From assembly GCF_964036635.1 (NCBI RefSeq), contig NZ_OZ038524.1, positions 322,001-386,000 of the forward strand: a stretch of DNA of 64,000 bases, given 5' to 3'. Positions within the stretch are counted from its first letter, which is position 1. Every line of letters starts with the position of its first letter. The notes beneath the pieces were generated by a model. That model searched no databases, was not told the DNA's origin, and saw only the letters and a list, made by a program, of their open reading frames with translations. Of the stretch, positions 1-64,000 are shown piece after piece. Source of the stretch: Tenacibaculum dicentrarchi (lineage in GTDB: Bacteria; Bacteroidota; Bacteroidia; Flavobacteriales; Flavobacteriaceae). A program made the translations under genes and the position numbers.

Positions 1-1082
1 TTGTCATTTTCTACAGAAAAATTACCATCACTAAATTTGATGTTTTTGTAATTTTTATAGGTATAATCAATACTAATTAATCCTTTTTTACCAAAAACGT
101 ACGCGCCACTAGCGGTAATTCTGCTAGGAGTTTTAAAGCGGTAAACATTTTCTTGAAAAGGATTATCGCTTTCTAAACGCTCTCCATTATTAATGTTAGG
201 TGTTTTTAAATCAAAATATCCTTTGTAATTTTGATATACAAAATCATCTTTATCATAAGGTACTAAATTACTATTTTCATAAACTTCATAATACCAGGTA
301 GGTGTTTCAAAAGCCAATCCTAAACGTAAATTTTGATTAAACTTATAAATAAACCCAACATTTAACGAAAAACCATTCGAATCAAAAGAACTATCTTGAA
401 CATTAAAGGCATCTAAGGTGTTTCCGTCGGTATCGTTATTAAACTCATTAAGTTTAATAAGTTGGGTGAAATTAATTTTATGAAAATTTAAGGTAGCTCC
501 AACAGATAATTTATTCAGATGAACGGCAGAAAATCCGAAGCTGTAAACGCTACTTTTTCCAGTGGTTTCGTTTTCTATAAACTGTTCTTGAGGATAGTCA
601 AAAATGATAGAAGGATCGGTAAGATGTTCTGTAAAATACGCATCGCTACTATTTCCTTGAGCGTTATAAGCACTGTTAAAATCTTTTTTTATTCGATAAT
701 TAACACTTAGCGCAAACCGATTCCAATTAGAATTATAAGCGCTATCAAAAGTTAAAATTGCGCCAGCTTGACTCAGGTTAAATTCAGCGTTTTCGGTATT
801 GGCTTTATTGCCATAATACATAGAAGAGTAGGCGGTATTTCGATTACTTAAAGTTGCCGACACAACACTTTTTCGACTAACAACAGCACCTGCAGGGTTA
901 ATCCCTATAGCAGAAATATCACCACCTAATGCACCAAAAGCGCCACTCATTGCTTCAAAACGAGCCGTTCCGTTAGTATCATCTCCTGAAAACAAAGTTC
1001 CTAATTCGTTGTAATTTAATGATTGTGAAAAACCAGTATATGTACTAGCGATAAGTATCGCAAAAGTTAAAATTCGTTTCAT
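1..1082 (-). CDS. OmpP1/FadL/TodX-family outer-membrane transport protein (partial, C-terminus beyond window)
   Basis: Reading the minus strand from an ATG at 1080-1082 gives about 360 open codons to the window edge, so the 3' part is missing. The product begins with a signal peptide (MKRILTFAILIASTYTGFSQ) followed by a region rich in the motif GALGGDISAIGINPAGA, the typical start of OmpP1/FadL/TodX hydrophobic-compound channels in Bacteroidetes, and then alternating aromatic/polar beta-strand sequence. The protein would sit in the outer membrane as a beta-barrel; its substrate (fatty acids or other hydrophobic molecules) is inferred from the family. The neighbouring minus-strand lipoprotein gene lies upstream, 36 bp away, and could be co-transcribed. 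Confidence 0.85.
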   Translation of the reverse strand, partial: MKRILTFAILIASTYTGFSQSLNYNELGTLFSGDDTNGTARFEAMSGAFGALGGDISAIGINPAGAVVSRKSVVSATLSNRNTAYSSMYYGNKANTENAEFNLSQAGAILTFDSAYNSNWNRFALSVNYRIKKDFNSAYNAQGNSSDAYFTEHLTDPSIIFDYPQEQFIENETTGKSSVYSFGFSAVHLNKLSVGATLNFHKINFTQLIKLNEFNNDTDGNTLDAFNVQDSSFDSNGFSLNVGFIYKFNQNLRLGLAFETPTWYYEVYENSNLVPYDKDDFVYQNYKGYFDLKTPNINNGERLESDNPFQENVYRFKTPSRITASGAYVFGKKGLISIDYTYKNYKNIKFSDGNFSVEND

Positions 1083-1118
1083 TTTTTTGTTAATTAGTTG
1101 TAAAACTGATTTAGAAAA

Positions 1119-2279
1119 TTAGCGTCTGTTATTAGTTGAACTTCTGCTGTTAGACGACCTATTACTATTTCTTCTTGAATACGTTGAATTACTGCGAGAG
1201 TTTCTTGATGTTGTTGGTCTGTTATAATTTTTAGTATTGTTATTACTATTTCTTCTTGAATACGTTGAATTACTGCGAGAGTTTCTTGATGTTGTTGGTC
1301 TGTTATAACTTTTAGTATTGTTATTACTGTTCCTTCTTGAATACGTTGAATTACTGCGAGAGTTTTTAGTTGTTCGAGTACTTCTTGTATTGCGGTTTAT
1401 TTTATTGGCATTTCTAGAAGGTGTGTATTTTCTAGTAGAATTACCACGAGTTGTTCGTGTATTTCTAGTGTTCCGGGTGTTTCTTGTATTGGTCGTATTT
1501 CTAGTATTTTTAGAACCTCTTATATTTCTGTATGAACGATTGTTTCTACTAGCATTTGTATTTCTTCTATAGCTTTTTGTATTTCTTCTTGAAGTGGTTG
1601 CAATTCTTCTATATTTTGATGCAGCTCTGTAACTTCTGTAAGGATTCGAACCGTTGTGACAGCTGTAATAACGGTTATAGTTACTGTAATAGTTGCGTCT
1701 GTAGTATGGGTAATAATAAGGGTTGTTATAATAATTCATTCCATAATAACCACGGTTATAAAACCCGTAATTATAAAAATTTCCGTAGGCATAATGTCTT
1801 GAACGCCACCAAGGTCTGTTGTAATTTACTCCGTAATAACCATCCCAATTATTATAATAGCCCCATTGAGGTGCTGTATTTATATGAATTACAACATCGG
1901 TATTATTGTTTTTGTTGTAACCCCAAGGTTCATTATTTGTATAGTTATTTTGAGTATCATCATTTCTAATATCCTGATCAGCATTAAAAGGTGCTTCTTC
2001 AGAGGCATATTGCTCAATATCAGTAAAAATATCGGTGTCATTTAAAACCCCTAAACGCTCCACTTCCTTGGTGAAATAGTTTTCTTTGGGAGCCTTATAT
2101 TCTTTAGTTTTCGCAACAATAATAGTACGTTGTGGCTTTTGAATAGGTTTGTCATCGGCATAAATACCATCATCATTATTGGCAACGGTTTGCATTGTTC
2201 CGCATGAAACAATTGTAGCTGACATCAATAATAAAAGTAGGTAAAAAGGAAGCTTGGTGTGGCTATATTGGAACTTCAT
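1119..2279 (-). CDS. Low-complexity Arg/Asn/Ser/Tyr-rich lipoprotein with 27-residue tandem repeats
   Basis: A 386-residue protein with an N-terminal membrane segment ending in a lipobox (VSCGTM), so probably an outer- or inner-membrane lipoprotein. The middle (about residues 140-205) is very rich in Tyr, Asn and Gly; the C-terminal half is Arg/Asn/Ser/Thr-rich and basic. Near the C-terminus a 27-residue unit (core RSNSTYSRRNSNNNTK) occurs three times, encoded by an 81-bp DNA tandem repeat. No enzymatic domain is recognisable. The basic, disordered tail may bind acidic polymers such as nucleic acid or polysaccharide, but that is only a guess. Antisense open frames here are shadows of the repetitive composition. 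Confidence 0.75.
   Translation of the reverse strand: MKFQYSHTKLPFYLLLLLMSATIVSCGTMQTVANNDDGIYADDKPIQKPQRTIIVAKTKEYKAPKENYFTKEVERLGVLNDTDIFTDIEQYASEEAPFNADQDIRNDDTQNNYTNNEPWGYNKNNNTDVVIHINTAPQWGYYNNWDGYYGVNYNRPWWRSRHYAYGNFYNYGFYNRGYYGMNYYNNPYYYPYYRRNYYSNYNRYYSCHNGSNPYRSYRAASKYRRIATTSRRNTKSYRRNTNASRNNRSYRNIRGSKNTRNTTNTRNTRNTRNTRTTRGNSTRKYTPSRNANKINRNTRSTRTTKNSRSNSTYSRRNSNNNTKSYNRPTTSRNSRSNSTYSRRNSNNNTKNYNRPTTSRNSRSNSTYSRRNSNRSSNSRSSTNNRR
1160..1362. repeat. 81-bp tandem repeat, about 2.5 units
   Basis: The string TTGAATTACTGCGAGAG ends at 1200, 1281 and 1362, an exact spacing of 81 bp, and the DNA between is nearly identical in the copies. The unit is a multiple of three, so copy-number change keeps the lipoprotein gene in frame. 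Confidence 0.9.
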
Positions 2280-2342
2280 GGCTTAAAATTTAAGGTTATA
2301 AAAACTAATTGGGAAACTGGGGTACAAAATACGATTTCTTTG

Positions 2343-2373
2343 TTGGGCAAGTAGCCTTTTTAATGTAGTTTTG
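2343..2373 (+). promoter_or_regulatory. proS promoter (Bacteroidetes -33/-7)
   Basis: TTG at 2343-2345, 20 nt spacer, TAGTTTTG at 2366-2373, a match to the Bacteroidetes consensus TTG/TAnnTTTG. The predicted transcript starts about 2380. Confidence 0.7.
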
Positions 2374-2425
2374 CATAGACAATTTACGCATGAAATATAA
2401 CAATATTTATGCCAAACTTTTGATT

Positions 2426-3904
2426 ATGAGCAAACATTTAACAAAAAGAGACGAAGATTATTCGAAATGGTATAACGAATTAGTGGTAAAAGCTGATTTA
2501 GCTGAAAACTCAGCCGTTAGAGGATGTATGGTTATAAAACCCTACGGATTTGCTATTTGGGAAAACATGCAAGCAGAATTAAATAGAATGTTTAAAGAAA
2601 CAGGGCATGAAAATGCTTATTTCCCATTACTTGTACCCAAAAGTTTATTTGAAGCAGAAGAGAAAAATGCCGAAGGATTTGCGAAAGAATGTGCCGTTGT
2701 AACACATTATCGTTTAGAAAACGACCCAGAGAACAAAGGGAAATTAAGAGTAGATCCGAATGCAAAATTAGAAGAAGAATTAGTAATTCGTCCAACATCC
2801 GAAGCAATTATTTGGAACACCTATAAAGGATGGATTCAGTCATACCGTGACTTACCATTATTAATAAACCAATGGGCAAATGTAATGCGTTGGGAAATGC
2901 GTACTCGTTTATTTTTGCGTACCGCCGAATTTTTATGGCAAGAAGGGCACACAGCACACGCCACAAAAACCGAAGCAGTAGCTGAAGCAAAACAAATGCA
3001 AGAAGTATATGCAACCTTTGCGCAAGACTTTATGGCGATGCCTGTAATAAAAGGAGCAAAATCAGCAAGCGAACGTTTTGCAGGAGCCGAAGATACCTTA
3101 ACTATTGAAGCATTAATGCAAGACGGTAAAGCTTTACAAGCGGGAACATCTCACTTTTTAGGGCAGAATTTTGCCAAAGCATTTGATGTAAAATACACAT
3201 CAAAAGAAGGAAAGAAAGAATACGTTTGGGCAACTTCTTGGGGAGTTTCAACACGTTTAATCGGAGGATTAATAATGACACATTCCGATGATGCAGGTTT
3301 AGTTTTACCTCCAAAATTAGCACCAATCCAAGTGGTAATCGTCCCTATACATAAAGGAGACGACCAATTAGAAGCAATTTCTGAAAAAGTAAATGTAATT
3401 GTAAAAGAATTACGTAAAAAAGGCGTTTCAGTAAAGTTTGATACCAGAGATACTTACAGACCAGGTGCAAAATTTGCCGAATACGAATTAAAAGGAGTTC
3501 CTGTGCGAGTAGCAATGGGTAACCGTGATTTACAAAACGGTACTGTTGAAGTTGCTCGTCGTGATACTTTCGAAAAACAAACGGTTGCTATTGATAGCGT
3601 TGTAGACGTTATTACCAACTTATTAGAAGATATTCAAGAGAATTTATTTAATAGAGCTTTAGATTATAGAGCAAACCATACTACTGAAGTAACTACTTTT
3701 GATGAGTTTAAAGACGCTATTGAAAACAAAGGCGGATTTGTGTCAGCTCACTGGGATGGAACTGAAGAAACTGAAGATAAAATTAAAGAAATTACAAAAG
3801 CAACTATTAGATGTATTCCTAACGATGCCAAAGAAGAGGCAGGAACCTGTGTATTTACAGGAAATCCATCTACTAAAAAAGTGCTTTTTGCCAAGGCATA
3901 TTAA
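2426..3904 (+). CDS. proS: Prolyl-tRNA synthetase
   Basis: Charges tRNA-Pro with proline in the cytoplasm. The protein (492 residues from this start) is the shorter archaeal/eukaryote-like form without the bacterial editing insertion: class II motif 2 appears as [14 protein letters not shown], motif 3 in the [17 protein letters not shown] segment, followed by an anticodon-binding domain and a C-terminal domain ending in [18 protein letters not shown]. An in-frame ATG exists at 2390, but the conserved family start [16 protein letters not shown] begins at 2426; with a transcript start near 2380 either start is physically possible. It is monocistronic: own promoter and a terminator just after the stop. 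Confidence 0.96.
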
Positions 3905-3924
3905 TATAAAAATACATTTTATTA

Positions 3925-3954
3925 AAAAATCCTGCTTCGGTAGGATTTTTTTTT
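3925..3954 (+). terminator. proS terminator
   Basis: Hairpin AATCCTGC-TTCG-GTAGGATT with a UUCG tetraloop followed by a run of T; 21 nt after the proS stop codon. Confidence 0.85.
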
Positions 3955-4044
3955 GAAGCAATTTCCCGCTTTCCGCACTCGCTCTTTTTTGAAAAAAATC
4001 AAAAAAGGAGCTCAAACAATTGCTACAATCGGGGCTAGGCATTT
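3955..4044. repeat. Dispersed structured repeat, copy 1 (subtype A)
   Basis: An about 90-bp element starting GAAGCAATTTCCCGCTTTCC and ending in ATCGGGGCTAGG. It has nested inverted repeats: AGCAATT (3957-3963) with AATTGCT (4018-4024), and an inner GCTCTTTTTTGA with TCAAAAAAGGAGC. Nearly identical to the copy at 27792-27882, and related to those at 41034 and 58149. The rest of the gene-free stretch to 4500 is AT-rich without a convincing gene. Confidence 0.85.
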
Positions 4045-4122
4045 GTGCTTGTTTTTAAGAACTGTACAAAAAGAATAGAACCTGAACCTTTATAACTTGT
4101 TTAAAAATTAAATAAAGACTAA

Positions 4123-4155
4123 ATTCTCGTCATGCTGAATTTATTTCAGCATCGC
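4123..4155. repeat. Hairpin resembling a flavobacterial intergenic repeat
   Basis: ATGCTGAA-TTTA-TTTCAGCAT forms a stem-loop inside the 658-bp gene-free stretch between proS and the first tRNA. Only one full copy is present in the window. From memory, similar CGTCATGCTGAA-type hairpins are scattered in marine flavobacterial genomes; not verified here. Confidence 0.35.
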
Positions 4156-4503
4156 ATTAACAGGAGAACTATGGCAAATCAGGATGCGACTCCTTATTTT
4201 TCTGTGATATTTTTTAAAAAATGAAATTTAAATAAGCCTTCATCAATGTTAAGTCAATATAAATTGATAAAAACAGTAAGTTTAGTCAGAAATTTATTAG
4301 TCTTTTTAATACTCGGAGTAGGAGAAAATTTAGGGGTAAAGAGCTAAAATTACTTTATGTATTGAAATTGATGAAAAATAATACGTTTTTCTATTTAAAT
4401 TAAAAATACATGTATCTTCCTGTTTATTAATCTTTTAAGTGTGTTTTTGGTAGCTTTTAAAATAATTCATGTAAATTTTTTTAAATAAAAATAACAAAAA
4501 GTT

Positions 4504-4533
4504 TTGCAGGATTGAAAAACAGTTGTATATTTG
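4504..4533 (+). promoter_or_regulatory. tRNA-Glu (copy 1) promoter
   Basis: TTG at 4504-4506, 19 nt spacer, TATATTTG at 4526-4533, 29 nt before the tRNA. Copy 2 has its own TATATTTG at 4721-4728 but no matching TTG upstream. Confidence 0.7.
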
Positions 4534-4562
4534 CACCCGCAATCAGATGAATTGTTTGTCAC

Positions 4563-4634
4563 GGTCCGTTCGTCTAGGGGTTAGGACGCATGGTTTTCAT
4601 CCATGTAACACGGGTTCGATTCCCGTACGGACTA
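4563..4634 (+). tRNA. tRNA-Glu (anticodon TTC), copy 1
   Basis: A 72-nt cloverleaf: acceptor GGTCCGT/ACGGACT, anticodon stem CATGG/CCATG with loop TTTTCAT (anticodon TTC, reads GAA/GAG), T-arm CGGGTTCGATTCCCG. CCA is not encoded. Confidence 0.97.
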
Positions 4635-4753
4635 CAATTTAATTGATGTTTTATAGAATTTATAATTTTAATAAGACAAAAAATTAATAATAAAATTACC
4701 GTAAATGTAAAATAATATTTTATATTTGCACTCTCAATCAGAATGATTGTTTT

Positions 4754-4825
4754 GGTCCGTTCGTCTAGGGGTTAGGACGCATGGTTTTCATCCATGTAAC
4801 ACGGGTTCGATTCCCGTACGGACTA
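4754..4825 (+). tRNA. tRNA-Glu (anticodon TTC), copy 2
   Basis: Identical over all 72 nt to copy 1. The short upstream tract CAATCAGA-TGATTGTTT is also shared, so the duplicated unit includes part of the leader. It ends 35 nt before rpsT with no promoter visible in between, so tRNA and rpsT are probably on one transcript. Confidence 0.97.
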
Positions 4826-4860
4826 CAAAGTTTTTTATAAACCTTTAAGAATTTAGCATA

Positions 4861-5112
4861 ATGGCAAATCATAAGTCAGCAATTAAAAGAATCAGAAGTA
4901 ACGACGCTAAGCGTTTAAGAAATAAATATCAGCATAAAACAACTCGTAATGCTGTTAGAAGATTAAAAGCATCTGAAGATAAGGCAGAAGCACAAGGAAT
5001 GCTTTCTACTGTTGTATCTATGTTAGATAAATTAGCAAAGAATAATATTATTCACAAGAATAAAGCATCTAACTTAAAATCAAAATTAGCTAAACACGTA
5101 GCTTCTTTATAA
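4861..5112 (+). CDS. rpsT: 30S ribosomal protein bS20
   Basis: An 83-residue basic helical protein beginning [20 protein letters not shown], the standard bS20 N-terminus, with normal length. It binds 16S rRNA and is a primary assembly protein of the 30S body. The gene sits 35 nt downstream of the second tRNA-Glu and ends just before a strong terminator, which suggests release from a tRNA-mRNA precursor by RNase processing. Confidence 0.97.
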
Positions 5113-5136
5113 GAATTTAAAGTTTACTTAAAATAA

Positions 5137-5169
5137 AAAAAACGTTTCGATATATCGAAACGTTTTTTT
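5137..5169 (+). terminator. rpsT terminator
   Basis: Hairpin AACGTTTCGATATATCGAAACGTT followed by seven T; an A-rich left flank makes it potentially bidirectional. Confidence 0.9.
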
Positions 5170-5198
5170 GTTTGTTAAAAAAAGGCTTTTGTTTTCTG

Positions 5199-5206
5199 TA
5201 TCTTTG
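5199..5206 (+). promoter_or_regulatory. -7 element for the 5228 gene
   Basis: TATCTTTG lies 21 nt before the chosen ATG at 5228. It falls inside a longer open frame that begins at 5168, which argues for the later start. Confidence 0.55.
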
Positions 5207-5227
5207 CCGTTAAGATTAAGAATAATT

Positions 5228-5728
5228 ATGTTAGTAGATTTTAATACATTATCAGAAGAGGCAAAGGTTTGGATTTATCCATGTAACAGAAAGTTTTATC
5301 CAAAGGAAATTGACGGATTAAACGAGCAATTAAAAACATTTGTTGAGGGGTGGAAGTTAGACGATGAGAATTTTAAAGCATCCTTTGAGGTACGATACAA
5401 TCGTTTTATCATTTTTTCAGCTGCAGAAGATGCTGTGTTGTTAAATGCCGATATTGATGCACAAGTTGGTTTTATTTTACAGTTACAGACACAATACGAG
5501 GTGGAATTGTTAGATAGAATGAATGTGTGTTTTAAACAAGGTGAATACACACAATATAAAGATTTGAAAGACTTTAAGGGCTTGATTAAAAACAAAGCAG
5601 TAACCGAAAAAACAATCATTTTTGATAATTTAATTGAAACAAAACAAGAGTTAGAAAATTACTGGGAAGTGCCAATTTCTGAAAGCTGGTATAGCCGATT
5701 TTTAAAGAAAAGTAAAACCAAGTCCTAA
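5228..5728 (+). CDS. Conserved Bacteroidetes protein often labelled 'ABC transporter ATPase' (function unknown)
   Basis: A 166-residue soluble protein starting MLVDFNTLSEEAKVWIYPCN. From memory, close relatives in flavobacteria have the same start and length and carry the name ABC transporter ATPase, but no Walker A, signature or Walker B motif is visible, so that label looks like an annotation carry-over. The ATG at 5228 is preferred over an in-frame upstream start at 5168 because the latter lies within the rpsT terminator and before the promoter. The 3' end overlaps the convergent beta-barrel gene by 27 bp. Confidence 0.8.
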   Translation: MLVDFNTLSEEAKVWIYPCNRKFYPKEIDGLNEQLKTFVEGWKLDDENFKASFEVRYNRFIIFSAAEDAVLLNADIDAQVGFILQLQTQYEVELLDRMNVCFKQGEYTQYKDLKDFKGLIKNKAVTEKTIIFDNLIETKQELENYWEVPISESWYSRFLKKSKTKS

Positions 5729-6238
5729 AGAAACACTGTCTAGGTTTCCATTTTTAAAGTTTGTTATTTTTTTTCGGTGAAAATCTAAATGTAAAACAGT
5801 AAGCCATCTGCTTGAATTGCTAATTTGCATGCCTAAACCAAGGGCATAATAATTTCCGTTTTCAAAATTTTTTGAAGGACGCCACATATTACCAAAACTA
5901 GCTTGGGTAAAAAAACGATCATCATCATCTCTAGAAATAGTGTAACGAAGTGTTCCGTACATTGGTACGGCGTTTAAACCAAACTTCGGATGGTGGTCGT
6001 ATCCTAAATTAACAATACCTGCCCAGCGGTTATTAAATTGATATCCAAAACCAGTACGTATAAAAATAGCGGAAAATTTAAACATATTCTCATTATCATC
6101 AGGTTCAAATAATACGTAATTTTCGTTAAGTGCAAACGTAAAATTTAAGGAACTTGTGAAAAAAGCATGTTTTTCTTGTGCTTTTAAAGTATAGTTGACT
6201 GTAAATATAAAGGCAAAAAGTAGCAGTGTTTTTTTCAT
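5702..6238 (-). CDS. Small outer-membrane beta-barrel protein
   Basis: 178 residues from the ATG at 6236-6238, starting with a signal peptide (MKKTLLLFAFIFTVNYTLKAQ) and ending in the aromatic C-terminal beta-strand signature (SLGLGFTFL) used for BAM-dependent insertion. The body alternates hydrophobic and polar residues as in 8- to 10-stranded barrels. A longer frame to 6268 would place extra residues before the signal peptide, so the internal start is chosen. It follows truB after about 33 bp on the same strand and may be co-transcribed. Substrate or role unknown. Confidence 0.8.
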   Translation of the reverse strand: MKKTLLLFAFIFTVNYTLKAQEKHAFFTSSLNFTFALNENYVLFEPDDNENMFKFSAIFIRTGFGYQFNNRWAGIVNLGYDHHPKFGLNAVPMYGTLRYTISRDDDDRFFTQASFGNMWRPSKNFENGNYYALGLGMQISNSSRWLTVLHLDFHRKKITNFKNGNLDSVSLGLGFTFL

Positions 6239-6271
6239 AGCGTTAAAATAGTTAACGCTATGTAACAAAAA

Positions 6272-6979
6272 CTATTCCACTTCTAAATTTTTTTCTAATG
6301 ATTTTATAAATTCATCAATGCTTACGGCATTATCTACATGAAAATCTCCAATTTTGGTTCTTCTTAATTTTGATAAATGAGCACCTGATTTTAAAGCAGC
6401 TCCAAAATCAAAAGCTAATGAACGAATGTAGGTTCCTTTGCTACAAACAACTCTAAAATCAAGATTGTTGCCATTTATTTTAGTGATTTCAAAAACAGGA
6501 ATGGTAATTTCTCTTGTTTTTATTTCGGTAGTTTCTCCTTTTCGGGCAAGTTCATATAAACGAACACCTTCTTTTTTTATCGCCGAAAAAATAGGTGGTT
6601 TCTGTTGAATTACGCCCGTAAATTGCTTGGTGGTTTCATGAATTAATTCTTCGGTAATATGATCCGTAGAAAAAATTTCATTTACTTGGGTTTCTAAATC
6701 ATAACTAGGCGTTGTTCCTCCTAAAGTAATTGTACCAGTATATTCTTTTATTTGTGCCTGATATTGGTCAATAATTTTGGTTTTTTTACCTGTACAAAGT
6801 ATTAATAAACCTGTTGCCAACGGATCTAAAGTTCCGGCATGCCCAACTTTTATTTTTTTGATGTTAAAGCGTTGTTTTATGTGCCAACGCAATTTATTTA
6901 CTACCTGAAAAGACGTCCATTCTAGGGGTTTATCAATTAATAAAACTTGTCCGTTTTTATAATCTTCTACTGTTTTCAT
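6272..6979 (-). CDS. truB: tRNA pseudouridine-55 synthase TruB
   Basis: Isomerises U55 in the T-loop of tRNAs to pseudouridine. The 235-residue protein shows the catalytic motif GHAGTLDPLATG with Asp52 as nucleophile, and the later GTYIRSLAFDFG segment. It lacks a large C-terminal PUA extension, as in many Bacteroidetes. It is part of a minus-strand cluster ftsX - DUF3098 - uppP - truB that recurs in flavobacteria, with a 39-bp gap after uppP. Confidence 0.96.
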   Translation of the reverse strand: MKTVEDYKNGQVLLIDKPLEWTSFQVVNKLRWHIKQRFNIKKIKVGHAGTLDPLATGLLILCTGKKTKIIDQYQAQIKEYTGTITLGGTTPSYDLETQVNEIFSTDHITEELIHETTKQFTGVIQQKPPIFSAIKKEGVRLYELARKGETTEIKTREITIPVFEITKINGNNLDFRVVCSKGTYIRSLAFDFGAALKSGAHLSKLRRTKIGDFHVDNAVSIDEFIKSLEKNLEVE

Positions 6980-7018
6980 ACTTAAAAATAACTTGAAATG
7001 ATTTGAAAATAACTTGAA

Positions 7019-7813
7019 TTAAAAGAATAAAGAATATCCAATAGCTATGAATCCTACAATAGCACAGTAAATTGAAAAATAAGATAATTTACTCTTTTTA
7101 ACTAAAGCAATCATCCAATTACAGGCAACTAATCCTGAAAGGAAAGCTGCTATAAAACCTGCTGATATCGGTATAATTTCTGAAGATTGAAAATTAATAT
7201 CTCCACCTAAAAAATCTTTAGCTATTTTTCCAAATATAAGAGGAACGACCATTAAAAATGAAAATCGAGCGGCTTTACTACGGTCAATTCCTAATAAAAC
7301 CGACGTTGAAATAGTAGCTCCTGAACGAGAAATTCCTGGTAACATAGCAATTGCTTGCGAAACTCCAATAATTAAAGCATTTTTAAAAGAAACTTCTTTA
7401 TTGGTGTTTTTAGCTTTATCAGCAAATAATAATAATACGGCGGTAACTAATAACATTATTCCTACTAATAATATTTTTCCACCGAAAAAAGCTTCTAATT
7501 GTTTTTCAAATGCTAAACCAATAATTACCGCTGGTAGCATCGAAATTATAATTTTTACTGAAAATTTCATTGGGTCGTTCCATTTAAATTGGAATAATCC
7601 GCTGAAAATTTCGGCAACTTCTTTTCTGAATATCACCAAGGTACTTAATGCGGTTGCAAAATGTAAAACGACGGTAAACGTTAAACTTTCTTCAGGTACC
7701 GAAGTATCGCCTAAAATTGCTTTTGCTAATTCTAAATGTCCGCTTGACGATACGGGTAAAAATTCGGTAAGCCCTTGAATAATACCAAGGATAATAGCTT
7801 CTAATAAATTCAT
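7019..7813 (-). CDS. uppP: Undecaprenyl-diphosphatase UppP (BacA)
   Basis: Integral membrane enzyme that dephosphorylates undecaprenyl diphosphate, recycling the lipid carrier for peptidoglycan and other envelope polymers; overexpression gives bacitracin resistance in other bacteria. The 264-residue, multi-helix protein has the two family motifs: GLTEFLPVSSSGH near the N-terminus and PGISRSGAT in the middle. Only 2 bp separate it from the DUF3098 gene upstream, so the two are translated from one message. Confidence 0.97.
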   Translation of the reverse strand: MNLLEAIILGIIQGLTEFLPVSSSGHLELAKAILGDTSVPEESLTFTVVLHFATALSTLVIFRKEVAEIFSGLFQFKWNDPMKFSVKIIISMLPAVIIGLAFEKQLEAFFGGKILLVGIMLLVTAVLLLFADKAKNTNKEVSFKNALIIGVSQAIAMLPGISRSGATISTSVLLGIDRSKAARFSFLMVVPLIFGKIAKDFLGGDINFQSSEIIPISAGFIAAFLSGLVACNWMIALVKKSKLSYFSIYCAIVGFIAIGYSLFF

Positions 7814-7815
7814 GC

Positions 7816-8058
7816 TTATTTTTTTGGATTGGCTAAAATAGCATAAATTTCGATTCCTAAACCGATAATAACAAAGGTTGGTGCTAATCGAATTCTGCGC
7901 CAGCTATAAATTTCTTCGTTAAACACAGTTGGGTCATCGCTTCCGCCACCTGACATTAAAATAAAGCCTAGTGAAATAACTGCTAAACCGATTAACATAA
8001 TGCTATAATTTAGTTTGCCGAATAAAAATTCTGGTTTTGAAATACTGTCTTTTTCCAT
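7816..8058 (-). CDS. DUF3098 family two-helix membrane protein
   Basis: An 80-residue protein with two transmembrane helices around a short loop containing GGGSDDPTVFNEEIYSWRRI, the pattern of the Bacteroidetes DUF3098 family. Its function is not known. It lies between ftsX (7 bp upstream) and uppP (2 bp downstream); this invariant position suggests a role tied to cell division or envelope polymer synthesis, an inference from context only. Confidence 0.88.
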   Translation of the reverse strand: MEKDSISKPEFLFGKLNYSIMLIGLAVISLGFILMSGGGSDDPTVFNEEIYSWRRIRLAPTFVIIGLGIEIYAILANPKK

Positions 8059-8065
8059 GAAAATT

Positions 8066-8944
8066 TTAGTAATATAAATCGTTTGTTTGTAAGTTTAAAA
8101 AACGCTGTGTAGCAAAAAATGTGCTGATACAAGTAATTAAAAAAGCCGAAAATAAAACACCTACAGCTAAATAAATTAGTGAAATATAATCGGTTAATAA
8201 ATTTAAGTTAGGAATGTGTTTGTTTATATAATACACCACAAATGCTAATCCGCATAAAGAAATAAAAGCGCCTAAAAGCCCTAATTTGATGCTTTGGAAA
8301 ATAAAAGGACGGCGTATAAAACTTTTTGTTGCGCCTACCATTTGCATGGTTTTTATGTTAAATCGTTTCGAATAAATAGATAATCGGATAGAGCTATTGA
8401 TTAATAAAATAACCATTAATCCAAAGAAACCACTTAAAACTAACAGCCAAAAACTAATTTGTTTAATATTTTCTGTTAGCAGTTTAACCAAGGGTTTATC
8501 GTAATTTATTTCTGCAATAAAATCATTTTTACCAAATTGTTTTTTTATAACCTCCATTTTTTCAGGTGTTACAAAATCGGCTTTTAAATAAATATCAATG
8601 CCATTTTTAAGTGGATTATCGCCTAAAAAGACTAAAAAATCTTCGCCTAAATCTTCTTTGTATATTTTAGCGGCTTTCTCTTTAGATATATAAACCACCT
8701 TTTTGCTGTATTTTTCCTTTTCAAGGGTTGCTATAAATTTTTGACGTTGTGTTTTAGTAACTGCATCTTTTAAAAAGATAGTCATGACTACTTTTTCTTT
8801 AAAATGATTGGCTACATTGGTTGATTTAAGCAATAGCAACCCTAAAATTCCCATCATAAAAAGCACCAAAGCAATGCTTACTACTACAGAAATGTAAGAG
8901 GTTTGTAGGCGGCGTTTTTGAAAAGAGTCAAAAGAATTAGACAT
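8066..8944 (-). CDS. ftsX: Cell-division protein FtsX
   Basis: Permease-like subunit of the FtsEX complex, which couples division to activation of cell-wall hydrolases. The 292-residue protein has an N-terminal cytoplasmic tail (MSNSFDSFQKRRLQTSY), one transmembrane helix, an extracytoplasmic domain (about residues 45-170) and three C-terminal helices, with the conserved RFNIKTMQMVGATKSFIRRPF segment between helices 2 and 3. ftsE is not in the window. First gene of the ftsX-DUF3098-uppP-truB cluster. Confidence 0.93.
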   Translation of the reverse strand: MSNSFDSFQKRRLQTSYISVVVSIALVLFMMGILGLLLLKSTNVANHFKEKVVMTIFLKDAVTKTQRQKFIATLEKEKYSKKVVYISKEKAAKIYKEDLGEDFLVFLGDNPLKNGIDIYLKADFVTPEKMEVIKKQFGKNDFIAEINYDKPLVKLLTENIKQISFWLLVLSGFFGLMVILLINSSIRLSIYSKRFNIKTMQMVGATKSFIRRPFIFQSIKLGLLGAFISLCGLAFVVYYINKHIPNLNLLTDYISLIYLAVGVLFSAFLITCISTFFATQRFLNLQTNDLYY

Positions 8945-9006
8945 GCTTGAATAGGTGTTTTAGACTTTGCAAGATACAAATATTTACGATGTTTTAAATG
9001 AATGTA

Positions 9007-9408
9007 TTATCCGATTTCTTGACATAACTCAATTAAAACTCCATTTGTTGTTTTAGGATGTAAAAAAGCGACTAATTTATTGTCTGCGCCTTTTTTGGGT
9101 GTTTCATTTAATAGGGTAAAACCTTCTTTTTTTAGGCGTTTTATTTCTGATTTTATATCGGCAACTGCAAAAGCGATATGATGTATTCCTTCGCCTTTTT
9201 TTGCTATAAATTTAGCAATAGGACTTTCGGGGTTTGTAGCTTCAAGGAGTTCAATTTTATTTTTACCTGTTTTAAAAAACGATGTTTTTACGCTTTCACT
9301 ATCTACTTTTTCGGTTTTATAGGGAGGCTTTCCTAAAAGAGCAGTAAATAATGTATTCGATTCGGCTAAATTTTTTACCGCAATACCAATATGTTCTATT
9401 TTATCCAT
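9007..9408 (-). CDS. mce: Methylmalonyl-CoA epimerase
   Basis: A 133-residue vicinal-oxygen-chelate protein that interconverts (2R)- and (2S)-methylmalonyl-CoA in propionate and succinate metabolism. The start DKIEHIGIAVKNL supplies the first metal-binding His, GIHHIAFAV the second, and GVLIELCQ the Glu ligand. The mutase genes are not nearby. Normal length for the family; monocistronic between ftsX and the divergent rbfA. Confidence 0.93.
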   Translation of the reverse strand: MDKIEHIGIAVKNLAESNTLFTALLGKPPYKTEKVDSESVKTSFFKTGKNKIELLEATNPESPIAKFIAKKGEGIHHIAFAVADIKSEIKRLKKEGFTLLNETPKKGADNKLVAFLHPKTTNGVLIELCQEIG

Positions 9409-9517
9409 AAGGTAAAAATAATAAAATATAAGAAGTTTTTATCGGCTAAAAAAGAGGTGCTTTTAAAGCTTTTATTATTAGTTGAAAAATAAAATTTACA
9501 CTCCGTTATTTTATCCT

Positions 9518-9525
9518 TAAATTTG
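9518..9525 (+). promoter_or_regulatory. rbfA -7 element directly before ATG
   Basis: TAAATTTG ends 4 nt before the rbfA ATG at 9530. With the usual 4-6 nt distance to the start site, the mRNA would begin at or next to the start codon. Confidence 0.55.
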
Positions 9526-9529
9526 CAGC

Positions 9530-9925
9530 ATGGAAGAAACGAACAGACAACGAAAAATTGCAGGAGTATTGCAATTAGATTTGGTAGATGTGTTACAGCG
9601 TGCGGCACAAAATGGAATGAAAGGAGTAATTATATCGGTATCTAAAGTTTCAGTAACTGCCGATTTAGGAGTCGCTAAAATATATTTAAGCGTTTTTCCT
9701 TCTGATAAAAGAGATGAAATTGTACAAGGTGTAATTTCTAACACGCCGTTAATTCGTCATGAATTAGCAAAACGTACTAGAAATCAATTAAGAAGAATGC
9801 CAGAATTATTATTTTTTGGTGATGATAGTTTAGATTATATTGAAGAAATTGATAAGTCTTTAAAAGGTGATGATGTAGATCCTATTCAAAACCCAGATGT
9901 ATTGCCACGTCGTCAAAAACGTTAA
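9530..9925 (+). CDS. rbfA: 30S ribosome-binding factor RbfA
   Basis: A 131-residue KH-like protein needed for late 16S rRNA maturation and cold growth. Conserved features: N-terminal METNRQ-type start, VIISVSKVSVTADLGVAKIYLSV strand region, and LAKRTRNQLRRMPELLFFGDDSLDY near the end. It is followed after 38 bp by an FtsX-type permease gene, a linkage common in flavobacteria. The TAnnTTTG box 4 nt before the ATG suggests leaderless translation. Confidence 0.95.
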   Translation: MEETNRQRKIAGVLQLDLVDVLQRAAQNGMKGVIISVSKVSVTADLGVAKIYLSVFPSDKRDEIVQGVISNTPLIRHELAKRTRNQLRRMPELLFFGDDSLDYIEEIDKSLKGDDVDPIQNPDVLPRRQKR

Positions 9926-9963
9926 TAATTTTTTTTACATGGCTAATTAAAATTTATTAAAAT

Positions 9964-11166
9964 TTGAAATTTCCTTTATACATCGCTAAAAGATACCTGT
10001 TTTCTAAAACAAGCACCAACGCTATAAATATTATTACATTTATAGCTGTTTTTAGCGTTGTTGTAGGGGCTTTGGCGTTGTTTGTAATTTTATCAGGCTT
10101 TTCAGGATTAAGAACTTTTAGTGATTCTTTGTTAAATGCCTCTGATCCTGATATCAAAATAAGTATTGTTAAAGGAAAATCTTTTGAATATTCTGATGAT
10201 GTTCATCAGAAATTAATAAAAGATACCGAAATAAAGACAATTTCAAAAGTAATAGAAGAACGTGTGTTTTTAAAATATAAAGATAAAACACATATTGCTT
10301 ATATTAAAGGAGTAGATGCTAGTTATAAGGATATTATTCCTGTAGATTCACTATTAACTGTTGGTACTTGGGTTGATCCTGAGTTTAAAAATACAGCAGT
10401 TATTGGCTACGGAATTTCTTATAAATTGTCGTTAGGAGCTTTAAATTTTGGAGCGCCCTTACAAATTATGGTTCCCAAGCCAGGAAAAGGTTTTGTAAAT
10501 GCAAATAATGCCTATACTTCTGTTGATACGCAAGTAATAGGAGCGTATTCAGGTTCAGAAGAATTTCAAAATAAATATGTTTTTACTGAATTATCTTTAG
10601 CGCAAGAGTTGTTAAATTATACTGAAAATCAAATTTCAGGAATCGAACTAAAATTACAACCAACTTCTAATTTAGATGATTTTCAACAGAAATTACAACA
10701 TCTTTTAGGTGATAATTTTGAAGTAAAAACCAGAGCGCAATTAAATGCCTTGTATTATAAAGTAATTAATACTGAAAATTTTATTTCGTATTTAATTTTT
10801 ACCTTAATAATAGCCATTGCCTTATTTAATGTAATCGGTTCTATTATAATGATGATTATTGACAAGCGTCAAAACCTAAAAACACTATATAATTTAGGAG
10901 CAAGTATTGATGAAATTAAAAAAATATTTGTGTTACAAGGTTTTTTATTGACTCTTGCAGGAATGTTTGTAGGGCTTGTTTTAGGTGTTTTATTGGTGAT
11001 AATTCAACAGCGTTACGAACTTTTTATGATTACCCAAAATTTAGCCTATCCAGTAGAGTTTAGATGGTTTAATTTATTAGTTGTTATGCTTACTATTTTA
11101 ATATTAGGCTATATTTCAGCAAAAATTGCGAGTTCGAGAATTTCAAAATCTTTTATTGAAAAGTAA
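9964..11166 (+). CDS. LolC/LolE-type ABC transporter permease (FtsX domain)
   Basis: A 400-residue inner-membrane protein with one N-terminal helix (around residues 20-50, with FSVVVGALALFVILSGFSG), a large periplasmic domain, and three C-terminal helices carrying an FtsX-type permease domain (DKRQNLKTLYNLGASIDEIKKIF). This is the LolC/E or MacB-like layout used to release lipoproteins or other envelope cargo from the inner membrane; lipoprotein sorting is the likeliest role. The start is TTG at 9964; no better ATG lies upstream, and the protein begins MKFPLYIAKRYLFSK as expected for the family. Probably co-transcribed with rbfA. Confidence 0.88.
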   Translation: MKFPLYIAKRYLFSKTSTNAINIITFIAVFSVVVGALALFVILSGFSGLRTFSDSLLNASDPDIKISIVKGKSFEYSDDVHQKLIKDTEIKTISKVIEERVFLKYKDKTHIAYIKGVDASYKDIIPVDSLLTVGTWVDPEFKNTAVIGYGISYKLSLGALNFGAPLQIMVPKPGKGFVNANNAYTSVDTQVIGAYSGSEEFQNKYVFTELSLAQELLNYTENQISGIELKLQPTSNLDDFQQKLQHLLGDNFEVKTRAQLNALYYKVINTENFISYLIFTLIIAIALFNVIGSIIMMIIDKRQNLKTLYNLGASIDEIKKIFVLQGFLLTLAGMFVGLVLGVLLVIIQQRYELFMITQNLAYPVEFRWFNLLVVMLTILILGYISAKIASSRISKSFIEK

Positions 11167-11196
11167 ATTTTTGTAAATTTATCAGAAGAAATAAAA

Positions 11197-11229
11197 AATC
11201 CTCACATATTTTTGAAATAGGCGAGGATT
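11197..11229. terminator. Shared terminator between permease and dusB genes
   Basis: AATCCTC (11197-11203) pairs with GAGGATT (11223-11229); A-rich on the left. It lies between convergent genes, and the 19-nt loop makes it weak. Confidence 0.5.
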
Positions 11230-11256
11230 GGTAGTTTTTACTTGAAATGTATCAGG

Positions 11257-12258
11257 TTATTTAATATCAGGAATAATTGCATTTCCAAATTTAGCTTCTA
11301 CTTCATCAAGCGCTTTAAAAACATCTTCTGGAGCATCCGAAGTAACCATTTTCATTCTATATTCTTTAAAATGTGGGATTCCTTTAAAATAATTGGTATA
11401 ATGTCTTCGTGTTTCAAAAACCCCTAAAACAGGTCCTTTCCAATCAATTGCCATTTGCAAATGTCTTCGAGCCATTTCCACACGCTGTGCGATGGTTGGT
11501 TTTGCTAAATATTCTCCTGTTTTAAAATAATGTTTTATTTCGTTAAAAAACCAAGGATACCCAATAGAAGCTCTACCAATCATACAGCCATCTAAACCAT
11601 ATACATCACGCATTCTCATGGCTTTTTCAGGCGTATCAACATCACCATTTCCAAACACAGGAATATGCATTCTAGGGTTATTTTTTACTTCGGCAATCGG
11701 TGCCCAATTTGCTTCACCTTTATACATTTGTGCACGAGTTCGTCCGTGGATAGAAATTGCAGCACAGCCAACATCTTGTAAACGTTCGGCAACTTCTACA
11801 ATTTTAATAGAGTCTTCATCCCAGCCTAAACGAGTTTTAACCGTTACAGGTAAATTGGTGTGTTTTACCATTGCTTCGGTTAGGGAAACCATCAAATCGA
11901 TATCTTTTAAAATACCTGCTCCAGCTCCTTTAGAAACTACTTTTTTAACAGGGCAGCCAAAATTAATATCAATAATATCAGGGTTTGATTTTTCAACGAT
12001 TTCTACAGATCGTAGCATCGATTCTAAATTTGCACCAAATATTTGAATCCCAACAGGACGTTCTTTTTCGTAAATATCTAATTTCATAACGCTTTTTGCT
12101 GCATCACGAATTAATCCTTCCGAAGAAATAAATTCAGTATATACCACATCGGCACCATTTTCTTTGCATAAAGCTCTAAAAGGTGGGTCACTCACATCTT
12201 CCATCGGCGCTAATAATAGCGGAAAATCAGGAAGTTCTATATTGCCTATTTTTATCAA
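11257..12258 (-). CDS. dusB: tRNA-dihydrouridine synthase DusB
   Basis: FMN-dependent enzyme reducing uridine to dihydrouridine in the tRNA D-loop. The 333-residue protein has the TIM-barrel start PLLLAPMEDVSDPPFRALC, the active-site segment INFGCPVKKVVSKGAGAG with the catalytic Cys, VKTRLGWD, and ISIHGRTRAQMYKG, then the helical RNA-binding domain. Length and motifs are typical. Its 3' end faces the permease gene. Confidence 0.95.
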   Translation of the reverse strand: MIKIGNIELPDFPLLLAPMEDVSDPPFRALCKENGADVVYTEFISSEGLIRDAAKSVMKLDIYEKERPVGIQIFGANLESMLRSVEIVEKSNPDIIDINFGCPVKKVVSKGAGAGILKDIDLMVSLTEAMVKHTNLPVTVKTRLGWDEDSIKIVEVAERLQDVGCAAISIHGRTRAQMYKGEANWAPIAEVKNNPRMHIPVFGNGDVDTPEKAMRMRDVYGLDGCMIGRASIGYPWFFNEIKHYFKTGEYLAKPTIAQRVEMARRHLQMAIDWKGPVLGVFETRRHYTNYFKGIPHFKEYRMKMVTSDAPEDVFKALDEVEAKFGNAIIPDIK

Positions 12259-12313
12259 AATTTTATAGTCGTATTTAATTGTATTTATATGCTATCTAAA
12301 AAAATATATTGTA

Positions 12314-12964
12314 TTATTTACCTAATTCTGTTATTTTTTTCTCGTATAAATTTTTACTTTCTGTAACGGCAATATTTAATTCTTGCATAATACCGTCCAC
12401 TCTTTGTTCAATACTTTTCATCTGCCCGTTGATTGAATCGAACGAATTCAGTGCTGCTGCAACCTCTAAAGCTTTTACAATTTCAACAGCATCAGTATGT
12501 AAAAGTCTTAATTTTTGTATTGCTTTTGCGGTATTGGCAAGTGTTTTATTGTATTTTGATTTTGCTTTTCCAATTGCCGATAAAAGGGTGTTTTTAGTCG
12601 CCACATCACTTAAACTATTACTTTGAGTTTCCATTGCGGTAAATAAATTGGATGCTTTTTTCTTTAAATCTTCAAATTCTGTATTAAGATTATTTACTTT
12701 TCGATTTACTTTTTCCCAATCTCCATATACTTTAGCAAATTCTCTGTCTTCATTTTTTGCATCTTCTAAAGCGGATTTTAAACTTCCTAATGATGTTAAA
12801 CCTTTGGTTATTTTTTTGTTTGCGGTTTCTTTTTTGCTTTCGAAAGTTGAAACTTGTGATTTAAATTTTTCCTTTAAACGGATTAAATCTTCAGGGCTTC
12901 TATCTTTCCAACAAGAAGTTAATAGTAATAATAATCCAGCAAATAGCAGTGTTTTTTTTAACAT
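12314..12964 (-). CDS. Coiled-coil lipoprotein, function unknown
   Basis: A 216-residue protein with a lipoprotein signal (MLKKTLLFAGLLLLLTSCWKD; lipobox LTSC) followed by almost entirely helical, Lys/Glu/Ala/Leu-rich sequence typical of a long coiled coil. No catalytic motif is visible. Lys-Asp after the Cys does not predict sorting with certainty in Bacteroidetes. A TATATTTG-type -7 box lies on the minus strand at 12993-13000. It may be a periplasm-spanning or structural lipoprotein. Confidence 0.75.
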   Translation of the reverse strand: MLKKTLLFAGLLLLLTSCWKDRSPEDLIRLKEKFKSQVSTFESKKETANKKITKGLTSLGSLKSALEDAKNEDREFAKVYGDWEKVNRKVNNLNTEFEDLKKKASNLFTAMETQSNSLSDVATKNTLLSAIGKAKSKYNKTLANTAKAIQKLRLLHTDAVEIVKALEVAAALNSFDSINGQMKSIEQRVDGIMQELNIAVTESKNLYEKKITELGK

Positions 12965-13090
12965 CGATAAAAAAATTAAAATTTAATTCCTGCAAATATA
13001 CAATAGAAGAAATAAAAAAATTCGCCATAACAGTTTTTAAGCCGTTACAGCGAATTATTAACAGACATTTCACTTTACCTCACTTCACTT

Positions 13091-13654
13091 TTATTTATTT
13101 TCAACTAAATGACTAAACCTGTCGATGTAATCTTGTAAAAATTTTTTGGTTCTTTGTACGTTTATATTACCTTTTTCATCAAAATAAGTAGGGGAATTTC
13201 CTAAAAAGACTTCGGGCTGTTGAACACTTGGCATATCAAAATAAGATAATGCCAATCGCAGGTTTTTTTGTGAACTATAACCGCCCATTTTTCCTACCGA
13301 ATGGCTTATAATGGCATTTGGTTTATTTTTCCAGGCCACATCATGATTAGGTTTTGAGCAAACATCAACCGCATTTTTTAAGCAGGCAGGAATTGTTCTG
13401 TTATTTTCGGGGGTTACAAATAAAATTCCATCTGAAGATTTTACCGTATTTCGAAACTCGGTATATTCTTTGGGGGTTGGAAAATCGGTTTCTATGGGGT
13501 CATCATAATCAAAATTATATAACGGTAAGTCTCTAATTTCAACAATGCTTACTTCAAAATTTTCAGGAAACATATTTAATACATTTTTGGCGGTTTTACG
13601 AGCGTAAGAGCCTTTGCGTAAACTTCCTACTATAATGCTTATTTTTTTAGTCAT
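13091..13654 (-). CDS. NAD(P)H-dependent FMN reductase family protein
   Basis: A 187-residue flavodoxin-fold protein: phosphate-binding GSLRKGSYARK after the first strand, GILFVTPENNRTIPACLKNAVD as the flavin-contacting loop, and SHSVGKMGGYSSQKNLR for isoalloxazine binding. Relatives reduce quinones, azo compounds, chromate or supply reduced flavin. It is adjacent (39 bp) to the TPR protein gene upstream on the same strand. Physiological substrate not deducible. Confidence 0.88.
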   Translation of the reverse strand: MTKKISIIVGSLRKGSYARKTAKNVLNMFPENFEVSIVEIRDLPLYNFDYDDPIETDFPTPKEYTEFRNTVKSSDGILFVTPENNRTIPACLKNAVDVCSKPNHDVAWKNKPNAIISHSVGKMGGYSSQKNLRLALSYFDMPSVQQPEVFLGNSPTYFDEKGNINVQRTKKFLQDYIDRFSHLVENK

Positions 13655-13693
13655 TTTTATCTTTTTTAGTGATTTTTTGTTGATTTTTATAGT

Positions 13694-14143
13694 TTAAGCC
13701 TCATTTTTTAATAAGTTTTCTTTTAAAACTAACATTAAGTAATCTTCGTTATTTTCGTATTGAATTTCTTTTGTAAAATTAAAATAGTTTAGGGTTGCTC
13801 TTCGTAATTCTGACTGAATTCTAGGTATAGAATTTTGATTGTTTTCTGCTAAATACAATAAATAATACACCGAATTTTTTAATATTTTAATGGCTTGTTT
13901 AGGCTTTCCTAATTCTTTATAAGTATTGGCAATATTGTTACACGAAATCATATAAACCTGCACAAAAGGAATACCAACATTATCACAATTTTCTGTGTTT
14001 TTTGTTAAAACTTCAGCTCGATACAAAGCATCTGTATAATAGGTTAATGCTTCGTTATAATTTCCTTGATTAAACAATTCATTTGCATTTTTAGTTTTTA
14101 TTTTCCAATAGTTCTCGATGCGAGTTATACAAGTATTGCTCAT
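13694..14143 (-). CDS. TPR-repeat protein, function unknown
   Basis: A 149-residue soluble helical protein. Residues about 17-50 (KNANELFNQGNYNEALTYYTDAL) and 70-100 (ISCNNIANTYKELGKPKQAIKIL) fit tetratricopeptide repeats, which normally act as protein-docking scaffolds. No signal peptide, so cytoplasmic. It starts divergently from lepA with about 185 bp between. Confidence 0.7.
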   Translation of the reverse strand: MSNTCITRIENYWKIKTKNANELFNQGNYNEALTYYTDALYRAEVLTKNTENCDNVGIPFVQVYMISCNNIANTYKELGKPKQAIKILKNSVYYLLYLAENNQNSIPRIQSELRRATLNYFNFTKEIQYENNEDYLMLVLKENLLKNEA

Positions 14144-14268
14144 TTTAACAGGATATTAAATTATTTTAGGACAAATGTAATTTATTTTTAGATAAGTCTA
14201 AAACTTTTTTTAGATAAAGCTAATAAGGTTGTTTTGTTTAATAAATTTTTATTCAATATAATTTTTAA

Positions 14269-14299
14269 TTGTACAACGTTTTTCAATAAAGTATCTTTG
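14269..14299 (+). promoter_or_regulatory. lepA promoter
   Basis: TTG at 14269-14271, exactly 20 nt, then TATCTTTG at 14292-14299; 29 nt before the lepA ATG. Confidence 0.75.
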
Positions 14300-14328
14300 T
14301 CAGTCATAAGAGGTTAGATATACGAAGT

Positions 14329-16125
14329 ATGAAGAAAATTAGAAATTTTTGCATTATTGCACATATTGATCACGGTAAAAGCACGCTTGCCGATAGATTA
14401 CTAGATTATACAGGAGCTGTAACGGAGCGAGAAAAGAAATCACAGTTACTAGATAACATGGATTTAGAGCGTGAACGTGGTATTACCATTAAATCGCACG
14501 CCATTCAAATGGACTATACTTTTGAGGGTGAAGATTATATTTTAAATTTAATTGATACACCAGGTCACGTAGATTTTTCGTACGAAGTATCTCGTTCAAT
14601 TGCCGCTTGTGAAGGTGCATTATTAATTGTTGATGCTGCACAAAGTATTCAAGCACAAACAATTTCTAATTTATATTTAGCTTTAGATAATGATTTGGAA
14701 ATTATTCCTGTTTTAAATAAAGTTGATTTACCATCAGCAAATCCTGAAGAAGTAACTGATGATATTGTTGATTTATTAGGCTGTGAACCAGAAGATGTAA
14801 TTCATGCTAGTGGAAAAACTGGTTTTGGTGTTGATAATATTTTAGAAGCAATTATAAATAAAGTTCCTGCTCCTGTAGGAAATCCTGATGCGCCTTTAAA
14901 AGCCTTAATTTTTGATTCTGTTTACAATTCTTATAGAGGAATTGAAACTTATTTTAGAGTAATTGATGGTTCTATTAAAAAGAATCAGCGTATTAAATTT
15001 ATGTCAACAGATACCGAATATAAAGCGGATGAAGTTGGTACTTTAAAATTAGAACAAGAGGTAAAACAAGAAGTAAAAACAGGAGATGTAGGATACCTAA
15101 TTACAGGTATTAAAGTTGCAAAAGAAGTAAAAGTAGGGGATACAATTACTGATTTTGAAAATCCTACTACTGATATTATAGATGGTTTTGAAGATGTAAA
15201 ACCAATGGTTTTTGCAGGTATTTATCCTGTTGATACAGAGGATTACGAAGAGTTACGTAATTCAATGGAAAAATTACAATTAAATGATGCTTCTTTGGTA
15301 TTTCAACCAGAAAGTTCAGCGGCTTTAGGTTTTGGTTTTCGATGTGGATTCTTAGGAATGTTACACATGGAAATTATTCAAGAACGTTTAGAACGTGAAT
15401 TTAATATGACAGTAATTACTACTGTTCCTAACGTTTCTTACCACGCATACACAAAGAAAAATCCGACGGAAATTATTTTATTAAATAATCCGACAGATTT
15501 ACCAGACCCATCAAGATTAGAAAAAGTTGAAGAACCTTTTATTAAAGCATCAATCATTACAAAATCTGATTTTGTTGGGCAAGTAATGTCGCTTTGTATT
15601 GAAAAAAGAGGGGAAATTGTAAATCAAACTTATTTAACGACTGAAAGAGTTGAATTAACTTTTGATATGCCTTTAGCAGAAATTGTATTTGATTTTTATG
15701 ATAGATTAAAAACAGTTTCAAAAGGATATGCTTCTTTTGATTATGCACCTATAGGAATGAGAAGTTCAAAATTAGTTCGTGTAGATATCTTATTAAATGG
15801 TGACCCTGTTGATGCGCTTTCTGCATTATTACATGCAGATAATGCCTATACAATTGGAAAGAAAATAGTTGAAAAACTAAAAACATTAATCCCAAGGCAA
15901 CAGTTTGATATTCCTATTCAAGCAGCAATTGGTGCGAAAATTATCGCCAGAGAAACAACAAAAGCGTTACGTAAAGATGTAACAGCAAAATGTTATGGTG
16001 GTGATATTTCACGTAAGCGTAAGTTATTAGAAAAGCAGAAAAAAGGTAAGAAAAGAATGCGTCAGGTAGGTAATGTTGAAATTCCTCAAGAAGCATTTAT
16101 GGCTGTTTTAAAATTAAATGATTAA
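14329..16125 (+). CDS. lepA: Elongation factor 4 (LepA), GTPase
   Basis: A 598-residue translational GTPase that acts on the ribosome in initiation and recovery from stalled translocation. It has the P-loop AHIDHGKST, switch I region [18 protein letters not shown] (G3) and NKVDLP (G4), followed by EF-G-like domains and the LepA-specific basic C-terminal domain ([22 protein letters not shown]). Full length. It has its own promoter and terminator. Confidence 0.98.
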
Positions 16126-16194
16126 GTTTTTTTAATAATTGTTTAAAATTATTTTAAAACCTTTTTTATCCAAAGACAATAAAAGTAATCCTAA

Positions 16195-16231
16195 AAAAGC
16201 ACTCATTAGAATATTAATGAGTGCTTTTTTT
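16195..16231 (+). terminator. lepA terminator
   Basis: AAAAGCACTCATTA / TAATGAGTGCTTTT stem followed by T-run; 70 nt after the stop. Confidence 0.9.
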
Positions 16232-16244
16232 ATAACAATTAAAA

Positions 16245-16487
16245 ATGACATTTTTTACTTTAATAGGCTGGCTAGGAACGATACTTTATATTATATCGTA
16301 CCTGTTTTTAAGTTTAGAGAAATTATCTTCCCGAAAAAAAACATATCATTTTTTGAATATTTTAGGTGCTTGCTGTTTGATTGTAAATGCAATGCCAAAT
16401 AAAGATTATCCTAATATGGTAGTTAATTTTTTCTGGGGATTAATAGCCTTATTTACCATTATAAAAATACATCGCCGTGCTAATTAA
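16245..16487 (+). CDS. CBU_0592-like small membrane protein
   Basis: An 80-residue protein with about three transmembrane helices: MTFFTLIGWLGTILYIISYLFL, then KTYHFLNILGACCLIVNAM and VVNFFWGLIALFTI. The pattern matches the CBU_0592 family of small, SemiSWEET-like membrane proteins in Bacteroidetes. Function unknown; a small-solute transporter is conceivable from its size and topology. It sits just after the lepA terminator and ends against the convergent tetR gene (1 bp gap). Confidence 0.75.
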   Translation: MTFFTLIGWLGTILYIISYLFLSLEKLSSRKKTYHFLNILGACCLIVNAMPNKDYPNMVVNFFWGLIALFTIIKIHRRAN

Positions 16488-16488
16488 C

Positions 16489-17091
16489 CTATTGTTTGTA
16501 AATGATAAATGTGTTAATGTGATTCAAGTAAATTTCTACCTGTTTGTTATAGGTTTCAGAATCGTTTGTTTGAGTTCCTAAATAATAATAGCCACCATCA
16601 ATCATTGCGAAAATAATTTCAGTTAAGGTATCAATATTATCATTGCTAATAATATGGCGTTCTTTTGCTTGTGTTAATTTTTTGTGTAATGCTAGATGTA
16701 ATATTTTGTTGAAATTATTAAAATTTTCACGCAACTCTTCATCTCTATAAATTAAAGCGTATAAACTATAAAATACGCCATCATCAATATAATCATTCCA
16801 TTTTCTTGTAAATAAATTTTTGATAAACGCATTTAAATCATCCTTGTGTTTTATAGAAATGTTTTCTTCGGAATTTATAATTAATAAATATTGCTCTAAT
16901 ATATAATTGTTTAATTCTTTAAGTAAGAGGGCTTTATTGTTAAAATAGTGCATTACCAAGCTTTTACTTATTTGTAAATGCTCGGCAAGTTTACCAATAG
17001 AAACATTTTCTAAACCAATTTTTTTTGAGAGTTCATAAAAACCAATAATCATTTCTTTTTTACGAATAGCACTCATATTTTTTCTGCCCAT
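16489..17091 (-). CDS. TetR/AcrR-family transcriptional regulator
   Basis: A 200-residue repressor with an N-terminal helix-turn-helix (NVSIGKLAEHLQISKSLVMHYFNNKALLL, about residues 24-52) and an all-helical ligand domain. It faces the susC remnant with a 239-bp gap that contains a perfect 16-bp palindrome and TATATTTG- and TAGTTTTG-type promoters for either direction. The natural target was probably the SusC/SusD locus now destroyed downstream. Ligand unknown. Confidence 0.88.
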   Translation of the reverse strand: MGRKNMSAIRKKEMIIGFYELSKKIGLENVSIGKLAEHLQISKSLVMHYFNNKALLLKELNNYILEQYLLIINSEENISIKHKDDLNAFIKNLFTRKWNDYIDDGVFYSLYALIYRDEELRENFNNFNKILHLALHKKLTQAKERHIISNDNIDTLTEIIFAMIDGGYYYLGTQTNDSETYNKQVEIYLNHINTFIIYKQ

Positions 17092-17196
17092 AGCTTGTTT
17101 TTATATCAAATATAAGAACTAAAAACTAATGATGTTTAGCTAACATTGATAACATTTAAGCTATAATTAAATAATATTCTAGTGTCTTTTTTTTAA

Positions 17197-17212
17197 CTGA
17201 ACAGATGTTCAG
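17197..17212. promoter_or_regulatory. Palindromic TetR-type operator
   Basis: CTGAACA-GA-TGTTCAG is a perfect inverted repeat of two 7-bp arms, in the tetR/susC divergent gap. It ends 17 nt before the TAGTTTTG -7 box at 17230-17237, where a bound repressor would block the -33 region of the susC promoter. Confidence 0.65.
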
Positions 17213-17229
17213 CTTATTTTCATCTACTG

Positions 17230-17237
17230 TAGTTTTG
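17230..17237 (+). promoter_or_regulatory. -7 element of the former susC promoter
   Basis: TAGTTTTG, about 95 nt before the susC remnant start. No clear TTG at -33; that position is occupied by the palindrome. Confidence 0.5.
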
Positions 17238-17330
17238 CATCAGTAATAAATTAAAAAAACATCAATTCTGGTTGTTTTTTAAATGATAAACTCCTGTTTT
17301 AAGACTTCTAATTTAATTAAATACATACTA

Positions 17331-17723
17331 ATGAATAAGATTTTAACATTTTTAATTGTCATGATTTCGTCGGTTATACTAGCGCAGACTGAAATTAAAG
17401 GAAAAGTTGTAGATGAATTTGATATGCCTATAACGGGTGCAAATATTATCATCAAAAAAAAGGCAAAAGGAACAAGTACTAATTTTGATGGTGTTTTTAC
17501 ATTAAAAGCTGCTATTAATGATGAATTAGTGGTTTCATTTATGGGGTTCAAAACTCGTTTTATTAGGGTGAAATCAACAAAGTTTTTAAAGATAATTTTA
17601 AAAGAAGATGCGAATCAATTAGCGGAAGTTATTATTACTTCATTAGGAATAAAAAAAGAGAAAAAAGCCTTAGGATATTCGGCTACAAAACTTAAAGCTG
17701 CCGATATAAATATTGAATATCGC
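17331..17723 (+). pseudogene. susC-type TonB-dependent receptor, 5' remnant only
   Basis: Starting at ATG 17331 the product has a signal peptide (MNKILTFLIVMISSVILAQ), a CarboxypepD-regulatory-like domain (EIKGKVVDEFDMPITGANI ... GTSTNFDGVFTLKA) and the start of the plug region (LAEVIITSLGIKKEKKALGYSAT), which is diagnostic for SusC/RagA receptors. It stops after about 130 codons, where the family needs about 1000. The frame ends where the IS1 remnant begins. An intact SusC would import glycans or peptides with SusD; this copy cannot. Confidence 0.88.
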
Positions 17724-18399
17724 TAATATAGATAATTCGAGTATTTTGATACTTTTAGAATAGCATTTTGACTTTCTTCTCATTCTTGCTAAAAAATATC
17801 TAAACAAACTACTGTAGCCTTTCCCTGTAAATGTTTCTGCTTTTGATTGCATGTGTTTATCCTTAGGAATTATTACCTTATATGGTTTCCAATAATCACT
17901 CGCAATAGTTTTCATTTGATTGTCTTTAATCCCTTCTCAAAACTTTTGGCTGTTTTTGTGCTATATCCAATAATGAAGAGGAGGAATATTTTACTGTATC
18001 TATCAACGGCAATCCAAATAAAACAGTAGTTTTTTTATGCCCAATATAGCTGTGCATCTCATCAAATTCTACCATTTCTATATCTTGAGATTCTGGTTGT
18101 AAGCTAGAAATTTCGTTTCCAAAGGCTCTAATCCACTTCAAAATACTAACATTACTTACCCCTAAAAGTCTTCCGATAGAACGAAAACCTAACCCTTCTA
18201 AATACAGTTGCAAAGCTTTCTTTTTTGTCGATAGTGGATAATCACAAGAGCGCCTTTCTACGGTGTAATTATATCCACAAGATTTATACTTAGTATCGCT
18301 GAATACCTTTTATTACGCCATTTTTAATCTTCTTTTCGCTCTTACATTTTGAATAATCCATATTGTTTTATTTTTTTCTAAGATAGGTAAACTATATTA
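17724..18399 (-). mobile_element. Decayed IS1-family insertion sequence
   Basis: A minus-strand transposase remnant of the IS1 family. Readable blocks in three frames: a start MDYSKCKSEKKIKNG at 18361, then LQLYLEGLGFRSIGRLLGVS, IWIAVDRYSKIF, and MKTIASDYWKPYKVIIPKDK. At least three frameshifts separate them (near 18297, 18030 and 17935). TAATATAG at 17724-17731 is matched by CTATATTA at 18392-18399, possible ends, but the match is only 8 bp. No target-site duplication is visible. The 7-A run near 18030 could be a frameshift site as in IS1, but the other breaks make the copy dead. Confidence 0.85.
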
Positions 18400-18809
18400 A
18401 GTTAGCAATGCCTTTTATTTTAGCTGAAGCAAAAGAAAAAGGACTGATATCAGTAGGTAATGCCGCTGCTTATTATAACAAAGCAGTAAAAGCTAATTTT
18501 GATGATTTAAAAGTGCAAATGCCTGCTGATTTTTTAACAAATACAGCGGTCTATAATTCAACTTCAGAAATATTATACGAACAAAAATGGCTGTCATTAT
18601 ATCATGTTGGTTTAGAGGCATGGTTTGATTGGAAACGAAGCAAAAAACCTTCTTTTATAAAAGCAGGTTCAGGAAATTTAAATGGTAATTTAGTGCCTGT
18701 TCGTTTATTATACCCGAGTTTAGAAAAATCTGTAAATAAAACAAATTATAAAAAAGCATCAAGTGCCATGGGAGGCGATACCATGAATGCTGCTGCTTGG
18801 TGGTGGTAA
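18400..18809 (+). pseudogene. susD/RagB-type lipoprotein gene, 3' remnant only
   Basis: The open frame (first ATG 18408) reads FILAEAKEKGLISVGNAAAYYNKAV then EILYEQKWLSLYHVGLEAWFDWKR, the C-terminal block of SusD-like glycan- or peptide-binding lipoproteins, with a normal stop after NAAAWWW. The first about 350 residues, including the lipoprotein signal, are missing, so it cannot be a functional surface protein. It is the 3' partner of the susC remnant at 17331. Confidence 0.88.
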
Positions 18810-18874
18810 AATTTAATTTCTTTTTTATCCAAAGAAAATTAATTATTAAATCTTCAAAATAAAAATAAACACAT

Positions 18875-18911
18875 AAAAAAGCACTCCTTATATTAAGGAG
18901 TGCTTTTTTTA
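18875..18911. terminator. Bidirectional terminator
   Basis: AAAAAGCACTCCTTA-TAT-TAAGGAGTGCTTTTT with A-tract left and T-tract right, between the convergent susD remnant and the zinc peptidase gene. Confidence 0.88.
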
Positions 18912-18942
18912 TTATAATAAATGCTAAAAATAGCTGTGATAC

Positions 18943-19641
18943 CTAATCTCTATTTCCTAAAATTCGCATTCCCCAATATAATAACATAGCTAATGATCCT
19001 AAAGCGGCAACTAAATAGGTTCTTGCTGCCCATTTTAAGGCATCTCTCGAGCCCGCTAATTCTTCACGAGTTACAATGTGTTTATCTTCTAGCCAAGCCA
19101 AAGCTCTATTGCTAGCGTCATATTCAACAGGTAAAGTTACAAAACTAAACAGCGTACCAACTGCCATAAAAATTAACCCTGCAATAGCAATGTAAAAGCC
19201 AATTACTGAGTTACCAGAAGCAGCTCCAAAGGTAATTCCACCAATAACCATCCATTGTGAATACTTAGAAGTAATACTTACCATCGGTACTAATTTTGAA
19301 CGCATTTGTAAATATTCATAAGCTCTAGCATGTTGTACAGCATGCCCAACTTCGTGTGCTGCAACGGCTGCTGATGCGGCATTTCGTTGGTTATAAACAC
19401 CTTCACTTAAATTAACCGTCTTGTTTTGAGGGTTGTAATGATCTGTTAACATTCCTGGAGTTGAAATTACTTTTACATCATTAATTCCGTGATCGTTTAA
19501 CATTTTTTGTGCAATTTCAGCGCCACTCATGCCATTTTTTAAATGAACCTGTGAATATTTCTTAAATTTACGTTTAAGCATATTGCTTACTAACCAGCTA
19601 CATAGCGAAATAATTCCTATCAGCACATAAAAACCTATCAT
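18943..19641 (-). CDS. Membrane zinc metallopeptidase (Zn_peptidase_2 / YugP family)
   Basis: A 232-residue membrane protein: an N-terminal transmembrane helix, a zinc motif HEVGHAVQH (about residues 95-103), then two to three further helices. This is the layout of the YugP-like neutral zinc metallopeptidases. Substrates are unknown; a role in membrane-protein quality control is a plausible inference. Normal length; it is transcribed toward the bidirectional terminator. Confidence 0.9.
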   Translation of the reverse strand: MIGFYVLIGIISLCSWLVSNMLKRKFKKYSQVHLKNGMSGAEIAQKMLNDHGINDVKVISTPGMLTDHYNPQNKTVNLSEGVYNQRNAASAAVAAHEVGHAVQHARAYEYLQMRSKLVPMVSITSKYSQWMVIGGITFGAASGNSVIGFYIAIAGLIFMAVGTLFSFVTLPVEYDASNRALAWLEDKHIVTREELAGSRDALKWAARTYLVAALGSLAMLLYWGMRILGNRD

Positions 19642-19749
19642 AAATTATGTTGTTTTAAAAGTTTGTATTGTTTTGTTTGATAAATTTACAACATTAATTA
19701 TTCCATTATTAAATTTTTTATCAAAAAATCAAAAAAATAAAATATCCAA

Positions 19750-20790
19750 ATGTCAAAAAATCAAAAAAAACCTAAAATTTTAATCGTATATACAGGAGGA
19801 ACTATTGGTATGGTTAAAGATTATAAAACAGGCGCTTTAAAAGCTTTTGATTTTAGCCAAATATCGAGTAAAATACCTGAATTACAGCAATTACATTGTG
19901 AAATAACAACTATTTCATTTGATGAAGCAATTGATTCGTCTAATATGAATGTGAGTTATTATACTAATATTGCGCAAATTATTGCCGACAATTATGATAG
20001 ATTTGATGGTTTTGTAGTACTTACAGGCTCTGATACTATGTCATATACATCATCAGCAATTAGTTTTATGTTTGAAAATTTACAAAAACCAGTAATTTTT
20101 ACAGGTTCGCAATTGCCAATTGGTGACTTACGTACCGATGCAAAGGAAAACTTAATTACTTCGATACAAATAGCATCAACACATAAAAATGAAAAACCAG
20201 TAATACAAGAAGTTGGGCTTTATTTTGAATATAAATTATATCGAGCTAATAGAACCACTAAAATAAATGCCGAACAATTTGAAGCTTTTACATCAATGAA
20301 TTATCCGCCTTTAGCGGTAAGTGGCGTGCATTTGAATTTTAATTATCCAGTGTTGTTTGAACCCAAAAAAACAGAAAATAAACTTATCTTCAGAAAAAAA
20401 TTAGATAATAACGTAGCTATTTTAAAATTATTTCCAGGGATAACCGCTGCGGTTGTAAAAAGCTTGATTAATATTCCTGATTTAAAAGGAATTGTTTTAG
20501 AAACCTACGGATCGGGAAATGCACCTACCCAAAAATGGTTTATAAATTTACTTGAAAAAGCAATATTTAAAGGAATTCACATTGTAAATGTAACTCAATG
20601 TGCTGGTGGAAGTGTTATCTTAGGGCATTATGAAACTAGTTCTGACCTAAAACGCATCGGAATTATTGATGGAAAAGATATAACGACAGAGACTGCTATT
20701 GCTAAAATGATGTATTTATTAGGTGAAAAATTATCAAAAGAAGAGTTTAAACATTATTTTGAAACATCGTTGCGTGGAGAAATTCACTAA
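19750..20790 (+). CDS. ansA: Type I (cytoplasmic) L-asparaginase
   Basis: Hydrolyses asparagine to aspartate and ammonia. The 346-residue protein has the first catalytic-Thr motif VYTGGTIGM (about residues 14-22) and the second motif FVVLTGSDTMSYT, with no signal peptide, so it is the cytoplasmic type I enzyme. A Lys within the later RTDAKENL segment completes the catalytic set. Normal length. Starts divergently from the zinc peptidase gene. Confidence 0.95.
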   Translation: MSKNQKKPKILIVYTGGTIGMVKDYKTGALKAFDFSQISSKIPELQQLHCEITTISFDEAIDSSNMNVSYYTNIAQIIADNYDRFDGFVVLTGSDTMSYTSSAISFMFENLQKPVIFTGSQLPIGDLRTDAKENLITSIQIASTHKNEKPVIQEVGLYFEYKLYRANRTTKINAEQFEAFTSMNYPPLAVSGVHLNFNYPVLFEPKKTENKLIFRKKLDNNVAILKLFPGITAAVVKSLINIPDLKGIVLETYGSGNAPTQKWFINLLEKAIFKGIHIVNVTQCAGGSVILGHYETSSDLKRIGIIDGKDITTETAIAKMMYLLGEKLSKEEFKHYFETSLRGEIH

Positions 20791-21026
20791 ATGATATTTT
20801 TTTAACTAAATTTATGCTTATAACTACCTGAAATAGTTATAGAAACAAAAATGTGTTATAAATAACCTTAATTTTTTTAATGTACCAAGATTTTTTTGTT
20901 ACTTGGCAGTCTGAAAATTAAAATTTATCAAATAAGAAAATCAATACTTATTTATGAAAATTTGAGTTTTTTCTAGTAAAAATTGTATTTTTAACCCATT
21001 AACTATTTAAAATTAATTATAACAAA

Positions 21027-21740
21027 ATGAAGAAAGTAGTAAATTTCCTAACTGTTGCAGGATTTATGTTTTTAGGGGCTATTCAGTCAGCAAGTGCTCA
21101 AGAAGCAGAAAAAACTTTTCACCAAGAGTTAAAACAACGTTTTATTGAAGGAGATCCTCAGTTTATGGGTATCGTATTGGTTGCTTTAATTTTAGGATTA
21201 GCAATTGCAATTGAAAGAATTATTTATTTAAACATGGCTACAACGAATACTAAAAAATTAGTAGCAAGTGTAGATGATGCTTTAAGTTCTGGTGGTATTG
21301 AAGCTGCTAAAGAGGTTTGTAGAAATACAAAAGGACCTGTTGCTTCTATCTTTTATCAAGGATTAGAAAGAGCTGACGAAGGTTTAGAAGCTGCTGAAAA
21401 AGCGGTAGTAGGTTACGGTGGTGTACAAATGGGATTATTAGAGAAAAACGTTTCTTGGTTATCTTTATTTATTGCATTAGCACCAATGTTAGGTTTCATG
21501 GGTACTGTAATTGGTATGATTGAAGCTTTTGATAAGATCGCAGTAGCAAATGATATTTCTCCAGCCGTAGTAGCAGGTGGTATTAAAATTGCACTTTTAA
21601 CAACGGTATTTGGTCTTGTAGCAGCAATTATCTTACAAATTTTTTATAATTACATCGTTTCTAAAATTGATAGTATTGTAAATAATATGGAAGATGCTTC
21701 AATTTCTTTAATCGACTTATTAGCTAAGTATAAAAAATAA
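21027..21740 (+). CDS. exbB: MotA/TolQ/ExbB proton channel family protein
   Basis: Inner-membrane subunit of the ExbB-ExbD motor, which uses proton motive force to energise TonB-dependent receptors. The 237-residue protein has an N-terminal signal-like helix (MKKVVNFLTVAGFMFLGAIQSASAQ), then three transmembrane segments with the family core WLSLFIALAPMLGFMGTVIGMIEAF. First gene of an operon with an unknown membrane protein and two exbD genes. Confidence 0.93.
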   Translation: MKKVVNFLTVAGFMFLGAIQSASAQEAEKTFHQELKQRFIEGDPQFMGIVLVALILGLAIAIERIIYLNMATTNTKKLVASVDDALSSGGIEAAKEVCRNTKGPVASIFYQGLERADEGLEAAEKAVVGYGGVQMGLLEKNVSWLSLFIALAPMLGFMGTVIGMIEAFDKIAVANDISPAVVAGGIKIALLTTVFGLVAAIILQIFYNYIVSKIDSIVNNMEDASISLIDLLAKYKK

Positions 21741-21748
21741 TCAATCGT

Positions 21749-22186
21749 ATGAATAATAAAATATTAACATTACTTGTAGCTTTAATATCACTTATTGGTG
21801 TTGGGCTATTTGTAAACGTTGTAATAATAGACAAAGAAAACGTAGAAGCGGTTTCTAATGCAGTGTCTCCTTTAGTAAGTTATTCATATTATTTACTAAT
21901 TGTAATTGTAATTGTTGCTGTAGTAATTTCACTGTTGAGTATGTTTAAAAACCCAGCAGCCTTAAAGAAAACCTTATTAGGTCTTTCTGTTTTAGGTGTA
22001 ATTTTAGTGGTTTCATATATATTCTCTTCTGATGCTCAAGTATTAGGTCCTGATGCAGGAGTACTAGTTCCAGCAGGAAGTACTTCTAAATGGGTAGGAA
22101 CAGGGATTACTTTTACCCTAGTTTTAGGCGTTATTGCAGGAGGTTTTTTTGTAGTAGATTTATTAAAAGGAATCGTTAAATCATAA
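21749..22186 (+). CDS. Small four-helix membrane protein of the exb operon
   Basis: A 145-residue hydrophobic protein with about four transmembrane helices and a short polar loop (SSDAQVLGPDAGVLVPAGST). No known domain recognised. It lies 8 bp after exbB and 6 bp before exbD and therefore probably works with the Exb complex; a stabilising or assembly subunit is an inference. From memory it recurs at the same place in other flavobacteria. Confidence 0.8.
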   Translation: MNNKILTLLVALISLIGVGLFVNVVIIDKENVEAVSNAVSPLVSYSYYLLIVIVIVAVVISLLSMFKNPAALKKTLLGLSVLGVILVVSYIFSSDAQVLGPDAGVLVPAGSTSKWVGTGITFTLVLGVIAGGFFVVDLLKGIVKS

Positions 22187-22192
22187 GTAAAC

Positions 22193-22819
22193 ATGGCAAG
22201 AAGAGAAAATCCAGAAATTAATGCAGGTTCTATGGCAGATATTGCATTCTTGCTACTTATCTTTTTCCTTGTAACAACTACAATGGATGTTGATTCAGGT
22301 ATCCCTAAAAAGTTAGCTGAAAAATCAGATGTTGTACCACCTATTGTAAAAGAGAAAAACATTTTTCAAGTCGCTATTAATAGAAACAATCAATTATTCG
22401 TAGAGGATGAGGGAATGGATTTAAAAGACTTAAAAGATGCGGCTGTTAAATTTATAGATAACGGTGGTGGTGTTGGTAACCCAATGCCAGGACAAGATGC
22501 AGGTGCAACTTGTAACTATTGTCAAGGAGCTAAAGATCCACTTTCGTCAGATCATCCAAACAAAGCCATTATTGCTGTTGAAAGTGATAGAGGTACTGAG
22601 TTTGGTATGTATGTTGCTGTTCAAAATGAATTATTAAAAGCTTACGCTGAATTACGTAACAAATTATGCCAACAAAAATACGGTATGAGTTTTACAGAAT
22701 TAGACAAAACTTTTAAAGCAGGTGCAAGAAAAGATGACGCATTAAGGAAAAAAGTAGAAGATATAAAAAATAGTTATCCTCAAATTATATCGGATACCGA
22801 GCCAACAAATGTTCAATAG
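22193..22819 (+). CDS. exbD: ExbD/TolR-family protein with CxxC-containing periplasmic insert
   Basis: A 208-residue single-span protein; the transmembrane segment (MADIAFLLLIFFLVTTTM, with Asp16 as the probable proton-carrying residue) is followed by a periplasmic domain. An insert in this domain carries Cys107 and Cys110 (CNYC), with a further Cys later (NKLCQQKYG), residues that E. coli ExbD lacks. These could form disulfides or bind a metal. It acts with the ExbB-like protein upstream. Confidence 0.9.
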   Translation: MARRENPEINAGSMADIAFLLLIFFLVTTTMDVDSGIPKKLAEKSDVVPPIVKEKNIFQVAINRNNQLFVEDEGMDLKDLKDAAVKFIDNGGGVGNPMPGQDAGATCNYCQGAKDPLSSDHPNKAIIAVESDRGTEFGMYVAVQNELLKAYAELRNKLCQQKYGMSFTELDKTFKAGARKDDALRKKVEDIKNSYPQIISDTEPTNVQ

Positions 22820-22837
22820 TATTAAAACAATTTAAGT

Positions 22838-23308
22838 ATGTCTAAATTTAAAAATAAGAAAAAAGAGATGCCAGCAGTGAATACTTCTTCACTTCCTGAT
22901 ATTGTTTTTATGTTATTATTCTTTTTCATGGTAACAACAGTAATGAGAGAAAGCGATTTAGCTATTGAAAATCCTCGTTTACCTAGTGCTAGTGAAGTAA
23001 AGAAGCTTGAACGTAAAAGTTTAGTGAGCACTATTTATGTTGGTAAGGCAAAAGATGCTAAATATGGAAAGGGCTATAATAGAATTCAGTTAAACGACAA
23101 GATTGCTACACCAGAAGATGTACCTTCTTTTATTTTCTTAGAAAGAGGAAATGTATCGGAAGCTGAAGTTCCTTTTATGACTACTTCTATAAAGATGGAT
23201 AAAGAATCGAGTGTTGGTACTTTAGCTGATATTCGTGAGAAATTAAGAGACGTAAATGCTCTTAAATTAAGTTTATCTACGCATAAATCAGCAGATATTA
23301 AAAAGTAA
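22838..23308 (+). CDS. exbD: ExbD/TolR-family protein (second copy)
   Basis: 156 residues; N-terminal basic tail, then LPDIVFMLLFFFMVTTVM with the conserved Asp, then a compact periplasmic domain ending ALKLSLSTHKSADIKK. It is 18 bp after the first exbD. Two unequal ExbD proteins per ExbB suggest a heteromeric peptidoglycan-binding or TonB-contacting subunit. Followed by a strong terminator. Confidence 0.92.
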   Translation: MSKFKNKKKEMPAVNTSSLPDIVFMLLFFFMVTTVMRESDLAIENPRLPSASEVKKLERKSLVSTIYVGKAKDAKYGKGYNRIQLNDKIATPEDVPSFIFLERGNVSEAEVPFMTTSIKMDKESSVGTLADIREKLRDVNALKLSLSTHKSADIKK

Positions 23309-23331
23309 TTACTTTTTAAAAGATAAATACC

Positions 23332-23364
23332 AAAAAGAGCAATCATAAGGATTGCTCTTTTTTT
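23332..23364 (+). terminator. exb operon terminator
   Basis: AAAAGAGCAATC-ATAAG-GATTGCTCTTTT followed by T-run. Confidence 0.9.
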
Positions 23365-23413
23365 ATGTAAAAAAGTGTATTTTTAGCTAATTTTAATTAG
23401 CGAAATTTATTGT

Positions 23414-24085
23414 ATGAAAAATAGTCTTATATTCTTTTTTTTATTTTTATCAATGGCCATTTTCTCTCAAAAAGATTCCTTGCAAATAGGCGATCGTTAC
23501 TGGGAAGATCAGCTTTATTTAAACGTAACTTTTAACACCTTAACAAATCAACCAAATAAAATTGATAAAAATACTTTTTCATTTGGTTTTTCGGCAGGGT
23601 ATATAAAAGATATTCCGCTTGTAAAAAGTGGTAAAATGGCTATTGGTATTGGGCTTGGCTACGCAATAGATTCATTTAATCTTAATGTAGAAGCCGTAAA
23701 AGAATATTCCGATAATTTACATCTAAATTACATGATAACAGCCAATAAGCTAAAAACACATACCCTTGAAATCCCTATTCAGTTTCGGTTAAGAACATCT
23801 ACCCAAAATAGTTTTTCTTTTTGGAGGCTTTACACAGGTATTAATTTTAGTTATAATTTAAGTAATACCTTTAGTTATACTGATGATACTATTAAAGCTG
23901 TCGATGTTTTAAACTCGGCTAGTTATAATAAATTTCAAACAGGATTAACACTTAGTTCGGGGTATAAAACCTTTAATTTTCATGTGTATTACGGATTAAC
24001 ACCTTTGTTAAAAAATGCTTTTTCAAATGGAGGTAGAGTTAGAAGTAATATAGTACGTTTTGGATTGGCTTTTTACTTATTATAA
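23414..24085 (+). CDS. PorT-like outer-membrane beta-barrel protein
   Basis: A 223-residue protein with a signal peptide (MKNSLIFFFLFLSMAIFSQ) and a beta-barrel body ending in VRFGLAFYLL. Its size and position after the exbD genes match PorT-family porins of Bacteroidetes; PorT itself takes part in the type IX secretion system, but that identity is not certain here because no diagnostic motif is visible. It overlaps the convergent membrane-protein gene by 6 bp. Confidence 0.7.
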   Translation: MKNSLIFFFLFLSMAIFSQKDSLQIGDRYWEDQLYLNVTFNTLTNQPNKIDKNTFSFGFSAGYIKDIPLVKSGKMAIGIGLGYAIDSFNLNVEAVKEYSDNLHLNYMITANKLKTHTLEIPIQFRLRTSTQNSFSFWRLYTGINFSYNLSNTFSYTDDTIKAVDVLNSASYNKFQTGLTLSSGYKTFNFHVYYGLTPLLKNAFSNGGRVRSNIVRFGLAFYLL

Positions 24086-24679
24086 TATGTAAAATGCAAT
24101 AAAAGGACTTAATATACCAATAAAAAAACCCAAATAAACTTCTTTAACGGTATGTGCTTTTAAATGAAGCCTAGCACTAGCTGAAAGCCCTGAGAGTAGT
24201 ATTAGAACGATAATTAAAGGAAGTATTGTTATGTTATGTATTTTTTGAAAAAGTAAAAAATAGCCAGTAGTAGCTCCTAAAGACAATAAATGTAAACTTG
24301 CTTTTATTTTTAATGAAAAAAGGATATAAATAACCCCTAAGCCAAATACTACACCAAAAAACAAGTAGCTTAAATCTTTAATAATTGTTATTTCAGAGAA
24401 AAATTTACCCAATAAAAATAGCAAAGACATCATAAAAAATACTGGAATTTTACGTTCTTTAATTCCATAAACTTCATACGATTTTATATATTTTACTGTT
24501 TTTAAAAAAACCAATAAAAGTATTGGAATAATATAAGTGGCAACAAATACCACGCCCAATAAGGTATATTGCTGATAACGGCTTAAATAAACAGGCGTTA
24601 AAATAAAATATAAAATGATGCCAATTGTTGGAATAACAATCGGATGTAAAATAGTAGATATGAATTTAGACCAACGCAT
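24080..24679 (-). CDS. Multi-helix membrane protein with PAP2-like C-terminal motif
   Basis: A 199-residue integral membrane protein with about six helices. The segment LSASARLHLKAHTVKEVYLGFF near the C-terminus resembles the last PAP2 phosphatase motif (SRxxxxxHxxxEVxxG), but the earlier KxxxxxxRP and PSGH motifs are missing, so it may not be an active phosphatase. Its start lies 3 bp after the rpoN stop, so it is co-transcribed with rpoN. Confidence 0.7.
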   Translation of the reverse strand: MRWSKFISTILHPIVIPTIGIILYFILTPVYLSRYQQYTLLGVVFVATYIIPILLLVFLKTVKYIKSYEVYGIKERKIPVFFMMSLLFLLGKFFSEITIIKDLSYLFFGVVFGLGVIYILFSLKIKASLHLLSLGATTGYFLLFQKIHNITILPLIIVLILLSGLSASARLHLKAHTVKEVYLGFFIGILSPFIAFYIL

Positions 24680-24682
24680 TTT

Positions 24683-26155
24683 TTATATTTCTTTACGTAA
24701 TCTTGCTACCGAAATATCTAGTTGCTCACGATATTTAGCAACCGTTCTTCTAGCAATAGGATAGCCTTTTTCTTTTAATATTTTAGATAATTTTTCATCG
24801 GTAAGTGGTTTGCGTTTATCTTCTTCTTGAATAACGGTTTCTAATATTTTTTTAATTTCACGAGTAGAAACATCTTCACCTTGGTCATTTTTCATTGATT
24901 CAGAGAAAAATACCTTTATCAATTTTGTTCCGTAAGGTGTTGTTACATATTTACTATTTGCAACTCTTGAAACAGTTGAAACATCCATGTGGATTTCATC
25001 GGCAATATCTTTTAAAATCATTGGTTTTAGCTTGCGCTCATCACCTGTTAAAAAATAAGCCTGTTGACGTAGCATAATAGCATTCATGGTAATTAAAAGT
25101 GTTTGTTGACGTTGTTTTATAGCATCAATAAACCACTTTGCAGCATCCAATTTTTGCTTAATAAACATCACAGCATCTTTTTGACTTTTACTCTTTTTTG
25201 TAGCATCACTATACCCTTTTAGCATATTATTATATTCACGAGAAACATGTAATTCAGGAGCATTACGTGAATTTAAAGTCAATTCTAAATTTCCATCAAT
25301 AATTTGTATTGAAAAATCAGGAACTATTTGTTCTGCTAATTTATTATTACCAGCATATGAACTACCTGGTTTTGGGTTTAATTTTCCAATTTCGGCAATT
25401 ATCTCTTTTAAATAATCTTCATCAATATTAAACTTTTCGAGTAGTTTTTTATAATGTTTTTTAACAAAGTGATCAAAAGCATTTTCAAGAATATCAATAG
25501 CTAAACTTCTTGTTTGCTTTGCTGATTTTGATTTTAATTGAATAATTAAACATTCCTTTAAATCACGAGCACCAACACCTATAGGGTCTAGTTTTTGAAC
25601 CACATTAATTAAAATATGTTCTACTTTTTCTTCGGATGTAAAAATATTTTGAGTAAAGGCTAAATCATCTACTAAATCGATAATTTCTCTACGGATATAG
25701 CCGCTGTCATCAATACTTCCTACTAAAAAATCGGCAATAGCGCGTTCTTCTTCATTAATTCTAAAGGTATTTAATTGATTATTTAACGATTGATGAAAAC
25801 TCGTTCCTGCTGCATACGGAATTTGTCTATCTTCATCATCCGCCGAATAATTATTTGCTTGTGTCTTATAACTAGGATACTCATCATCACTTAAATACTC
25901 ATCAATATTGATGTCTTGTGTATCTATTTTTTCAGTTCCTTCGTCATTATTATAATCATCAGAATCAGCATCTGTTAAGGTATCTTCAAAGTTTTCAGGC
26001 TCTTCTTTACCAGTATCTAAAGCAGGGTTTTCTTCAATTTCTTGTTTTAAACGCTCTTCAAAAGCTTGGGTAGGCAATTGAATCAACTTCATTAACTGAA
26101 TTTGTTGTGGCGATAATTTTTGAAGTAATTTATAATGTAAACTTTGTTTTAGCAT
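24683..26155 (-). CDS. rpoN: RNA polymerase sigma-54 factor
   Basis: A 490-residue sigma factor that directs RNA polymerase to -24/-12 promoters and needs enhancer-binding ATPases. Region I begins QKLSPQQIQLMKLIQLPTQAFE; an acidic linker (residues about 50-90) is rich in Asp/Glu; the core-binding and HTH regions follow; the RpoN box is ARRTVAKYRE near the C-terminus. The TATATTTG -7 element on the minus strand (26161-26168) is only 5 nt before the ATG, which would give a leaderless mRNA. Confidence 0.96.
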   Translation of the reverse strand: MLKQSLHYKLLQKLSPQQIQLMKLIQLPTQAFEERLKQEIEENPALDTGKEEPENFEDTLTDADSDDYNNDEGTEKIDTQDINIDEYLSDDEYPSYKTQANNYSADDEDRQIPYAAGTSFHQSLNNQLNTFRINEEERAIADFLVGSIDDSGYIRREIIDLVDDLAFTQNIFTSEEKVEHILINVVQKLDPIGVGARDLKECLIIQLKSKSAKQTRSLAIDILENAFDHFVKKHYKKLLEKFNIDEDYLKEIIAEIGKLNPKPGSSYAGNNKLAEQIVPDFSIQIIDGNLELTLNSRNAPELHVSREYNNMLKGYSDATKKSKSQKDAVMFIKQKLDAAKWFIDAIKQRQQTLLITMNAIMLRQQAYFLTGDERKLKPMILKDIADEIHMDVSTVSRVANSKYVTTPYGTKLIKVFFSESMKNDQGEDVSTREIKKILETVIQEEDKRKPLTDEKLSKILKEKGYPIARRTVAKYREQLDISVARLRKEI

Positions 26156-26160
26156 ACTTA

Positions 26161-26168
26161 CAAATATA
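26161..26168 (-). promoter_or_regulatory. rpoN -7 element directly before ATG
   Basis: Reads TATATTTG on the minus strand, 5 nt before the rpoN ATG; no TTG at the -33 distance. Confidence 0.5.
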
Positions 26169-26181
26169 TGAAATTAAGGTC

Positions 26182-26218
26182 AAAAAAAAATCGTCATTCT
26201 GTGAGGAATGACGATTAT
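26182..26218 (-). terminator. asnS terminator
   Basis: On the minus strand AATCGTCATTC / GAATGACGATT stem followed by eight or nine T, between asnS and rpoN. Confidence 0.88.
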
Positions 26219-26240
26219 ATGCTATAAATTTTATTGTTTT

Positions 26241-27674
26241 TTAAAATTCTGCGTTTTGTGGTGTTCTAGGAAACGGAATTACATCACGAATATTGCTCAT
26301 TCCTGTAGCAAATAAAACTAAACGTTCAAATCCTAAACCAAATCCTGAATGTACTGCTGTACCAAACTTACGAGTATCTAAATACCACCATAATTCTTCT
26401 TCATCAATGTTTAAATCGGCCATTTTAGCTTTTAAAACATCTAAACGCTCTTCTCTTTGAGAACCTCCAACCATTTCTCCAATTCCTGGAAATAAAACAT
26501 CCATTGCACGAACCGTTTTACCATCGTCATTTAAACGCATGTAAAATGCTTTTATCGTTGCAGGGTAATCAAATAAAATTACAGGGCATTTAAAGTGTTT
26601 TTCAACTAAATAACGCTCATGTTCCGATTGTAAATCAACACCCCATTCTGTAATAGGAAATTGAAATTTCTTCTTTTTATTTGGCTTACAATTACGTAAA
26701 ATATCAAAAGCTTCGGTGTAAGAAACACGTTTAAAGTTGTTATTAGCAACAAAGTTTAATTTTTCAATTAAGCCCATTTCGCTACGCTCCGCCTGTGGTT
26801 TTGTTTTATCTTCCTGTGTTAAACGATTGTCTAAAAATGCCAAATCGTCTTTACAGTTTTCTAAAACATAGTTTAAAACCGATTTGATAAAATCTTCAGA
26901 TAAATCCATATTGGCATCTAAATCATTAAATGCAACCTCAGGTTCAATCATCCAAAATTCGGCTAAATGACGTGTTGTATTTGAATTTTCAGCTCTAAAA
27001 GTAGGACCAAAAGTATATACTTTTCCTAATGCCATGGCATAGGTTTCAGCTTCTAACTGACCAGAAACGGTTAAATTAGTTTCTTTTCCGAAGAAATCTT
27101 GTGTATAATCAATTTCTCCAGCTTCGTTTAAGGGCGCTTTATTTGTTTCAAAATTAGAAACATGAAACATTTCTCCAGCACCTTCGGCATCAGAACCAGT
27201 AACAATTGGTGTATTTACGTAGTTAAATCCGTTTTCTTGAAAATACTTATGAACCCCAAAAGATAAAGCAGAACGAACTCTCATTACAGCACTAAAAGTA
27301 TTTGTTCTAATACGTAAATGCGCGTTTTCTCTTAAAAACTCTAAACTATGTTTTTTAGGTTGAATAGGGTATTCATCAGGATTCGAATCGCCTAAAATTT
27401 CTAGTTTAGTAACTTTTATTTCTACCGATTGTCCTTTACCTTGACTTTCAATTAAAGTACCTGTAATACTCACTGCGGCACTTGTGGTAATTCTTTTTAA
27501 AAGTTCTTCATCTGTGTTTTCGAAATCTACAACACATTGAATATTATTAATGGTAGAGCCATCATTTAAAGCAATAAAACGATTGCTTCTAAAGGTTCTA
27601 ACCCATCCTTTTACGTGTACTTCTTGTAAAAATTTATCCGAATGTAATAATTCGTTAACGCTACTTCTTTTCAT
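26241..27674 (-). CDS. asnS: Asparaginyl-tRNA synthetase
   Basis: Class IIb synthetase, 477 residues. An N-terminal OB-fold anticodon-binding domain ([22 protein letters not shown]) is followed by the catalytic core with motif 2 ([25 protein letters not shown]) and motif 3 ([16 protein letters not shown]). It charges tRNA-Asn directly. Own promoter and terminator. Confidence 0.97.
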
Positions 27675-27692
27675 CTTTTAAAAATTGAATAG

Positions 27693-27723
27693 CAAAGATA
27701 CTTTTTTGAAATAAAACAATCAA
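27693..27723 (-). promoter_or_regulatory. asnS promoter
   Basis: On the minus strand TTG (complement of 27721-27723), 20 nt spacer, TATCTTTG (complement of 27693-27700), 18 nt before the asnS ATG. Confidence 0.72.
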
Positions 27724-27791
27724 CGTAGATTCTTATTGTTTTTTATTCATTTTTAGAAGATATTGTTAAAAAAACAGGATTTTTATAATTT

Positions 27792-27882
27792 GAAGCAATT
27801 TCCCGCTTTCCGCACTCGCTCTTTTTTGAAAAAAAATCAAAAAAGGAGCTCAAACAATTGCTACAATCGGGGCTAGGCATTT
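27792..27882. repeat. Dispersed structured repeat, copy 2 (subtype A)
   Basis: 91 bp, identical to the copy at 3955 apart from one extra A in the central A-run. It lies directly after the 3' end of the LuxR-family gene. Confidence 0.85.
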
Positions 27883-27900
27883 TAGTAAGCCTACTTTATT

Positions 27901-28638
27901 TTAAAGAATATGATTAGTATGTGCAAAACTGATTAAATGAGGTAAACTTTTTACATTAAAACGTTTGTAAAGTGGTATTAAACGTTTTTCAACAGCAGAC
28001 TGACTTACGTTTAATTGGGCTGCAATTTCTTTAAAAGTCATTCCTTTTGATGCCATATAAAGCGCCTGTTTTTCTTTTTTAGAAATTGCCAAGTGCTGAA
28101 ATAATTCTTTGTTTAAAATTTCTTCAAAATCTGATTTTTCAGGACCATAAACAGCATATTGCATTACATTGCTATGTTTTAATGATTTTATAACCTGCGA
28201 AACCGTAATCATTTCTTCTATTTTACCATTAGATGCTTTTAAAATTGCCACTCTTGAAAACAACGGAATAACACTACCGTTTGCATGAATTTTTTCAATT
28301 TCTAAAGTGAAGCTATATTTTTCTAAATCAGTTGTTTTTGTTTTAAAAAATTGAAGTGCTTTGTCATTTAATTCGTTTGAAAAATTAAAATGCCTTGGTG
28401 AGGTGCAACTTACAATTTTAAGCATGGTAATTTCTTCATCTTTATAGCCTAATAAATCTTCCCATCCGTGAGCATATAACATTCTATTTTCTTTAAAAGA
28501 ATAAATAGAAATAGCTTCTCCTATAAATTTAGGAATCGTTTTTTTATAAAAGAGATATGCTTTATCATCTTTGGTTAAAGGAGTGTCTGAAACATTTTCT
28601 CTAGTATATTGACCAATAGTATGTTGATTTGAGTTCAT
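27901..28638 (-). CDS. LuxR-type HTH regulator with PAS-like N-terminus
   Basis: A 245-residue protein. The first about 150 residues look like a PAS-type sensor (FIGEAISIYSFKENRMLYAHGWEDLLGYKDEEI), and the last 60 form a LuxR/GerE HTH (LAISKKEKQALYMASKGMTFKEIAAQLNVSQSAVEKRL). No response-regulator receiver domain, so it senses a signal directly or with a partner. Target genes unknown. The upstream gap holds a plus-strand promoter for a short transcript. Confidence 0.85.
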   Translation of the reverse strand: MNSNQHTIGQYTRENVSDTPLTKDDKAYLFYKKTIPKFIGEAISIYSFKENRMLYAHGWEDLLGYKDEEITMLKIVSCTSPRHFNFSNELNDKALQFFKTKTTDLEKYSFTLEIEKIHANGSVIPLFSRVAILKASNGKIEEMITVSQVIKSLKHSNVMQYAVYGPEKSDFEEILNKELFQHLAISKKEKQALYMASKGMTFKEIAAQLNVSQSAVEKRLIPLYKRFNVKSLPHLISFAHTNHIL

Positions 28639-28666
28639 AAATTATAAAACCTGTGGAAAAACACAG

Positions 28667-28697
28667 TTGTATAAAAATTAAATTGACTGTACATTTG
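28667..28697 (+). promoter_or_regulatory. Orphan promoter
   Basis: TTG at 28667-28669, 20 nt, TACATTTG at 28690-28697. The transcript would run to the terminator at 28783-28818, about 115 nt. Confidence 0.6.
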
Positions 28698-28703
28698 TGG
28701 CAT

Positions 28704-28818
28704 GCTTTGAGGAAAGTAAAAAAATAACTGTAAAAAGAAAAATTTTCGTTATGAAAAAGACGATAAATGTGTATGGAAAAGTTAAAAAAGGGATGGCAAA
28801 AGCTGTCCCTTTTTTATT
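28704..28818 (+). ncRNA. Candidate small RNA or short-ORF transcript
   Basis: Bounded by the promoter ending at 28697 and the terminator at 28783-28818. It contains one 23-codon frame from ATG 28751 (MKKTINVYGKVKKGMAKAVP...) that reads through the terminator stem, so coding use is doubtful. No family recognised. Confidence 0.35.
28783..28818. terminator. Bidirectional terminator
   Basis: AAAAAAGGGA-TGGCAAAAGCTG-TCCCTTTTTT; serves the MMPL exporter gene on the minus strand and the short plus-strand transcript. Confidence 0.8.
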
Positions 28819-28845
28819 TTAATATATGTTTTATTCGTTTTTAAT

Positions 28846-31215
28846 TTATTTGTTAGTTTCTTCTTTTGGTGGTAGAATTTTAAAATTAGTTTCTTTTAAT
28901 ACTTTTTTATTTGCAATTTTATTTTCAAACGAAAGTAAGAGTGAGGGTAATAATATTAAATTAGATACCATTGCTAATAATAAAGTTACAGAAACTAATC
29001 CACCTAAAGCAATTGTTCCTCCAAAACTAGAAATTGTAAAAACTAAAAACCCAAAGAATAATACAATTGAGGTATAAAACATACTTACACCTGTTTCTTG
29101 AAGTGCTGCATAAACGGCAGGTTTAATTTTCCAGTTATTGGCTAGTAATTCTTGGCGATATTTCGCTAAAAAATGAATAGTATCATCAACAGAAATACCA
29201 AAAGCGATACTAAATACTAAAATAGTAGATGGTTTTATAGGGATGCTAAAAAAGCCCATTAATCCTGCTGTAATTAACAAAGGAAGCATGTTAGGAACTA
29301 ACGATATGAAAATCATTTTAAATGAACGAAACATCCATGCCATAAAAATTGAAATTAATAAAATAGCAAGCGATAATGAAATGACTAAGTTTTTAATTAA
29401 ATAATTAGTCCCTTTTAAGAAAACCAAGGCTTTCCCAGTCATAGAAACGGTAAATTTTTCTTTAGGAAACTCTTTTTTGATAACCGCATCTAATCGCCCT
29501 TGAATAATATCCATTTTATCAGTACCAACATCTTTCATAAAAGTAGTGATACGTGTATAACGCCCTGTGCTATCTACAAAATTATTTAGCATACCTGTAT
29601 TGGTATTCGAATTTTTAGAGAAGGCAAAAATATGTGCTTTTTCTTGACTTGTAGGTAATTGATAATATTTTGGGTTTCCTTTGTAGTATGCCTGTTTAGA
29701 GTATTTAACTAAATTGGTAATTGAAATGGGCTTTGATAATTCAGGAAACGTTTGAATAGCCTCATTTAATTTTTCCATTTTCTTTAAAGTAGAAAGTTTC
29801 ATAACACCTTTTTCTCTTTTGGTGTCAATCAATATTTCTAGTGGCATAATTCCGCCAAATTCTGTTTCAAAGAACTTAATATCTTTATAAAACTGTGCTT
29901 CTTTGGGCATATCTTCAATTAAACTACCCGAAACACGAATTTGATATAGGCCAATCATACTTAATATGATTACAATAACGGTGGTAATATAAATGGTAAT
30001 TCGCTGTTCTTTTACCATGCGTTCCATCCAAGAAACGATGTTTTCCATCCACTTTTTTTCTAGGTGATTTAAGTGTTTTTCTTTAGGAAGTGGCATAAAA
30101 CTATAAAGAATAGGAATAATTAATAAGGCTAAAATAAAAATACTGATAATATTTACAGAGGCTAAAATTCCAAATTCTCGTAACAAACTACTTTTAACAA
30201 AAACAAAGGTTGCAAACCCTGAAGCTGTTGTAATATTGGTCATTAAAGTGGCGTTACCAATCTTTGAAATTACACGTTGTAATGACTTTGCTTGGTTTCC
30301 ATGTTTTTTTATTTCTTGTTGATATTTATTAATCAAGAACACTGCATTTGGTACACCAATTACAATAATTAATGGCGGTATTAAAGCTGATAAAACAGTA
30401 ATTTCATATCTGAAAAAACCAATAAAACCGAATGCCCAAATAACCCCAATACCAACAACAAGTAGTGTAATAAAAGTAGCTCTAAATGATCGGAAAAAGA
30501 AAAAGAATATAAGTGCTGTAATACCTAAAGCACCTAATACGAACAGTTGCATTTCATCAATAATATTTTGAGAATTGATTGTTCTTATATACGGCATTCC
30601 TGACATGCGTACATCTATTTGATGGTCTTTTTCAAATTTTTCAACAGTAGGAATTAATCTTTTAGTGATAAAATCTTTACGAGCAGGAGTATTTACAATA
30701 GCTTTATCAATATAAATAGCGGTTTGTAAAGTACCTTTGTCGTTGTATAATAAATTATTGTAAAAAGGCAGTTTTTCAAATAATTGCTTCTTAATTTTAT
30801 CTACTTCTTCATTTGTAGTAGGTTTTTTTTCAAATAGAGGTTCAAGCACAAATTTTCGTTGTTTTCTATCGGCTTTTAATTCTTTAACATCAGCAATAGA
30901 AACGCTAAAAGCTACCTCTTTAACACTGTCTAACTCTTTAACAAGCTTGTTCCAAGCATTAAATTTTATAGGGGTAAAAATAGTAGAATCTTTAACACCT
31001 AAAATAACTAAGTTACCTTCTTCGCCAAAAATGTCTAAAAATTGATTGTATTGAATATTTGCTTGATGGTCTTCAGGAAGTAAATTTGCTTCGGTGTAGG
31101 AAAAGCGCATGTACTTTATTTGAGTAACTAATAGCCCGGTAATAATAGCGATAGCAATTAAAACAAGATATCTGTTTCTCAATATAAATCCAGCAATTTT
31201 AGTCCAAAAAGTCAT
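28846..31215 (-). CDS. RND/MMPL-family exporter
   Basis: A 789-residue inner-membrane protein with two repeats of one plus five transmembrane helices and two periplasmic domains, the MMPL/HpnN-like layout. The proton-relay helix motif GISVDDTIHFLAKYR lies near residue 690, and the matching first-half helix has GVPNAVFLINKY in place of the Asp pair. Relatives export hydrophobic molecules such as lipids or hopanoids. No membrane-fusion or TolC partner adjoins. Single gene upstream of the bidirectional terminator. Confidence 0.9.
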   Translation of the reverse strand: MTFWTKIAGFILRNRYLVLIAIAIITGLLVTQIKYMRFSYTEANLLPEDHQANIQYNQFLDIFGEEGNLVILGVKDSTIFTPIKFNAWNKLVKELDSVKEVAFSVSIADVKELKADRKQRKFVLEPLFEKKPTTNEEVDKIKKQLFEKLPFYNNLLYNDKGTLQTAIYIDKAIVNTPARKDFITKRLIPTVEKFEKDHQIDVRMSGMPYIRTINSQNIIDEMQLFVLGALGITALIFFFFFRSFRATFITLLVVGIGVIWAFGFIGFFRYEITVLSALIPPLIIVIGVPNAVFLINKYQQEIKKHGNQAKSLQRVISKIGNATLMTNITTASGFATFVFVKSSLLREFGILASVNIISIFILALLIIPILYSFMPLPKEKHLNHLEKKWMENIVSWMERMVKEQRITIYITTVIVIILSMIGLYQIRVSGSLIEDMPKEAQFYKDIKFFETEFGGIMPLEILIDTKREKGVMKLSTLKKMEKLNEAIQTFPELSKPISITNLVKYSKQAYYKGNPKYYQLPTSQEKAHIFAFSKNSNTNTGMLNNFVDSTGRYTRITTFMKDVGTDKMDIIQGRLDAVIKKEFPKEKFTVSMTGKALVFLKGTNYLIKNLVISLSLAILLISIFMAWMFRSFKMIFISLVPNMLPLLITAGLMGFFSIPIKPSTILVFSIAFGISVDDTIHFLAKYRQELLANNWKIKPAVYAALQETGVSMFYTSIVLFFGFLVFTISSFGGTIALGGLVSVTLLLAMVSNLILLPSLLLSFENKIANKKVLKETNFKILPPKEETNK

Positions 31216-31257
31216 TTGAAAATTTTTTGCAAAGTTATGATAAAAGTAACAATTAAA

Positions 31258-31291
31258 CGAAAAAAAAGAGTGTCATAACAGACACTCTTTA
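31258..31291 (-). terminator. frr terminator
   Basis: AAAGAGTGTC / GACACTCTTT stem; T-run on the minus strand side. Confidence 0.85.
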
Positions 31292-31309
31292 GATAAAATA
31301 TGAAAGTAA

Positions 31310-31864
31310 TTAAACAGTCATTATTTCTTTTTCTTTTACGGCTACTTTTTCTTCAATAACTTTACTAAAACTATCGGTTAATTTTTGAACACTTTCTTCT
31401 GATATTTTTTTAACATCATCAGAAACATCTGTTTTTTTAATATCGTTATTTGCATCTTTACGAGCATTACGAACACCTACTTTAGCGTGTTCAGCTTCGG
31501 CTTTACATTGTTTAGCTAATTCTTTACGACGCTCCTCAGTTAAAGCAGGAACGTTAATAATAATAACATCACCGTTGTTCATTGGGTTGAATCCTAAATT
31601 AGCATAAGTAATTGCTTTTTCAACTTCATGAAGCATATTTTTTTCCCAAGGCTGAATGGTAATTGTTCTTGCATCAGGAGTACTTACGTTTGCTATTTGA
31701 CCTAAAGGAGTTGCTGAACCATAATAATCAACCTGTACATTTGCCAACATTGCAGGAGATGCTTTTCCTGCTCTAATAGTACGTAATTCTTTTTCTAAAT
31801 GTGCAACTGCATTATTCATTGCCTCTTTGGCAGAATCTAAAATAAAATCAATTTCTTCGTTCAT
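31310..31864 (-). CDS. frr: Ribosome-recycling factor
   Basis: 184-residue, L-shaped helical protein that with EF-G splits post-termination ribosomes. Conserved HLEKELRTIRAGKASPAML near the N-terminus and PALTEERRKELAKQCK in the centre. Normal length. 48 bp after pyrH, the usual order pyrH-frr, ending at a terminator. Confidence 0.97.
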   Translation of the reverse strand: MNEEIDFILDSAKEAMNNAVAHLEKELRTIRAGKASPAMLANVQVDYYGSATPLGQIANVSTPDARTITIQPWEKNMLHEVEKAITYANLGFNPMNNGDVIIINVPALTEERRKELAKQCKAEAEHAKVGVRNARKDANNDIKKTDVSDDVKKISEESVQKLTDSFSKVIEEKVAVKEKEIMTV

Positions 31865-31912
31865 TTTGCTCGTATTTATTGCCCTATAAAAAATGTGAGG
31901 GATTCTTTTGAT

Positions 31913-32623
31913 TTATTGGTTGTCAACGATTGTTCCTATTTGATCTCCAGAAACTAATTTAAGTAAGTTTCCTTTTTTATTCATGTCAAAAACAATAATA
32001 GGAAGTTTATTTTCTTCACTTAAAGTAAAGGCAGTCATGTCCATTACTTTTAATCCTTTTCTGATAACATCTTTAAAGCTGATACTTTCGTATTTTATGG
32101 CATTTTTATCCTTTTCAGGATCTACATTATAAATACCATCAACTCTAGTTCCTTTTAAAATGGCATCTGCATTTACTTCAATAGCTCTTAAAACAGCGGC
32201 AGTATCAGTAGTAAAATATGGATTTCCAGTACCTCCTCCAAAAATAACGACACGTCCTTTTTCTAAATGACGGTTTGCACGACGTTTAATATAAGGTTCT
32301 GCAATTTCTTTAATTTCGATAGCAGTTTGTAAACGAGTATGAATTCCTTCAGCCTCTAAAGCACTTTGCAAAGCTAAACCGTTAATACAGGTCGCTAACA
32401 TTCCCATGTGGTCACCCTGAACTCTATCCATTCCTTGGCTAGCTCCAGCAACACCTCTAAAAATATTTCCACCACCAATAACAATGGCAATTTCAATGTT
32501 TTTAGCTATTACTTGTTTAATTTCTTGGGCGTATTCTTTAAGTCTTTTAGGATCAATACCATATTGAAGGTCGCCCATTAATGATTCACCGCTTAATTTT
32601 AAAAGGATTCTTTTATATTGCAT
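31913..32623 (-). CDS. pyrH: UMP kinase
   Basis: Phosphorylates UMP to UDP in pyrimidine nucleotide synthesis. 236 residues with the amino-acid-kinase fold: [14 protein letters not shown] at the N-terminus, [10 protein letters not shown] glycine loop, and [25 protein letters not shown]. On the minus strand a TAGTTTTG -7 box is found at 32643-32650, so it has its own promoter in addition to any read-through from tsf. Confidence 0.97.
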
Positions 32624-32682
32624 AATCTTGTTGAAAGTTTTGCAAAACTACGCAATTTTTTTGAGTTTGAATTTTGATAAAA

Positions 32683-32714
32683 GAAAAAACCACCCAAAAA
32701 ATGGATGGTTTTTA
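32683..32714 (-). terminator. tsf terminator
   Basis: AAAAACCA-C-CC / GG-A-TGGTTTTT stem with one mismatch; T-run on minus strand. Confidence 0.75.
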
Positions 32715-32736
32715 AATATTTTGTGATGTTTAAGAA

Positions 32737-33705
32737 TTATCCTAAAGTAACTCTTACGAAGTTTTTAACTTCTACGTCACCAAAAGAAGAAACATATTCT
32801 GCAACAGTTTTCTTTTCGTCTTTAATAAACTTCTGATCTAATAAACATTGTTCTTGATCTAAAGTTGTGTTATCTGAAATAAATCTTTCCATTTTTCCTG
32901 GTAAAATTTTATCCCAAATTTGTTCTGGTTTCCCTTCTGATTTCAATTGTTCTTTAGCATCTTGCTCAGCTTGTGCTAAGGCAGCATCAGTTAATTGTAA
33001 TCTAGAAACATATTGAGGAACGTTCTTTAAAGTTTTACCTAAACGCCCTAATTCAATATTATCTTTAGCAATAGCAGCAATTCTTGCTTCAGTTTCAGCC
33101 TCTACATAAGCAGCTTCAAAACCTTTGTAAGATAAAGAAATTGCTCCCATTGATGCAGCTTGCATTGCTAAATCTTTTGCTAAAACAGCAGCATTATCTG
33201 CAGGAGCAGATAAACCAACCATAGCAGCAATTTTACCAATATGAGTATAAGAACCTACGTATGGCGCTTCTAATCTTTCAAAAGAAGTAATATCGATTTT
33301 TTCACCGATAACACCTGTTTGTTCGATTAATTTTTCAGCAACAGTTACCCCACCAAAATCAGCAGCTAAAAATTCTTCTTTAGTATTTACCGTAAAAGCG
33401 ATATCAACAAATTGCGAAGCTAAATCTTTAAAAGAATCATTTTTCGAAACGAAATCTGTTTCACATGCTAATACAATAGCAACACCGTAAGTATTGTCAT
33501 CACTAATTTTAGTAATGGCTACACCTTCGGTAGAATCTCTATCGGCTCTTTTAGCAGCGATTTTTTGTCCTTTTTTACGTAAAACTTCAACAGCTTTATC
33601 AAAGTTTCCTTCTGCTTCTACTAATGCATTTTTACAATCCATCATACCAGCTCCGGTACTTTCTCTTAATTTTTTTACGTCTGCAGCGCTAATTTTTACT
33701 GACAT
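32737..33705 (-). CDS. tsf: Elongation factor Ts
   Basis: GDP/GTP exchange factor for EF-Tu. 322 residues: UBA-like N-terminus (ISAADVKKLRESTGAGMMDCKNAL), then the DFVSKNDSF core contact motif for EF-Tu and two dimerisation subdomains. Somewhat longer than E. coli EF-Ts because of a C-terminal extension, usual in Bacteroidetes. Follows rpsB with an 89-bp gap that holds a long hairpin. Confidence 0.97.
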   Translation of the reverse strand: MSVKISAADVKKLRESTGAGMMDCKNALVEAEGNFDKAVEVLRKKGQKIAAKRADRDSTEGVAITKISDDNTYGVAIVLACETDFVSKNDSFKDLASQFVDIAFTVNTKEEFLAADFGGVTVAEKLIEQTGVIGEKIDITSFERLEAPYVGSYTHIGKIAAMVGLSAPADNAAVLAKDLAMQAASMGAISLSYKGFEAAYVEAETEARIAAIAKDNIELGRLGKTLKNVPQYVSRLQLTDAALAQAEQDAKEQLKSEGKPEQIWDKILPGKMERFISDNTTLDQEQCLLDQKFIKDEKKTVAEYVSSFGDVEVKNFVRVTLG

Positions 33706-33745
33706 ATCTATTGTTATTTTTTAGTTGTTTTATACTTGTAAAAAT

Positions 33746-33779
33746 AGTTAAAGGTTTCAAATTAATGAAACCTTTAACT
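33746..33779 (-). terminator. rpsB-tsf intergenic hairpin (partial terminator)
   Basis: AGTTAAAGGTTTCA / TGAAACCTTTAACT, 14 perfect base pairs with a 6-nt loop, followed on the minus strand by ATTTTT. No promoter is obvious for tsf, so this probably attenuates or protects rather than fully stops transcription. Confidence 0.6.
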
Positions 33780-33794
33780 GAAAATAAATTAAAA

Positions 33795-34568
33795 TTATTT
33801 AGTTTCTTCTGTAGCTGGAGCTTCAGGAGTTACTTTTACAGCTTTTGCTTCTTCTTTAGCTGGAGCAGCTACTTTTTCTTTATCAGCTTTTCTTTCTGAT
33901 AAACCTTCAGCAATAGCATCAGTTACATAAGATAAAACTTTATCGATAGATTTAGAAGCATCGTCATTTGCAGGAATTACAAAATCAACTGGTCTTGGAT
34001 CAGAGTTTGTATCAACTAATGCAAAAATTGGAATGTTTAATTTTTGAGCTTCAGCAATTGCAATGTGTTCTTTTTTAACATCAATTACAAATACAGCTGC
34101 AGGTAAACGAGTCATATCAGAAATAGAACCTAAATTCTTTTCTAATTTAGCTCTCTGACGGTTAATTTGTAACTTTTCTCTTTTAGATAAAGCATCAAAA
34201 GAACCATCTTGCTTCATTCTATCAATAGTAGCCATTTTTTTAACAGCTTTACGAATAGTTACGAAGTTTGTTAACATACCACCTGGCCAACGCTCAGTAA
34301 TAAAAGGCATGTTAATGTTTGTTGCTCTTTCAGCTACAATATCTTTCGCTTGCTTTTTAGTTGCAACGAATAATATTTTACGTCCAGAGTTTGCTATTTT
34401 TTGTAAAGCTGCAGCAGCTTCATCAATTTTAGCTGATGTTTTATACAAATCGATGATGTGAACACCGTTACGTTCTGTATAAATATATGGAGCCATGTTT
34501 GGGTTCCATTTTCTAGTTAAGTGACCGAAGTGTACGCCGCTTTCTAATAATTCTTGAATATTTGCCAT
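33795..34568 (-). CDS. rpsB: 30S ribosomal protein uS2
   Basis: 257 residues; start MANIQELLESGVHFGHLTRKWNPNM and segments RERWPGGMLTNF-like (ERWPGGMLTNF) and PVFVIDVKKEHIAIAEA-like (FVIDVKKEHIAIAEA) are standard uS2. A Lys/Ala/Glu-rich C-terminal tail follows the globular domain. Upstream hairpins in its leader may regulate it. Confidence 0.97.
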   Translation of the reverse strand: MANIQELLESGVHFGHLTRKWNPNMAPYIYTERNGVHIIDLYKTSAKIDEAAAALQKIANSGRKILFVATKKQAKDIVAERATNINMPFITERWPGGMLTNFVTIRKAVKKMATIDRMKQDGSFDALSKREKLQINRQRAKLEKNLGSISDMTRLPAAVFVIDVKKEHIAIAEAQKLNIPIFALVDTNSDPRPVDFVIPANDDASKSIDKVLSYVTDAIAEGLSERKADKEKVAAPAKEEAKAVKVTPEAPATEETK

Positions 34569-34601
34569 TTTAATAAAATGTGTTTACGTTCTGTTTTCAC
34601 A

Positions 34602-34675
34602 ATATTTCAGTAGTTATAATTAAGTCTGAAATATTTAGATACTAAACTGTTAAAAATAAATTTATAAATAACAGT
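34602..34675 (-). promoter_or_regulatory. rpsB leader with two hairpins
   Basis: Stem 1 ATATTTCAG (34602-34610) / CTGAAATAT (34626-34634); stem 2 ACTGTTA (34646-34652) / TAACAGT (34669-34675). Both lie in the 162-bp gap between rpsI and rpsB, with no promoter visible there. Confidence 0.45.
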
Positions 34676-34697
34676 CTCTATATTGTAAATAAATAAC

Positions 34698-34720
34698 AAT
34701 GCCTTTGATAAAAGGCATTG
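34698..34720 (-). terminator. Hairpin after rpsI
   Basis: CAATGCCTTT-GAT-AAAGGCATTG, 10 bp stem; the following minus-strand tract is T-rich but interrupted, so termination may be partial. Confidence 0.55.
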
Positions 34721-34730
34721 AAAATAAATA

Positions 34731-35117
34731 TTAACGCTTAGAGAACTGGAATTTCTTACGTGCTTTCTTCTGACCGAATTTCTTACGTTCAACCATTCTA
34801 GGGTCACGAGTTAATAAACCTTCTGGTTTTAATACTGCTTTGTGCTCTTCGTTAATAGCTACTAATGCTCTAGTAATTGCTAAACGAATTGCTTCTGCTT
34901 GACCTGTAATACCACCTCCGTAAACATTAACTTTAATGTCATAAGACTCTAAGTTCTCAGTTAACATTAAAGGTTGTTGGATTTTGTATTGTAAAGTTCC
35001 TGTTGTAAAGTAGTTTTTATACTCCTTTTTATTTACAGTAATGTTTCCTTTACCTTCTGAAAGATAAACACGAGCAACAGCTGTTTTTCTTCTACCTATT
35101 TTGTGTACAGTTTCCAT
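34731..35117 (-). CDS. rpsI: 30S ribosomal protein uS9
   Basis: 128 residues, start METVHKIGRRKTAVARVYLSEGKG and basic C-terminal tail ending KKARKKFQFSKR, whose last Arg contacts P-site tRNA. Its ATG overlaps the rplM stop by one nucleotide, so translation is coupled. Confidence 0.98.
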   Translation of the reverse strand: METVHKIGRRKTAVARVYLSEGKGNITVNKKEYKNYFTTGTLQYKIQQPLMLTENLESYDIKVNVYGGGITGQAEAIRLAITRALVAINEEHKAVLKPEGLLTRDPRMVERKKFGQKKARKKFQFSKR

Positions 35118-35572
35118 TATTTAAGATCGTTAAGGTTAATAGCTTTTGGGTTTTGAGCTGTTTGTTGGTGCTCAGTACCTGCATAAGCATACAAGTTTTT
35201 GTATAAAGCGCTTCCTAATTTATTTTTAGGTAACATTCCTTTTACTGCTTTTTCGATTAATCTTGTAGGATCTTTTTCGAACATTTCAGTAGCAGTTAAT
35301 GATCTTTGTCCACCTGGATAACCTGTGTGACGGATATAAGATTTATCAGTCCATTTCTTACCAGTTAAAACAATTTTTTCTGCGTTGATAATAACCACGT
35401 TATCTCCACAATCTACGTGAGGAGTATAATTTGGTTTGTACTTACCTCTAATTAGCATTGCTACTTTAGAAGCTAGACGACCCAACGTTTGCCCGTCCGC
35501 ATCAACTAAAACCCACTCTTTGTTAACAGTGTTTTTGTTTGCTGATACTGTTTTGTAACTTAATGTGTTCAT
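35117..35572 (-). CDS. rplM: 50S ribosomal protein uL13
   Basis: 151 residues with VLVDADGQTLGRLASKVAMLIRG-type start region and HTGYPGGQRSLTATEMFEK. First gene of rplM-rpsI, probably continuing into rpsB-tsf since no further promoter is found before rpsB. Confidence 0.97.
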   Translation of the reverse strand: MNTLSYKTVSANKNTVNKEWVLVDADGQTLGRLASKVAMLIRGKYKPNYTPHVDCGDNVVIINAEKIVLTGKKWTDKSYIRHTGYPGGQRSLTATEMFEKDPTRLIEKAVKGMLPKNKLGSALYKNLYAYAGTEHQQTAQNPKAINLNDLK

Positions 35573-35629
35573 AATTACACGATTAGTTTTTGTTTATTAA
35601 TATATAATTTTATCCTTAAAAAAGGTGTG

Positions 35630-35659
35630 CAAATATACGTCTAATTATTTTATTGACAA
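35630..35659 (-). promoter_or_regulatory. rplM-rpsI promoter
   Basis: On the minus strand TTG (complement of 35657-35659), 19 nt, TATATTTG (complement of 35630-35637), about 58 nt before the ATG. Confidence 0.75.
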
Positions 35660-35689
35660 ATAGCAGGTTAGTTTAATTTATTTTAAACA

Positions 35690-35718
35690 AAAAAAAACGT
35701 GCAACTGCACGTTTTTTT
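35690..35718 (-). terminator. Terminator of the OmpA-like gene
   Basis: AAAACGTGC-AACT-GCACGTTTT with long A/T tracts on both sides. Confidence 0.85.
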
Positions 35719-35743
35719 AATTTTTTATTAAAAAGAGTTTAAA

Positions 35744-36592
35744 TTACTCTGCTTTTTGTTCTAACAATTCAAAAAATTGATTTAAACGAGGTAAAACAAT
35801 AATTTTTGTTCTTCTGTTTTTAGCCTTATTTTCAGGGGTGTCATTTGCTACTAAAGGAATATAACTTCCTCTACCAGCAGCGATTAATCGTTCAGGGGCA
35901 ACGCTGTATTTATTTTGTAGTTCACGGACAATTGATGTTGCACGTAAAACACTTAATCCCCAGTTATCTTTTAGTTTAGAGCCTTTAGAAACAGGTGTAT
36001 TATCAGTATGTCCTTCAATCATTACATCCATTTCTGGTTGTCCATTTACAACCGTTGCTACTTTGGCTAATACTTTTGATGCTTTCTCAGAAATGGTATA
36101 ACTTCCGCTTTTAAATAATAATTTATCAGAAATTGAAATAAAAACAACTGTTTTTTCTACGTTAATAGTAATGTCTTCATCGTCAATACCTTGTTGTAAT
36201 TCTTTTTTTAAGTGAAAAGCAACAGCTAAATTTAAAGAATCTTTTTTAGAATTAGCAGCTCTAATTCTGTTTATATATTTATCTTTTTTACTTAATTGCG
36301 TTAAAGTTTCTTTAATATTATCATTAGCTCCTTTGGTTAAAACAGTTAAGTTTTCAACTTGTTTTAATGAGTTTTGCTTGTCTTGTTTTAAATCACCTAC
36401 TGAAGATTTTAAGGTATTTACCTTGTCTTGACAGCTTTCTTTTTCAACTAAACATTTTGTTAAGTTTGCTTTGACTGCTAATAATTCGTTTTTTGTCTTT
36501 TGATGTTTTGTTTTTAAAGCATTTAATTCTTTTGATGAAACACAAGATGCTAATAAAAAAGAAGCGGTCATTATTAAAAATATTCTTTTCAT
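35744..36592 (-). CDS. OmpA-family peptidoglycan-binding lipoprotein
   Basis: 282 residues: lipoprotein signal (IMTASFLLASCVSSKE), a long coiled coil (residues about 25-110) and a C-terminal OmpA domain (VMIEGHTDNTPVSKGSKLKDNW ... ERLIAAGRGSY) that binds diaminopimelate of peptidoglycan. It should tether the outer or inner membrane to the wall, similar to MotB/Pal-type proteins. Single gene. Confidence 0.9.
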   Translation of the reverse strand: MKRIFLIMTASFLLASCVSSKELNALKTKHQKTKNELLAVKANLTKCLVEKESCQDKVNTLKSSVGDLKQDKQNSLKQVENLTVLTKGANDNIKETLTQLSKKDKYINRIRAANSKKDSLNLAVAFHLKKELQQGIDDEDITINVEKTVVFISISDKLLFKSGSYTISEKASKVLAKVATVVNGQPEMDVMIEGHTDNTPVSKGSKLKDNWGLSVLRATSIVRELQNKYSVAPERLIAAGRGSYIPLVANDTPENKAKNRRTKIIVLPRLNQFFELLEQKAE

Positions 36593-36726
36593 TTTAGGCT
36601 GTTTTTAAGTGATGAATTAATTTTTAAGTAAACAAGTGCAAATTTATGAAAATCACTTCATAAAAAAATAGAATTAACAATCTTTTATGAACTGATAATA
36701 AATTATTTTTGCCATAAATTTTTAAA

Positions 36727-37707
36727 ATGATTCATAAATTAACTTACATAGTATCTTTTTTTATACTTTTTCTTTCTTGCACACAAAAAAAAGAATCATC
36801 AAAAAATAAGTTACAAGGCTTTGTTTTTGGTACAACGTATCATATTACTTATTTTGAAAATGAAAATAAAGCTAATTATCAAAAATCAATAGATAGTTTA
36901 TTTAGTTTAGTTAATAATTCATTATCTACGTATTTACCAACTTCGGATATTTCAAAGATAAATAAAGGTGATACTACCGTAGTTGTTCATGATATGTTTA
37001 TTGAAGTTTTTGCAAAAGCGAAAAAAATATATAAAGAAACAGATGGCTATTTTGACCCTACAATTGGTAAATTAATTAATGCTTACGGATTTGGGTCGGG
37101 TAAGGAGCGTAAAAATTTATCATCCGAAGAAATTAAAAAATTGATGGTTGGTGTTGGTTTTAATAAAGTGAAACTTAAAAATAACAAAGTTTATCGTGAG
37201 TCAAATCAGATTGAATTTAACGTAAATGCTTTTGCAAAAGGATACGGTGTTGATGTTATTGGTCGGTTTTTAGAAACTAAAAACATCCATAATTATTTGA
37301 TTGAAATAGGTGGAGAAATTAGAGCAAGAGGAAAAAAGAATGATAAATTATGGAAAGTTGCCATAGAAAAACCAAATATTGATGGAACACGCTCACTTCA
37401 AAAAATAATTTCTTTAGATAATGAATCAATGGCTACTTCTGGTAATTATCGAAAATTTAAACTAAATGAAAATGGTAAAAAAATTGTACATACTATTAAT
37501 GCTAAAACAGGTTTAGCTAATGAAAGTAATTTATTAAGTGTTTCAGTGCGATTAAAAGGCGATTGTGCCGATGTAGATGCTTATGCAACAGCTTTTTTAG
37601 CTATGGGATTAGAAAAAACTAAAGCATTTTTACAAAAACATCCTGAGTTAAAAGTTGTCCTATTATATAATGACAAAAACAATGAATTGAAAGAATTTGA
37701 AAATTAA
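36727..37707 (+). CDS. apbE: FAD:protein FMN transferase (ApbE-like lipoprotein)
   Basis: 326 residues with a lipobox (FLSCTQKK). It covalently attaches FMN to Thr residues of periplasmic or membrane proteins, for example NqrB/NqrC. Motifs: FGTTYHITY near residue 35, NVNAFAKGYGVD, IGGEIRARG, SGNYRKF and HTINAKTG with the FAD- and Mg-binding residues. A TATTTTTG -7 box is at 36704-36711. The last nucleotides overlap the convergent methyltransferase stop. Confidence 0.93.
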   Translation: MIHKLTYIVSFFILFLSCTQKKESSKNKLQGFVFGTTYHITYFENENKANYQKSIDSLFSLVNNSLSTYLPTSDISKINKGDTTVVVHDMFIEVFAKAKKIYKETDGYFDPTIGKLINAYGFGSGKERKNLSSEEIKKLMVGVGFNKVKLKNNKVYRESNQIEFNVNAFAKGYGVDVIGRFLETKNIHNYLIEIGGEIRARGKKNDKLWKVAIEKPNIDGTRSLQKIISLDNESMATSGNYRKFKLNENGKKIVHTINAKTGLANESNLLSVSVRLKGDCADVDAYATAFLAMGLEKTKAFLQKHPELKVVLLYNDKNNELKEFEN

Positions 37708-38486
37708 CTCTTAAAACATACAGGTAAAATTTCGCCTTTCATCAATGCAAATCGTGCTAGTTTTTCTGGTGCGATTTTTTTTGTAAAATCAACTTCATCA
37801 ACTTTAAAACCTATGGAGCGAAGTTTATCAAAATAATCACGACCGTAAACACGTACATGGTCGTATTGTCCGAATATTTTTGTGCGTTCCTTTTCATCGG
37901 TAATTGAATCATCTTCAAAAGTTTTTTCTCTTGATAAATCTTGTGGAATCTGAAAAATACCAAATCCGCCAACTTTTAGCACTCTGTATAATTCTTGCAT
38001 TGCTTTTGTATCATCAGAAATATGTTCTAAAACATGATTACAAAAAACAACATCAAATTCATTGTCTTTAAAAGGTAAATCGCAAATATCGGCTTTTACA
38101 TCAGCAATTGGCGATTCTAAATCAGAAGTAATATAATCTAAGTTTTTTTGTTTTCTGAAGATATCTAAAAAGCATTGTTCAGGTGCAATATGAAGTACTT
38201 TTAATTTTTTATCCGAAGAATTATTTGAAGATAAAAAATTTGTTTCATTTTGTAAATACAACCATAATAAACGATGTCTTTCTAATGATAGGGTAGAAGG
38301 CGAAAGTGCATTTTCTCTTTGGATTCCATATCCGTAAGGCAAAAATTTACGGAATGATTTTCCATCAATTGGGTCGGTAAATACATCACCTTTTAACCAC
38401 CACGCAATTACTGGGCGTACCAAATAACTAGCTTTAATTAATAAAGGTCGTGGAATGGTGTTTAATATGGATTTGAATATTTTCAA
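37704..38486 (-). CDS. Class I SAM-dependent methyltransferase
   Basis: 260 residues. The Rossmann core shows KVLHIAPEQCFLDIF (motif I variant), DYITSDLESPIADVKADICDLPF, and FDVVFCNHVLEHISDDTKAMQELYRVLKVGGFGIF, as in methyltransf_11/UbiE-like enzymes. The N-terminal 60 residues are hydrophobic and may lie on the membrane. Substrate unknown. It precedes map by a terminator-free strand junction only on its 5' side. Confidence 0.85.
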   Translation of the reverse strand: MKIFKSILNTIPRPLLIKASYLVRPVIAWWLKGDVFTDPIDGKSFRKFLPYGYGIQRENALSPSTLSLERHRLLWLYLQNETNFLSSNNSSDKKLKVLHIAPEQCFLDIFRKQKNLDYITSDLESPIADVKADICDLPFKDNEFDVVFCNHVLEHISDDTKAMQELYRVLKVGGFGIFQIPQDLSREKTFEDDSITDEKERTKIFGQYDHVRVYGRDYFDKLRSIGFKVDEVDFTKKIAPEKLARFALMKGEILPVCFKS

Positions 38487-38500
38487 CTAGTAATAAATTA

Positions 38501-38533
38501 AAAAAATCAGCCTTTATTTAAAGGCTGATTTAT
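38501..38533 (-). terminator. map terminator
   Basis: AAATCAGCCTTT-ATTT-AAAGGCTGATTT, 12 bp stem, T-run on the minus strand, between map and the methyltransferase gene. Confidence 0.88.
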
Positions 38534-38538
38534 ATTTT

Positions 38539-39342
38539 TTATGCTCTAAATTCGTCTTCTTCGTTAGTTTCAATACCTAAAGCTTCGTGCACATATTTAA
38601 AGGTAGAAAGTAATTCTGGTTTACCATTAACAATAGCAACATCATGTTCAAAATGAGCCGAAGGTTTACCATCTAAAGTAGTAATTGTCCAACCATCATC
38701 ATGTTGTAAAATCTTGTGAGTTCCTAGGTTTGTCATCGGTTCAATGGCAACAACCATACCTTCAACAAACTTTTTACCACGACCTCTTTGACCGTAATTT
38801 GGCATTTCTGGGTCTTCGTGCATTACACGACCTAAACCATGACCAACCAATTCACGAACTACTCCGTAACCATGTTTTTCAGTAAAGTTTTGAATAGCAA
38901 AACCAACATCGCCAACACGATTTCCTACTTTTAATTCACGAATACCAACATACAAACTTTCTCTAGTTACGTCTAGTAGTTTTTGAGTTTCGGCAGCAAT
39001 TTCACCAACAGCAAATGTGTAAGCATGATCACCGTAAAAACCATTTTTAATCGAACCACAATCAATCGAAATAATATCACCTTCAATTAAAGGAGTTTTG
39101 TTAGGGATTCCGTGTACAACTTGTGAGTTAGGACTCATACAAAGGGTGTTCGGGAAATCATATAATCCTAAAAAACCAGGAATTGCACCTTGCTCGCGAA
39201 TAAATTCTTCGGCAAGTTTATCTAAATATAAAGTAGAAACACCAGGTTTTACTTCTTTAGCTAACATCCCTAAAGTTTTTGATACGACTAATGCGCTTTC
39301 ACGCATGATTTCTATTTCTTCTCTAGTTTTTCTTTTGATCAT
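38539..39342 (-). CDS. map: Methionine aminopeptidase type I
   Basis: Removes the N-terminal Met from new proteins. From the start chosen (ATG at 39340-39342, product MIKRKTREEIEIMRES) it has 267 residues, matching the family; an upstream in-frame ATG at 39363 would add seven residues. Metal-binding and active-site residues lie in CMSPNSQVVHGIP, SIDCGSIKNGFYGDHAYTF, VGHGLGRVMHEDPEMPNYG and the C-terminal FEHDVAI. A TAAATTTG -7 box (complement of 39361-39368) supports the later start. Confidence 0.95.
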   Translation of the reverse strand: MIKRKTREEIEIMRESALVVSKTLGMLAKEVKPGVSTLYLDKLAEEFIREQGAIPGFLGLYDFPNTLCMSPNSQVVHGIPNKTPLIEGDIISIDCGSIKNGFYGDHAYTFAVGEIAAETQKLLDVTRESLYVGIRELKVGNRVGDVGFAIQNFTEKHGYGVVRELVGHGLGRVMHEDPEMPNYGQRGRGKKFVEGMVVAIEPMTNLGTHKILQHDDGWTITTLDGKPSAHFEHDVAIVNGKPELLSTFKYVHEALGIETNEEDEFRA

Positions 39343-39428
39343 CTTAAAAATATTGAACGGCAAATTTACGCTTATTTATGGTTTTTTTTTGATTTTAAAA
39401 GTATAAATACTTAGCTCTTTTAAATCGT

Positions 39429-40946
39429 TTATAGCAATGAATCTTGTGTCATTTCTTTGGGTTGTGGCACGTTCATTAAGTGTAAAATAGTGGGGGCAAT
39501 ATCGCCTAAAACACCATCTTTTATGGTTTTTAATTCTTTATCAACTAAAACCATTGGTACAGGGTTTGTGGTGTGAGCAGTATGAGGAGAACCGTCAGGA
39601 TTCATCATTGTTTCACAATTACCGTGGTCGGCAATTACAATAGTTGTATAATCGTTTTCTAAAGCTGTTGTAATTACATCTTTTACACAATTATCAACCG
39701 TTTCACAAGCTTTTACTGCTGCTTCAAAAACACCTGTATGACCAACCATATCGCCATTTGCAAAGTTTAAACATACAAAATCAACAGCTCCTTCTTTTAA
39801 TTCAGGAACAATTGCATCACGAATTTCGTAAGCACTCATTTCTGGTTGTAAATCGTATGTTGCTACTTTTGGCGATGGACACAATAAACGTTTTTCACCT
39901 TTAAATTCTTGTTCTCTTCCTCCAGAAAAGAAAAATGTTACGTGTGGATATTTCTCCGTTTCAGCAATTCTAATTTGAGTTTTACCTGCGTTTTCTAAAA
40001 CTTCGCCTAAGGTATTTTCAATATTATTACTGTTGTAAATTACTTTAATATCTTTAAAAGTTTCATCATAATTTGTCATGGTAACAAAGTATAATGGTAA
40101 TTTTTTGGTATTAAGTTCAGGAAAATCTTTTTGATTCAGAATTTCGGTTAATTCACGACCTCTATCTGTTCTAAAGTTAAAAAAGATAACAACATCATCT
40201 TCTTTAATCGTTGTTTTAGGTTGATTTTTTTCATCAACCATAATAATAGGTTTTACAAATTCATCCGTAATATTTTCATCATAGTTTTCTTGAATACTTT
40301 TGGTAGCATCAGTAGAAATTTCTCCTTTTCCGTTAACTAAAGCATCGTAAGCTAATTGCACTCTTTCCCAACGATTATCTCTATCCATAGCAAAGTAACG
40401 ACCTGTAATTGTTGCCAATTTACCTGTTGTTTTTTGCATATGCTTTTCAATATCATTGATAAAATATTTCCCTGATTTAGGGTCACAATCTCTACCATCA
40501 GTAAAAGCGTGTAGAAAAACATCCGATAAACCAAAATCAGCGGCAGCACTAAGTAATCCTTTTGCATGATTTATATGAGAATGAATTCCTCCATTAGAAA
40601 CCAACCCTAAAAAGTGCACATTTTTATTGTTTTTCTTGGCGTAATCAAAAGCATTTAATAATTCAGTTTCTTGCGCTAACGTACCTTCATCAACAGCTTT
40701 GTTGATTTTTGCAAGATTCTGATATACAATTCTACCAGCACCTAAATTCATGTGTCCAACTTCCGAATTTCCCATTTGTCCTTCAGGTAATCCAACATGA
40801 TTTCCATCGGTACGCAATTCTGCGTGTGGAAATTTATCGTATAACGAATTTATAAATGGAGTTTTGGCATTGTATATGGCAGATACTTTAGGGTCTTGAG
40901 TAATTCCCCAGCCATCAAGTATCATTAAAATTACTTTTTTGTTCAT
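39429..40946 (-). CDS. gpmI: 2,3-bisphosphoglycerate-independent phosphoglycerate mutase
   Basis: Interconverts 3- and 2-phosphoglycerate in glycolysis using two Mn ions. 505 residues from the start MNKKVILMILDGWGIT (ATG at 40944-40946); an extended frame to 41006 encodes 20 hydrophobic residues absent from the family. The catalytic Ser is in GQMGNSEVGHMNLGAGR, and the metal-binding DHGNCETMMN and HTAHTTNPVPMV blocks are intact. Followed upstream by repeat copy 3. Confidence 0.95.
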   Translation of the reverse strand: MNKKVILMILDGWGITQDPKVSAIYNAKTPFINSLYDKFPHAELRTDGNHVGLPEGQMGNSEVGHMNLGAGRIVYQNLAKINKAVDEGTLAQETELLNAFDYAKKNNKNVHFLGLVSNGGIHSHINHAKGLLSAAADFGLSDVFLHAFTDGRDCDPKSGKYFINDIEKHMQKTTGKLATITGRYFAMDRDNRWERVQLAYDALVNGKGEISTDATKSIQENYDENITDEFVKPIIMVDEKNQPKTTIKEDDVVIFFNFRTDRGRELTEILNQKDFPELNTKKLPLYFVTMTNYDETFKDIKVIYNSNNIENTLGEVLENAGKTQIRIAETEKYPHVTFFFSGGREQEFKGEKRLLCPSPKVATYDLQPEMSAYEIRDAIVPELKEGAVDFVCLNFANGDMVGHTGVFEAAVKACETVDNCVKDVITTALENDYTTIVIADHGNCETMMNPDGSPHTAHTTNPVPMVLVDKELKTIKDGVLGDIAPTILHLMNVPQPKEMTQDSLL

Positions 40947-41033
40947 TTTTATTGAATTGGACGGTAAAAATAAGAAACATTTTATCGTTTTATAAAAAAT
41001 AAACAAATGGATTATTTGCTATAAAATTTTTTA

Positions 41034-41119
41034 GAAGCAATTTCCCGCTTTCCGCACTCGCTTTTTTTTGAAGAAAAATCAAAAAAAGAGCTCAAACAAA
41101 TGCTTCAATCGGGGCTAGG
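41034..41119. repeat. Dispersed structured repeat, copy 3 (subtype B)
   Basis: Near-identical to the copy at 58149. Compared with subtype A, GCTCTTTTTTGA becomes GCTTTTTTTTGA, GGAGC becomes AGAGC and CAATTGCTAC becomes CAAATGCTTC; outer and inner stems still pair. It is just after the 3' end of the M48 gene. Confidence 0.85.
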
Positions 41120-41132
41120 GTTTTGTACTAAA

Positions 41133-41165
41133 AAAATGCTTTCAGAAATCATCTAAAAGCATTTT
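41133..41165 (-). terminator. M48 peptidase gene terminator
   Basis: AAAATGCTTT / AAAAGCATTTT with 12-nt loop; T-run on minus strand. Confidence 0.7.
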
Positions 41166-41182
41166 GAGTTATTTTTTAATAT

Positions 41183-41956
41183 TTATTTACGATACTTACG
41201 AATAGCACTTTTAATTTTTTCGATTCTATTTTCAGGGTCGGGGTGAGTACTTTGAAATTCTGGAGTTCTGTTAGGTCCTGCAGCAGCTTTTAAAATTTGC
41301 ATTACACCGATTAAACTTTCAGGGTTATAACCAGCATCAAGCATTAATTTAACGCCAATTTCGTCACTTTCTAATTCGTCACCTCTACCATATTTCATGT
41401 TAATAACATTTGCAATTCCTGCCATTCCCTGCGCAGTACTTGGGTCAAAACCAACAGAAGCACCTGAAAGTAAACCTTGAGTTAAATCTTGTTTTGCCAT
41501 ACGAGCTGCCGAATGTCGCCCGATAACGTGTCCAATTTCATGACCTAAAACGCCTGCTAATTGGTCTTTATTTTTTAATTTATTGAATAATGCAAACGTT
41601 ATAAAAACTTGTCCGCCAGGTAAAGCAAAAGCGTTAATAGTTCTATCATCTCTTAATAAATGAAATTCAAAAGGATATCCAGATTCTCTAGCAATACTAT
41701 TATCTACTAATTCTTTACCAATTTTATCTACTAATAATTGAGCGTTATTATTCGGATGTAAACCACCGTGTTGTTGTGCCATTTGTGGTGCGCTACTTAA
41801 ACCGATAGCAATTTCTTGTTTTGGAGAAATAGAAATATGTTGTTTTTTACCTGTATAAGGATTTATTTCTGCACTAGAACAGTATTTAAATAAAGCAAAA
41901 AGTGCAATAGCAGCACCAATTAATAGTTTAACTTTTGCACTTCCGCGATTTCTCAT
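41183..41956 (-). CDS. M48-family membrane-anchored metallopeptidase
   Basis: 257 residues with an N-terminal membrane segment (KVKLLIGAAIALFALFKYC) and the zinc motif in GVLGHEIGHVIGRHSAARM (HEIGH), a downstream Glu in ELESDEIGVKLM and an ENRIEKI C-terminus. It resembles BepA/LoiP-type periplasmic proteases that handle misfolded outer-membrane proteins. The Cys in FKYCSSAE could be a lipid-attachment site. Confidence 0.92.
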   Translation of the reverse strand: MRNRGSAKVKLLIGAAIALFALFKYCSSAEINPYTGKKQHISISPKQEIAIGLSSAPQMAQQHGGLHPNNNAQLLVDKIGKELVDNSIARESGYPFEFHLLRDDRTINAFALPGGQVFITFALFNKLKNKDQLAGVLGHEIGHVIGRHSAARMAKQDLTQGLLSGASVGFDPSTAQGMAGIANVINMKYGRGDELESDEIGVKLMLDAGYNPESLIGVMQILKAAAGPNRTPEFQSTHPDPENRIEKIKSAIRKYRK

Positions 41957-42069
41957 AATTTATTTTAATTTTTTTGATTAAAGTAAAGATACAAAATATA
42001 TAATTTAATAAATATCGATTTTAATCAACTATAAAAAACTTAAATTTACAACGTAAAATATATAATAAT

Positions 42070-43818
42070 ATGAATTCTCATTTCGAGTTAAATGAAGTAA
42101 CTAAAAAGTTACCAAAGCACTTACATAAATTTATTGTAAAACAACCATACAACGAATATACCGCCCAAAATCAAGCGGTTTGGCGATATGTAATGCGTAT
42201 GAATATTGATTATTTAGGTAAAGTTGCTCATTCATCATATTTAAAAGGATTAGAAAAAACAGGAATATCAATAAATAACATTCCTTATATGGAAGGAATG
42301 AATCGTATTTTAAAAGAAATCGGTTGGTCGGCAGTTTCTGTTGATGGATTTATTCCTCCAAATGCTTTTATGGAATTTCAAGCATATAATGTATTGGTAA
42401 TAGCTTCGGATATTCGTACTATAAATCATATTGAATATACACCAGCACCAGATATTATTCATGAAGCAGCAGGACACGCTCCAATTATTGCAAATCCTGA
42501 ATATTCAGAATATTTACGACGTTTTGGTGAAATAGGTTCAAAAGCAATTTCATCATCAAAAGATTATGAAATGTATGAAGCAATTCGATTATTATCAATT
42601 TTAAAAGAAGATCCTAATGCGACTAAAAAATCAATAGATGAAGCACAAGAAAAGGTAACGTTGTTACAGGATAATATGGGCGAATTATCTGAAATGGCAC
42701 AAATAAGAAATTTGCATTGGTGGACAGTTGAATATGGTTTAATCGGAACTACTGAAAATCCGAAAATATACGGCGCAGGTTTATTATCATCCATAGGAGA
42801 AAGTAAATGGTGTATGAAATCGGAAGTTAAAAAAGTTCTGTATTCAGTTGCCGCAGCTACTCAAAATTTTGATATTACAAAACCACAACCTCAGTTATTT
42901 GTTACGCCAAATTTTGCGTATTTAAGTTTAGTTTTAGATGAATTTGCTAATACAATGGCACTTAGAACAGGAGGTTTAAAAGGCGTTGAAAAGTTAATCA
43001 ATTCTAAAAATTTAGGAACTGTTGAATTAAGTACAGGAATTCAAATATCAGGGATTTTCACCAATGTTATTGAAGATGAAAAAGGTAAAATCGCCTACAT
43101 ACAAACAACAGGAAATACTGCTTTATCAAACAGAGATAAAGAATTAATTGGTCACGGAATTAGTTATCATGCTGAAGGTTTTGGAAGTCCTGTAGGAAAG
43201 TTAAAAGGAATTAATTTGCCTATTGAAGATATGAGTCCACGTGATTTAAAAGCCTACGGAATTTATGAAGGCGAAATAATAAATCTAGAATTTGAAAGTG
43301 GTGTAGTTGTTGCTGGTAAAATAATTACAGGAACACGCGATTTAAGAGGTAAAATTTTAATAGTGTCTTTAAAAGATTGTACAGTTACTTATAAGGAACA
43401 AATTTTATTTGAACCATCATGGGGAATTTACGATATGGCAATAGGAAAAGAATTAGTTTCGGCATATTCAGGATCTGCAGATGTTGTTTCTTTTGATGAT
43501 ATAGGGAAAGTATCTGAAACAAAAACACATAAAATTAAATATTCAGAAGCTGATAATAAATTATATCAAATGTATGCTGATGTTAGAAAATATAGAGAAG
43601 AAGATACTATTACTGAAAAACTGATTGAAACTATTTTAAAGATACTAAAAAGTGAATATCCAAAGGATTGGTTATTAGTTTTAGAGTTATACGAATTGGC
43701 TTTTAAGAATGATTTTTCGATAAAAATCACCTTAAAAAAATATTTAGAAAGTTTAAAAAGTAACAAGGGTTACAAAGCATTAATAGAAAACGGATTATAT
43801 TTGTTGTCTGAGAAATAA
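42070..43818 (+). CDS. phhA: Aromatic amino acid hydroxylase (phenylalanine 4-monooxygenase) with long C-terminal extension
   Basis: Non-heme iron, pterin-dependent enzyme converting phenylalanine to tyrosine. The catalytic domain is in residues about 1-330, with iron-binding His131 and His136 in HEAAGHAP and the downstream Glu in the YEMYEAIRLL region. At 582 residues it is about twice as long as Pseudomonas PhhA; the extra about 250 C-terminal residues have no recognised domain but, from memory, are standard in flavobacterial homologues. The rhodanese gene follows after 8 bp. Confidence 0.9.
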   Translation: MNSHFELNEVTKKLPKHLHKFIVKQPYNEYTAQNQAVWRYVMRMNIDYLGKVAHSSYLKGLEKTGISINNIPYMEGMNRILKEIGWSAVSVDGFIPPNAFMEFQAYNVLVIASDIRTINHIEYTPAPDIIHEAAGHAPIIANPEYSEYLRRFGEIGSKAISSSKDYEMYEAIRLLSILKEDPNATKKSIDEAQEKVTLLQDNMGELSEMAQIRNLHWWTVEYGLIGTTENPKIYGAGLLSSIGESKWCMKSEVKKVLYSVAAATQNFDITKPQPQLFVTPNFAYLSLVLDEFANTMALRTGGLKGVEKLINSKNLGTVELSTGIQISGIFTNVIEDEKGKIAYIQTTGNTALSNRDKELIGHGISYHAEGFGSPVGKLKGINLPIEDMSPRDLKAYGIYEGEIINLEFESGVVVAGKIITGTRDLRGKILIVSLKDCTVTYKEQILFEPSWGIYDMAIGKELVSAYSGSADVVSFDDIGKVSETKTHKIKYSEADNKLYQMYADVRKYREEDTITEKLIETILKILKSEYPKDWLLVLELYELAFKNDFSIKITLKKYLESLKSNKGYKALIENGLYLLSEK

Positions 43819-43826
43819 TACAACAA

Positions 43827-44141
43827 ATGGGATTATTTAATTTATTTAGAAAAAAAAACATGGGCGAAAAAATACAAGAATATTTAGGTAACCAAGCAAT
43901 TATTTTAGATGTAAGAACTTTAGAAGAATGGAATGAAGGTCACTCAGAAGGAGCAAAACACATTGTTTTAACAACAATTTCAGCAAGGTTTGCAGAAATT
44001 AAAGAATGGAAAAAACCTGTAATCGCAGTTTGTAGAAGTGGTGCTAGAAGTGGTCAGGCAACTGATTTTTTAGTAGCACAAGGAATTGACGTAATTAACG
44101 GAGGTCCTTGGCAAAATGTAGATCAGTATTTAACAAAATAA
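43827..44141 (+). CDS. Rhodanese-like single-domain sulfurtransferase
   Basis: 104 residues, one rhodanese domain with the active-site Cys69 in VCRSGARSG and the entry segment ILDVRTLEEWNEGH. Such proteins carry sulfane sulfur. A second Met (residue 12, ATG at 43860) is also a possible start. Co-transcribed with the hydroxylase gene; the functional link is unclear. Confidence 0.9.
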   Translation: MGLFNLFRKKNMGEKIQEYLGNQAIILDVRTLEEWNEGHSEGAKHIVLTTISARFAEIKEWKKPVIAVCRSGARSGQATDFLVAQGIDVINGGPWQNVDQYLTK

Positions 44142-44150
44142 GTACTGTTT

Positions 44151-45101
44151 TTAAAATATAATAAAAGGAAATGCTTTTTGAAGTGTTTCCTTTTTTTGTG
44201 CTATATTTTTTAAAAACTTCTGATGCGCTTCCGATGTTGGGTTAAAAGAACTATGTGCCAATCCTTTTTGAATTATTTCAACTTCTCTCATCGTTTTTTT
44301 GGTGTTTTCAGAAATCCAAACTTCTATGAATTTTTCCCAAATATAATTGATTGCTGTATTATTTGGATGAATCATATCTTCAGCATAAAAACGATAATCA
44401 CGTAATTCATCCATCATAATTTCATAAGAAGGAAAATAATAAGTGTTATTTTTAGCATCAATAATTTGATGAATTGCGCTTAATAAATGCGCTTTACTTT
44501 GTTGATTTTCAATAAAACCATCTTTTATGTGACGCACTGGCGAAACTGTGAAAATAATTGAAATATCAGGATTAACAGATTTTGTTAAAGCAATAATAGC
44601 ATCTAAACTTTCAGTAACTTCATCAATAGTTAAAATTTCTTTTAAAAAATTTTTCTGCGGAATTTTATGGCAATTCGCTACAATAGCATCCGAAGAAATT
44701 TTACGATAAACCCATGAAGTACCAAGTGTAATTATTAGATGACTCACATTTTTTAAATGCTCAAATGTTGCCGTATTTGCAGTGTTTAAATTATTTAAAA
44801 CTTCTTTTTTATCCGAAGAACTTAAACTAGAATGTGCATCAAAACAATGCCAAGATTCATTGTGTAAAAAAACAGCTTCTTCTGTGTGTTTTTTTTGATT
44901 AATAGCATCCGTAATTAATTTTTCAATAGCTTTTGGATGAAATAAAATTCCGAAAGGATTTTGTTCTGATTGAAATTTATAAAATGATAATTTATTTCCG
45001 ATGTTTTCAGAAAAACAAGAACCTAATAAAAGTAACTTTGAGTTGTAGTTAATTAAATGATGAGGTTGTTTTTTTAAAGGTATTTGTGTTTGAAGTTTCA
45101 T
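44151..45101 (-). CDS. GSCFA-domain protein
   Basis: 316 residues with LLLGSCFSENIGNKL near the N-terminus, the motif naming this Bacteroidetes family, plus GTSWVYR and PVRHIKDG blocks typical of SGNH-hydrolase-like proteins. The Ser in GSCFS and a late His/Asp (AEDMIHPNN) would form the catalytic set. Substrate unknown. Its 3' coding end contains a terminator for the opposite strand. Confidence 0.88.
   Translation of the reverse strand: MKLQTQIPLKKQPHHLINYNSKLLLLGSCFSENIGNKLSFYKFQSEQNPFGILFHPKAIEKLITDAINQKKHTEEAVFLHNESWHCFDAHSSLSSSDKKEVLNNLNTANTATFEHLKNVSHLIITLGTSWVYRKISSDAIVANCHKIPQKNFLKEILTIDEVTESLDAIIALTKSVNPDISIIFTVSPVRHIKDGFIENQQSKAHLLSAIHQIIDAKNNTYYFPSYEIMMDELRDYRFYAEDMIHPNNTAINYIWEKFIEVWISENTKKTMREVEIIQKGLAHSSFNPTSEAHQKFLKNIAQKKETLQKAFPFIIF
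44163..44197 (+). terminator. phhA-rhodanese terminator inside GSCFA coding end
   Basis: AAAAGGAAA / TTTCCTTTT stem then seven T; the hairpin starts 22 nt past the rhodanese stop and lies within the last codons of the convergent gene. Confidence 0.7.
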
Positions 45102-45181
45102 TTTATAAAAATAATGTGCTTCAAAAATAACTATAAAATGGTCAAATTAGTGAGAGTTTTTATTAAATTGAATGAAAAATG

Positions 45182-45189
45182 TATCTTTG
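45182..45189 (+). promoter_or_regulatory. -7 element and putative operator half-site of the photoreceptor gene
   Basis: TATCTTTG, 21 nt before the TTG start at 45211. It runs into TTTGTTTAAT (45186-45195), the same 9-mer (TTTGTTTAA) that occurs twice in the crtI promoter. Confidence 0.5.
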
Positions 45190-45210
45190 TTTAATAAAAA
45201 AGATAATAAA

Positions 45211-46104
45211 TTGAACAATATTAAAAAATCATTTACAATAAAAGACCTTGAAAATATTTCAGGAATTAAAGCACATACTATTCGTATTTGGGAAAAGCGA
45301 TATAATTTATTATCGCCAGAAAGAACAGATACTAATATTAGATATTACTCTTCAGAAAATTTATTGAAATTGTTAAATGTTGTTTTGTTAAATAAAAACA
45401 ATTACAAAATATCTAAAATTTCACAAATGTCTGATAAAGATATTTTGCTAGTAGCAAGAGAATTAGCTTTTAAAAATGCCATAAATGATGAAGCTATAAA
45501 CTCTTTAAAAATGGCAATGTTTCAGTTTGATAAAGTTTTATTTAATAATACTTATAATCAATTATTGAATAAAAAAACATTTAGAGGAATTTTTAAAGAT
45601 GTTTTTGTGCCTTTTTTAAATCATATCGGTTTATTGTGGCAAACAGATACATTGCTACATGCACACGAACATTTTATATCGAATTTAATAGCTCAAAAAA
45701 TTCAAATTAGCACTGAAAAATTGGAATATTCAATAATAGATTCAGATGTTATTTATGTGTTGTTTTTACCCGAAAATGAAGTTCATGAATTAGGATTGAT
45801 GTATTTAAATTATGAACTAGTTTTAAGAGGAAATAAAACCATATATTTAGGACAGAGTTTACCTTTAAGTAACTTGAATTATTTTTTTGAAAGTGATACC
45901 GAAGTTCGATTTATTACATCATTAACCGTTCAGCCTTATGATGATAAAATAATGGATTACTTTCAAGAAATAGAGATAGCTTTAAAAGGTAAAAAACATC
46001 AATTTATTGCTGTAGGTAATAAAACATCAAAAGTAAAAGAAGTTAATTTTGAAGCAAATATTTCTCTTTATAATTCTGTTATAGAACTTTTAAAAGTGTT
46101 GTAA
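45211..46104 (+). CDS. MerR-family cobalamin-dependent photoreceptor regulator (CarH/LitR-like)
   Basis: 297 residues: an N-terminal MerR HTH (FTIKDLENISGIKAHTIRIWEKRY), a helical cap domain, and a C-terminal B12-binding Rossmann domain. Signatures: W143 followed after exactly nine residues by E153-H154 (the W-x9-EH cap of CarH), and E190-x-H192-x-x-G195 (ENEVHELGL) for the lower cobalt ligand. In CarH/LitR, AdoCbl in the dark holds a DNA-bound tetramer that light breaks apart. The start TTG 45211 (LNNIKKSFTIK) is chosen since relatives begin MNNIK and a promoter box lies at 45182; an in-frame ATG at 45172 would lie upstream of that box. It precedes the carotenoid operon. Confidence 0.9.
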   Translation: MNNIKKSFTIKDLENISGIKAHTIRIWEKRYNLLSPERTDTNIRYYSSENLLKLLNVVLLNKNNYKISKISQMSDKDILLVARELAFKNAINDEAINSLKMAMFQFDKVLFNNTYNQLLNKKTFRGIFKDVFVPFLNHIGLLWQTDTLLHAHEHFISNLIAQKIQISTEKLEYSIIDSDVIYVLFLPENEVHELGLMYLNYELVLRGNKTIYLGQSLPLSNLNYFFESDTEVRFITSLTVQPYDDKIMDYFQEIEIALKGKKHQFIAVGNKTSKVKEVNFEANISLYNSVIELLKVL

Positions 46105-46121
46105 ATTTTTTTGATGTATTT

Positions 46122-46171
46122 TATTTTGTTTAATTATATCTTGTTTTTGTTAAACAAAAATTGTAGATTTG
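46122..46171 (+). promoter_or_regulatory. crt operon promoter with palindromic operator
   Basis: TTG at 46141-46143, 20 nt, TAGATTTG at 46164-46171. The spacer holds the perfect 17-bp palindrome TTTTTGTTAAACAAAAA (46144-46160), and a further TTTTGTTTAA lies at 46122-46131. This is where a repressor such as the upstream photoreceptor would bind. Confidence 0.65.
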
Positions 46172-46246
46172 ATCAGCTTCAATTATTTTATCTGTTAAGT
46201 ATCTTAAAATAAGAGAATTATTAATTTTTATAAAATAGACATACCA

Positions 46247-47710
46247 TTGAAAAAAACAATACATATAATAGGGTCAGGTTTTTCATCATTATCAGCTTCT
46301 TGTTATTTAGCGAAAGCAGGATACGATGTTGTAATTTTAGAAAAAAATGAAACAGTAGGAGGTAGAGCTCGTCAATTAATAAAAGATGGATTTACTTTTG
46401 ATATTGGTCCAACATGGTATTGGATGCCCGATGTTTTTGAAAAATTTTTTGCAGATTTCGGTAAAAAACCTTCCGATTATTATGAATTAGAAAAGTTAGA
46501 CCCAGCATATCAAGTTTATTTTGATACCGCAGATTCTATAACAATACCAGGTAGCGTTCAAGAGATTTATGAAATTTTTGAAGCAGAAGAAAAAGGTAGT
46601 TCTGTTCATTTAAAAGCGTTTTTAAAATCGGCAGCCTATAATTATGATGTTTCTATAAACGATTTAGTATATAACCCAGGGGTTTCGCCTTTAGAATTGA
46701 TAACGCCTGTTACCATTGGAAAAATAACACAGTTTTTTTCATCAATAAGAAAAGAAGTCCGCAGAAAAATAAAAAGTAAAAAGTTAATTCAAATTTTAGA
46801 ATTTCCTGTTTTATTTTTAGGTGCAAAACCAAGTAATACTCCCGCTTTTTATAATTTTATGAATTATGCCGATTTTGTTTTAGGAACTTGGCATCCGAAA
46901 GGAGGAATGTATAAAGTTATTGAAGCAATGATAACGTTGGCTAAAGATTTAGGAGTAACTTTTAAAACTGAAGCAAATGTTGAAGAAATTAAACTTAATC
47001 AATTAGGTGAAGCTACTGGTTTAGTTGTGAATGGTGATTTTATTACTTCGGATATTATTTTAAGCGGTGCTGATTATCATCACACAGAAACATTATTACC
47101 TCAAAAATACAGACAGTATTCTGAAAAATATTGGGATAAAAAAGTTTTTGCACCTTCATCATTATTATTTTATGTTGGTTTTGATAAAAAATTAAAAAAT
47201 GTGTGTCATCATACCTTATTTTTTGATACCGATTTTGATACGCATGCAAAAACTATTTACGATACCCCAAGTTGGCCAAAAGACCCGATGTTTTACGCAA
47301 GTTTCCCTTCAATAACAGAAGGTTCTTTTGCGCCAATTAATAAAGAAGCTGCTACTTTTTTAATTCCCATAGCACCCGGTATTGAAGATACTCCAGAGCT
47401 TAGAGAAAAGTATTTTAATTTAATTATTAGTAGATTAGAGAAATTAACACAGCAATCTGTAAAAGAAAGTGTTATATTTAAAGAAAGTTTTTGTGTAAAG
47501 GATTTTGTGAAAGATTACAACTCGTATAAAGGTAATGCCTACGGATTAGCAAATATTTTAACACAAACAGCTTTTTTAAGACCAAAAATAAAAAGTAAAA
47601 AAGTAAAGAATTTATTTTTTACAGGACAATTAACGGTTCCAGGACCGGGGGTACCACCGTCATTAATTTCGGGTAAAATAGCTTCAGATTTAATTTTAAA
47701 ACACCATTAA
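46247..47710 (+). CDS. crtI: Phytoene desaturase
   Basis: FAD-dependent enzyme introducing four double bonds into phytoene to give lycopene. 487 residues; N-terminal dinucleotide-binding IIGSGFSSLSASCYLAKAGY and the C-terminal FAD motif PGPGVPPSLISGK typical of CrtI. The start codon is TTG (46247); no ATG is available close by and the family start matches. First gene of the 15-gene light operon; crtB follows after 2 bp. GGPP synthase is not in the window. Confidence 0.94.
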   Translation: MKKTIHIIGSGFSSLSASCYLAKAGYDVVILEKNETVGGRARQLIKDGFTFDIGPTWYWMPDVFEKFFADFGKKPSDYYELEKLDPAYQVYFDTADSITIPGSVQEIYEIFEAEEKGSSVHLKAFLKSAAYNYDVSINDLVYNPGVSPLELITPVTIGKITQFFSSIRKEVRRKIKSKKLIQILEFPVLFLGAKPSNTPAFYNFMNYADFVLGTWHPKGGMYKVIEAMITLAKDLGVTFKTEANVEEIKLNQLGEATGLVVNGDFITSDIILSGADYHHTETLLPQKYRQYSEKYWDKKVFAPSSLLFYVGFDKKLKNVCHHTLFFDTDFDTHAKTIYDTPSWPKDPMFYASFPSITEGSFAPINKEAATFLIPIAPGIEDTPELREKYFNLIISRLEKLTQQSVKESVIFKESFCVKDFVKDYNSYKGNAYGLANILTQTAFLRPKIKSKKVKNLFFTGQLTVPGPGVPPSLISGKIASDLILKHH

Positions 47711-47712
47711 AA

Positions 47713-48555
47713 ATGAAACAATTATTTGATGAGGTTTCTTACGATTGTAGTAAGTTAGTTACTCAAAAATACAGCACTTCTTTTTCTTTAGCCACTAGAA
47801 TGTTATCACCTAGCATACGTGCCGAAATTTATAATATTTATGGTTTTGTCCGTTTTGCAGATGAAATTGTAGATTCTTTTCATCAATATAATAAAGAAGA
47901 TTTATTAATCAGGTTTGAAAATGAGTATTATTTGTCAAAAAAAGCAGGTATTAGTTTAAACCCTATTTTAAATTCATTTGTACAAACTGTTGAAAAATAT
48001 AAAATTACTGATGATTTAATTCAAGCTTTTTTAAAAAGCATGAAAGCCGATTTACATCAAACTGAATATACAACAGAACAGCAGTATAAACAATATATTT
48101 ATGGCTCTGCCGATGTGGTAGGCTTAATGTGTTTACGAGTTTTTGTAAATGGAGATGAACAGAAATATCATCAATTAAAAGAACCCGCAATGCGTTTAGG
48201 GTCAGCTTTTCAAAAGGTTAATTTTTTAAGAGATTTAAAAGATGATTTTGAACTTTTGAATCGTTCTTATTTTCCGAATATCAATCTTAAAGAATTAAAT
48301 CAAACATCTAAAGAAATTATTATTAAAGATATTGAAGCTGATTTTGAGTATGCTTATCAAAATGGAATATTAAAATTACCTGTAGAAGCTAAATTTGGCG
48401 TTTATATGGCATATCGATATTATAAAAAATTATTAAAAAAGTTAAAAGCAACGCCATCATCAAAAATTATGGATACAAGAATTCGAGTTTCTGATGTTAT
48501 GAAAATTAATTTATTAGCAAGAAGTTACGTAAAATACAAACTAAATCTTATTTAA
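47713..48555 (+). CDS. crtB: Phytoene synthase
   Basis: Condenses two GGPP into phytoene. 280 residues; first Asp-rich motif FVRFADEIVD (residues about 45-54), second NFLRDLKDDF with the Mg-binding Asp residues. Membrane-peripheral enzyme. 2 bp on either side to crtI and crtZ. Confidence 0.95.
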   Translation: MKQLFDEVSYDCSKLVTQKYSTSFSLATRMLSPSIRAEIYNIYGFVRFADEIVDSFHQYNKEDLLIRFENEYYLSKKAGISLNPILNSFVQTVEKYKITDDLIQAFLKSMKADLHQTEYTTEQQYKQYIYGSADVVGLMCLRVFVNGDEQKYHQLKEPAMRLGSAFQKVNFLRDLKDDFELLNRSYFPNINLKELNQTSKEIIIKDIEADFEYAYQNGILKLPVEAKFGVYMAYRYYKKLLKKLKATPSSKIMDTRIRVSDVMKINLLARSYVKYKLNLI

Positions 48556-48557
48556 AA

Positions 48558-49004
48558 ATGCTATTTATACTTATAACATTACTCACTTTTGTAACTATGG
48601 AAGCTGTTACTTGGTGTACCCATAAATATATAATGCACGGTTTTGGATGGTATTTACATGAAGACCATCATCAACCTGGTTACCCGCACGTATTTGAAAA
48701 AAATGATGCTTTTTTTGTGGTTTTTGCTATACCGAGTATGTTGCTTTTTTACTTCGGATTTCATCCAGAATTAAATTATTTATTCTTTATAGGATTAGGA
48801 ATTTTATGCTACGGATTAGCCTATTTTTTAATTCACGATGTTTTAATTCACAGACGCTTCAATTGGTTTAAAAACACGAATAATCAATATTTAAAAGGAT
48901 TACGAAAGGCACATAAAATACATCACAAACATTTAGGAAAACCAGATGGTGAGTGTTTCGGAATGCTGTTTGTTCCGTTTAAATATTTCAAGAAAAGACA
49001 ATAA
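48558..49004 (+). CDS. crtZ: Beta-carotene hydroxylase
   Basis: 148-residue di-iron membrane enzyme adding 3-hydroxyl groups to beta-ionone rings, giving zeaxanthin. The histidine clusters are H22-x4-H27, H34-x-x-H37-H38 (HEDHH), then HDVLIHRR and HKIHHKH. Normal length for the flavobacterial type. Confidence 0.93.
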   Translation: MLFILITLLTFVTMEAVTWCTHKYIMHGFGWYLHEDHHQPGYPHVFEKNDAFFVVFAIPSMLLFYFGFHPELNYLFFIGLGILCYGLAYFLIHDVLIHRRFNWFKNTNNQYLKGLRKAHKIHHKHLGKPDGECFGMLFVPFKYFKKRQ

Positions 49005-49027
49005 AAATAATTAAAACAATTGAAATA

Positions 49028-49723
49028 ATGAGTGAGTACTTGTATCTGATATTAAATTTAGGAAGTTTAAGTATTCCTTTAGGTTATAGTATTTTTGAGA
49101 AGAAATTTCATTTTATACAGTACCTTAAAATTGCTCTAATCAGTATTTTGTTAGTAGCTTTTCCTTTTGTCATTTGGGATGTGTTTTTTACAAAAATGGG
49201 CATTTGGGGTTTTAATTCCGATTATTATTTAGGAATAAAATTACTTGAAATGCCTATTGAAGAATGGCTATTTTTCTTTTGTATTCCTTATGCTTGTTTG
49301 TTTACGCATGAGGTTTTAAAATATTTATATCCTCAATTTAAGTTATCTAAATCGATAACTGTTTTATTTAGTTTTTTATTGATTTTGATAGCATTTATAC
49401 TATTGATTTTCAATTTTGGAAAATGGTACACAACTGTAAATTTCAGTGCTTTTTTAGTATTAATGTTCTTCGGATTAAAAAATAACTTAAAAGCTTTACA
49501 GGAATATTATCCGAGTTTTTTGGTTGTTTTAGTTCCTTTTTTAGTAGTAAACGGAATTTTAACAGGAAGTTTTATTGATGCTCCTGTGGTTTGGTATAAC
49601 AATGCAGAAAATTTGAATTTTAGAATTTTTACAATTCCTTTTGAAGATGTTTTTTATGCTTTTACGTTATTGTTTTCAGTACAATTGATATTTAATTACT
49701 TTAAAAAAATATATAAAATTTAA
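49028..49723 (+). CDS. crtY: Lycopene cyclase, CrtYc/CrtYd fused type
   Basis: Cyclises lycopene to beta-carotene. 231 residues, about six to seven helices; two half-domains each with the PxE(E/D) motif: MPIEEWLFF (about residue 75-83) and IPFEDVFYAF (about residue 205-214). This is the heterodimeric-type cyclase fused in one chain, usual in Bacteroidetes and unlike the proteobacterial CrtY. Placed 23 bp after crtZ. Confidence 0.9.
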   Translation: MSEYLYLILNLGSLSIPLGYSIFEKKFHFIQYLKIALISILLVAFPFVIWDVFFTKMGIWGFNSDYYLGIKLLEMPIEEWLFFFCIPYACLFTHEVLKYLYPQFKLSKSITVLFSFLLILIAFILLIFNFGKWYTTVNFSAFLVLMFFGLKNNLKALQEYYPSFLVVLVPFLVVNGILTGSFIDAPVVWYNNAENLNFRIFTIPFEDVFYAFTLLFSVQLIFNYFKKIYKI

Positions 49724-49725
49724 AA

Positions 49726-50199
49726 ATGAAACAAAATAAATACATACGATTTTTACTGTTTTTAGTAGTTAATTTTTTAGCATTAGCAATTGGTGTTGTA
49801 TTGATGGAAGATGGTCCAAAAACAGATTGGTATTTATCATTAAATAAAGCACCTTGGACACCTGCAGGATGGGTTTTTGGAACAGCTTGGACTACAATTA
49901 TGTTGTTATTTGCTTTTTATATGACAAAATTGAGTTTTAATTTTCCTTTTTTAGATAAAAAACTGACAATACTTTTTAGTGTTCAGTGGATTTTAAACGT
50001 AGGTTGGAATTACTTTTTTTTCAATCAACATTTAACTCTTATCGGATTAGTAATTATTACTTTATTATGGTTGTTAATCGGTTATTTTACTTTTAAAAAT
50101 TTAAAAGAATTAAAAGGGATTACATTATTTATACTTCCATATTTAATATGGATGACTATTGCAACAAGTTTAAACGCCTACATCGTATTTTATAATTAA
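49726..50199 (+). CDS. tspO: TspO/MBR family protein
   Basis: 157 residues with five transmembrane helices and Trp-rich loops (WTPAGWVFGTAWTTIMLLF, WILNVGWNYFF). TspO proteins bind porphyrins and cholesterol-like lipids and are tied to oxidative and light stress, and to tetrapyrrole handling. Here it is embedded in the carotenoid operon, which fits a light-stress role. Only 2 bp from crtY. Confidence 0.92.
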   Translation: MKQNKYIRFLLFLVVNFLALAIGVVLMEDGPKTDWYLSLNKAPWTPAGWVFGTAWTTIMLLFAFYMTKLSFNFPFLDKKLTILFSVQWILNVGWNYFFFNQHLTLIGLVIITLLWLLIGYFTFKNLKELKGITLFILPYLIWMTIATSLNAYIVFYN

Positions 50200-50203
50200 A
50201 ATT

Positions 50204-50857
50204 ATGGGAAATCAAGAAATTATTACAGAAGATAAAATTATAGAATTGTACATGGACACGGTTTTAATTTCAGGAAAACCAGCCTCTATTTACGCTTTTG
50301 CTCAAAAAAATGAGTTTGAAGAGTCTGAATTTTACAAATATTTTTCAAGTTTTGAAAATTTAGAAAAATCAATATTTGGAGTTTTTGCAAAAGAAACAAT
50401 TCATTTGTTACATAAAACAGAAGCGTATAAAGATTATACATCAAAAGATAAATTATTAAGTTTTTATTTTACTTTTTTTGAATTATTAACAGCAAACAGG
50501 TCGTATGTTTTATTACAATTTCAGCATATAAAATCAGATTTTTCAAAACTATCAGTTTTAAAAGAATTACGTTCAGAATTTCTAAAGTATGTTAGTAACA
50601 TTGAATTAGAAAAAATTGATTTTAAGAATGAAAAAATCAATAAAATTCAAGATAAAACAATAACAGAAACCTATTGGGTACAGTTATTAATGATTCTGAA
50701 ATTTTGGATTGATGATGAATCTTCAAACTTCGAAAAAACCGATGTTTTTATTGAGAAATCAATCAAAGCTGCTTTTGATATTCAGCAAATAACTCCCGTA
50801 AAAAGCGTTATTGATTTAGCGAAATTTTTATGGAAAGAAAAAGGAACTTCAGTATGA
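50204..50857 (+). CDS. TetR-family regulator in the crt operon
   Basis: 217 residues. The N-terminus (DKIIELYMDTVLISGKPASIYAFAQKNEFEESEFYKYF) fits a TetR HTH, with an all-helical ligand-binding remainder. It overlaps the following kinase gene by 4 bp (ATGA), so the pair is translationally coupled. Ligand and target unknown; it may set a second control layer on the operon. Weak HTH compared with canonical TetR, so moderate confidence. Confidence 0.75.
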   Translation: MGNQEIITEDKIIELYMDTVLISGKPASIYAFAQKNEFEESEFYKYFSSFENLEKSIFGVFAKETIHLLHKTEAYKDYTSKDKLLSFYFTFFELLTANRSYVLLQFQHIKSDFSKLSVLKELRSEFLKYVSNIELEKIDFKNEKINKIQDKTITETYWVQLLMILKFWIDDESSNFEKTDVFIEKSIKAAFDIQQITPVKSVIDLAKFLWKEKGTSV

Positions 50858-52164
50858 AAAGATTAGATAAAATACCGACATCAAAAATAGAAAGAACAAC
50901 TAAATTAGTAACAACAGGACTAAAATTAGGTGTAAACTATGCAAAGTATTACGGAAATAAAATCACAAAATCGGAAGAAGAAGCAAGAGAGCAATTAAAT
51001 GAAGACAATGCAACCGATATTTATGACGGTTTAAAAGAATTAAAAGGTTCGGCATTAAAAGTAGCCCAAATGCTAAGCATGGAAAAAAATTTACTGCCAA
51101 ATGCTTATGTTGAAAAATTCTCGTTATCACAATTTTCTGTTCCGCCACTTTCAGGACCTTTAGTCGTTAAAACTTTTAAAAAATATTTCAACAAAACACC
51201 TGAAGATGTTTTTGATACGTTTACAGCAGAATCTGTAAATGCAGCAAGTATCGGGCAGGTTCACAGAGCTACGATAGGCGAAAAAGTATTGGCTGTTAAA
51301 ATTCAATATCCAGGTGTTGCTAATAGTATTTCTACGGATTTAGCATTGGTAAAACCGATTGCGATGAAAATGTTCAACATAAGAGGCGAAGGTTCTGATG
51401 AATATTTTAAAGAAGTTGAAAATAAATTATTAGAAGAAACAAATTACGTTTTGGAATTAGCACAGAGTAACGAAATAGCGAATGCTTGTGCACATATTCC
51501 AAATTTAAAATTCCCGAAATATTATGAAGAATATTCTACGGATAGAATTTTAACAATGGACTGGATGGATGGAATTCATTTGTCGCAATTTACATCAAAA
51601 GGATATGATGAACAAACGGCAAATAAATTAGGACAAGCTTTATGGGATTTTTATATGTATCAAATGCATACTATAAAAAAAGTTCATGCCGACCCGCATC
51701 CAGGTAATTTTTTAGTATCCAAAGAAAACGATTTAATTGTTATCGATTTTGGATGTATGAAAGAAGTGCCAATGGCTTTTTATACGCCATATTTCGAGTT
51801 AGCTAAACGAGAAAATATTGAAAATCCTGCTTTTTTTGAAAGTAAATTATATGAATTAGAAATTTTAAGAAAAGATGATTCCGAAGAAGAAAAAGTCTTT
51901 TTTAAAGAATTGTTTTATGAAATGTTGTATTTATTTACATCACCTTTTCAGCAAGAATCTTTTGATTTTTCTGATGGTGTTTTCTTTGGTAAAATAGCCG
52001 ATTTAGGACAAAAATATGCAAAAAGTACTGAGCTTAAAAAAATGAACGGTAACAGAGGTTCAAAACATTTTATTTATATCAATAGAACATTTTTTGGTTT
52101 GTATAATTTAATGCATGATTTAAAATCGACTCATATAAAAATTAATAATTATAAGAATTTATAA
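50854..52164 (+). CDS. ABC1/AarF/UbiB-family atypical kinase
   Basis: 436 residues from ATG 50854. Family signatures: KGSALKVAQMLS (the KxGQ-like segment, with Ala instead of Gly), ASIGQVHRA (Ala-rich nucleotide loop), VHADPHPGNF (catalytic Asp) and VIDFGC (metal Asp). UbiB/COQ8 homologues support ubiquinone biosynthesis, but flavobacteria use menaquinone, so here the partner is likely another isoprenoid pathway, possibly the carotenoid one. It overlaps tetR upstream by 4 bp and abuts the next gene. Confidence 0.9.
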   Translation: MKRLDKIPTSKIERTTKLVTTGLKLGVNYAKYYGNKITKSEEEAREQLNEDNATDIYDGLKELKGSALKVAQMLSMEKNLLPNAYVEKFSLSQFSVPPLSGPLVVKTFKKYFNKTPEDVFDTFTAESVNAASIGQVHRATIGEKVLAVKIQYPGVANSISTDLALVKPIAMKMFNIRGEGSDEYFKEVENKLLEETNYVLELAQSNEIANACAHIPNLKFPKYYEEYSTDRILTMDWMDGIHLSQFTSKGYDEQTANKLGQALWDFYMYQMHTIKKVHADPHPGNFLVSKENDLIVIDFGCMKEVPMAFYTPYFELAKRENIENPAFFESKLYELEILRKDDSEEEKVFFKELFYEMLYLFTSPFQQESFDFSDGVFFGKIADLGQKYAKSTELKKMNGNRGSKHFIYINRTFFGLYNLMHDLKSTHIKINNYKNL

Positions 52165-52776
52165 ATGCATTTATCAAGAAAAGCTATAGATGATATGAAT
52201 CATCTGTATAAAATAAATTTAATGAACAGTATTTCTGGTTATAAACCAGCAAATTTAATTGCTACAAAATCGGAAGATGGGATTAGTAATGTAGCTGTTT
52301 TTAGTTCAGTAGTTCATTATGGTTCTAGTCCTGCAATTTTAGGATTCGTTTTGCGTCCTACAACCGTAGCTAGAAATACCTATGATAACATTAAAAAAAC
52401 TGGTTTTTATACTATAAATGCTATTAATGAAGTAATTATTGAAGATGCTCATCATACATCAGCAAAGTATCCGTCAGGAGTTTCGGAGTTTGATAAAACC
52501 GATTTAACTGAAATTTATAAAGATGATTTTTTTGCACCTTATGTAGCACAATCACCTATAAAAATAGGAATGAAATTTTTAGAAGAACATCATATAAAAG
52601 CAAACGGAACTATTTTAATTTTAGGTGAAGTAACCGATTTATATTTTAAAGAATCAATGCTTTCTGAGGATGGTTTTTTAAATTTATCCGAAGAAAAAAT
52701 TGCATCAATTAATGGTTTAGATACGTATATGGTTGCAAAAGAATATAAAAGATTATCATATCAAAGACCAAAGTAA
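52165..52776 (+). CDS. Flavin reductase family protein
   Basis: 203 residues of the flavin reductase/FMN-binding split-barrel fold: ISNVAVFSSVVHYGSSPAILGFVLRP and NTYDNIKKTGFYTINAI are the FMN-contacting parts. It may supply reduced flavin or act as an oxidoreductase for the neighbouring SDRs. Starts directly after the kinase stop codon. Confidence 0.85.
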   Translation: MHLSRKAIDDMNHLYKINLMNSISGYKPANLIATKSEDGISNVAVFSSVVHYGSSPAILGFVLRPTTVARNTYDNIKKTGFYTINAINEVIIEDAHHTSAKYPSGVSEFDKTDLTEIYKDDFFAPYVAQSPIKIGMKFLEEHHIKANGTILILGEVTDLYFKESMLSEDGFLNLSEEKIASINGLDTYMVAKEYKRLSYQRPK

Positions 52777-52808
52777 CACAATGTAAAATAATGTAAAACA
52801 TCAATAAA

Positions 52809-54239
52809 ATGAAGATTTTAATCACAGGAACAACAGGGTATATAGCAAAAAGATTGGTATTGAAATTATTAGATGCTGGTCATGAATTAATATGTTGTGT
52901 ACGTGATTTAAAACGAATTCCTGATGAAATAGAATACAAAGACAATATTTCATTTATAAAAGTTGATTTTTTACAAACCGAACAAATTATTTTTCCTTCG
53001 GATATTGATGTTGCGTATTATTTAATTCATTCAATGGCTACGGATGACAATAATTTTGAAGATTTAGAGCAAACTTGTGCTAAGAATTTTAAAAATATTG
53101 TTGAAAAAACAAACTGTAAGCAAGTCATTTATTTAAGTGGTATTGTAAACGATAGTTCTTTGTCTAAACATTTAGCTTCTCGTTTTCAGGTAGAGCAAAA
53201 TTTACAGTCTTTAAAATATAATGTAACAACTTTTAGAGCAGGAATTATTGTTGGTAGTGGTAGTGCATCCTTTGAAATTATTAGAGATATTGTTGAAAAG
53301 TTACCTGTAATGGTTACGCCAAAATGGTTGAATACAAAATCGCAACCAATTGCAATTAGAGATGTATTAACTTTTTTAGAACGTGCCGTTGGAAATGAAA
53401 AATTGTATAATAAATCGTTTGATATTTGTGGTACAGAAGTACTTACTTATAAAGAAATGCTTTTACAATTTGGAGAGGTAAGAGGCTTTAAGCGTTACAT
53501 TTTAACATTACCACTTTTAACGCCAAAATTATCATCGTATTGGTTATACTTTGTAACTTCTACGTCTTTTAATTTAGCACAAGCTTTGGTCGATAGTATG
53601 AAAGTTGAGGTAATTGCCAAGCCAAGTAATATCAATCAACTTTTAAATATATCGCCTATTTGTTATAAAGATGCAGTAAACTTAGCTTTTCAAAGAATAG
53701 AACAAAACGCTGTAATATCAAGTTGGAAAGATGCGATTAGTAGCGGTGTTTTTCAAGCGCAATTATCGGATTATATTCAAATACCACAATACGGTTGTTT
53801 TGTAGATAAACGTACTATAAAAGTTTCTGATGATGCTTTTACACTTGATAAAATCTGGTCGATTGGAGGAAAAAATGGTTGGTATAGTTTTAATTGGTTA
53901 TGGAAAATAAGAGGTTATGCTGATAAAATTTTTGGAGGAGTTGGTTTGCGTAGAGGAAGAACACACGATACATCATTAGAAGCTGGTGACCCGCTAGATT
54001 TTTGGCGTGTTTTATTAGCTGATAAAAAAGAAAAAAGACTTTTGTTATTTGCAGAAATGAAATTACCTGGCGAAGCTTGGTTAGAATTCAAAATAGTAAA
54101 TGACACTTTACATCAAAAAGCAGTTTTCAGACCTAAAGGAGTTTTAGGGCGTCTGTATTGGTATTCCGTTTTACCATTTCATGCTTTTGTATTTAAAGGA
54201 ATGATAAACGCTTTGGTAAAAAATAATCAAAAATTATGA
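52809..54239 (+). CDS. NAD(P)-binding SDR with DUF2867 C-terminus
   Basis: 476 residues: N-terminal Rossmann (ILITGTTGYIAKRLVLKLL), conserved FRAGIIVGSGSASFEII, and a C-terminal DUF2867-like region (about residues 310-475) ending in KGVLGRLYWYSVLPFHAFVF. The atypical-SDR half resembles NAD(P)H-sensing and epimerase-like proteins. Function unknown; same context in photolyase clusters of other bacteria, from memory. Confidence 0.85.
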   Translation: MKILITGTTGYIAKRLVLKLLDAGHELICCVRDLKRIPDEIEYKDNISFIKVDFLQTEQIIFPSDIDVAYYLIHSMATDDNNFEDLEQTCAKNFKNIVEKTNCKQVIYLSGIVNDSSLSKHLASRFQVEQNLQSLKYNVTTFRAGIIVGSGSASFEIIRDIVEKLPVMVTPKWLNTKSQPIAIRDVLTFLERAVGNEKLYNKSFDICGTEVLTYKEMLLQFGEVRGFKRYILTLPLLTPKLSSYWLYFVTSTSFNLAQALVDSMKVEVIAKPSNINQLLNISPICYKDAVNLAFQRIEQNAVISSWKDAISSGVFQAQLSDYIQIPQYGCFVDKRTIKVSDDAFTLDKIWSIGGKNGWYSFNWLWKIRGYADKIFGGVGLRRGRTHDTSLEAGDPLDFWRVLLADKKEKRLLLFAEMKLPGEAWLEFKIVNDTLHQKAVFRPKGVLGRLYWYSVLPFHAFVFKGMINALVKNNQKL

Positions 54240-54502
54240 ATCACAGAGATATAGATAGAATAATAGAAATGGCTTGGGAAGATAGAACCACATTTGATGC
54301 TATACAGTTTCAGTTTGGTTTAAAAGAACAACAAGTAATTGAATTAATGCGCAAAGAATTAAAACTGTCTAGTTTTAAATTATGGAGAGCAAGAGTTCAA
54401 GGTCGTTCAACCAAACATCAAGCAAAACGAATTTTCGAAAAAGGACGATTTAAATGTTCAAGACAAAAAAGCATTAGTAATAATAAAGTTTCTAAGAGAT
54501 AA
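54236..54502 (+). CDS. TIGR03643 family protein
   Basis: 88 residues, small and basic: DIDRIIEMAWEDRTTFDAI, then LKEQQVIELMRKEL and FKLWRARVQGR, matching the TIGR03643 family, usually found next to photolyase/cryptochrome genes in light-responsive clusters. It overlaps the preceding gene by 4 bp. Could be a small nucleic-acid or protein adaptor; unknown. Confidence 0.9.
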   Translation: MNHRDIDRIIEMAWEDRTTFDAIQFQFGLKEQQVIELMRKELKLSSFKLWRARVQGRSTKHQAKRIFEKGRFKCSRQKSISNNKVSKR

Positions 54503-54538
54503 AAAAGAAAGTAATTGCTAATCATAAATATATAAAAT

Positions 54539-55216
54539 ATGAAAACAATTGTAATAGTAGGAGGTAGCTCGGGTATCGGAAAAGCTATCGTAAATAAATT
54601 AAAAGATACACATGAAATTATCAATATAAGTAGAACAGCACCTGAAGAGCATGAAAATGTAACGCATTATTCATGCGATGTTTTAAATGATGAACTACCA
54701 GTTTTAGAAGATATTAATGGATTGGTTTACTGCCCAGGAAGTATCAATTTAAAATCATTTACGCGACTTAAAGTTGCCGATTTTAAAACTGATTTTGAAA
54801 TTAATGTTGTAGGCGCAATCAATACTTTAAAAGCATACGAAACTAGTTTGGCAAAAAACAACGGAAGTGTTGTATTATTTAGTACAGTTGCTTCTACTTT
54901 AGGAATGCCATTTCATGCAAGTATTGCAACAAGTAAATCGGCAGTTGAAGGTTTAACAAAATCGTTAGCGGCAGAGTATGCAACTAAAATTCGTTTTAAT
55001 GCCATTGCTCCAACTGTAACAGATACGCCACTTGCAAAACGTTTGTTAAGAAATGAAAAACAGCAAGAGAGTATGCAAGACAGGCATCCGCTAAAAAAAT
55101 ATTTAACGCCACAAGAAGTAGCAGGTTTGGCTAGTTATTTATTATCAGAGGATGCAAGTTCAATAACAGGACAAATTATTCCTATGGATGCAGGAATTGT
55201 AAGTGTAAAATTATAA
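54539..55216 (+). CDS. Atypical SDR lacking the catalytic tyrosine
   Basis: 225 residues with an intact NAD(P)-binding VGGSSGIGKAIV and catalytic-like Ser in FSTVAST, but the YxxxK position reads HASIATSK, with Ile in place of Tyr. It probably binds cofactor without normal dehydrogenase chemistry, or uses a different proton donor. Downstream NAIAPTVTDTPLAKRLL is standard. Part of the light operon (36 bp after TIGR03643, 10 bp before CIA30). Confidence 0.88.
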   Translation: MKTIVIVGGSSGIGKAIVNKLKDTHEIINISRTAPEEHENVTHYSCDVLNDELPVLEDINGLVYCPGSINLKSFTRLKVADFKTDFEINVVGAINTLKAYETSLAKNNGSVVLFSTVASTLGMPFHASIATSKSAVEGLTKSLAAEYATKIRFNAIAPTVTDTPLAKRLLRNEKQQESMQDRHPLKKYLTPQEVAGLASYLLSEDASSITGQIIPMDAGIVSVKL

Positions 55217-55226
55217 TTGTACTCGA

Positions 55227-55751
55227 ATGAAATGGCTAATTTTATTCACTATTTTTTTATGTATGAATGATGAGGTAATAATTTTTGATAAAAATACAAC
55301 ACCCCAAAATTGGATTATCACAAATGATGATGTTATGGGAGGTGTATCAACATCTTCTATGAAATTGAATACAGATAAACAACTTGTTTTTTCGGGACAA
55401 GTTTCTTTAGATAATAATGGCGGTTTTGCAATGGCTCGTTTACCTATCGCTATTAATTTTGATGATAAAAAAACAAATCTAGTTATAAAGTTAAAAGGCG
55501 ATGATAAAAAGTATCAGTTTAGAATAAAAGCAAAAGAAAATCAGCGTTTTTGGTACGTTCAACCGTTTAAAACGACCAATAAATCAGAAGAAATTATTTT
55601 GCCTTTACATAAATTTTATGCTTCGTCTAGAGGTAATTTAGTTGATGTGCCAAATTATTCAGCAACTACCATTTCAGAAATTGCAATTCTGATAGGTAAC
55701 AAAAAGAACGAAAATTTTAATATATCCATAGAAAAAATAACACTTCAATAA
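55227..55751 (+). CDS. CIA30-family protein
   Basis: 174 residues with a hydrophobic start (MKWLILFTIFLCMN) and a beta-sandwich pattern (WIITNDDVMGGVSTSSM and GGFAMARL) of the complex I intermediate-associated protein 30/CBM11-like family. Likely membrane-anchored or secreted. Function here unknown. It abuts the glutathione peroxidase gene with no gap. Confidence 0.82.
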   Translation: MKWLILFTIFLCMNDEVIIFDKNTTPQNWIITNDDVMGGVSTSSMKLNTDKQLVFSGQVSLDNNGGFAMARLPIAINFDDKKTNLVIKLKGDDKKYQFRIKAKENQRFWYVQPFKTTNKSEEIILPLHKFYASSRGNLVDVPNYSATTISEIAILIGNKKNENFNISIEKITLQ

Positions 55752-56318
55752 ATGAAAACACTTAAAATAACTTTACTTATAACTTTATCAATACTAGTAA
55801 TTATGGCATTATTTAGTTTTTTATCAAATTCAGAAACAGTATCTCCTAATCAATCTTTATATGACATAGAAATTAAAGGAATTGATGGAGAAAAATTAGA
55901 TTTAAATCAATATAAAGGTAAAAAAATATTATTTGTAAATGTTGCCTCTAAATGCGGGTTTACCAAGCAATATGATGGATTACAAGAATTATATTCAAAA
56001 TATAATGATAAATTAGTAATCATCGGTTTACCGTGTAATCAATTTGGAGAACAAGAACCTGGTGAAGCATCAGAAATAAAATCGTTTTGTAAGTTAAATT
56101 TTGGAGTCGATTTTCCATTAACCGAAAAAATAGCCGTTAAAGGAGCTGATAAACATCCATTATATCAATGGTTAACTGAAAAAGAAAAAAATGCTAAAAT
56201 GGATTCATCAGTAAAATGGAATTTTCAAAAATATTTAGTTGATGAAGAAGGAAGGTTAATTGATGTTTTCTATTCAATTACAAAACCAATGAGTTCTAAA
56301 ATAACAAGTCTTTTGTAA
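55752..56318 (+). CDS. Glutathione peroxidase family protein
   Basis: 188 residues with an N-terminal membrane anchor and the redox-active Cys68 in NVASKCGFT, plus GLPCNQFGEQEPG and WNFQKYLV. This is a thioredoxin-fold peroxidase (probably thioredoxin- rather than glutathione-dependent in Bacteroidetes) that would remove lipid hydroperoxides made under light. It starts directly after the CIA30 stop. Confidence 0.9.
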   Translation: MKTLKITLLITLSILVIMALFSFLSNSETVSPNQSLYDIEIKGIDGEKLDLNQYKGKKILFVNVASKCGFTKQYDGLQELYSKYNDKLVIIGLPCNQFGEQEPGEASEIKSFCKLNFGVDFPLTEKIAVKGADKHPLYQWLTEKEKNAKMDSSVKWNFQKYLVDEEGRLIDVFYSITKPMSSKITSLL

Positions 56319-56804
56319 ATGATGAATTTTAAAAAACACTCAGGAATTTATACGCTAGAAACAGCACAGGAATTAAAAATGCCGTTAGCAAAAGCGTGGG
56401 ATTATTTTTCATCACCAGAAAATTTGGCTAATATTACTCCAAAATCAATGGGTTTTAATATAACCTCAAAAGTTGATAAAAAAGCATATCCTGGGCAAAT
56501 AATAACGTATAAAGTATCGCCTGTTCCGTTTGTGAAAACAAATTGGGTAACAGAAATAACGCAAGTAAAAGAACAAGCTTTTTTTATTGATGAGCAACGT
56601 TTTGGACCTTATGCAATGTGGCATCACGAACATTTTTTTGAAGCTTTGCCAAACGGAAATACCTTAATGAAAGATAAAATATCGTATAAAATACCGTTAG
56701 GTTTTTTAGGACATATAGCACAAGCTCTTTTTATCAAAAAACAATTAAAAAGTATTTTCGAATATCGATTTGTAACTTTAAAAAAAATGTTTAATGACAA
56801 ATAA
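56319..56804 (+). CDS. SRPBCC (START-like) ligand-binding protein
   Basis: 161 residues: AKAWDYFSSPENLANITPKSMGF and YAMWHHEHFFEALPNG are typical of the SRPBCC hydrophobic-pocket fold found beside photolyase genes. It may bind a lipid or isoprenoid. The start could be ATG 56319 or the next codon (MM). Overlaps the photolyase gene by 11 bp. Confidence 0.85.
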   Translation: MMNFKKHSGIYTLETAQELKMPLAKAWDYFSSPENLANITPKSMGFNITSKVDKKAYPGQIITYKVSPVPFVKTNWVTEITQVKEQAFFIDEQRFGPYAMWHHEHFFEALPNGNTLMKDKISYKIPLGFLGHIAQALFIKKQLKSIFEYRFVTLKKMFNDK

Positions 56805-58080
56805 ATTAGCGATATTTTGGTTTCGTAGAGATTTGCGCTTAGAAGATAACGTAGCATTATTTAACGCTTTAAATTCATCAAATAAAGTAGTTCCTTTATT
56901 TATTTTTGATGAAGATATTTTAGATAAATTGCCAGAAAATGATGCCCGAGTTTCATTTATTTATCAAACATTACAGCAATTAGATACTGATTTAAAAAAT
57001 GCAGGTTCATCTTTATTGATAAAAAAAGGAAATCCGCTAGAAGTTTGGAAAACAATAATTTCAGAATTTGATATTTCGGCAGTTTATACCAATAAAGATT
57101 ACGAACCGTATGCTTTACAAAGAGATGCAGAAATTCATGATTTTTTAAAATCAAAAAGTATTGATTTTTTAAGCTATAAAGACCAAGTTATTTTTGAAAA
57201 AGCTGAGGTTACTAAAAATGACGGATTGCCATATACGGTTTACACGCCCTATAAAAATAAGTGGTTACAGAAATTTAATGCCGAAGAAGATTTAAAAAAT
57301 TATGAAATAAATTTTAATAATTTTCATCAATTTACATCAAAAACACCTCCTTTAAAATCCATAGGATTTAATGAAAGTAGTATAAAAGTAACCCCTTATA
57401 ATTTATCAAATTTAGCGAATTACGATGAAGTTCGAGATTTCCCTTTTGCTGATAAAACATCTTATTTGTCGCCTTATTTTCGATTTGGCTTGGTAAGTGT
57501 TCGTAAAATGGTGCAATTTGCTTTAAAAACCAATGCGACTTTTTTAAATGAACTAATTTGGCGAGAATTTTTTATGCAAGTATTATTTCATTTTCCGAAA
57601 GTGGTTACAAATAATTTTAAGCAAAAATACGATGCTGTTCCGTGGAGAAATAACGAAGCCGAATTTGAAAAATGGTGTAAAGGTGAAACTGGGTATCCGA
57701 TGGTTGATGCAGGTATGCGACAGTTAAATAAAACGGGCTATATGCACAACAGAGTACGTATGATTACGGCAGGTTTTTTATGCAAACATTTGTTAATTGA
57801 TTGGCGTTGGGGCGAAGCTTATTTTGCCGAAAAACTATTAGATTATGAATTATCAGCAAATAATGGAAATTGGCAATGGTCAGCAGGAACGGGTTGTGAT
57901 GCTGCGCCATATTTTAGAGTTTTTAATCCTGAAGCACAATTAAAAAAGTTCGATAAAGATTTACAATATATTAGAAAATGGATTGAAAATTTTGATGAAT
58001 TAACCTATCCACAGCCAATGGTTGAACATAAGTTTGCCCGAGAAAGAGCAATTTCGACTTATAAAGAAGCGTTAAATTAA
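56794..58080 (+). CDS. phr: DNA photolyase / cryptochrome (class I)
   Basis: 428 residues: N-terminal antenna domain (IFWFRRDLRLEDNVALF) and C-terminal FAD domain (WREFFMQVLFHFP, GYPMVDAGMRQLNKTGYMHNRVRM, and WRWGEAYFAEKLLDYELSANNGNWQW). Repairs UV-induced cyclobutane pyrimidine dimers using blue light. Trp residues of the electron-transfer chain are in place. Last gene of the operon; terminator follows after 9 nt. Confidence 0.95.
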   Translation: MTNKLAIFWFRRDLRLEDNVALFNALNSSNKVVPLFIFDEDILDKLPENDARVSFIYQTLQQLDTDLKNAGSSLLIKKGNPLEVWKTIISEFDISAVYTNKDYEPYALQRDAEIHDFLKSKSIDFLSYKDQVIFEKAEVTKNDGLPYTVYTPYKNKWLQKFNAEEDLKNYEINFNNFHQFTSKTPPLKSIGFNESSIKVTPYNLSNLANYDEVRDFPFADKTSYLSPYFRFGLVSVRKMVQFALKTNATFLNELIWREFFMQVLFHFPKVVTNNFKQKYDAVPWRNNEAEFEKWCKGETGYPMVDAGMRQLNKTGYMHNRVRMITAGFLCKHLLIDWRWGEAYFAEKLLDYELSANNGNWQWSAGTGCDAAPYFRVFNPEAQLKKFDKDLQYIRKWIENFDELTYPQPMVEHKFARERAISTYKEALN

Positions 58081-58087
58081 TTGCAAA

Positions 58088-58127
58088 ATAAAAAGGTTCA
58101 AAGAATTAAATCTTTGAACCTTTTTGA
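58088..58127. terminator. Terminator of the light operon
   Basis: AAAAAGGTTCAAAGA-ATTAAA-TCTTTGAACCTTTTT, 15 perfect base pairs; lies between convergent phr and alaS. Confidence 0.92.
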
Positions 58128-58148
58128 AGTTATTTTTTATAATTATTT

Positions 58149-58232
58149 GAAGCAATTTCCCGCTTTCCGCACTCGCTTTTTTTTGAAGAAAAATCAAAAA
58201 AAGAGCTCAAACAAATGCTTCAATCGGGGCTA
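58149..58232. repeat. Dispersed structured repeat, copy 4 (subtype B)
   Basis: 84 bp matching the copy at 41034 base for base from GAAGCAATTTCCCGC to ATCGGGGCTAG. Between the convergent phr and alaS 3' ends. Confidence 0.85.
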
Positions 58233-58263
58233 GAAATTTCTGCTATCTTTTTTAATATTGTTA

Positions 58264-60891
58264 TTAAACGATATATTCTTTCGCTTTTTCTAAAGCTTTA
58301 GGGATTCCGCCAGGATTTTTACCTCCAGCAGTTGCAAAGAAATTCTGTCCACCACCACCTCCGTGGATTAGTTTTCCTAATTCCCTAACAACTTTACCAG
58401 CATCATAACCACGTTCAGCAGCTAATTCTTTCGAAATATAACAAGTTAACATTGCTTTATCTGCTTTTTCAGAAGAAGCAAAAAATAAGAATAAATTTTT
58501 AAAATCTTTTCCTAAAGCAAATGCTAAGTTCTTGATTCCGTTGGCATCTAAAGAAACTTTAGTTGCTAAAAATTGAACACCATTTATTTCCTGTAATTGA
58601 TTTCTCAATTCACCCGATAAATTTTCGGCCTTTTCTTTAAGTAACTGTTCTACTTGTTTTTTTAAAGTAGCGTTTTCATCTTGTAAATTAGTTACAGATT
58701 TTACAACATCTTTAGGGTTTTTAAATAGTTGTTTTATATCAGTAAAGTTACGTTCAATATCTTCAAAATAATCACCAACAGCTACATTTGTAATTGCTTC
58801 AATTCTTCTAATTCCTGAAGCAACAGCTCCTTCCGATTTTATTTTAAAATACCAAATATCACCAGTTTGTGGAACGTGAGTTCCTCCACATAATTCCATT
58901 GATTGACCAAATTTAATGGCTCTTACGGCATCGCCATATTTTTCGCCAAATAAAGCAATTGCACCTTCATCAATAGCTTGTTGCATCGGAATATTTCTTC
59001 TTTCAATTAAAGAAAGATTTTCACGAATACGAGCATTTACAAAATCCTCAATTTCTTGTAATTCATCCGAAGTTACTTTAGAGAAATGAGAAAAATCGAA
59101 ACGTAAATGTTTAGGACTCACTAACGAACCTTTTTGTTCAACATGAGTTCCTAAAATTGTACGTAATGCTTGATGTAATAAATGCGTAGCAGTATGATTA
59201 CTTGCAGATAAATCTCTACTATTTTTATTTACTACGGCTTTAAATTTTTCTGATAAATCTGCAGGTAAACTTTTGGCGTAGTGAATAATTAAATTGTTTT
59301 CTTTTTTAGTGTTTACCACGTAAATTAAATCTCCGTTAGAAGTTTCAATATGCCCAACATCACCAACTTGTCCACCGCCTTCAGGGTAAAAAGGAGTCAT
59401 ATTAAAAACTAATTGATATTGTTCACCATCTTTTTTTGTGGTTACTTTTCTGTATCGAGTTAATTTAACATCAGCAGTTAAAGTATCATACCCGATAAAT
59501 TCCTCTTCGTCATCTTCAATTAAAACATTCCAATCATCAGTTTCAATAGCTGTTGCAGCTCTTCCTCGGTTTTGTTGTTGTTTTAAAGCTTCTTTATATT
59601 CTTCTTTATTATAGTCTAATCCTTTTTCAGATAAAACTAATGCCGTTAAATCTTCAGGAAAACCGTAAGTATCTTTTAATTCAAATACTTTTTTTCCTGA
59701 AATTGTTTTTTCAGTAGCGTTTGCAGTTATGGTATCTAGCAATAATAACCCTTGCTCTAATGTTTTTAAGAAAGATTGTTCTTCTTCTTTAATAACATTT
59801 TTAGCTAATTGTTCTTGTGCTTTTATTTCAGGAAAAGCATCACCCATTTGGTCGCTTAAAGTGGCAACTAATTTATAGATAAAAGGTTCTTTCTGATTTA
59901 AGAACGTAAATCCGTAACGAATAGCTCTTCTTAAAATTCTTCGGATAACATAACCAGCACCTGTATTACTTGGTAATTGACCATCAGCAATAGAAAATGC
60001 TACGGCACGAACGTGGTCGGCAATAACACGAATTGCGATGTCTGTTTCATCACCAGCAATTTCAGAATTTTCGTATTTTACGTTTGTAATAGTTTCTATT
60101 TCTCTGATAATCGGAGTAAAAACATCAGTATCATAATTAGATTGTACACCTTGTAAAGCCATACATAAACGTTCAAATCCCATACCAGTATCGATATGTG
60201 TTTTAGGTAAATTCTCTAAACTTCCATCAGCTTTACGGTTGAATTGCATGAAAACTAAATTCCAAACTTCTACCACATGCGGATGGTCTAAATTTACTAA
60301 CGATGCACCAGAAACTTTTGCTTTTTCTTCGGCAGAACGAATATCAATATGAATTTCAGAACAAGGTCCACAAGGTCCTTGTGCGCCCATTTCCCAGAAA
60401 TTATCTTTTTTATTTCCTAATAAAATACGGTCTTCAGCAATGTATTGTTTCCAAATATCATAAGCTTCTGTATCTTTTGCTAAACCTTCTTTTTCATCAC
60501 CTTCAAAAATAGTAACATATAAAATGTCTTTATCTATTTTATAAACTTCAGTAAGTAATTCCCAAGCCCAAGCAATCGCTTCTTTTTTGAAATAATCGCC
60601 AAAAGACCAGTTACCAAGCATTTCAAATAATGTATGATGATAAGTGTCTTTTCCAACTTCTTCTAAATCGTTATGTTTTCCAGAAACACGCAAACATTTT
60701 TGAGAATCGGCAACTCTAGCATCAACTATTTTTTTTTGTCCTAAAAAATATTCTTTAAAAGGAACCATTCCCGCATTTACAAACATTAAAGTAGGGTCAT
60801 TCTTTAACACCATTGGTGAAGATGGAACGATAGCATGGTTTTTAGATTTATAGAATTCTAAAAATTTTGATCTTATTTCTTGAGATTTCAT
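58264..60891 (-). CDS. alaS: Alanyl-tRNA synthetase
   Basis: 875 residues: class II core with motif 1-3 ([40 protein letters not shown] segment as [15 protein letters not shown]), the editing domain with [11 protein letters not shown] and CGGTHVPQ zinc/editing motifs, and the C-terminal oligomerisation domain ending [19 protein letters not shown]. Full length. The minus strand at 61013-61020 reads TATTTTTG, a possible promoter. Confidence 0.98.
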
Positions 60892-61147
60892 ATGTTTTGA
60901 GCTCGAAAATTTTGTTAAATAATCATTAAAAAACAGCTAATTAGATGCAGTTTTAAAATAGTTATTATATTAGTTGCTAAGTATTGTATTTTTATTACTT
61001 ACTTGAAAAAGACAAAAATAAGATATTTAGTAGTATGAAAGCAAAATGTTTTTTTAATCAGCTTGAATAAAAATAAGATGAATTAAATTTTATTTAAGTG
61101 TATTTAAAAAGAACATATTAAGTGGTTTTTTAGCATAAAAAAAATTG

Positions 61148-61648
61148 ATGAAATTAAAAGAAAAGGTAGATTTTTCAGCGTTGTTTGATACACATTATGA
61201 AAAATTATATAACTATACTATTAAAATAGTAAAGGATGAGAGTATATCGAATGATTTATTACAAGATACTTTCATAAAGTTATGGGAAAATATCGATTCG
61301 ATGAAAATAAATCATCGCTCTATAGAATCTTTTTTAATTATAACATTAAAAAATAAAATTATAGATTATTTCAGAAAAGAAAGCGTAAAAAAGAAGCACT
61401 TAAATTTATATGTTTTAAATAAAGATATTGAAGAAGAAATAAATAATGAATGGGATTTACAAAAAAAAATAGAAGAAGTATATACCTTACTTCCTCAAAA
61501 AACAACCGATATTTTTAAGCTTTCAAGAGATAAAGGACACACTTATTCCGAAATAGCATCCATCAAAAATATATCAATAAAAACTGTAGAAGCTCATATT
61601 TCAAAAGCTTTGCAAGTTTTTAAAAAAGAATTAGTAAATTTTTTATAA
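61148..61648 (+). CDS. ECF sigma-70 factor
   Basis: 166 residues from ATG 61148 (an in-frame TTG precedes it). Region 2: FDTHYEKLYNYTIKIVKDESISNDLLQDTFIKLWENI; region 4: LLPQKTTDIFKLSRDKGHTYSEIASIKNISIKTVEAHISKAL. This is a FecI-like, outer-membrane signal-activated sigma factor. It should be held by the FecR protein encoded next and drive the TonB receptor genes. Confidence 0.93.
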   Translation: MKLKEKVDFSALFDTHYEKLYNYTIKIVKDESISNDLLQDTFIKLWENIDSMKINHRSIESFLIITLKNKIIDYFRKESVKKKHLNLYVLNKDIEEEINNEWDLQKKIEEVYTLLPQKTTDIFKLSRDKGHTYSEIASIKNISIKTVEAHISKALQVFKKELVNFL

Positions 61649-61699
61649 AAAAATATAGGGTACTTGTTGTTGAGAAACGTTTTATAATAAATCTCATTT

Positions 61700-62674
61700 A
61701 TGAAACGAGACAAAATAAAAGAAACAGATCTTTGGGCTTATATATCAAATACGGCAAGTGTTACTATTAAAGCTAAGGTTGAGCGATGGAAAAATTCAAC
61801 AGAATATGATGAGCAATTATTTGAGAAAATAAATAAAATCAATCAAATTACTAAAGGAAATAGTAGCGTACCTAAAGCTGATATAGCAATTAATAAAGCT
61901 GTCTTTTTCAAAAAAATAGAAAGTAGAAAAAAGAAAAATAACTTAAAAAAGCTTTTCTTTAAATATGCTGCGGCAGCAATAATAATATTAAGCACTTCTT
62001 TTTTCGCTTATTTTATAACACAACCTCAAAAAATATATATAGCAACAACTTACGGAGAACAAAAGGAAGTAACACTTTCAGATGGCTCAGTTGTTTGGTT
62101 AAATGCTTCGAGTAAAATTTCATATAAAGAGGGTTCTCCACGAACTATTCGTTTAGAAGGTGAAGCTTTTTTTGAAGTTGCAAAAGATAAAAAACATCCG
62201 TTTACGGTAGAAACTTCAGATAATGTTATCGTTAAAGCTTTAGGAACTAGTTTTAATATTAAATCTTATAATGAAAATGATTATTATGAAACCGTTTTAT
62301 TTACAGGTAAAGTAGCAGTTAATATTGCAGATTCTGAAAAAGATAATATAATAATGTCACCTAATGATAAAATAAGAATCTTAAAAGAAAATAAACAAGT
62401 TTTAAAATCTGTTATCAAAAATAAAATGAATACTATTTCTTGGAGAGAAGGTAAAATTCAATTTAAGAATAAAACATTTAAAGAAATAGCAACTGATTTT
62501 AAAAATCAATATAATTTGAAGTTTCATTTTGAAAATGAAAAAGTATCAAATATAAAATTTACAGGAACTTTTAAAAAAATAATGCCTATAAGAGAAATTT
62601 TAGAAATATTAACAATAACAACACCTTTTGAGTATCATTTTAATACTCAAAAAAATACTTGGATTATCAAATAA
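61700..62674 (+). CDS. FecR-family anti-sigma factor
   Basis: 324 residues: cytoplasmic N-terminus (about 85 residues), one transmembrane helix (AAAAIIILSTSFFAYFI), then periplasmic FecR domain with VTLSDGSVVWLNASSKISY and IRLEGEAFFEVAKDKKHPF, and a C-terminal DUF4974 region ending in the STN-like TPFEYHFNTQKNTWIIK. It transmits a signal from the receptor to the sigma factor. Gap to the sigma gene 51 bp. Confidence 0.92.
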   Translation: MKRDKIKETDLWAYISNTASVTIKAKVERWKNSTEYDEQLFEKINKINQITKGNSSVPKADIAINKAVFFKKIESRKKKNNLKKLFFKYAAAAIIILSTSFFAYFITQPQKIYIATTYGEQKEVTLSDGSVVWLNASSKISYKEGSPRTIRLEGEAFFEVAKDKKHPFTVETSDNVIVKALGTSFNIKSYNENDYYETVLFTGKVAVNIADSEKDNIIMSPNDKIRILKENKQVLKSVIKNKMNTISWREGKIQFKNKTFKEIATDFKNQYNLKFHFENEKVSNIKFTGTFKKIMPIREILEILTITTPFEYHFNTQKNTWIIK

Positions 62675-62675
62675 A

Positions 62676-62703
62676 AAATAGGAGAACGGCAATTCTCCTA
62701 TTT
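62676..62703 (+). promoter_or_regulatory. Intergenic hairpin fecR - receptor
   Basis: AAATAGGAGAA-CGGCAA-TTCTCCTATTT, 11 bp stem without a long T tail. It starts directly after the fecR stop and may slow or stabilise the mRNA between regulator and receptor. Confidence 0.6.
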
Positions 62704-62761
62704 AAAAATGCTGATAAATTTAATTCTAATTCAACAAAATCATTTAACAACATTCAAATCT

Positions 62762-64000
62762 ATGAAAAACAAACAATTTATAACCTCATTGGGGTTAAAA
62801 AATGTATCAAAAAAACATTCGTTTTTAATGAAACTCACCTTATCAATTTTTTTATTTTGTTGCTTACAAGTAGTAGCAACGAATACTTTTTCTCAAAATA
62901 ATGTAACACTAAATCATAAAAATAAAAGTTTAGAACTTATTTTAAATCAAATAGAAAAACAAACTAATTATAACTTTGTTTTTAATAATGATGAGGTTAA
63001 TGTTCAACAAAAATTTACTATTAATATTGTTAATGAAAATGTTAATAAAGCCGTAGAAATATTATTTAAAAATACATTAGTAAAACATCAGATAAAAAAT
63101 AAATTAATTATTTTATCTAAAGATAAAGACATTTCTCAAAAGAATATTTTAAAAAAACAACAACTAAAATATACCATTAGTGGAACGGTAAAAGACGCTA
63201 CAACTGGTGAAACGTTATTAGGAGCAAATGTTGTAATAAAAGATGCTTTAAAAGGAACTATAACCAATGAATATGGTTTCTATTCGATGACACTTTTAAA
63301 AGGTATTTATGTTTTAGAAATTTCTTATGTAGGATATAAAAGCAAAGAAATTAAGATAAACTTAAATAGTAATATTAAGAGAAATTTTGAATTAACCTTA
63401 ACCGAAAATGCATTAGAAGAAGTTGTTGTAAATTCTACAAACAAAAGTCAAAGTCAAGTTAAAACAATTTTGACAGGAGTATCAAGCATAAAAACAGCTG
63501 AGATTAAAAAACTTCCAGCATTTTTTGGTGAGCCAGATATAACGAGAGTTATTTTAACACAACCAGGAGTTAGCTCGGTAGGAGAAGGCGCTAGTGGATT
63601 TAATGTTAGAGGAGGTAATATTGATCAGAATTTATTGCTTTTAGATGAAGCTCCATTGTATAATTCGTCTCATTTATGGGGGCTTTTTTCAGCAATTAAT
63701 GCTGATGCTTTAAAAGATTTAAAGTTTTATAAAGGAGGTATTCCTGCACGTTTTGGTGGTAGAGCTTCTTCTGTTTTAGATATGAGACAGAAAGAAGGAA
63801 GTTCTAAAATTTTTAAAGGAGAAGGAGGTTTAGGTTTATTATTTTCAAGATTAACCTTAGAAGGACCTATCAAAAAAGATAAACTTAGTTTCTTAGTATC
63901 GGGACGTAGAACTTATTTTGACATATTTTTTCCGTTAGCAGGAGATGATTTAAAAAATCAAAAAATGTACTTTTATGATTTAAATACAAAACTATCTTGG
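62762..64000 (+). CDS. TonB-dependent receptor with STN signalling domain (partial, 3' beyond window)
   Basis: 413 codons to the window edge. Signal peptide region up to about residue 45 (MKLTLSIFLFCCLQVVATNTFSQ), an STN domain (about residues 48-118), a CarboxypepD-regulatory domain (about 137-215; GTVKDATTGETLLGANVVIKD), and the plug domain (FNVRGGNIDQNLLLLDEAPLY). STN contacts FecR, so this receptor senses its substrate and switches its own operon. ATG 62762 is chosen for the signal peptide; 62708 is in frame. The barrel is missing. Confidence 0.92.
   Translation, partial: MKNKQFITSLGLKNVSKKHSFLMKLTLSIFLFCCLQVVATNTFSQNNVTLNHKNKSLELILNQIEKQTNYNFVFNNDEVNVQQKFTINIVNENVNKAVEILFKNTLVKHQIKNKLIILSKDKDISQKNILKKQQLKYTISGTVKDATTGETLLGANVVIKDALKGTITNEYGFYSMTLLKGIYVLEISYVGYKSKEIKINLNSNIKRNFELTLTENALEEVVVNSTNKSQSQVKTILTGVSSIKTAEIKKLPAFFGEPDITRVILTQPGVSSVGEGASGFNVRGGNIDQNLLLLDEAPLYNSSHLWGLFSAINADALKDLKFYKGGIPARFGGRASSVLDMRQKEGSSKIFKGEGGLGLLFSRLTLEGPIKKDKLSFLVSGRRTYFDIFFPLAGDDLKNQKMYFYDLNTKLSW

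What the first reader, a model, noticed from the sequence alone, without database searches (positions are those of the whole stretch)
45182..46171. B12/light photoreceptor regulator in front of the carotenoid-photolyase operon
The MerR protein has both the W-x9-EH cap and an E-x-H-x-x-G cobalamin-binding motif, a combination typical of AdoCbl photoreceptors CarH/LitR. It is directly upstream of crt genes and a photolyase. Experimentally studied CarH-type regulators come mainly from Myxococcus, Thermus, Bacillus and Streptomyces; a flavobacterial example coupled to a 15-gene operon would be a useful extension.
Basis: partly seen in the sequence, partly recalled or inferred. Interest (0 to 1): 0.75.

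Follow-up and report, generated by a model that had tools for sequence, protein, structure and literature searches.

The report
Flavobacterial B12-type light switch, conserved operator
A regulator gene resembling the vitamin-B12-based light sensor CarH sits before a fish-associated marine bacterium's carotenoid and DNA-repair genes, and a DNA motif found at its own promoter also stands before the carotenoid, rhodopsin and retinal-making genes of many related bacteria, suggesting one light switch for several of their sunlight genes.

Summary
The gene is real: a MerR-type regulator, best read as 45211-46104 (TTG start, 297 aa), in a Tenacibaculum dicentrarchi-like genome, before a 15-gene operon from crtI to a photolyase. 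It keeps the CarH adenosyl cap (GxxW-x9-EH) and the ExHxxG cobalamin motif, together in 93 of 95 distinct relatives. It departs from Thermus CarH: Gln replaces the light-state ligand His132, the Arg-Asp salt bridge is gone, and Pfam's Rossmann B12 profile does not hit. The genome encodes adenosyltransferases and B12 enzymes.

New here: a 32-bp inverted repeat, TTGTTTAA-N16-TTRAACAA, lies at the regulator's own promoter, its right arm on the start codon, and at the crtI promoter. Its half-sites contain the published CarH core TnnACA, but as an inverted pair, not tandem 11-bp repeats. It recurs (<=3 mismatches) in 88 of 95 regulator promoters, 33 of 40 regulator-crtI gaps of 40-300 bp, 20 of 27 rhodopsin and 16 of 30 TetR_C_23 upstream regions. 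A strict version occurs in 48 of 56 genomes with the main-clade regulator and 1 of 16 without one.

Most likely: an AdoCbl-dependent dark repressor of a flavobacterial light regulon. Light response, B12 binding and DNA binding are untested.

The parts
45211..46104 (+). CarH-like MerR regulator gene, TTG start, 297 aa (longest ATG frame starts at 45172)
   Evidence: many relatives start at MNN(I/V)K; MerR_1, MerR and B12-binding_2 domains
45637..45672 (+). W143-x9-E153-H154 adenosyl-cap motif (WQTDTLLHAHEH); Gln144 at the place of Thermus CarH His132
45778..45795 (+). E190-x-H192-x-x-G195 lower-ligand cobalamin motif (EVHELG)
   Evidence: E190, H192 and G195 invariant in 41 of 41 rows of A2
45182..45189 (+). 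TATCTTTG, Bacteroidetes-type -7 box (TAnnTTTG; consensus recalled) of the regulator gene
   Evidence: a TAnnTTTG box at this place in 85 of 90 regulator promoters that had been kept because they carry the repeat
45187..45218 (+). Operator 1: TTGTTTAA-N16-TTGAACAA; right arm overlaps the TTG start codon
   Evidence: codon bias at Asn2
46126..46157 (+). Operator 2: TTGTTTAA-N16-TTAAACAA upstream of crtI (10-bp perfect arms at 46124-46159)
46164..46171 (+). TAGATTTG, -7-like box of the crtI operon
46247..47710 (+). crtI, phytoene desaturase (NCBIfam names it a bifunctional phytoene desaturase/3,4-desaturase)
   Evidence: NF058655 731 bits, cut-off 640
47713..48555 (+). crtB, phytoene synthase
   Evidence: SQS_PSY E 1e-41
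48558..49004 (+). crtZ-like carotene hydroxylase (name by position and recalled similarity; no family match)
   Evidence: no family; usually kept next to crtB
49028..49723 (+). lycopene cyclase (two CarR-type domains)
49726..50199 (+). TspO/MBR family protein
50204..50857 (+). TetR_C_23 (COQ9-like) protein
   Evidence: in other genomes its upstream region often carries the operator
50830..52164 (+). ABC1 atypical kinase
52165..52776 (+). flavin reductase-like protein
52809..54239 (+). NAD(P)-binding protein with DUF2867
54236..54502 (+). DUF2805 protein
54539..55216 (+). short-chain dehydrogenase
55227..55751 (+). CIA30-domain protein
55752..56318 (+). glutathione peroxidase
56319..56804 (+). 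SRPBCC-like protein (name recalled; no Pfam hit)
56794..58080 (+). photolyase/cryptochrome family protein
   Evidence: (NCBIfam photolyase models match below their cut-offs)
58089..58126 (+). 16-pair stem-loop, terminator-like, at the end of the operon
   Evidence: longest stem of 7 found (4.5 expected by chance)

Best explanation
The protein is a flavobacterial clade of the CarH/LitR superfamily that most likely works as an adenosylcobalamin-dependent dark repressor. In the dark, AdoCbl is held between His192 below and the Trp143/Glu153-His154 cap above, and the protein binds the inverted repeat TTGTTTAA-N16-TTRAACAA. One copy covers its own start region and start codon (autoregulation); the other lies at the crtI promoter upstream of the 15-gene carotenoid-photolyase operon. 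Light breaks the Co-C bond, the protein leaves the DNA and the operon is transcribed. Because the residue after the Trp is Gln rather than His, the light state should be water-ligated rather than bis-His. In other Flavobacteriaceae the same element also stands before fasciclin, TetR_C_23 and proteorhodopsin/blh genes, so the regulator probably governs a light regulon that T. dicentrarchi has gathered into one operon. Shown by sequence: gene, motifs, synteny, B12 enzymes, operator conservation and its co-occurrence with the regulator. Inferred: that this protein binds the element, that it binds AdoCbl, that it represses, and that light relieves it.
For: Motifs: GxxW-x9-EH plus ExHxxG in 93 of 95 distinct loci; W143, E153, E190, H192 and G195 invariant in 41 of 41 rows. 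Closest solved homologue is Thermus CarH. CarH is the top NCBIfam match of the window protein and is matched by 41 of 41 members, the window protein below the cut-off. B12 genes in the same genome: methylmalonyl-CoA mutase, MetH, an IcmF-like start (cut by the locus), two PduO adenosyltransferases, CobB, CobW, a BtuB-like receptor (below cut-off, cut by the locus) next to one of three cobalamin riboswitches. Synteny: regulator followed by crtI on the same strand in 95 of 95 distinct loci from L035-L134. Operator: only two N16 sites among 7 inverted repeats with spacers 10-20 in the 2.8-Mb genome, both at this locus; 0 in 100 shuffles of the window; 88 of 95 unique regulator promoters and 33 of 40 unique regulator-crtI gaps of 40-300 bp at <=3 mismatches of 16, against 1.2 and 0.8 in mononucleotide shuffles. 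DNA-level constraint: Asn2 is AAC in 87 of 89 genes, AAC is 705 of 2205 elsewhere and 22 of 79 at Asn3. Half-sites contain the published CarH core TnnACA (PMC9304148, passages), with variation at the nn positions. Strict operator in 48 of 56 genomes with the main-clade regulator, 1 of 8 with only a distant one, 1 of 16 without; sites away from the locus 31 of 48 against 1 of 16, Fisher p 8e-5.
Against: No binding or light data for this clade appeared in my literature searches. PF02310 does not hit any of 41 members; the second half of the cobalamin motif is weak (VG instead of GG; SxT in this protein but not conserved in the clade). Gln at the His132 position: H132A Thermus CarH largely stays tetrameric in light (PMC10442372, passages), although a photocobilin with Gln there is photoresponsive (PMC11796333, passages). 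The layout is not the tandem 11-bp repeat of known CarH operators. The spacer scan at regulator promoters has further peaks at 25 and 26 (54 and 64 of 95) and at crtI gaps at 17 (24 of 40), which I take for overlapping registers but did not resolve. The genome association is not corrected for phylogeny, genome size or AT content; at rhodopsin genes alone it is not significant (17 of 21 against 3 of 6, p 0.29), and 7 of 27 rhodopsin and 14 of 30 TetR_C_23 upstream regions lack the repeat. Chryseobacterium lacus induces crt genes by light while its authors found no car/lit genes (PMC7064467, passages), so a relative can do this without CarH.
Confidence: 0.66

Rival explanations
1. The clade has lost B12 sensing and works through a partner or another signal, as CarA and class II LitR do; the His and Trp motifs are structural relics. 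It still represses crt through the inverted repeat.
For: PF02310 absent, weak SxT/GG part and Gln for His132; class II LitR without B12 exists and takes a LOV partner (PMC9758184, passages).
Against: Class II LitR retains only the helical bundle (PMC9758184, passages), while here the ligand His, its E and G, and the W and E of the cap are invariant in 41 of 41 rows, the cap H in all but one. CarA lost the Trp of the cap (PMC9304148, passages), which is kept here.
Confidence: 0.2
2. The protein binds AdoCbl but reports B12 status rather than light, or acts as an activator.
For: The genome has several B12-dependent enzymes and three cobalamin riboswitches; MerR proteins are often activators (general knowledge).
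Against: Neighbours and shared promoters include light and photo-oxidation genes; the right arm of operator 1 covers the start codon, which suits repression.
Confidence: 0.1
3. The inverted repeat belongs to a different regulator, and the MerR protein merely lies within its regulon.
For: Only correlation links protein and element; one genome (G079) has sites but no regulator found, and 8 of 56 genomes with the regulator have no strict site.
Against: Element at the regulator's own start in 88 of 95 promoters, presence of the CarH core, co-occurrence 48 of 56 against 1 of 16. G079 is 81% complete in about 610 contigs.
Confidence: 0.12

Closest known systems
CarH of Thermus thermophilus (class I LitR; 5C8D, 3WHP)
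   Same: MerR head, helical bundle with GxxW-x9-EH cap, ExHxxG ligand motif; CarH controls carotenoid genes
   Different: Gln for His132, no Arg176-Asp201 pair (Val191/Ser216 here), diverged Rossmann C-terminal part; inverted pair of half-sites instead of tandem 11-bp direct repeats
CarH/CarA of Myxococcus xanthus
   Same: MerR plus B12-type domains, crt control; the crt operator contains an inverted repeat and TnnACA cores (PMC9304148, passages)
   Different: CarA lacks the cap Trp; no start-codon overlap in the passages I read; here the element also stands at rhodopsin promoters
Class II LitR (PplR/PmlR2) of Pseudomonas
   Same: Involved in light-induced photolyase and other genes (PMC9758184, passages)
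   Different: Retains only the helical bundle; PmlR2 takes a LOV partner (PMC9758184, passages)
'MerR' gene named with the crt genes in flavobacterial genome papers (Sediminicola YIK13, Flavobacterium TH167, Nonlabens spongiae)
   Same: Probably the same gene, by position
   Different: The passages I read name a MerR regulator only: no B12 domain, operator or mechanism (PMC4732338, PMC5887021, PMC11855829)

Membership tests
CarH (class I LitR) | MerR winged-helix head with recognition helix RxWERRY | tested here: met
   RIWEKRY, invariant in A2; MerR_1 E 8e-15; Lys for one Arg
CarH (class I LitR) | Four-helix B12-binding_2 bundle with Wx9EH cap | tested here: met
   PF02607 in 41 of 41; cap in 93 of 95 distinct loci; L056 and L057 read HER instead of HEH
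CarH (class I LitR) | D/ExHx2G lower-ligand motif | tested here: met
   95 of 95 distinct loci
CarH (class I LitR) | SxT/V and GG parts of the cobalamin motif; PF02310 domain | tested here: not met
   SxT present in this protein but only in part of the clade; VG for GG; no PF02310 hit
CarH (class I LitR) | His132 for the bis-His light state | tested here: not met
   Gln in 89 and His in 4 of the 93 distinct loci with both motifs; the position also varies in proven photoreceptors (PMC11796333, passages)
CarH (class I LitR) | Arg-Asp pair of the head-to-tail dimer | tested here: not met
   Val191/Ser216 in the alignment; residue numbers counted from His177, Asp201 recalled
CarH (class I LitR) | NCBIfam CarH equivalog cut-off | tested here: not met
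   70 bits, cut-off 400
CarH (class I LitR) | Operator of tandem 11-bp repeats nnnnTnnACAn | tested here: not met
   TnnACA core present, but as an inverted pair with N16 spacer
CarH (class I LitR) | AdoCbl binding, oligomer change and loss of DNA binding in light | not testable with these tools
CarH (class I LitR) | Phylogenetic place among LitR classes I-V | not tested
   no tree with the named reference proteins was built
Class II LitR | Rossmann B12 domain absent | tested here: not met
   ligand motif and a C-terminal part are present

The most novel reading that the evidence does not exclude
A B12-based CarH-type photoreceptor is the common dark repressor of flavobacterial photobiology: it controls its own gene, carotenoid synthesis, photolyase-type repair, fasciclin genes, and, where present, proteorhodopsin and its retinal-making enzyme blh, through one inverted-repeat operator.
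Probability: 0.5. Interest if true: 0.82.

Novelty: new variant of a known kind. Interest (0 to 1): 0.64.

Why it matters
My searches (listings, the latter showing 25 of 42 papers) showed no regulator tied to the rhodopsin genes of marine flavobacteria, although rhodopsin transcripts rise in light in one of them (Nonlabens YIK11, PMC4831467, passages). A defined operator and a named candidate trans-factor make this directly testable by gel shift and by a single gene deletion. If right, it would tie flavobacterial rhodopsin expression to vitamin B12 and extend the B12 photoreceptors to a clade mostly lacking the ligand for a bis-His light state.

Tried and rejected
MliR of Bizionia (PMC9478572: outline and abstract, first tenth of the text, passages) was checked as a possible orthologue and rejected: 109 aa, no effector domain. 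The 10-bp inverted repeat in the window's crtI gap is weak alone (10 of 300 dinucleotide shuffles as good); conservation is what carries it. The motif TANNTTTGTTNAA alone is no more frequent in the window than chance. Chryseobacterium lacus was considered as indirect support and rejected: its authors report no car or lit genes. Rhodopsin in the window's own genome: no match, and the control genomes were silent; the same search found matches in 30 of 149 family genomes (29 over the cut-off), not in this one. Blh upstream counts are not independent of rhodopsin counts, since the two genes lie side by side and are read apart in most of these genomes.

Limits of the counts. One search counted 100 loci with five duplicates; one search repeats it on 95 distinct genes, and those numbers are used. 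Start codons and gene starts are my script's choice. The half-site and box counts come from promoters kept because they carry the repeat at <=4 mismatches, so they are partly circular. Shuffles keep single-base composition only. The 278 control windows (at least 72% AT) were not matched in AT to the rhodopsin regions. Dropped before counts: loci with regulator-crtI gaps under 40 bp (48) or over 300 bp (7) from the 40 gaps; rhodopsin loci L252, L253 (fragment; below cut-off) and L250 (no frame resolved) from the 27; dioxygenase loci L282, L283 (below cut-off) from the 28; 32 of 62 TetR_C_23 genomes not fetched; 8 genomes with unlisted sites from the 48. In one search genome classes, counts and local/non-local labels were copied by hand; G023 and G035 (weak MerR-head matches) were counted as without the regulator; 'distant' means a best E-value weaker than 1e-60.

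Full report
WHAT IS THERE. The window holds a MerR-type regulator directly upstream of crtI. The longest ATG frame is 45172-46104 (310 aa). Many relatives start at MNN(I/V)K, and the matching codon here is TTG at 45211, so the protein is most likely 297 aa; among 95 distinct fetched relatives the start codons, as chosen by my script, are 60 ATG, 32 TTG and 3 GTG. Residues below use the 297-aa numbering. Downstream, 15 genes on the same strand with gaps of at most 36 bp run from crtI (46247) to a photolyase-family gene (ends 58080), followed by a 16-pair stem-loop. The regulator is identical over 310 aa to that of Tenacibaculum dicentrarchi TDCHD05 (L035), a fish-associated species (recalled).

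THE PROTEIN. Pfam finds MerR_1 and B12-binding_2 but not the Rossmann B12-binding domain PF02310, in the window protein and in the 41 members of alignment A2. The best solved homologue is Thermus CarH, E about 2e-12. The cap motif is G140-x-x-W143-x9-E153-H154; the ligand motif is E190-x-H192-x-x-G195. Both occur together in 93 of 95 distinct loci; the two exceptions (L056, L057) read HER for HEH. Of the published photoreceptor signatures GxxW, EH, GxxH and GxxxP (PMC11796333, passages) three are met; GxxH reads NxxH. Differences from Thermus CarH: His132 is Gln144 (Gln in 89 of 93, His in 4); the Arg before the ligand His is Val191 and its Asp partner is Ser216 (alignment; Asp201 recalled); the GG end of the cobalamin motif is VG. 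In Thermus CarH the H132A protein largely stays tetrameric in light (PMC10442372, passages), but a photocobilin with Gln at that place and CtMerR with Arg are photoresponsive. So AdoCbl binding is likely, and the light state is probably water-ligated. No structure model could be made.

B12. The same genome encodes methylmalonyl-CoA mutase, MetH, two PduO-type adenosyltransferases, CobB and CobW above at least one family cut-off each, an IcmF-like start and a BtuB-like receptor that are cut by their loci and below cut-off, and three cobalamin riboswitches, one just before the BtuB-like gene. Whether B12 is made or imported was not resolved; making the adenosyl form from it is covered.

NEIGHBOURHOOD. 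In 95 of 95 distinct loci from L035-L134 the regulator is followed by crtI on the same strand, usually with crtB and crtZ. Parts of the longer set (tspO, TetR_C_23, ABC1 kinase, SRPBCC, photolyase) follow in Tenacibaculum, Algibacter, Tamlana and some Polaribacter and Flavobacterium loci; many loci are cut before the window's photolyase position. A more distant group (L136-L144, 33-41% identical) has crtI in the opposite orientation in 6 of 9. 122 of 149 family genomes and 103 of 196 order genomes have a match, some only to the MerR head.

THE OPERATOR. TTGTTTAA-N16-TTGAACAA lies at 45187-45218, overlapping the TATCTTTG box, its right arm on the start codon; TTGTTTAA-N16-TTAAACAA lies at 46126-46157, just upstream of the TAGATTTG box of crtI. 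A whole-genome scan with spacers 10-20 found 7 places; only these two have N16. Across relatives, N16 with at most 3 mismatches of 16 is found in 88 of 95 unique regulator promoters and 33 of 40 unique regulator-crtI gaps of 40-300 bp, against 1.2 and 0.8 in shuffles. N16 is the highest spacer in both sets, but not the only raised one: 64 and 54 of 95 at spacers 26 and 25 in regulator promoters, 24 of 40 at 17 in crtI gaps. In 90 regulator promoters kept because they carry the repeat, the left core TGTnnA is present in 86, the right core TnnACA in 85, a TAnnTTTG box at one fixed place in 85, and the repeat begins 24 bp before the start codon in 86; in 38 crtI gaps the cores are present in 33 and 31. 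That the right arm is constrained as DNA follows from codon use: the second codon (Asn) is AAC in 87 of 89 genes, while AAC is 705 of 2205 elsewhere and 22 of 79 at the third codon. TnnACA is the published core of CarH operators, there arranged as tandem 11-bp direct repeats (PMC9304148, passages); here it is an inverted pair, and the arms vary mainly at the nn positions. The match to the core is suggestive, not decisive, as the core is short. Seven distinct loci have a long insert between regulator and crtI. In two (L037, L050) it encodes a fasciclin protein by Pfam; six of the seven were scanned (not L115), and each has two copies of the N16 repeat within 3 mismatches: 91-92 bp apart in five, 139 bp in L050.

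A WIDER SET OF PROMOTERS. A strict form of the repeat was sought in 80 family genomes: 84 forward and 93 reverse matches, against 2 and 3 for the reversed control. From that list, which was capped, I chose 20 stretches, mostly with a TAnnTTTG box in the repeat (14 of 20), and scanned the adjacent genes of 19: seven fasciclin, four GLPGLI-type (Porph_ging), one rhodopsin, one beta-carotene dioxygenase (blh), one TetR_C_23, one TetR_N, one desaturase-like, one GHMP kinase followed by UbiA, one protein with a secretion-sorting tail, one carboxypeptidase-regulatory-domain protein. This was a chosen sample; the targeted tests that follow are not. Within 220 bp upstream: rhodopsin 20 of 27 loci at <=3 mismatches (15 at <=2, 8 perfect; 0.3 in shuffles), blh 16 of 28 (largely the same intergenic stretch), TetR_C_23 16 of 30 fetched of 62 genomes with a match among 100 searched (all 16 at <=2; 1.1 in shuffles); N16 is the highest spacer of 8-25 in each set. 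In 278 AT-rich control windows of the same length the rate was 18 at <=3 and 3 at <=2 mismatches. In the window the TetR_C_23 and ABC1 genes are inside the crt operon, which fits one regulon gathered into one transcript.

LINK TO THE REGULATOR. The strict repeat occurs in 48 of 56 genomes with the main-clade regulator, 1 of 8 with only a distant one and 1 of 16 without it (Fisher 6e-9 for the first against the last). Leaving out sites at the regulator-crtI locus: 31 of 48 against 1 of 16 (p 8e-5; 8 genomes with unlisted sites dropped) (inputs copied by hand). The one exception without a regulator, G079, is 81% complete in about 610 contigs. At rhodopsin genes alone the association is not significant: 17 of 21 against 3 of 6, p 0.29. 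None of this corrects for phylogeny, genome size or base composition.

LITERATURE. Ten searches of the held library (listings, some capped) showed me no paper that studies a CarH-like regulator in flavobacteria. Three papers name a 'MerR' gene with their crt genes; the passages I read go no further. In Nonlabens YIK11 three rhodopsin genes rise in light (PMC4831467, passages). Chryseobacterium lacus induces crt genes by light although its authors found no car/lit genes (PMC7064467, passages). Subscription papers are mostly missing and preprints are not held, so a statement of novelty is limited to this library.

VERDICT. It works like CarH with probability about two in three; by defining features it is a variant clade rather than CarH proper. 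The operator and its spread are well supported by sequence; the trans-acting step, B12 binding and light response are inferred.

Noticed in passing
L037:10952-11074, L040:10938-11060, L041:10895-11017, L042:10944-11066, L043:10895-11018: Two copies of the N16 inverted repeat 91-92 bp apart between the regulator and the inserted gene before crtI (insert is a fasciclin gene by Pfam in L037), suggesting two bound complexes.
   Followed up: partly
L206, L210, L212, L216: GLPGLI-type (Porph_ging) genes of unknown function next to strict operator copies in four genomes.
   Followed up: no
L136-L144: Distant regulators (33-41% identical), 6 of 9 with crtI in the opposite orientation; several upstream regions show TTAGACA, another TnnACA form, instead of TTAAACA (by eye).
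   Followed up: partly
G079 (L218, L243): Genome with operator copies at rhodopsin/blh but no regulator found; 81% complete in about 610 contigs.
   Followed up: no
L056 and L057: Two Polaribacter MAGs whose regulator reads HER instead of HEH in the adenosyl cap.
   Followed up: no
window 44151-45101: GSCFA-like gene (name recalled) on the opposite strand, divergent from the regulator; kept with the PAH and rhodanese genes (names recalled) next to it in several Tenacibaculum and Algibacter loci.
   Followed up: no
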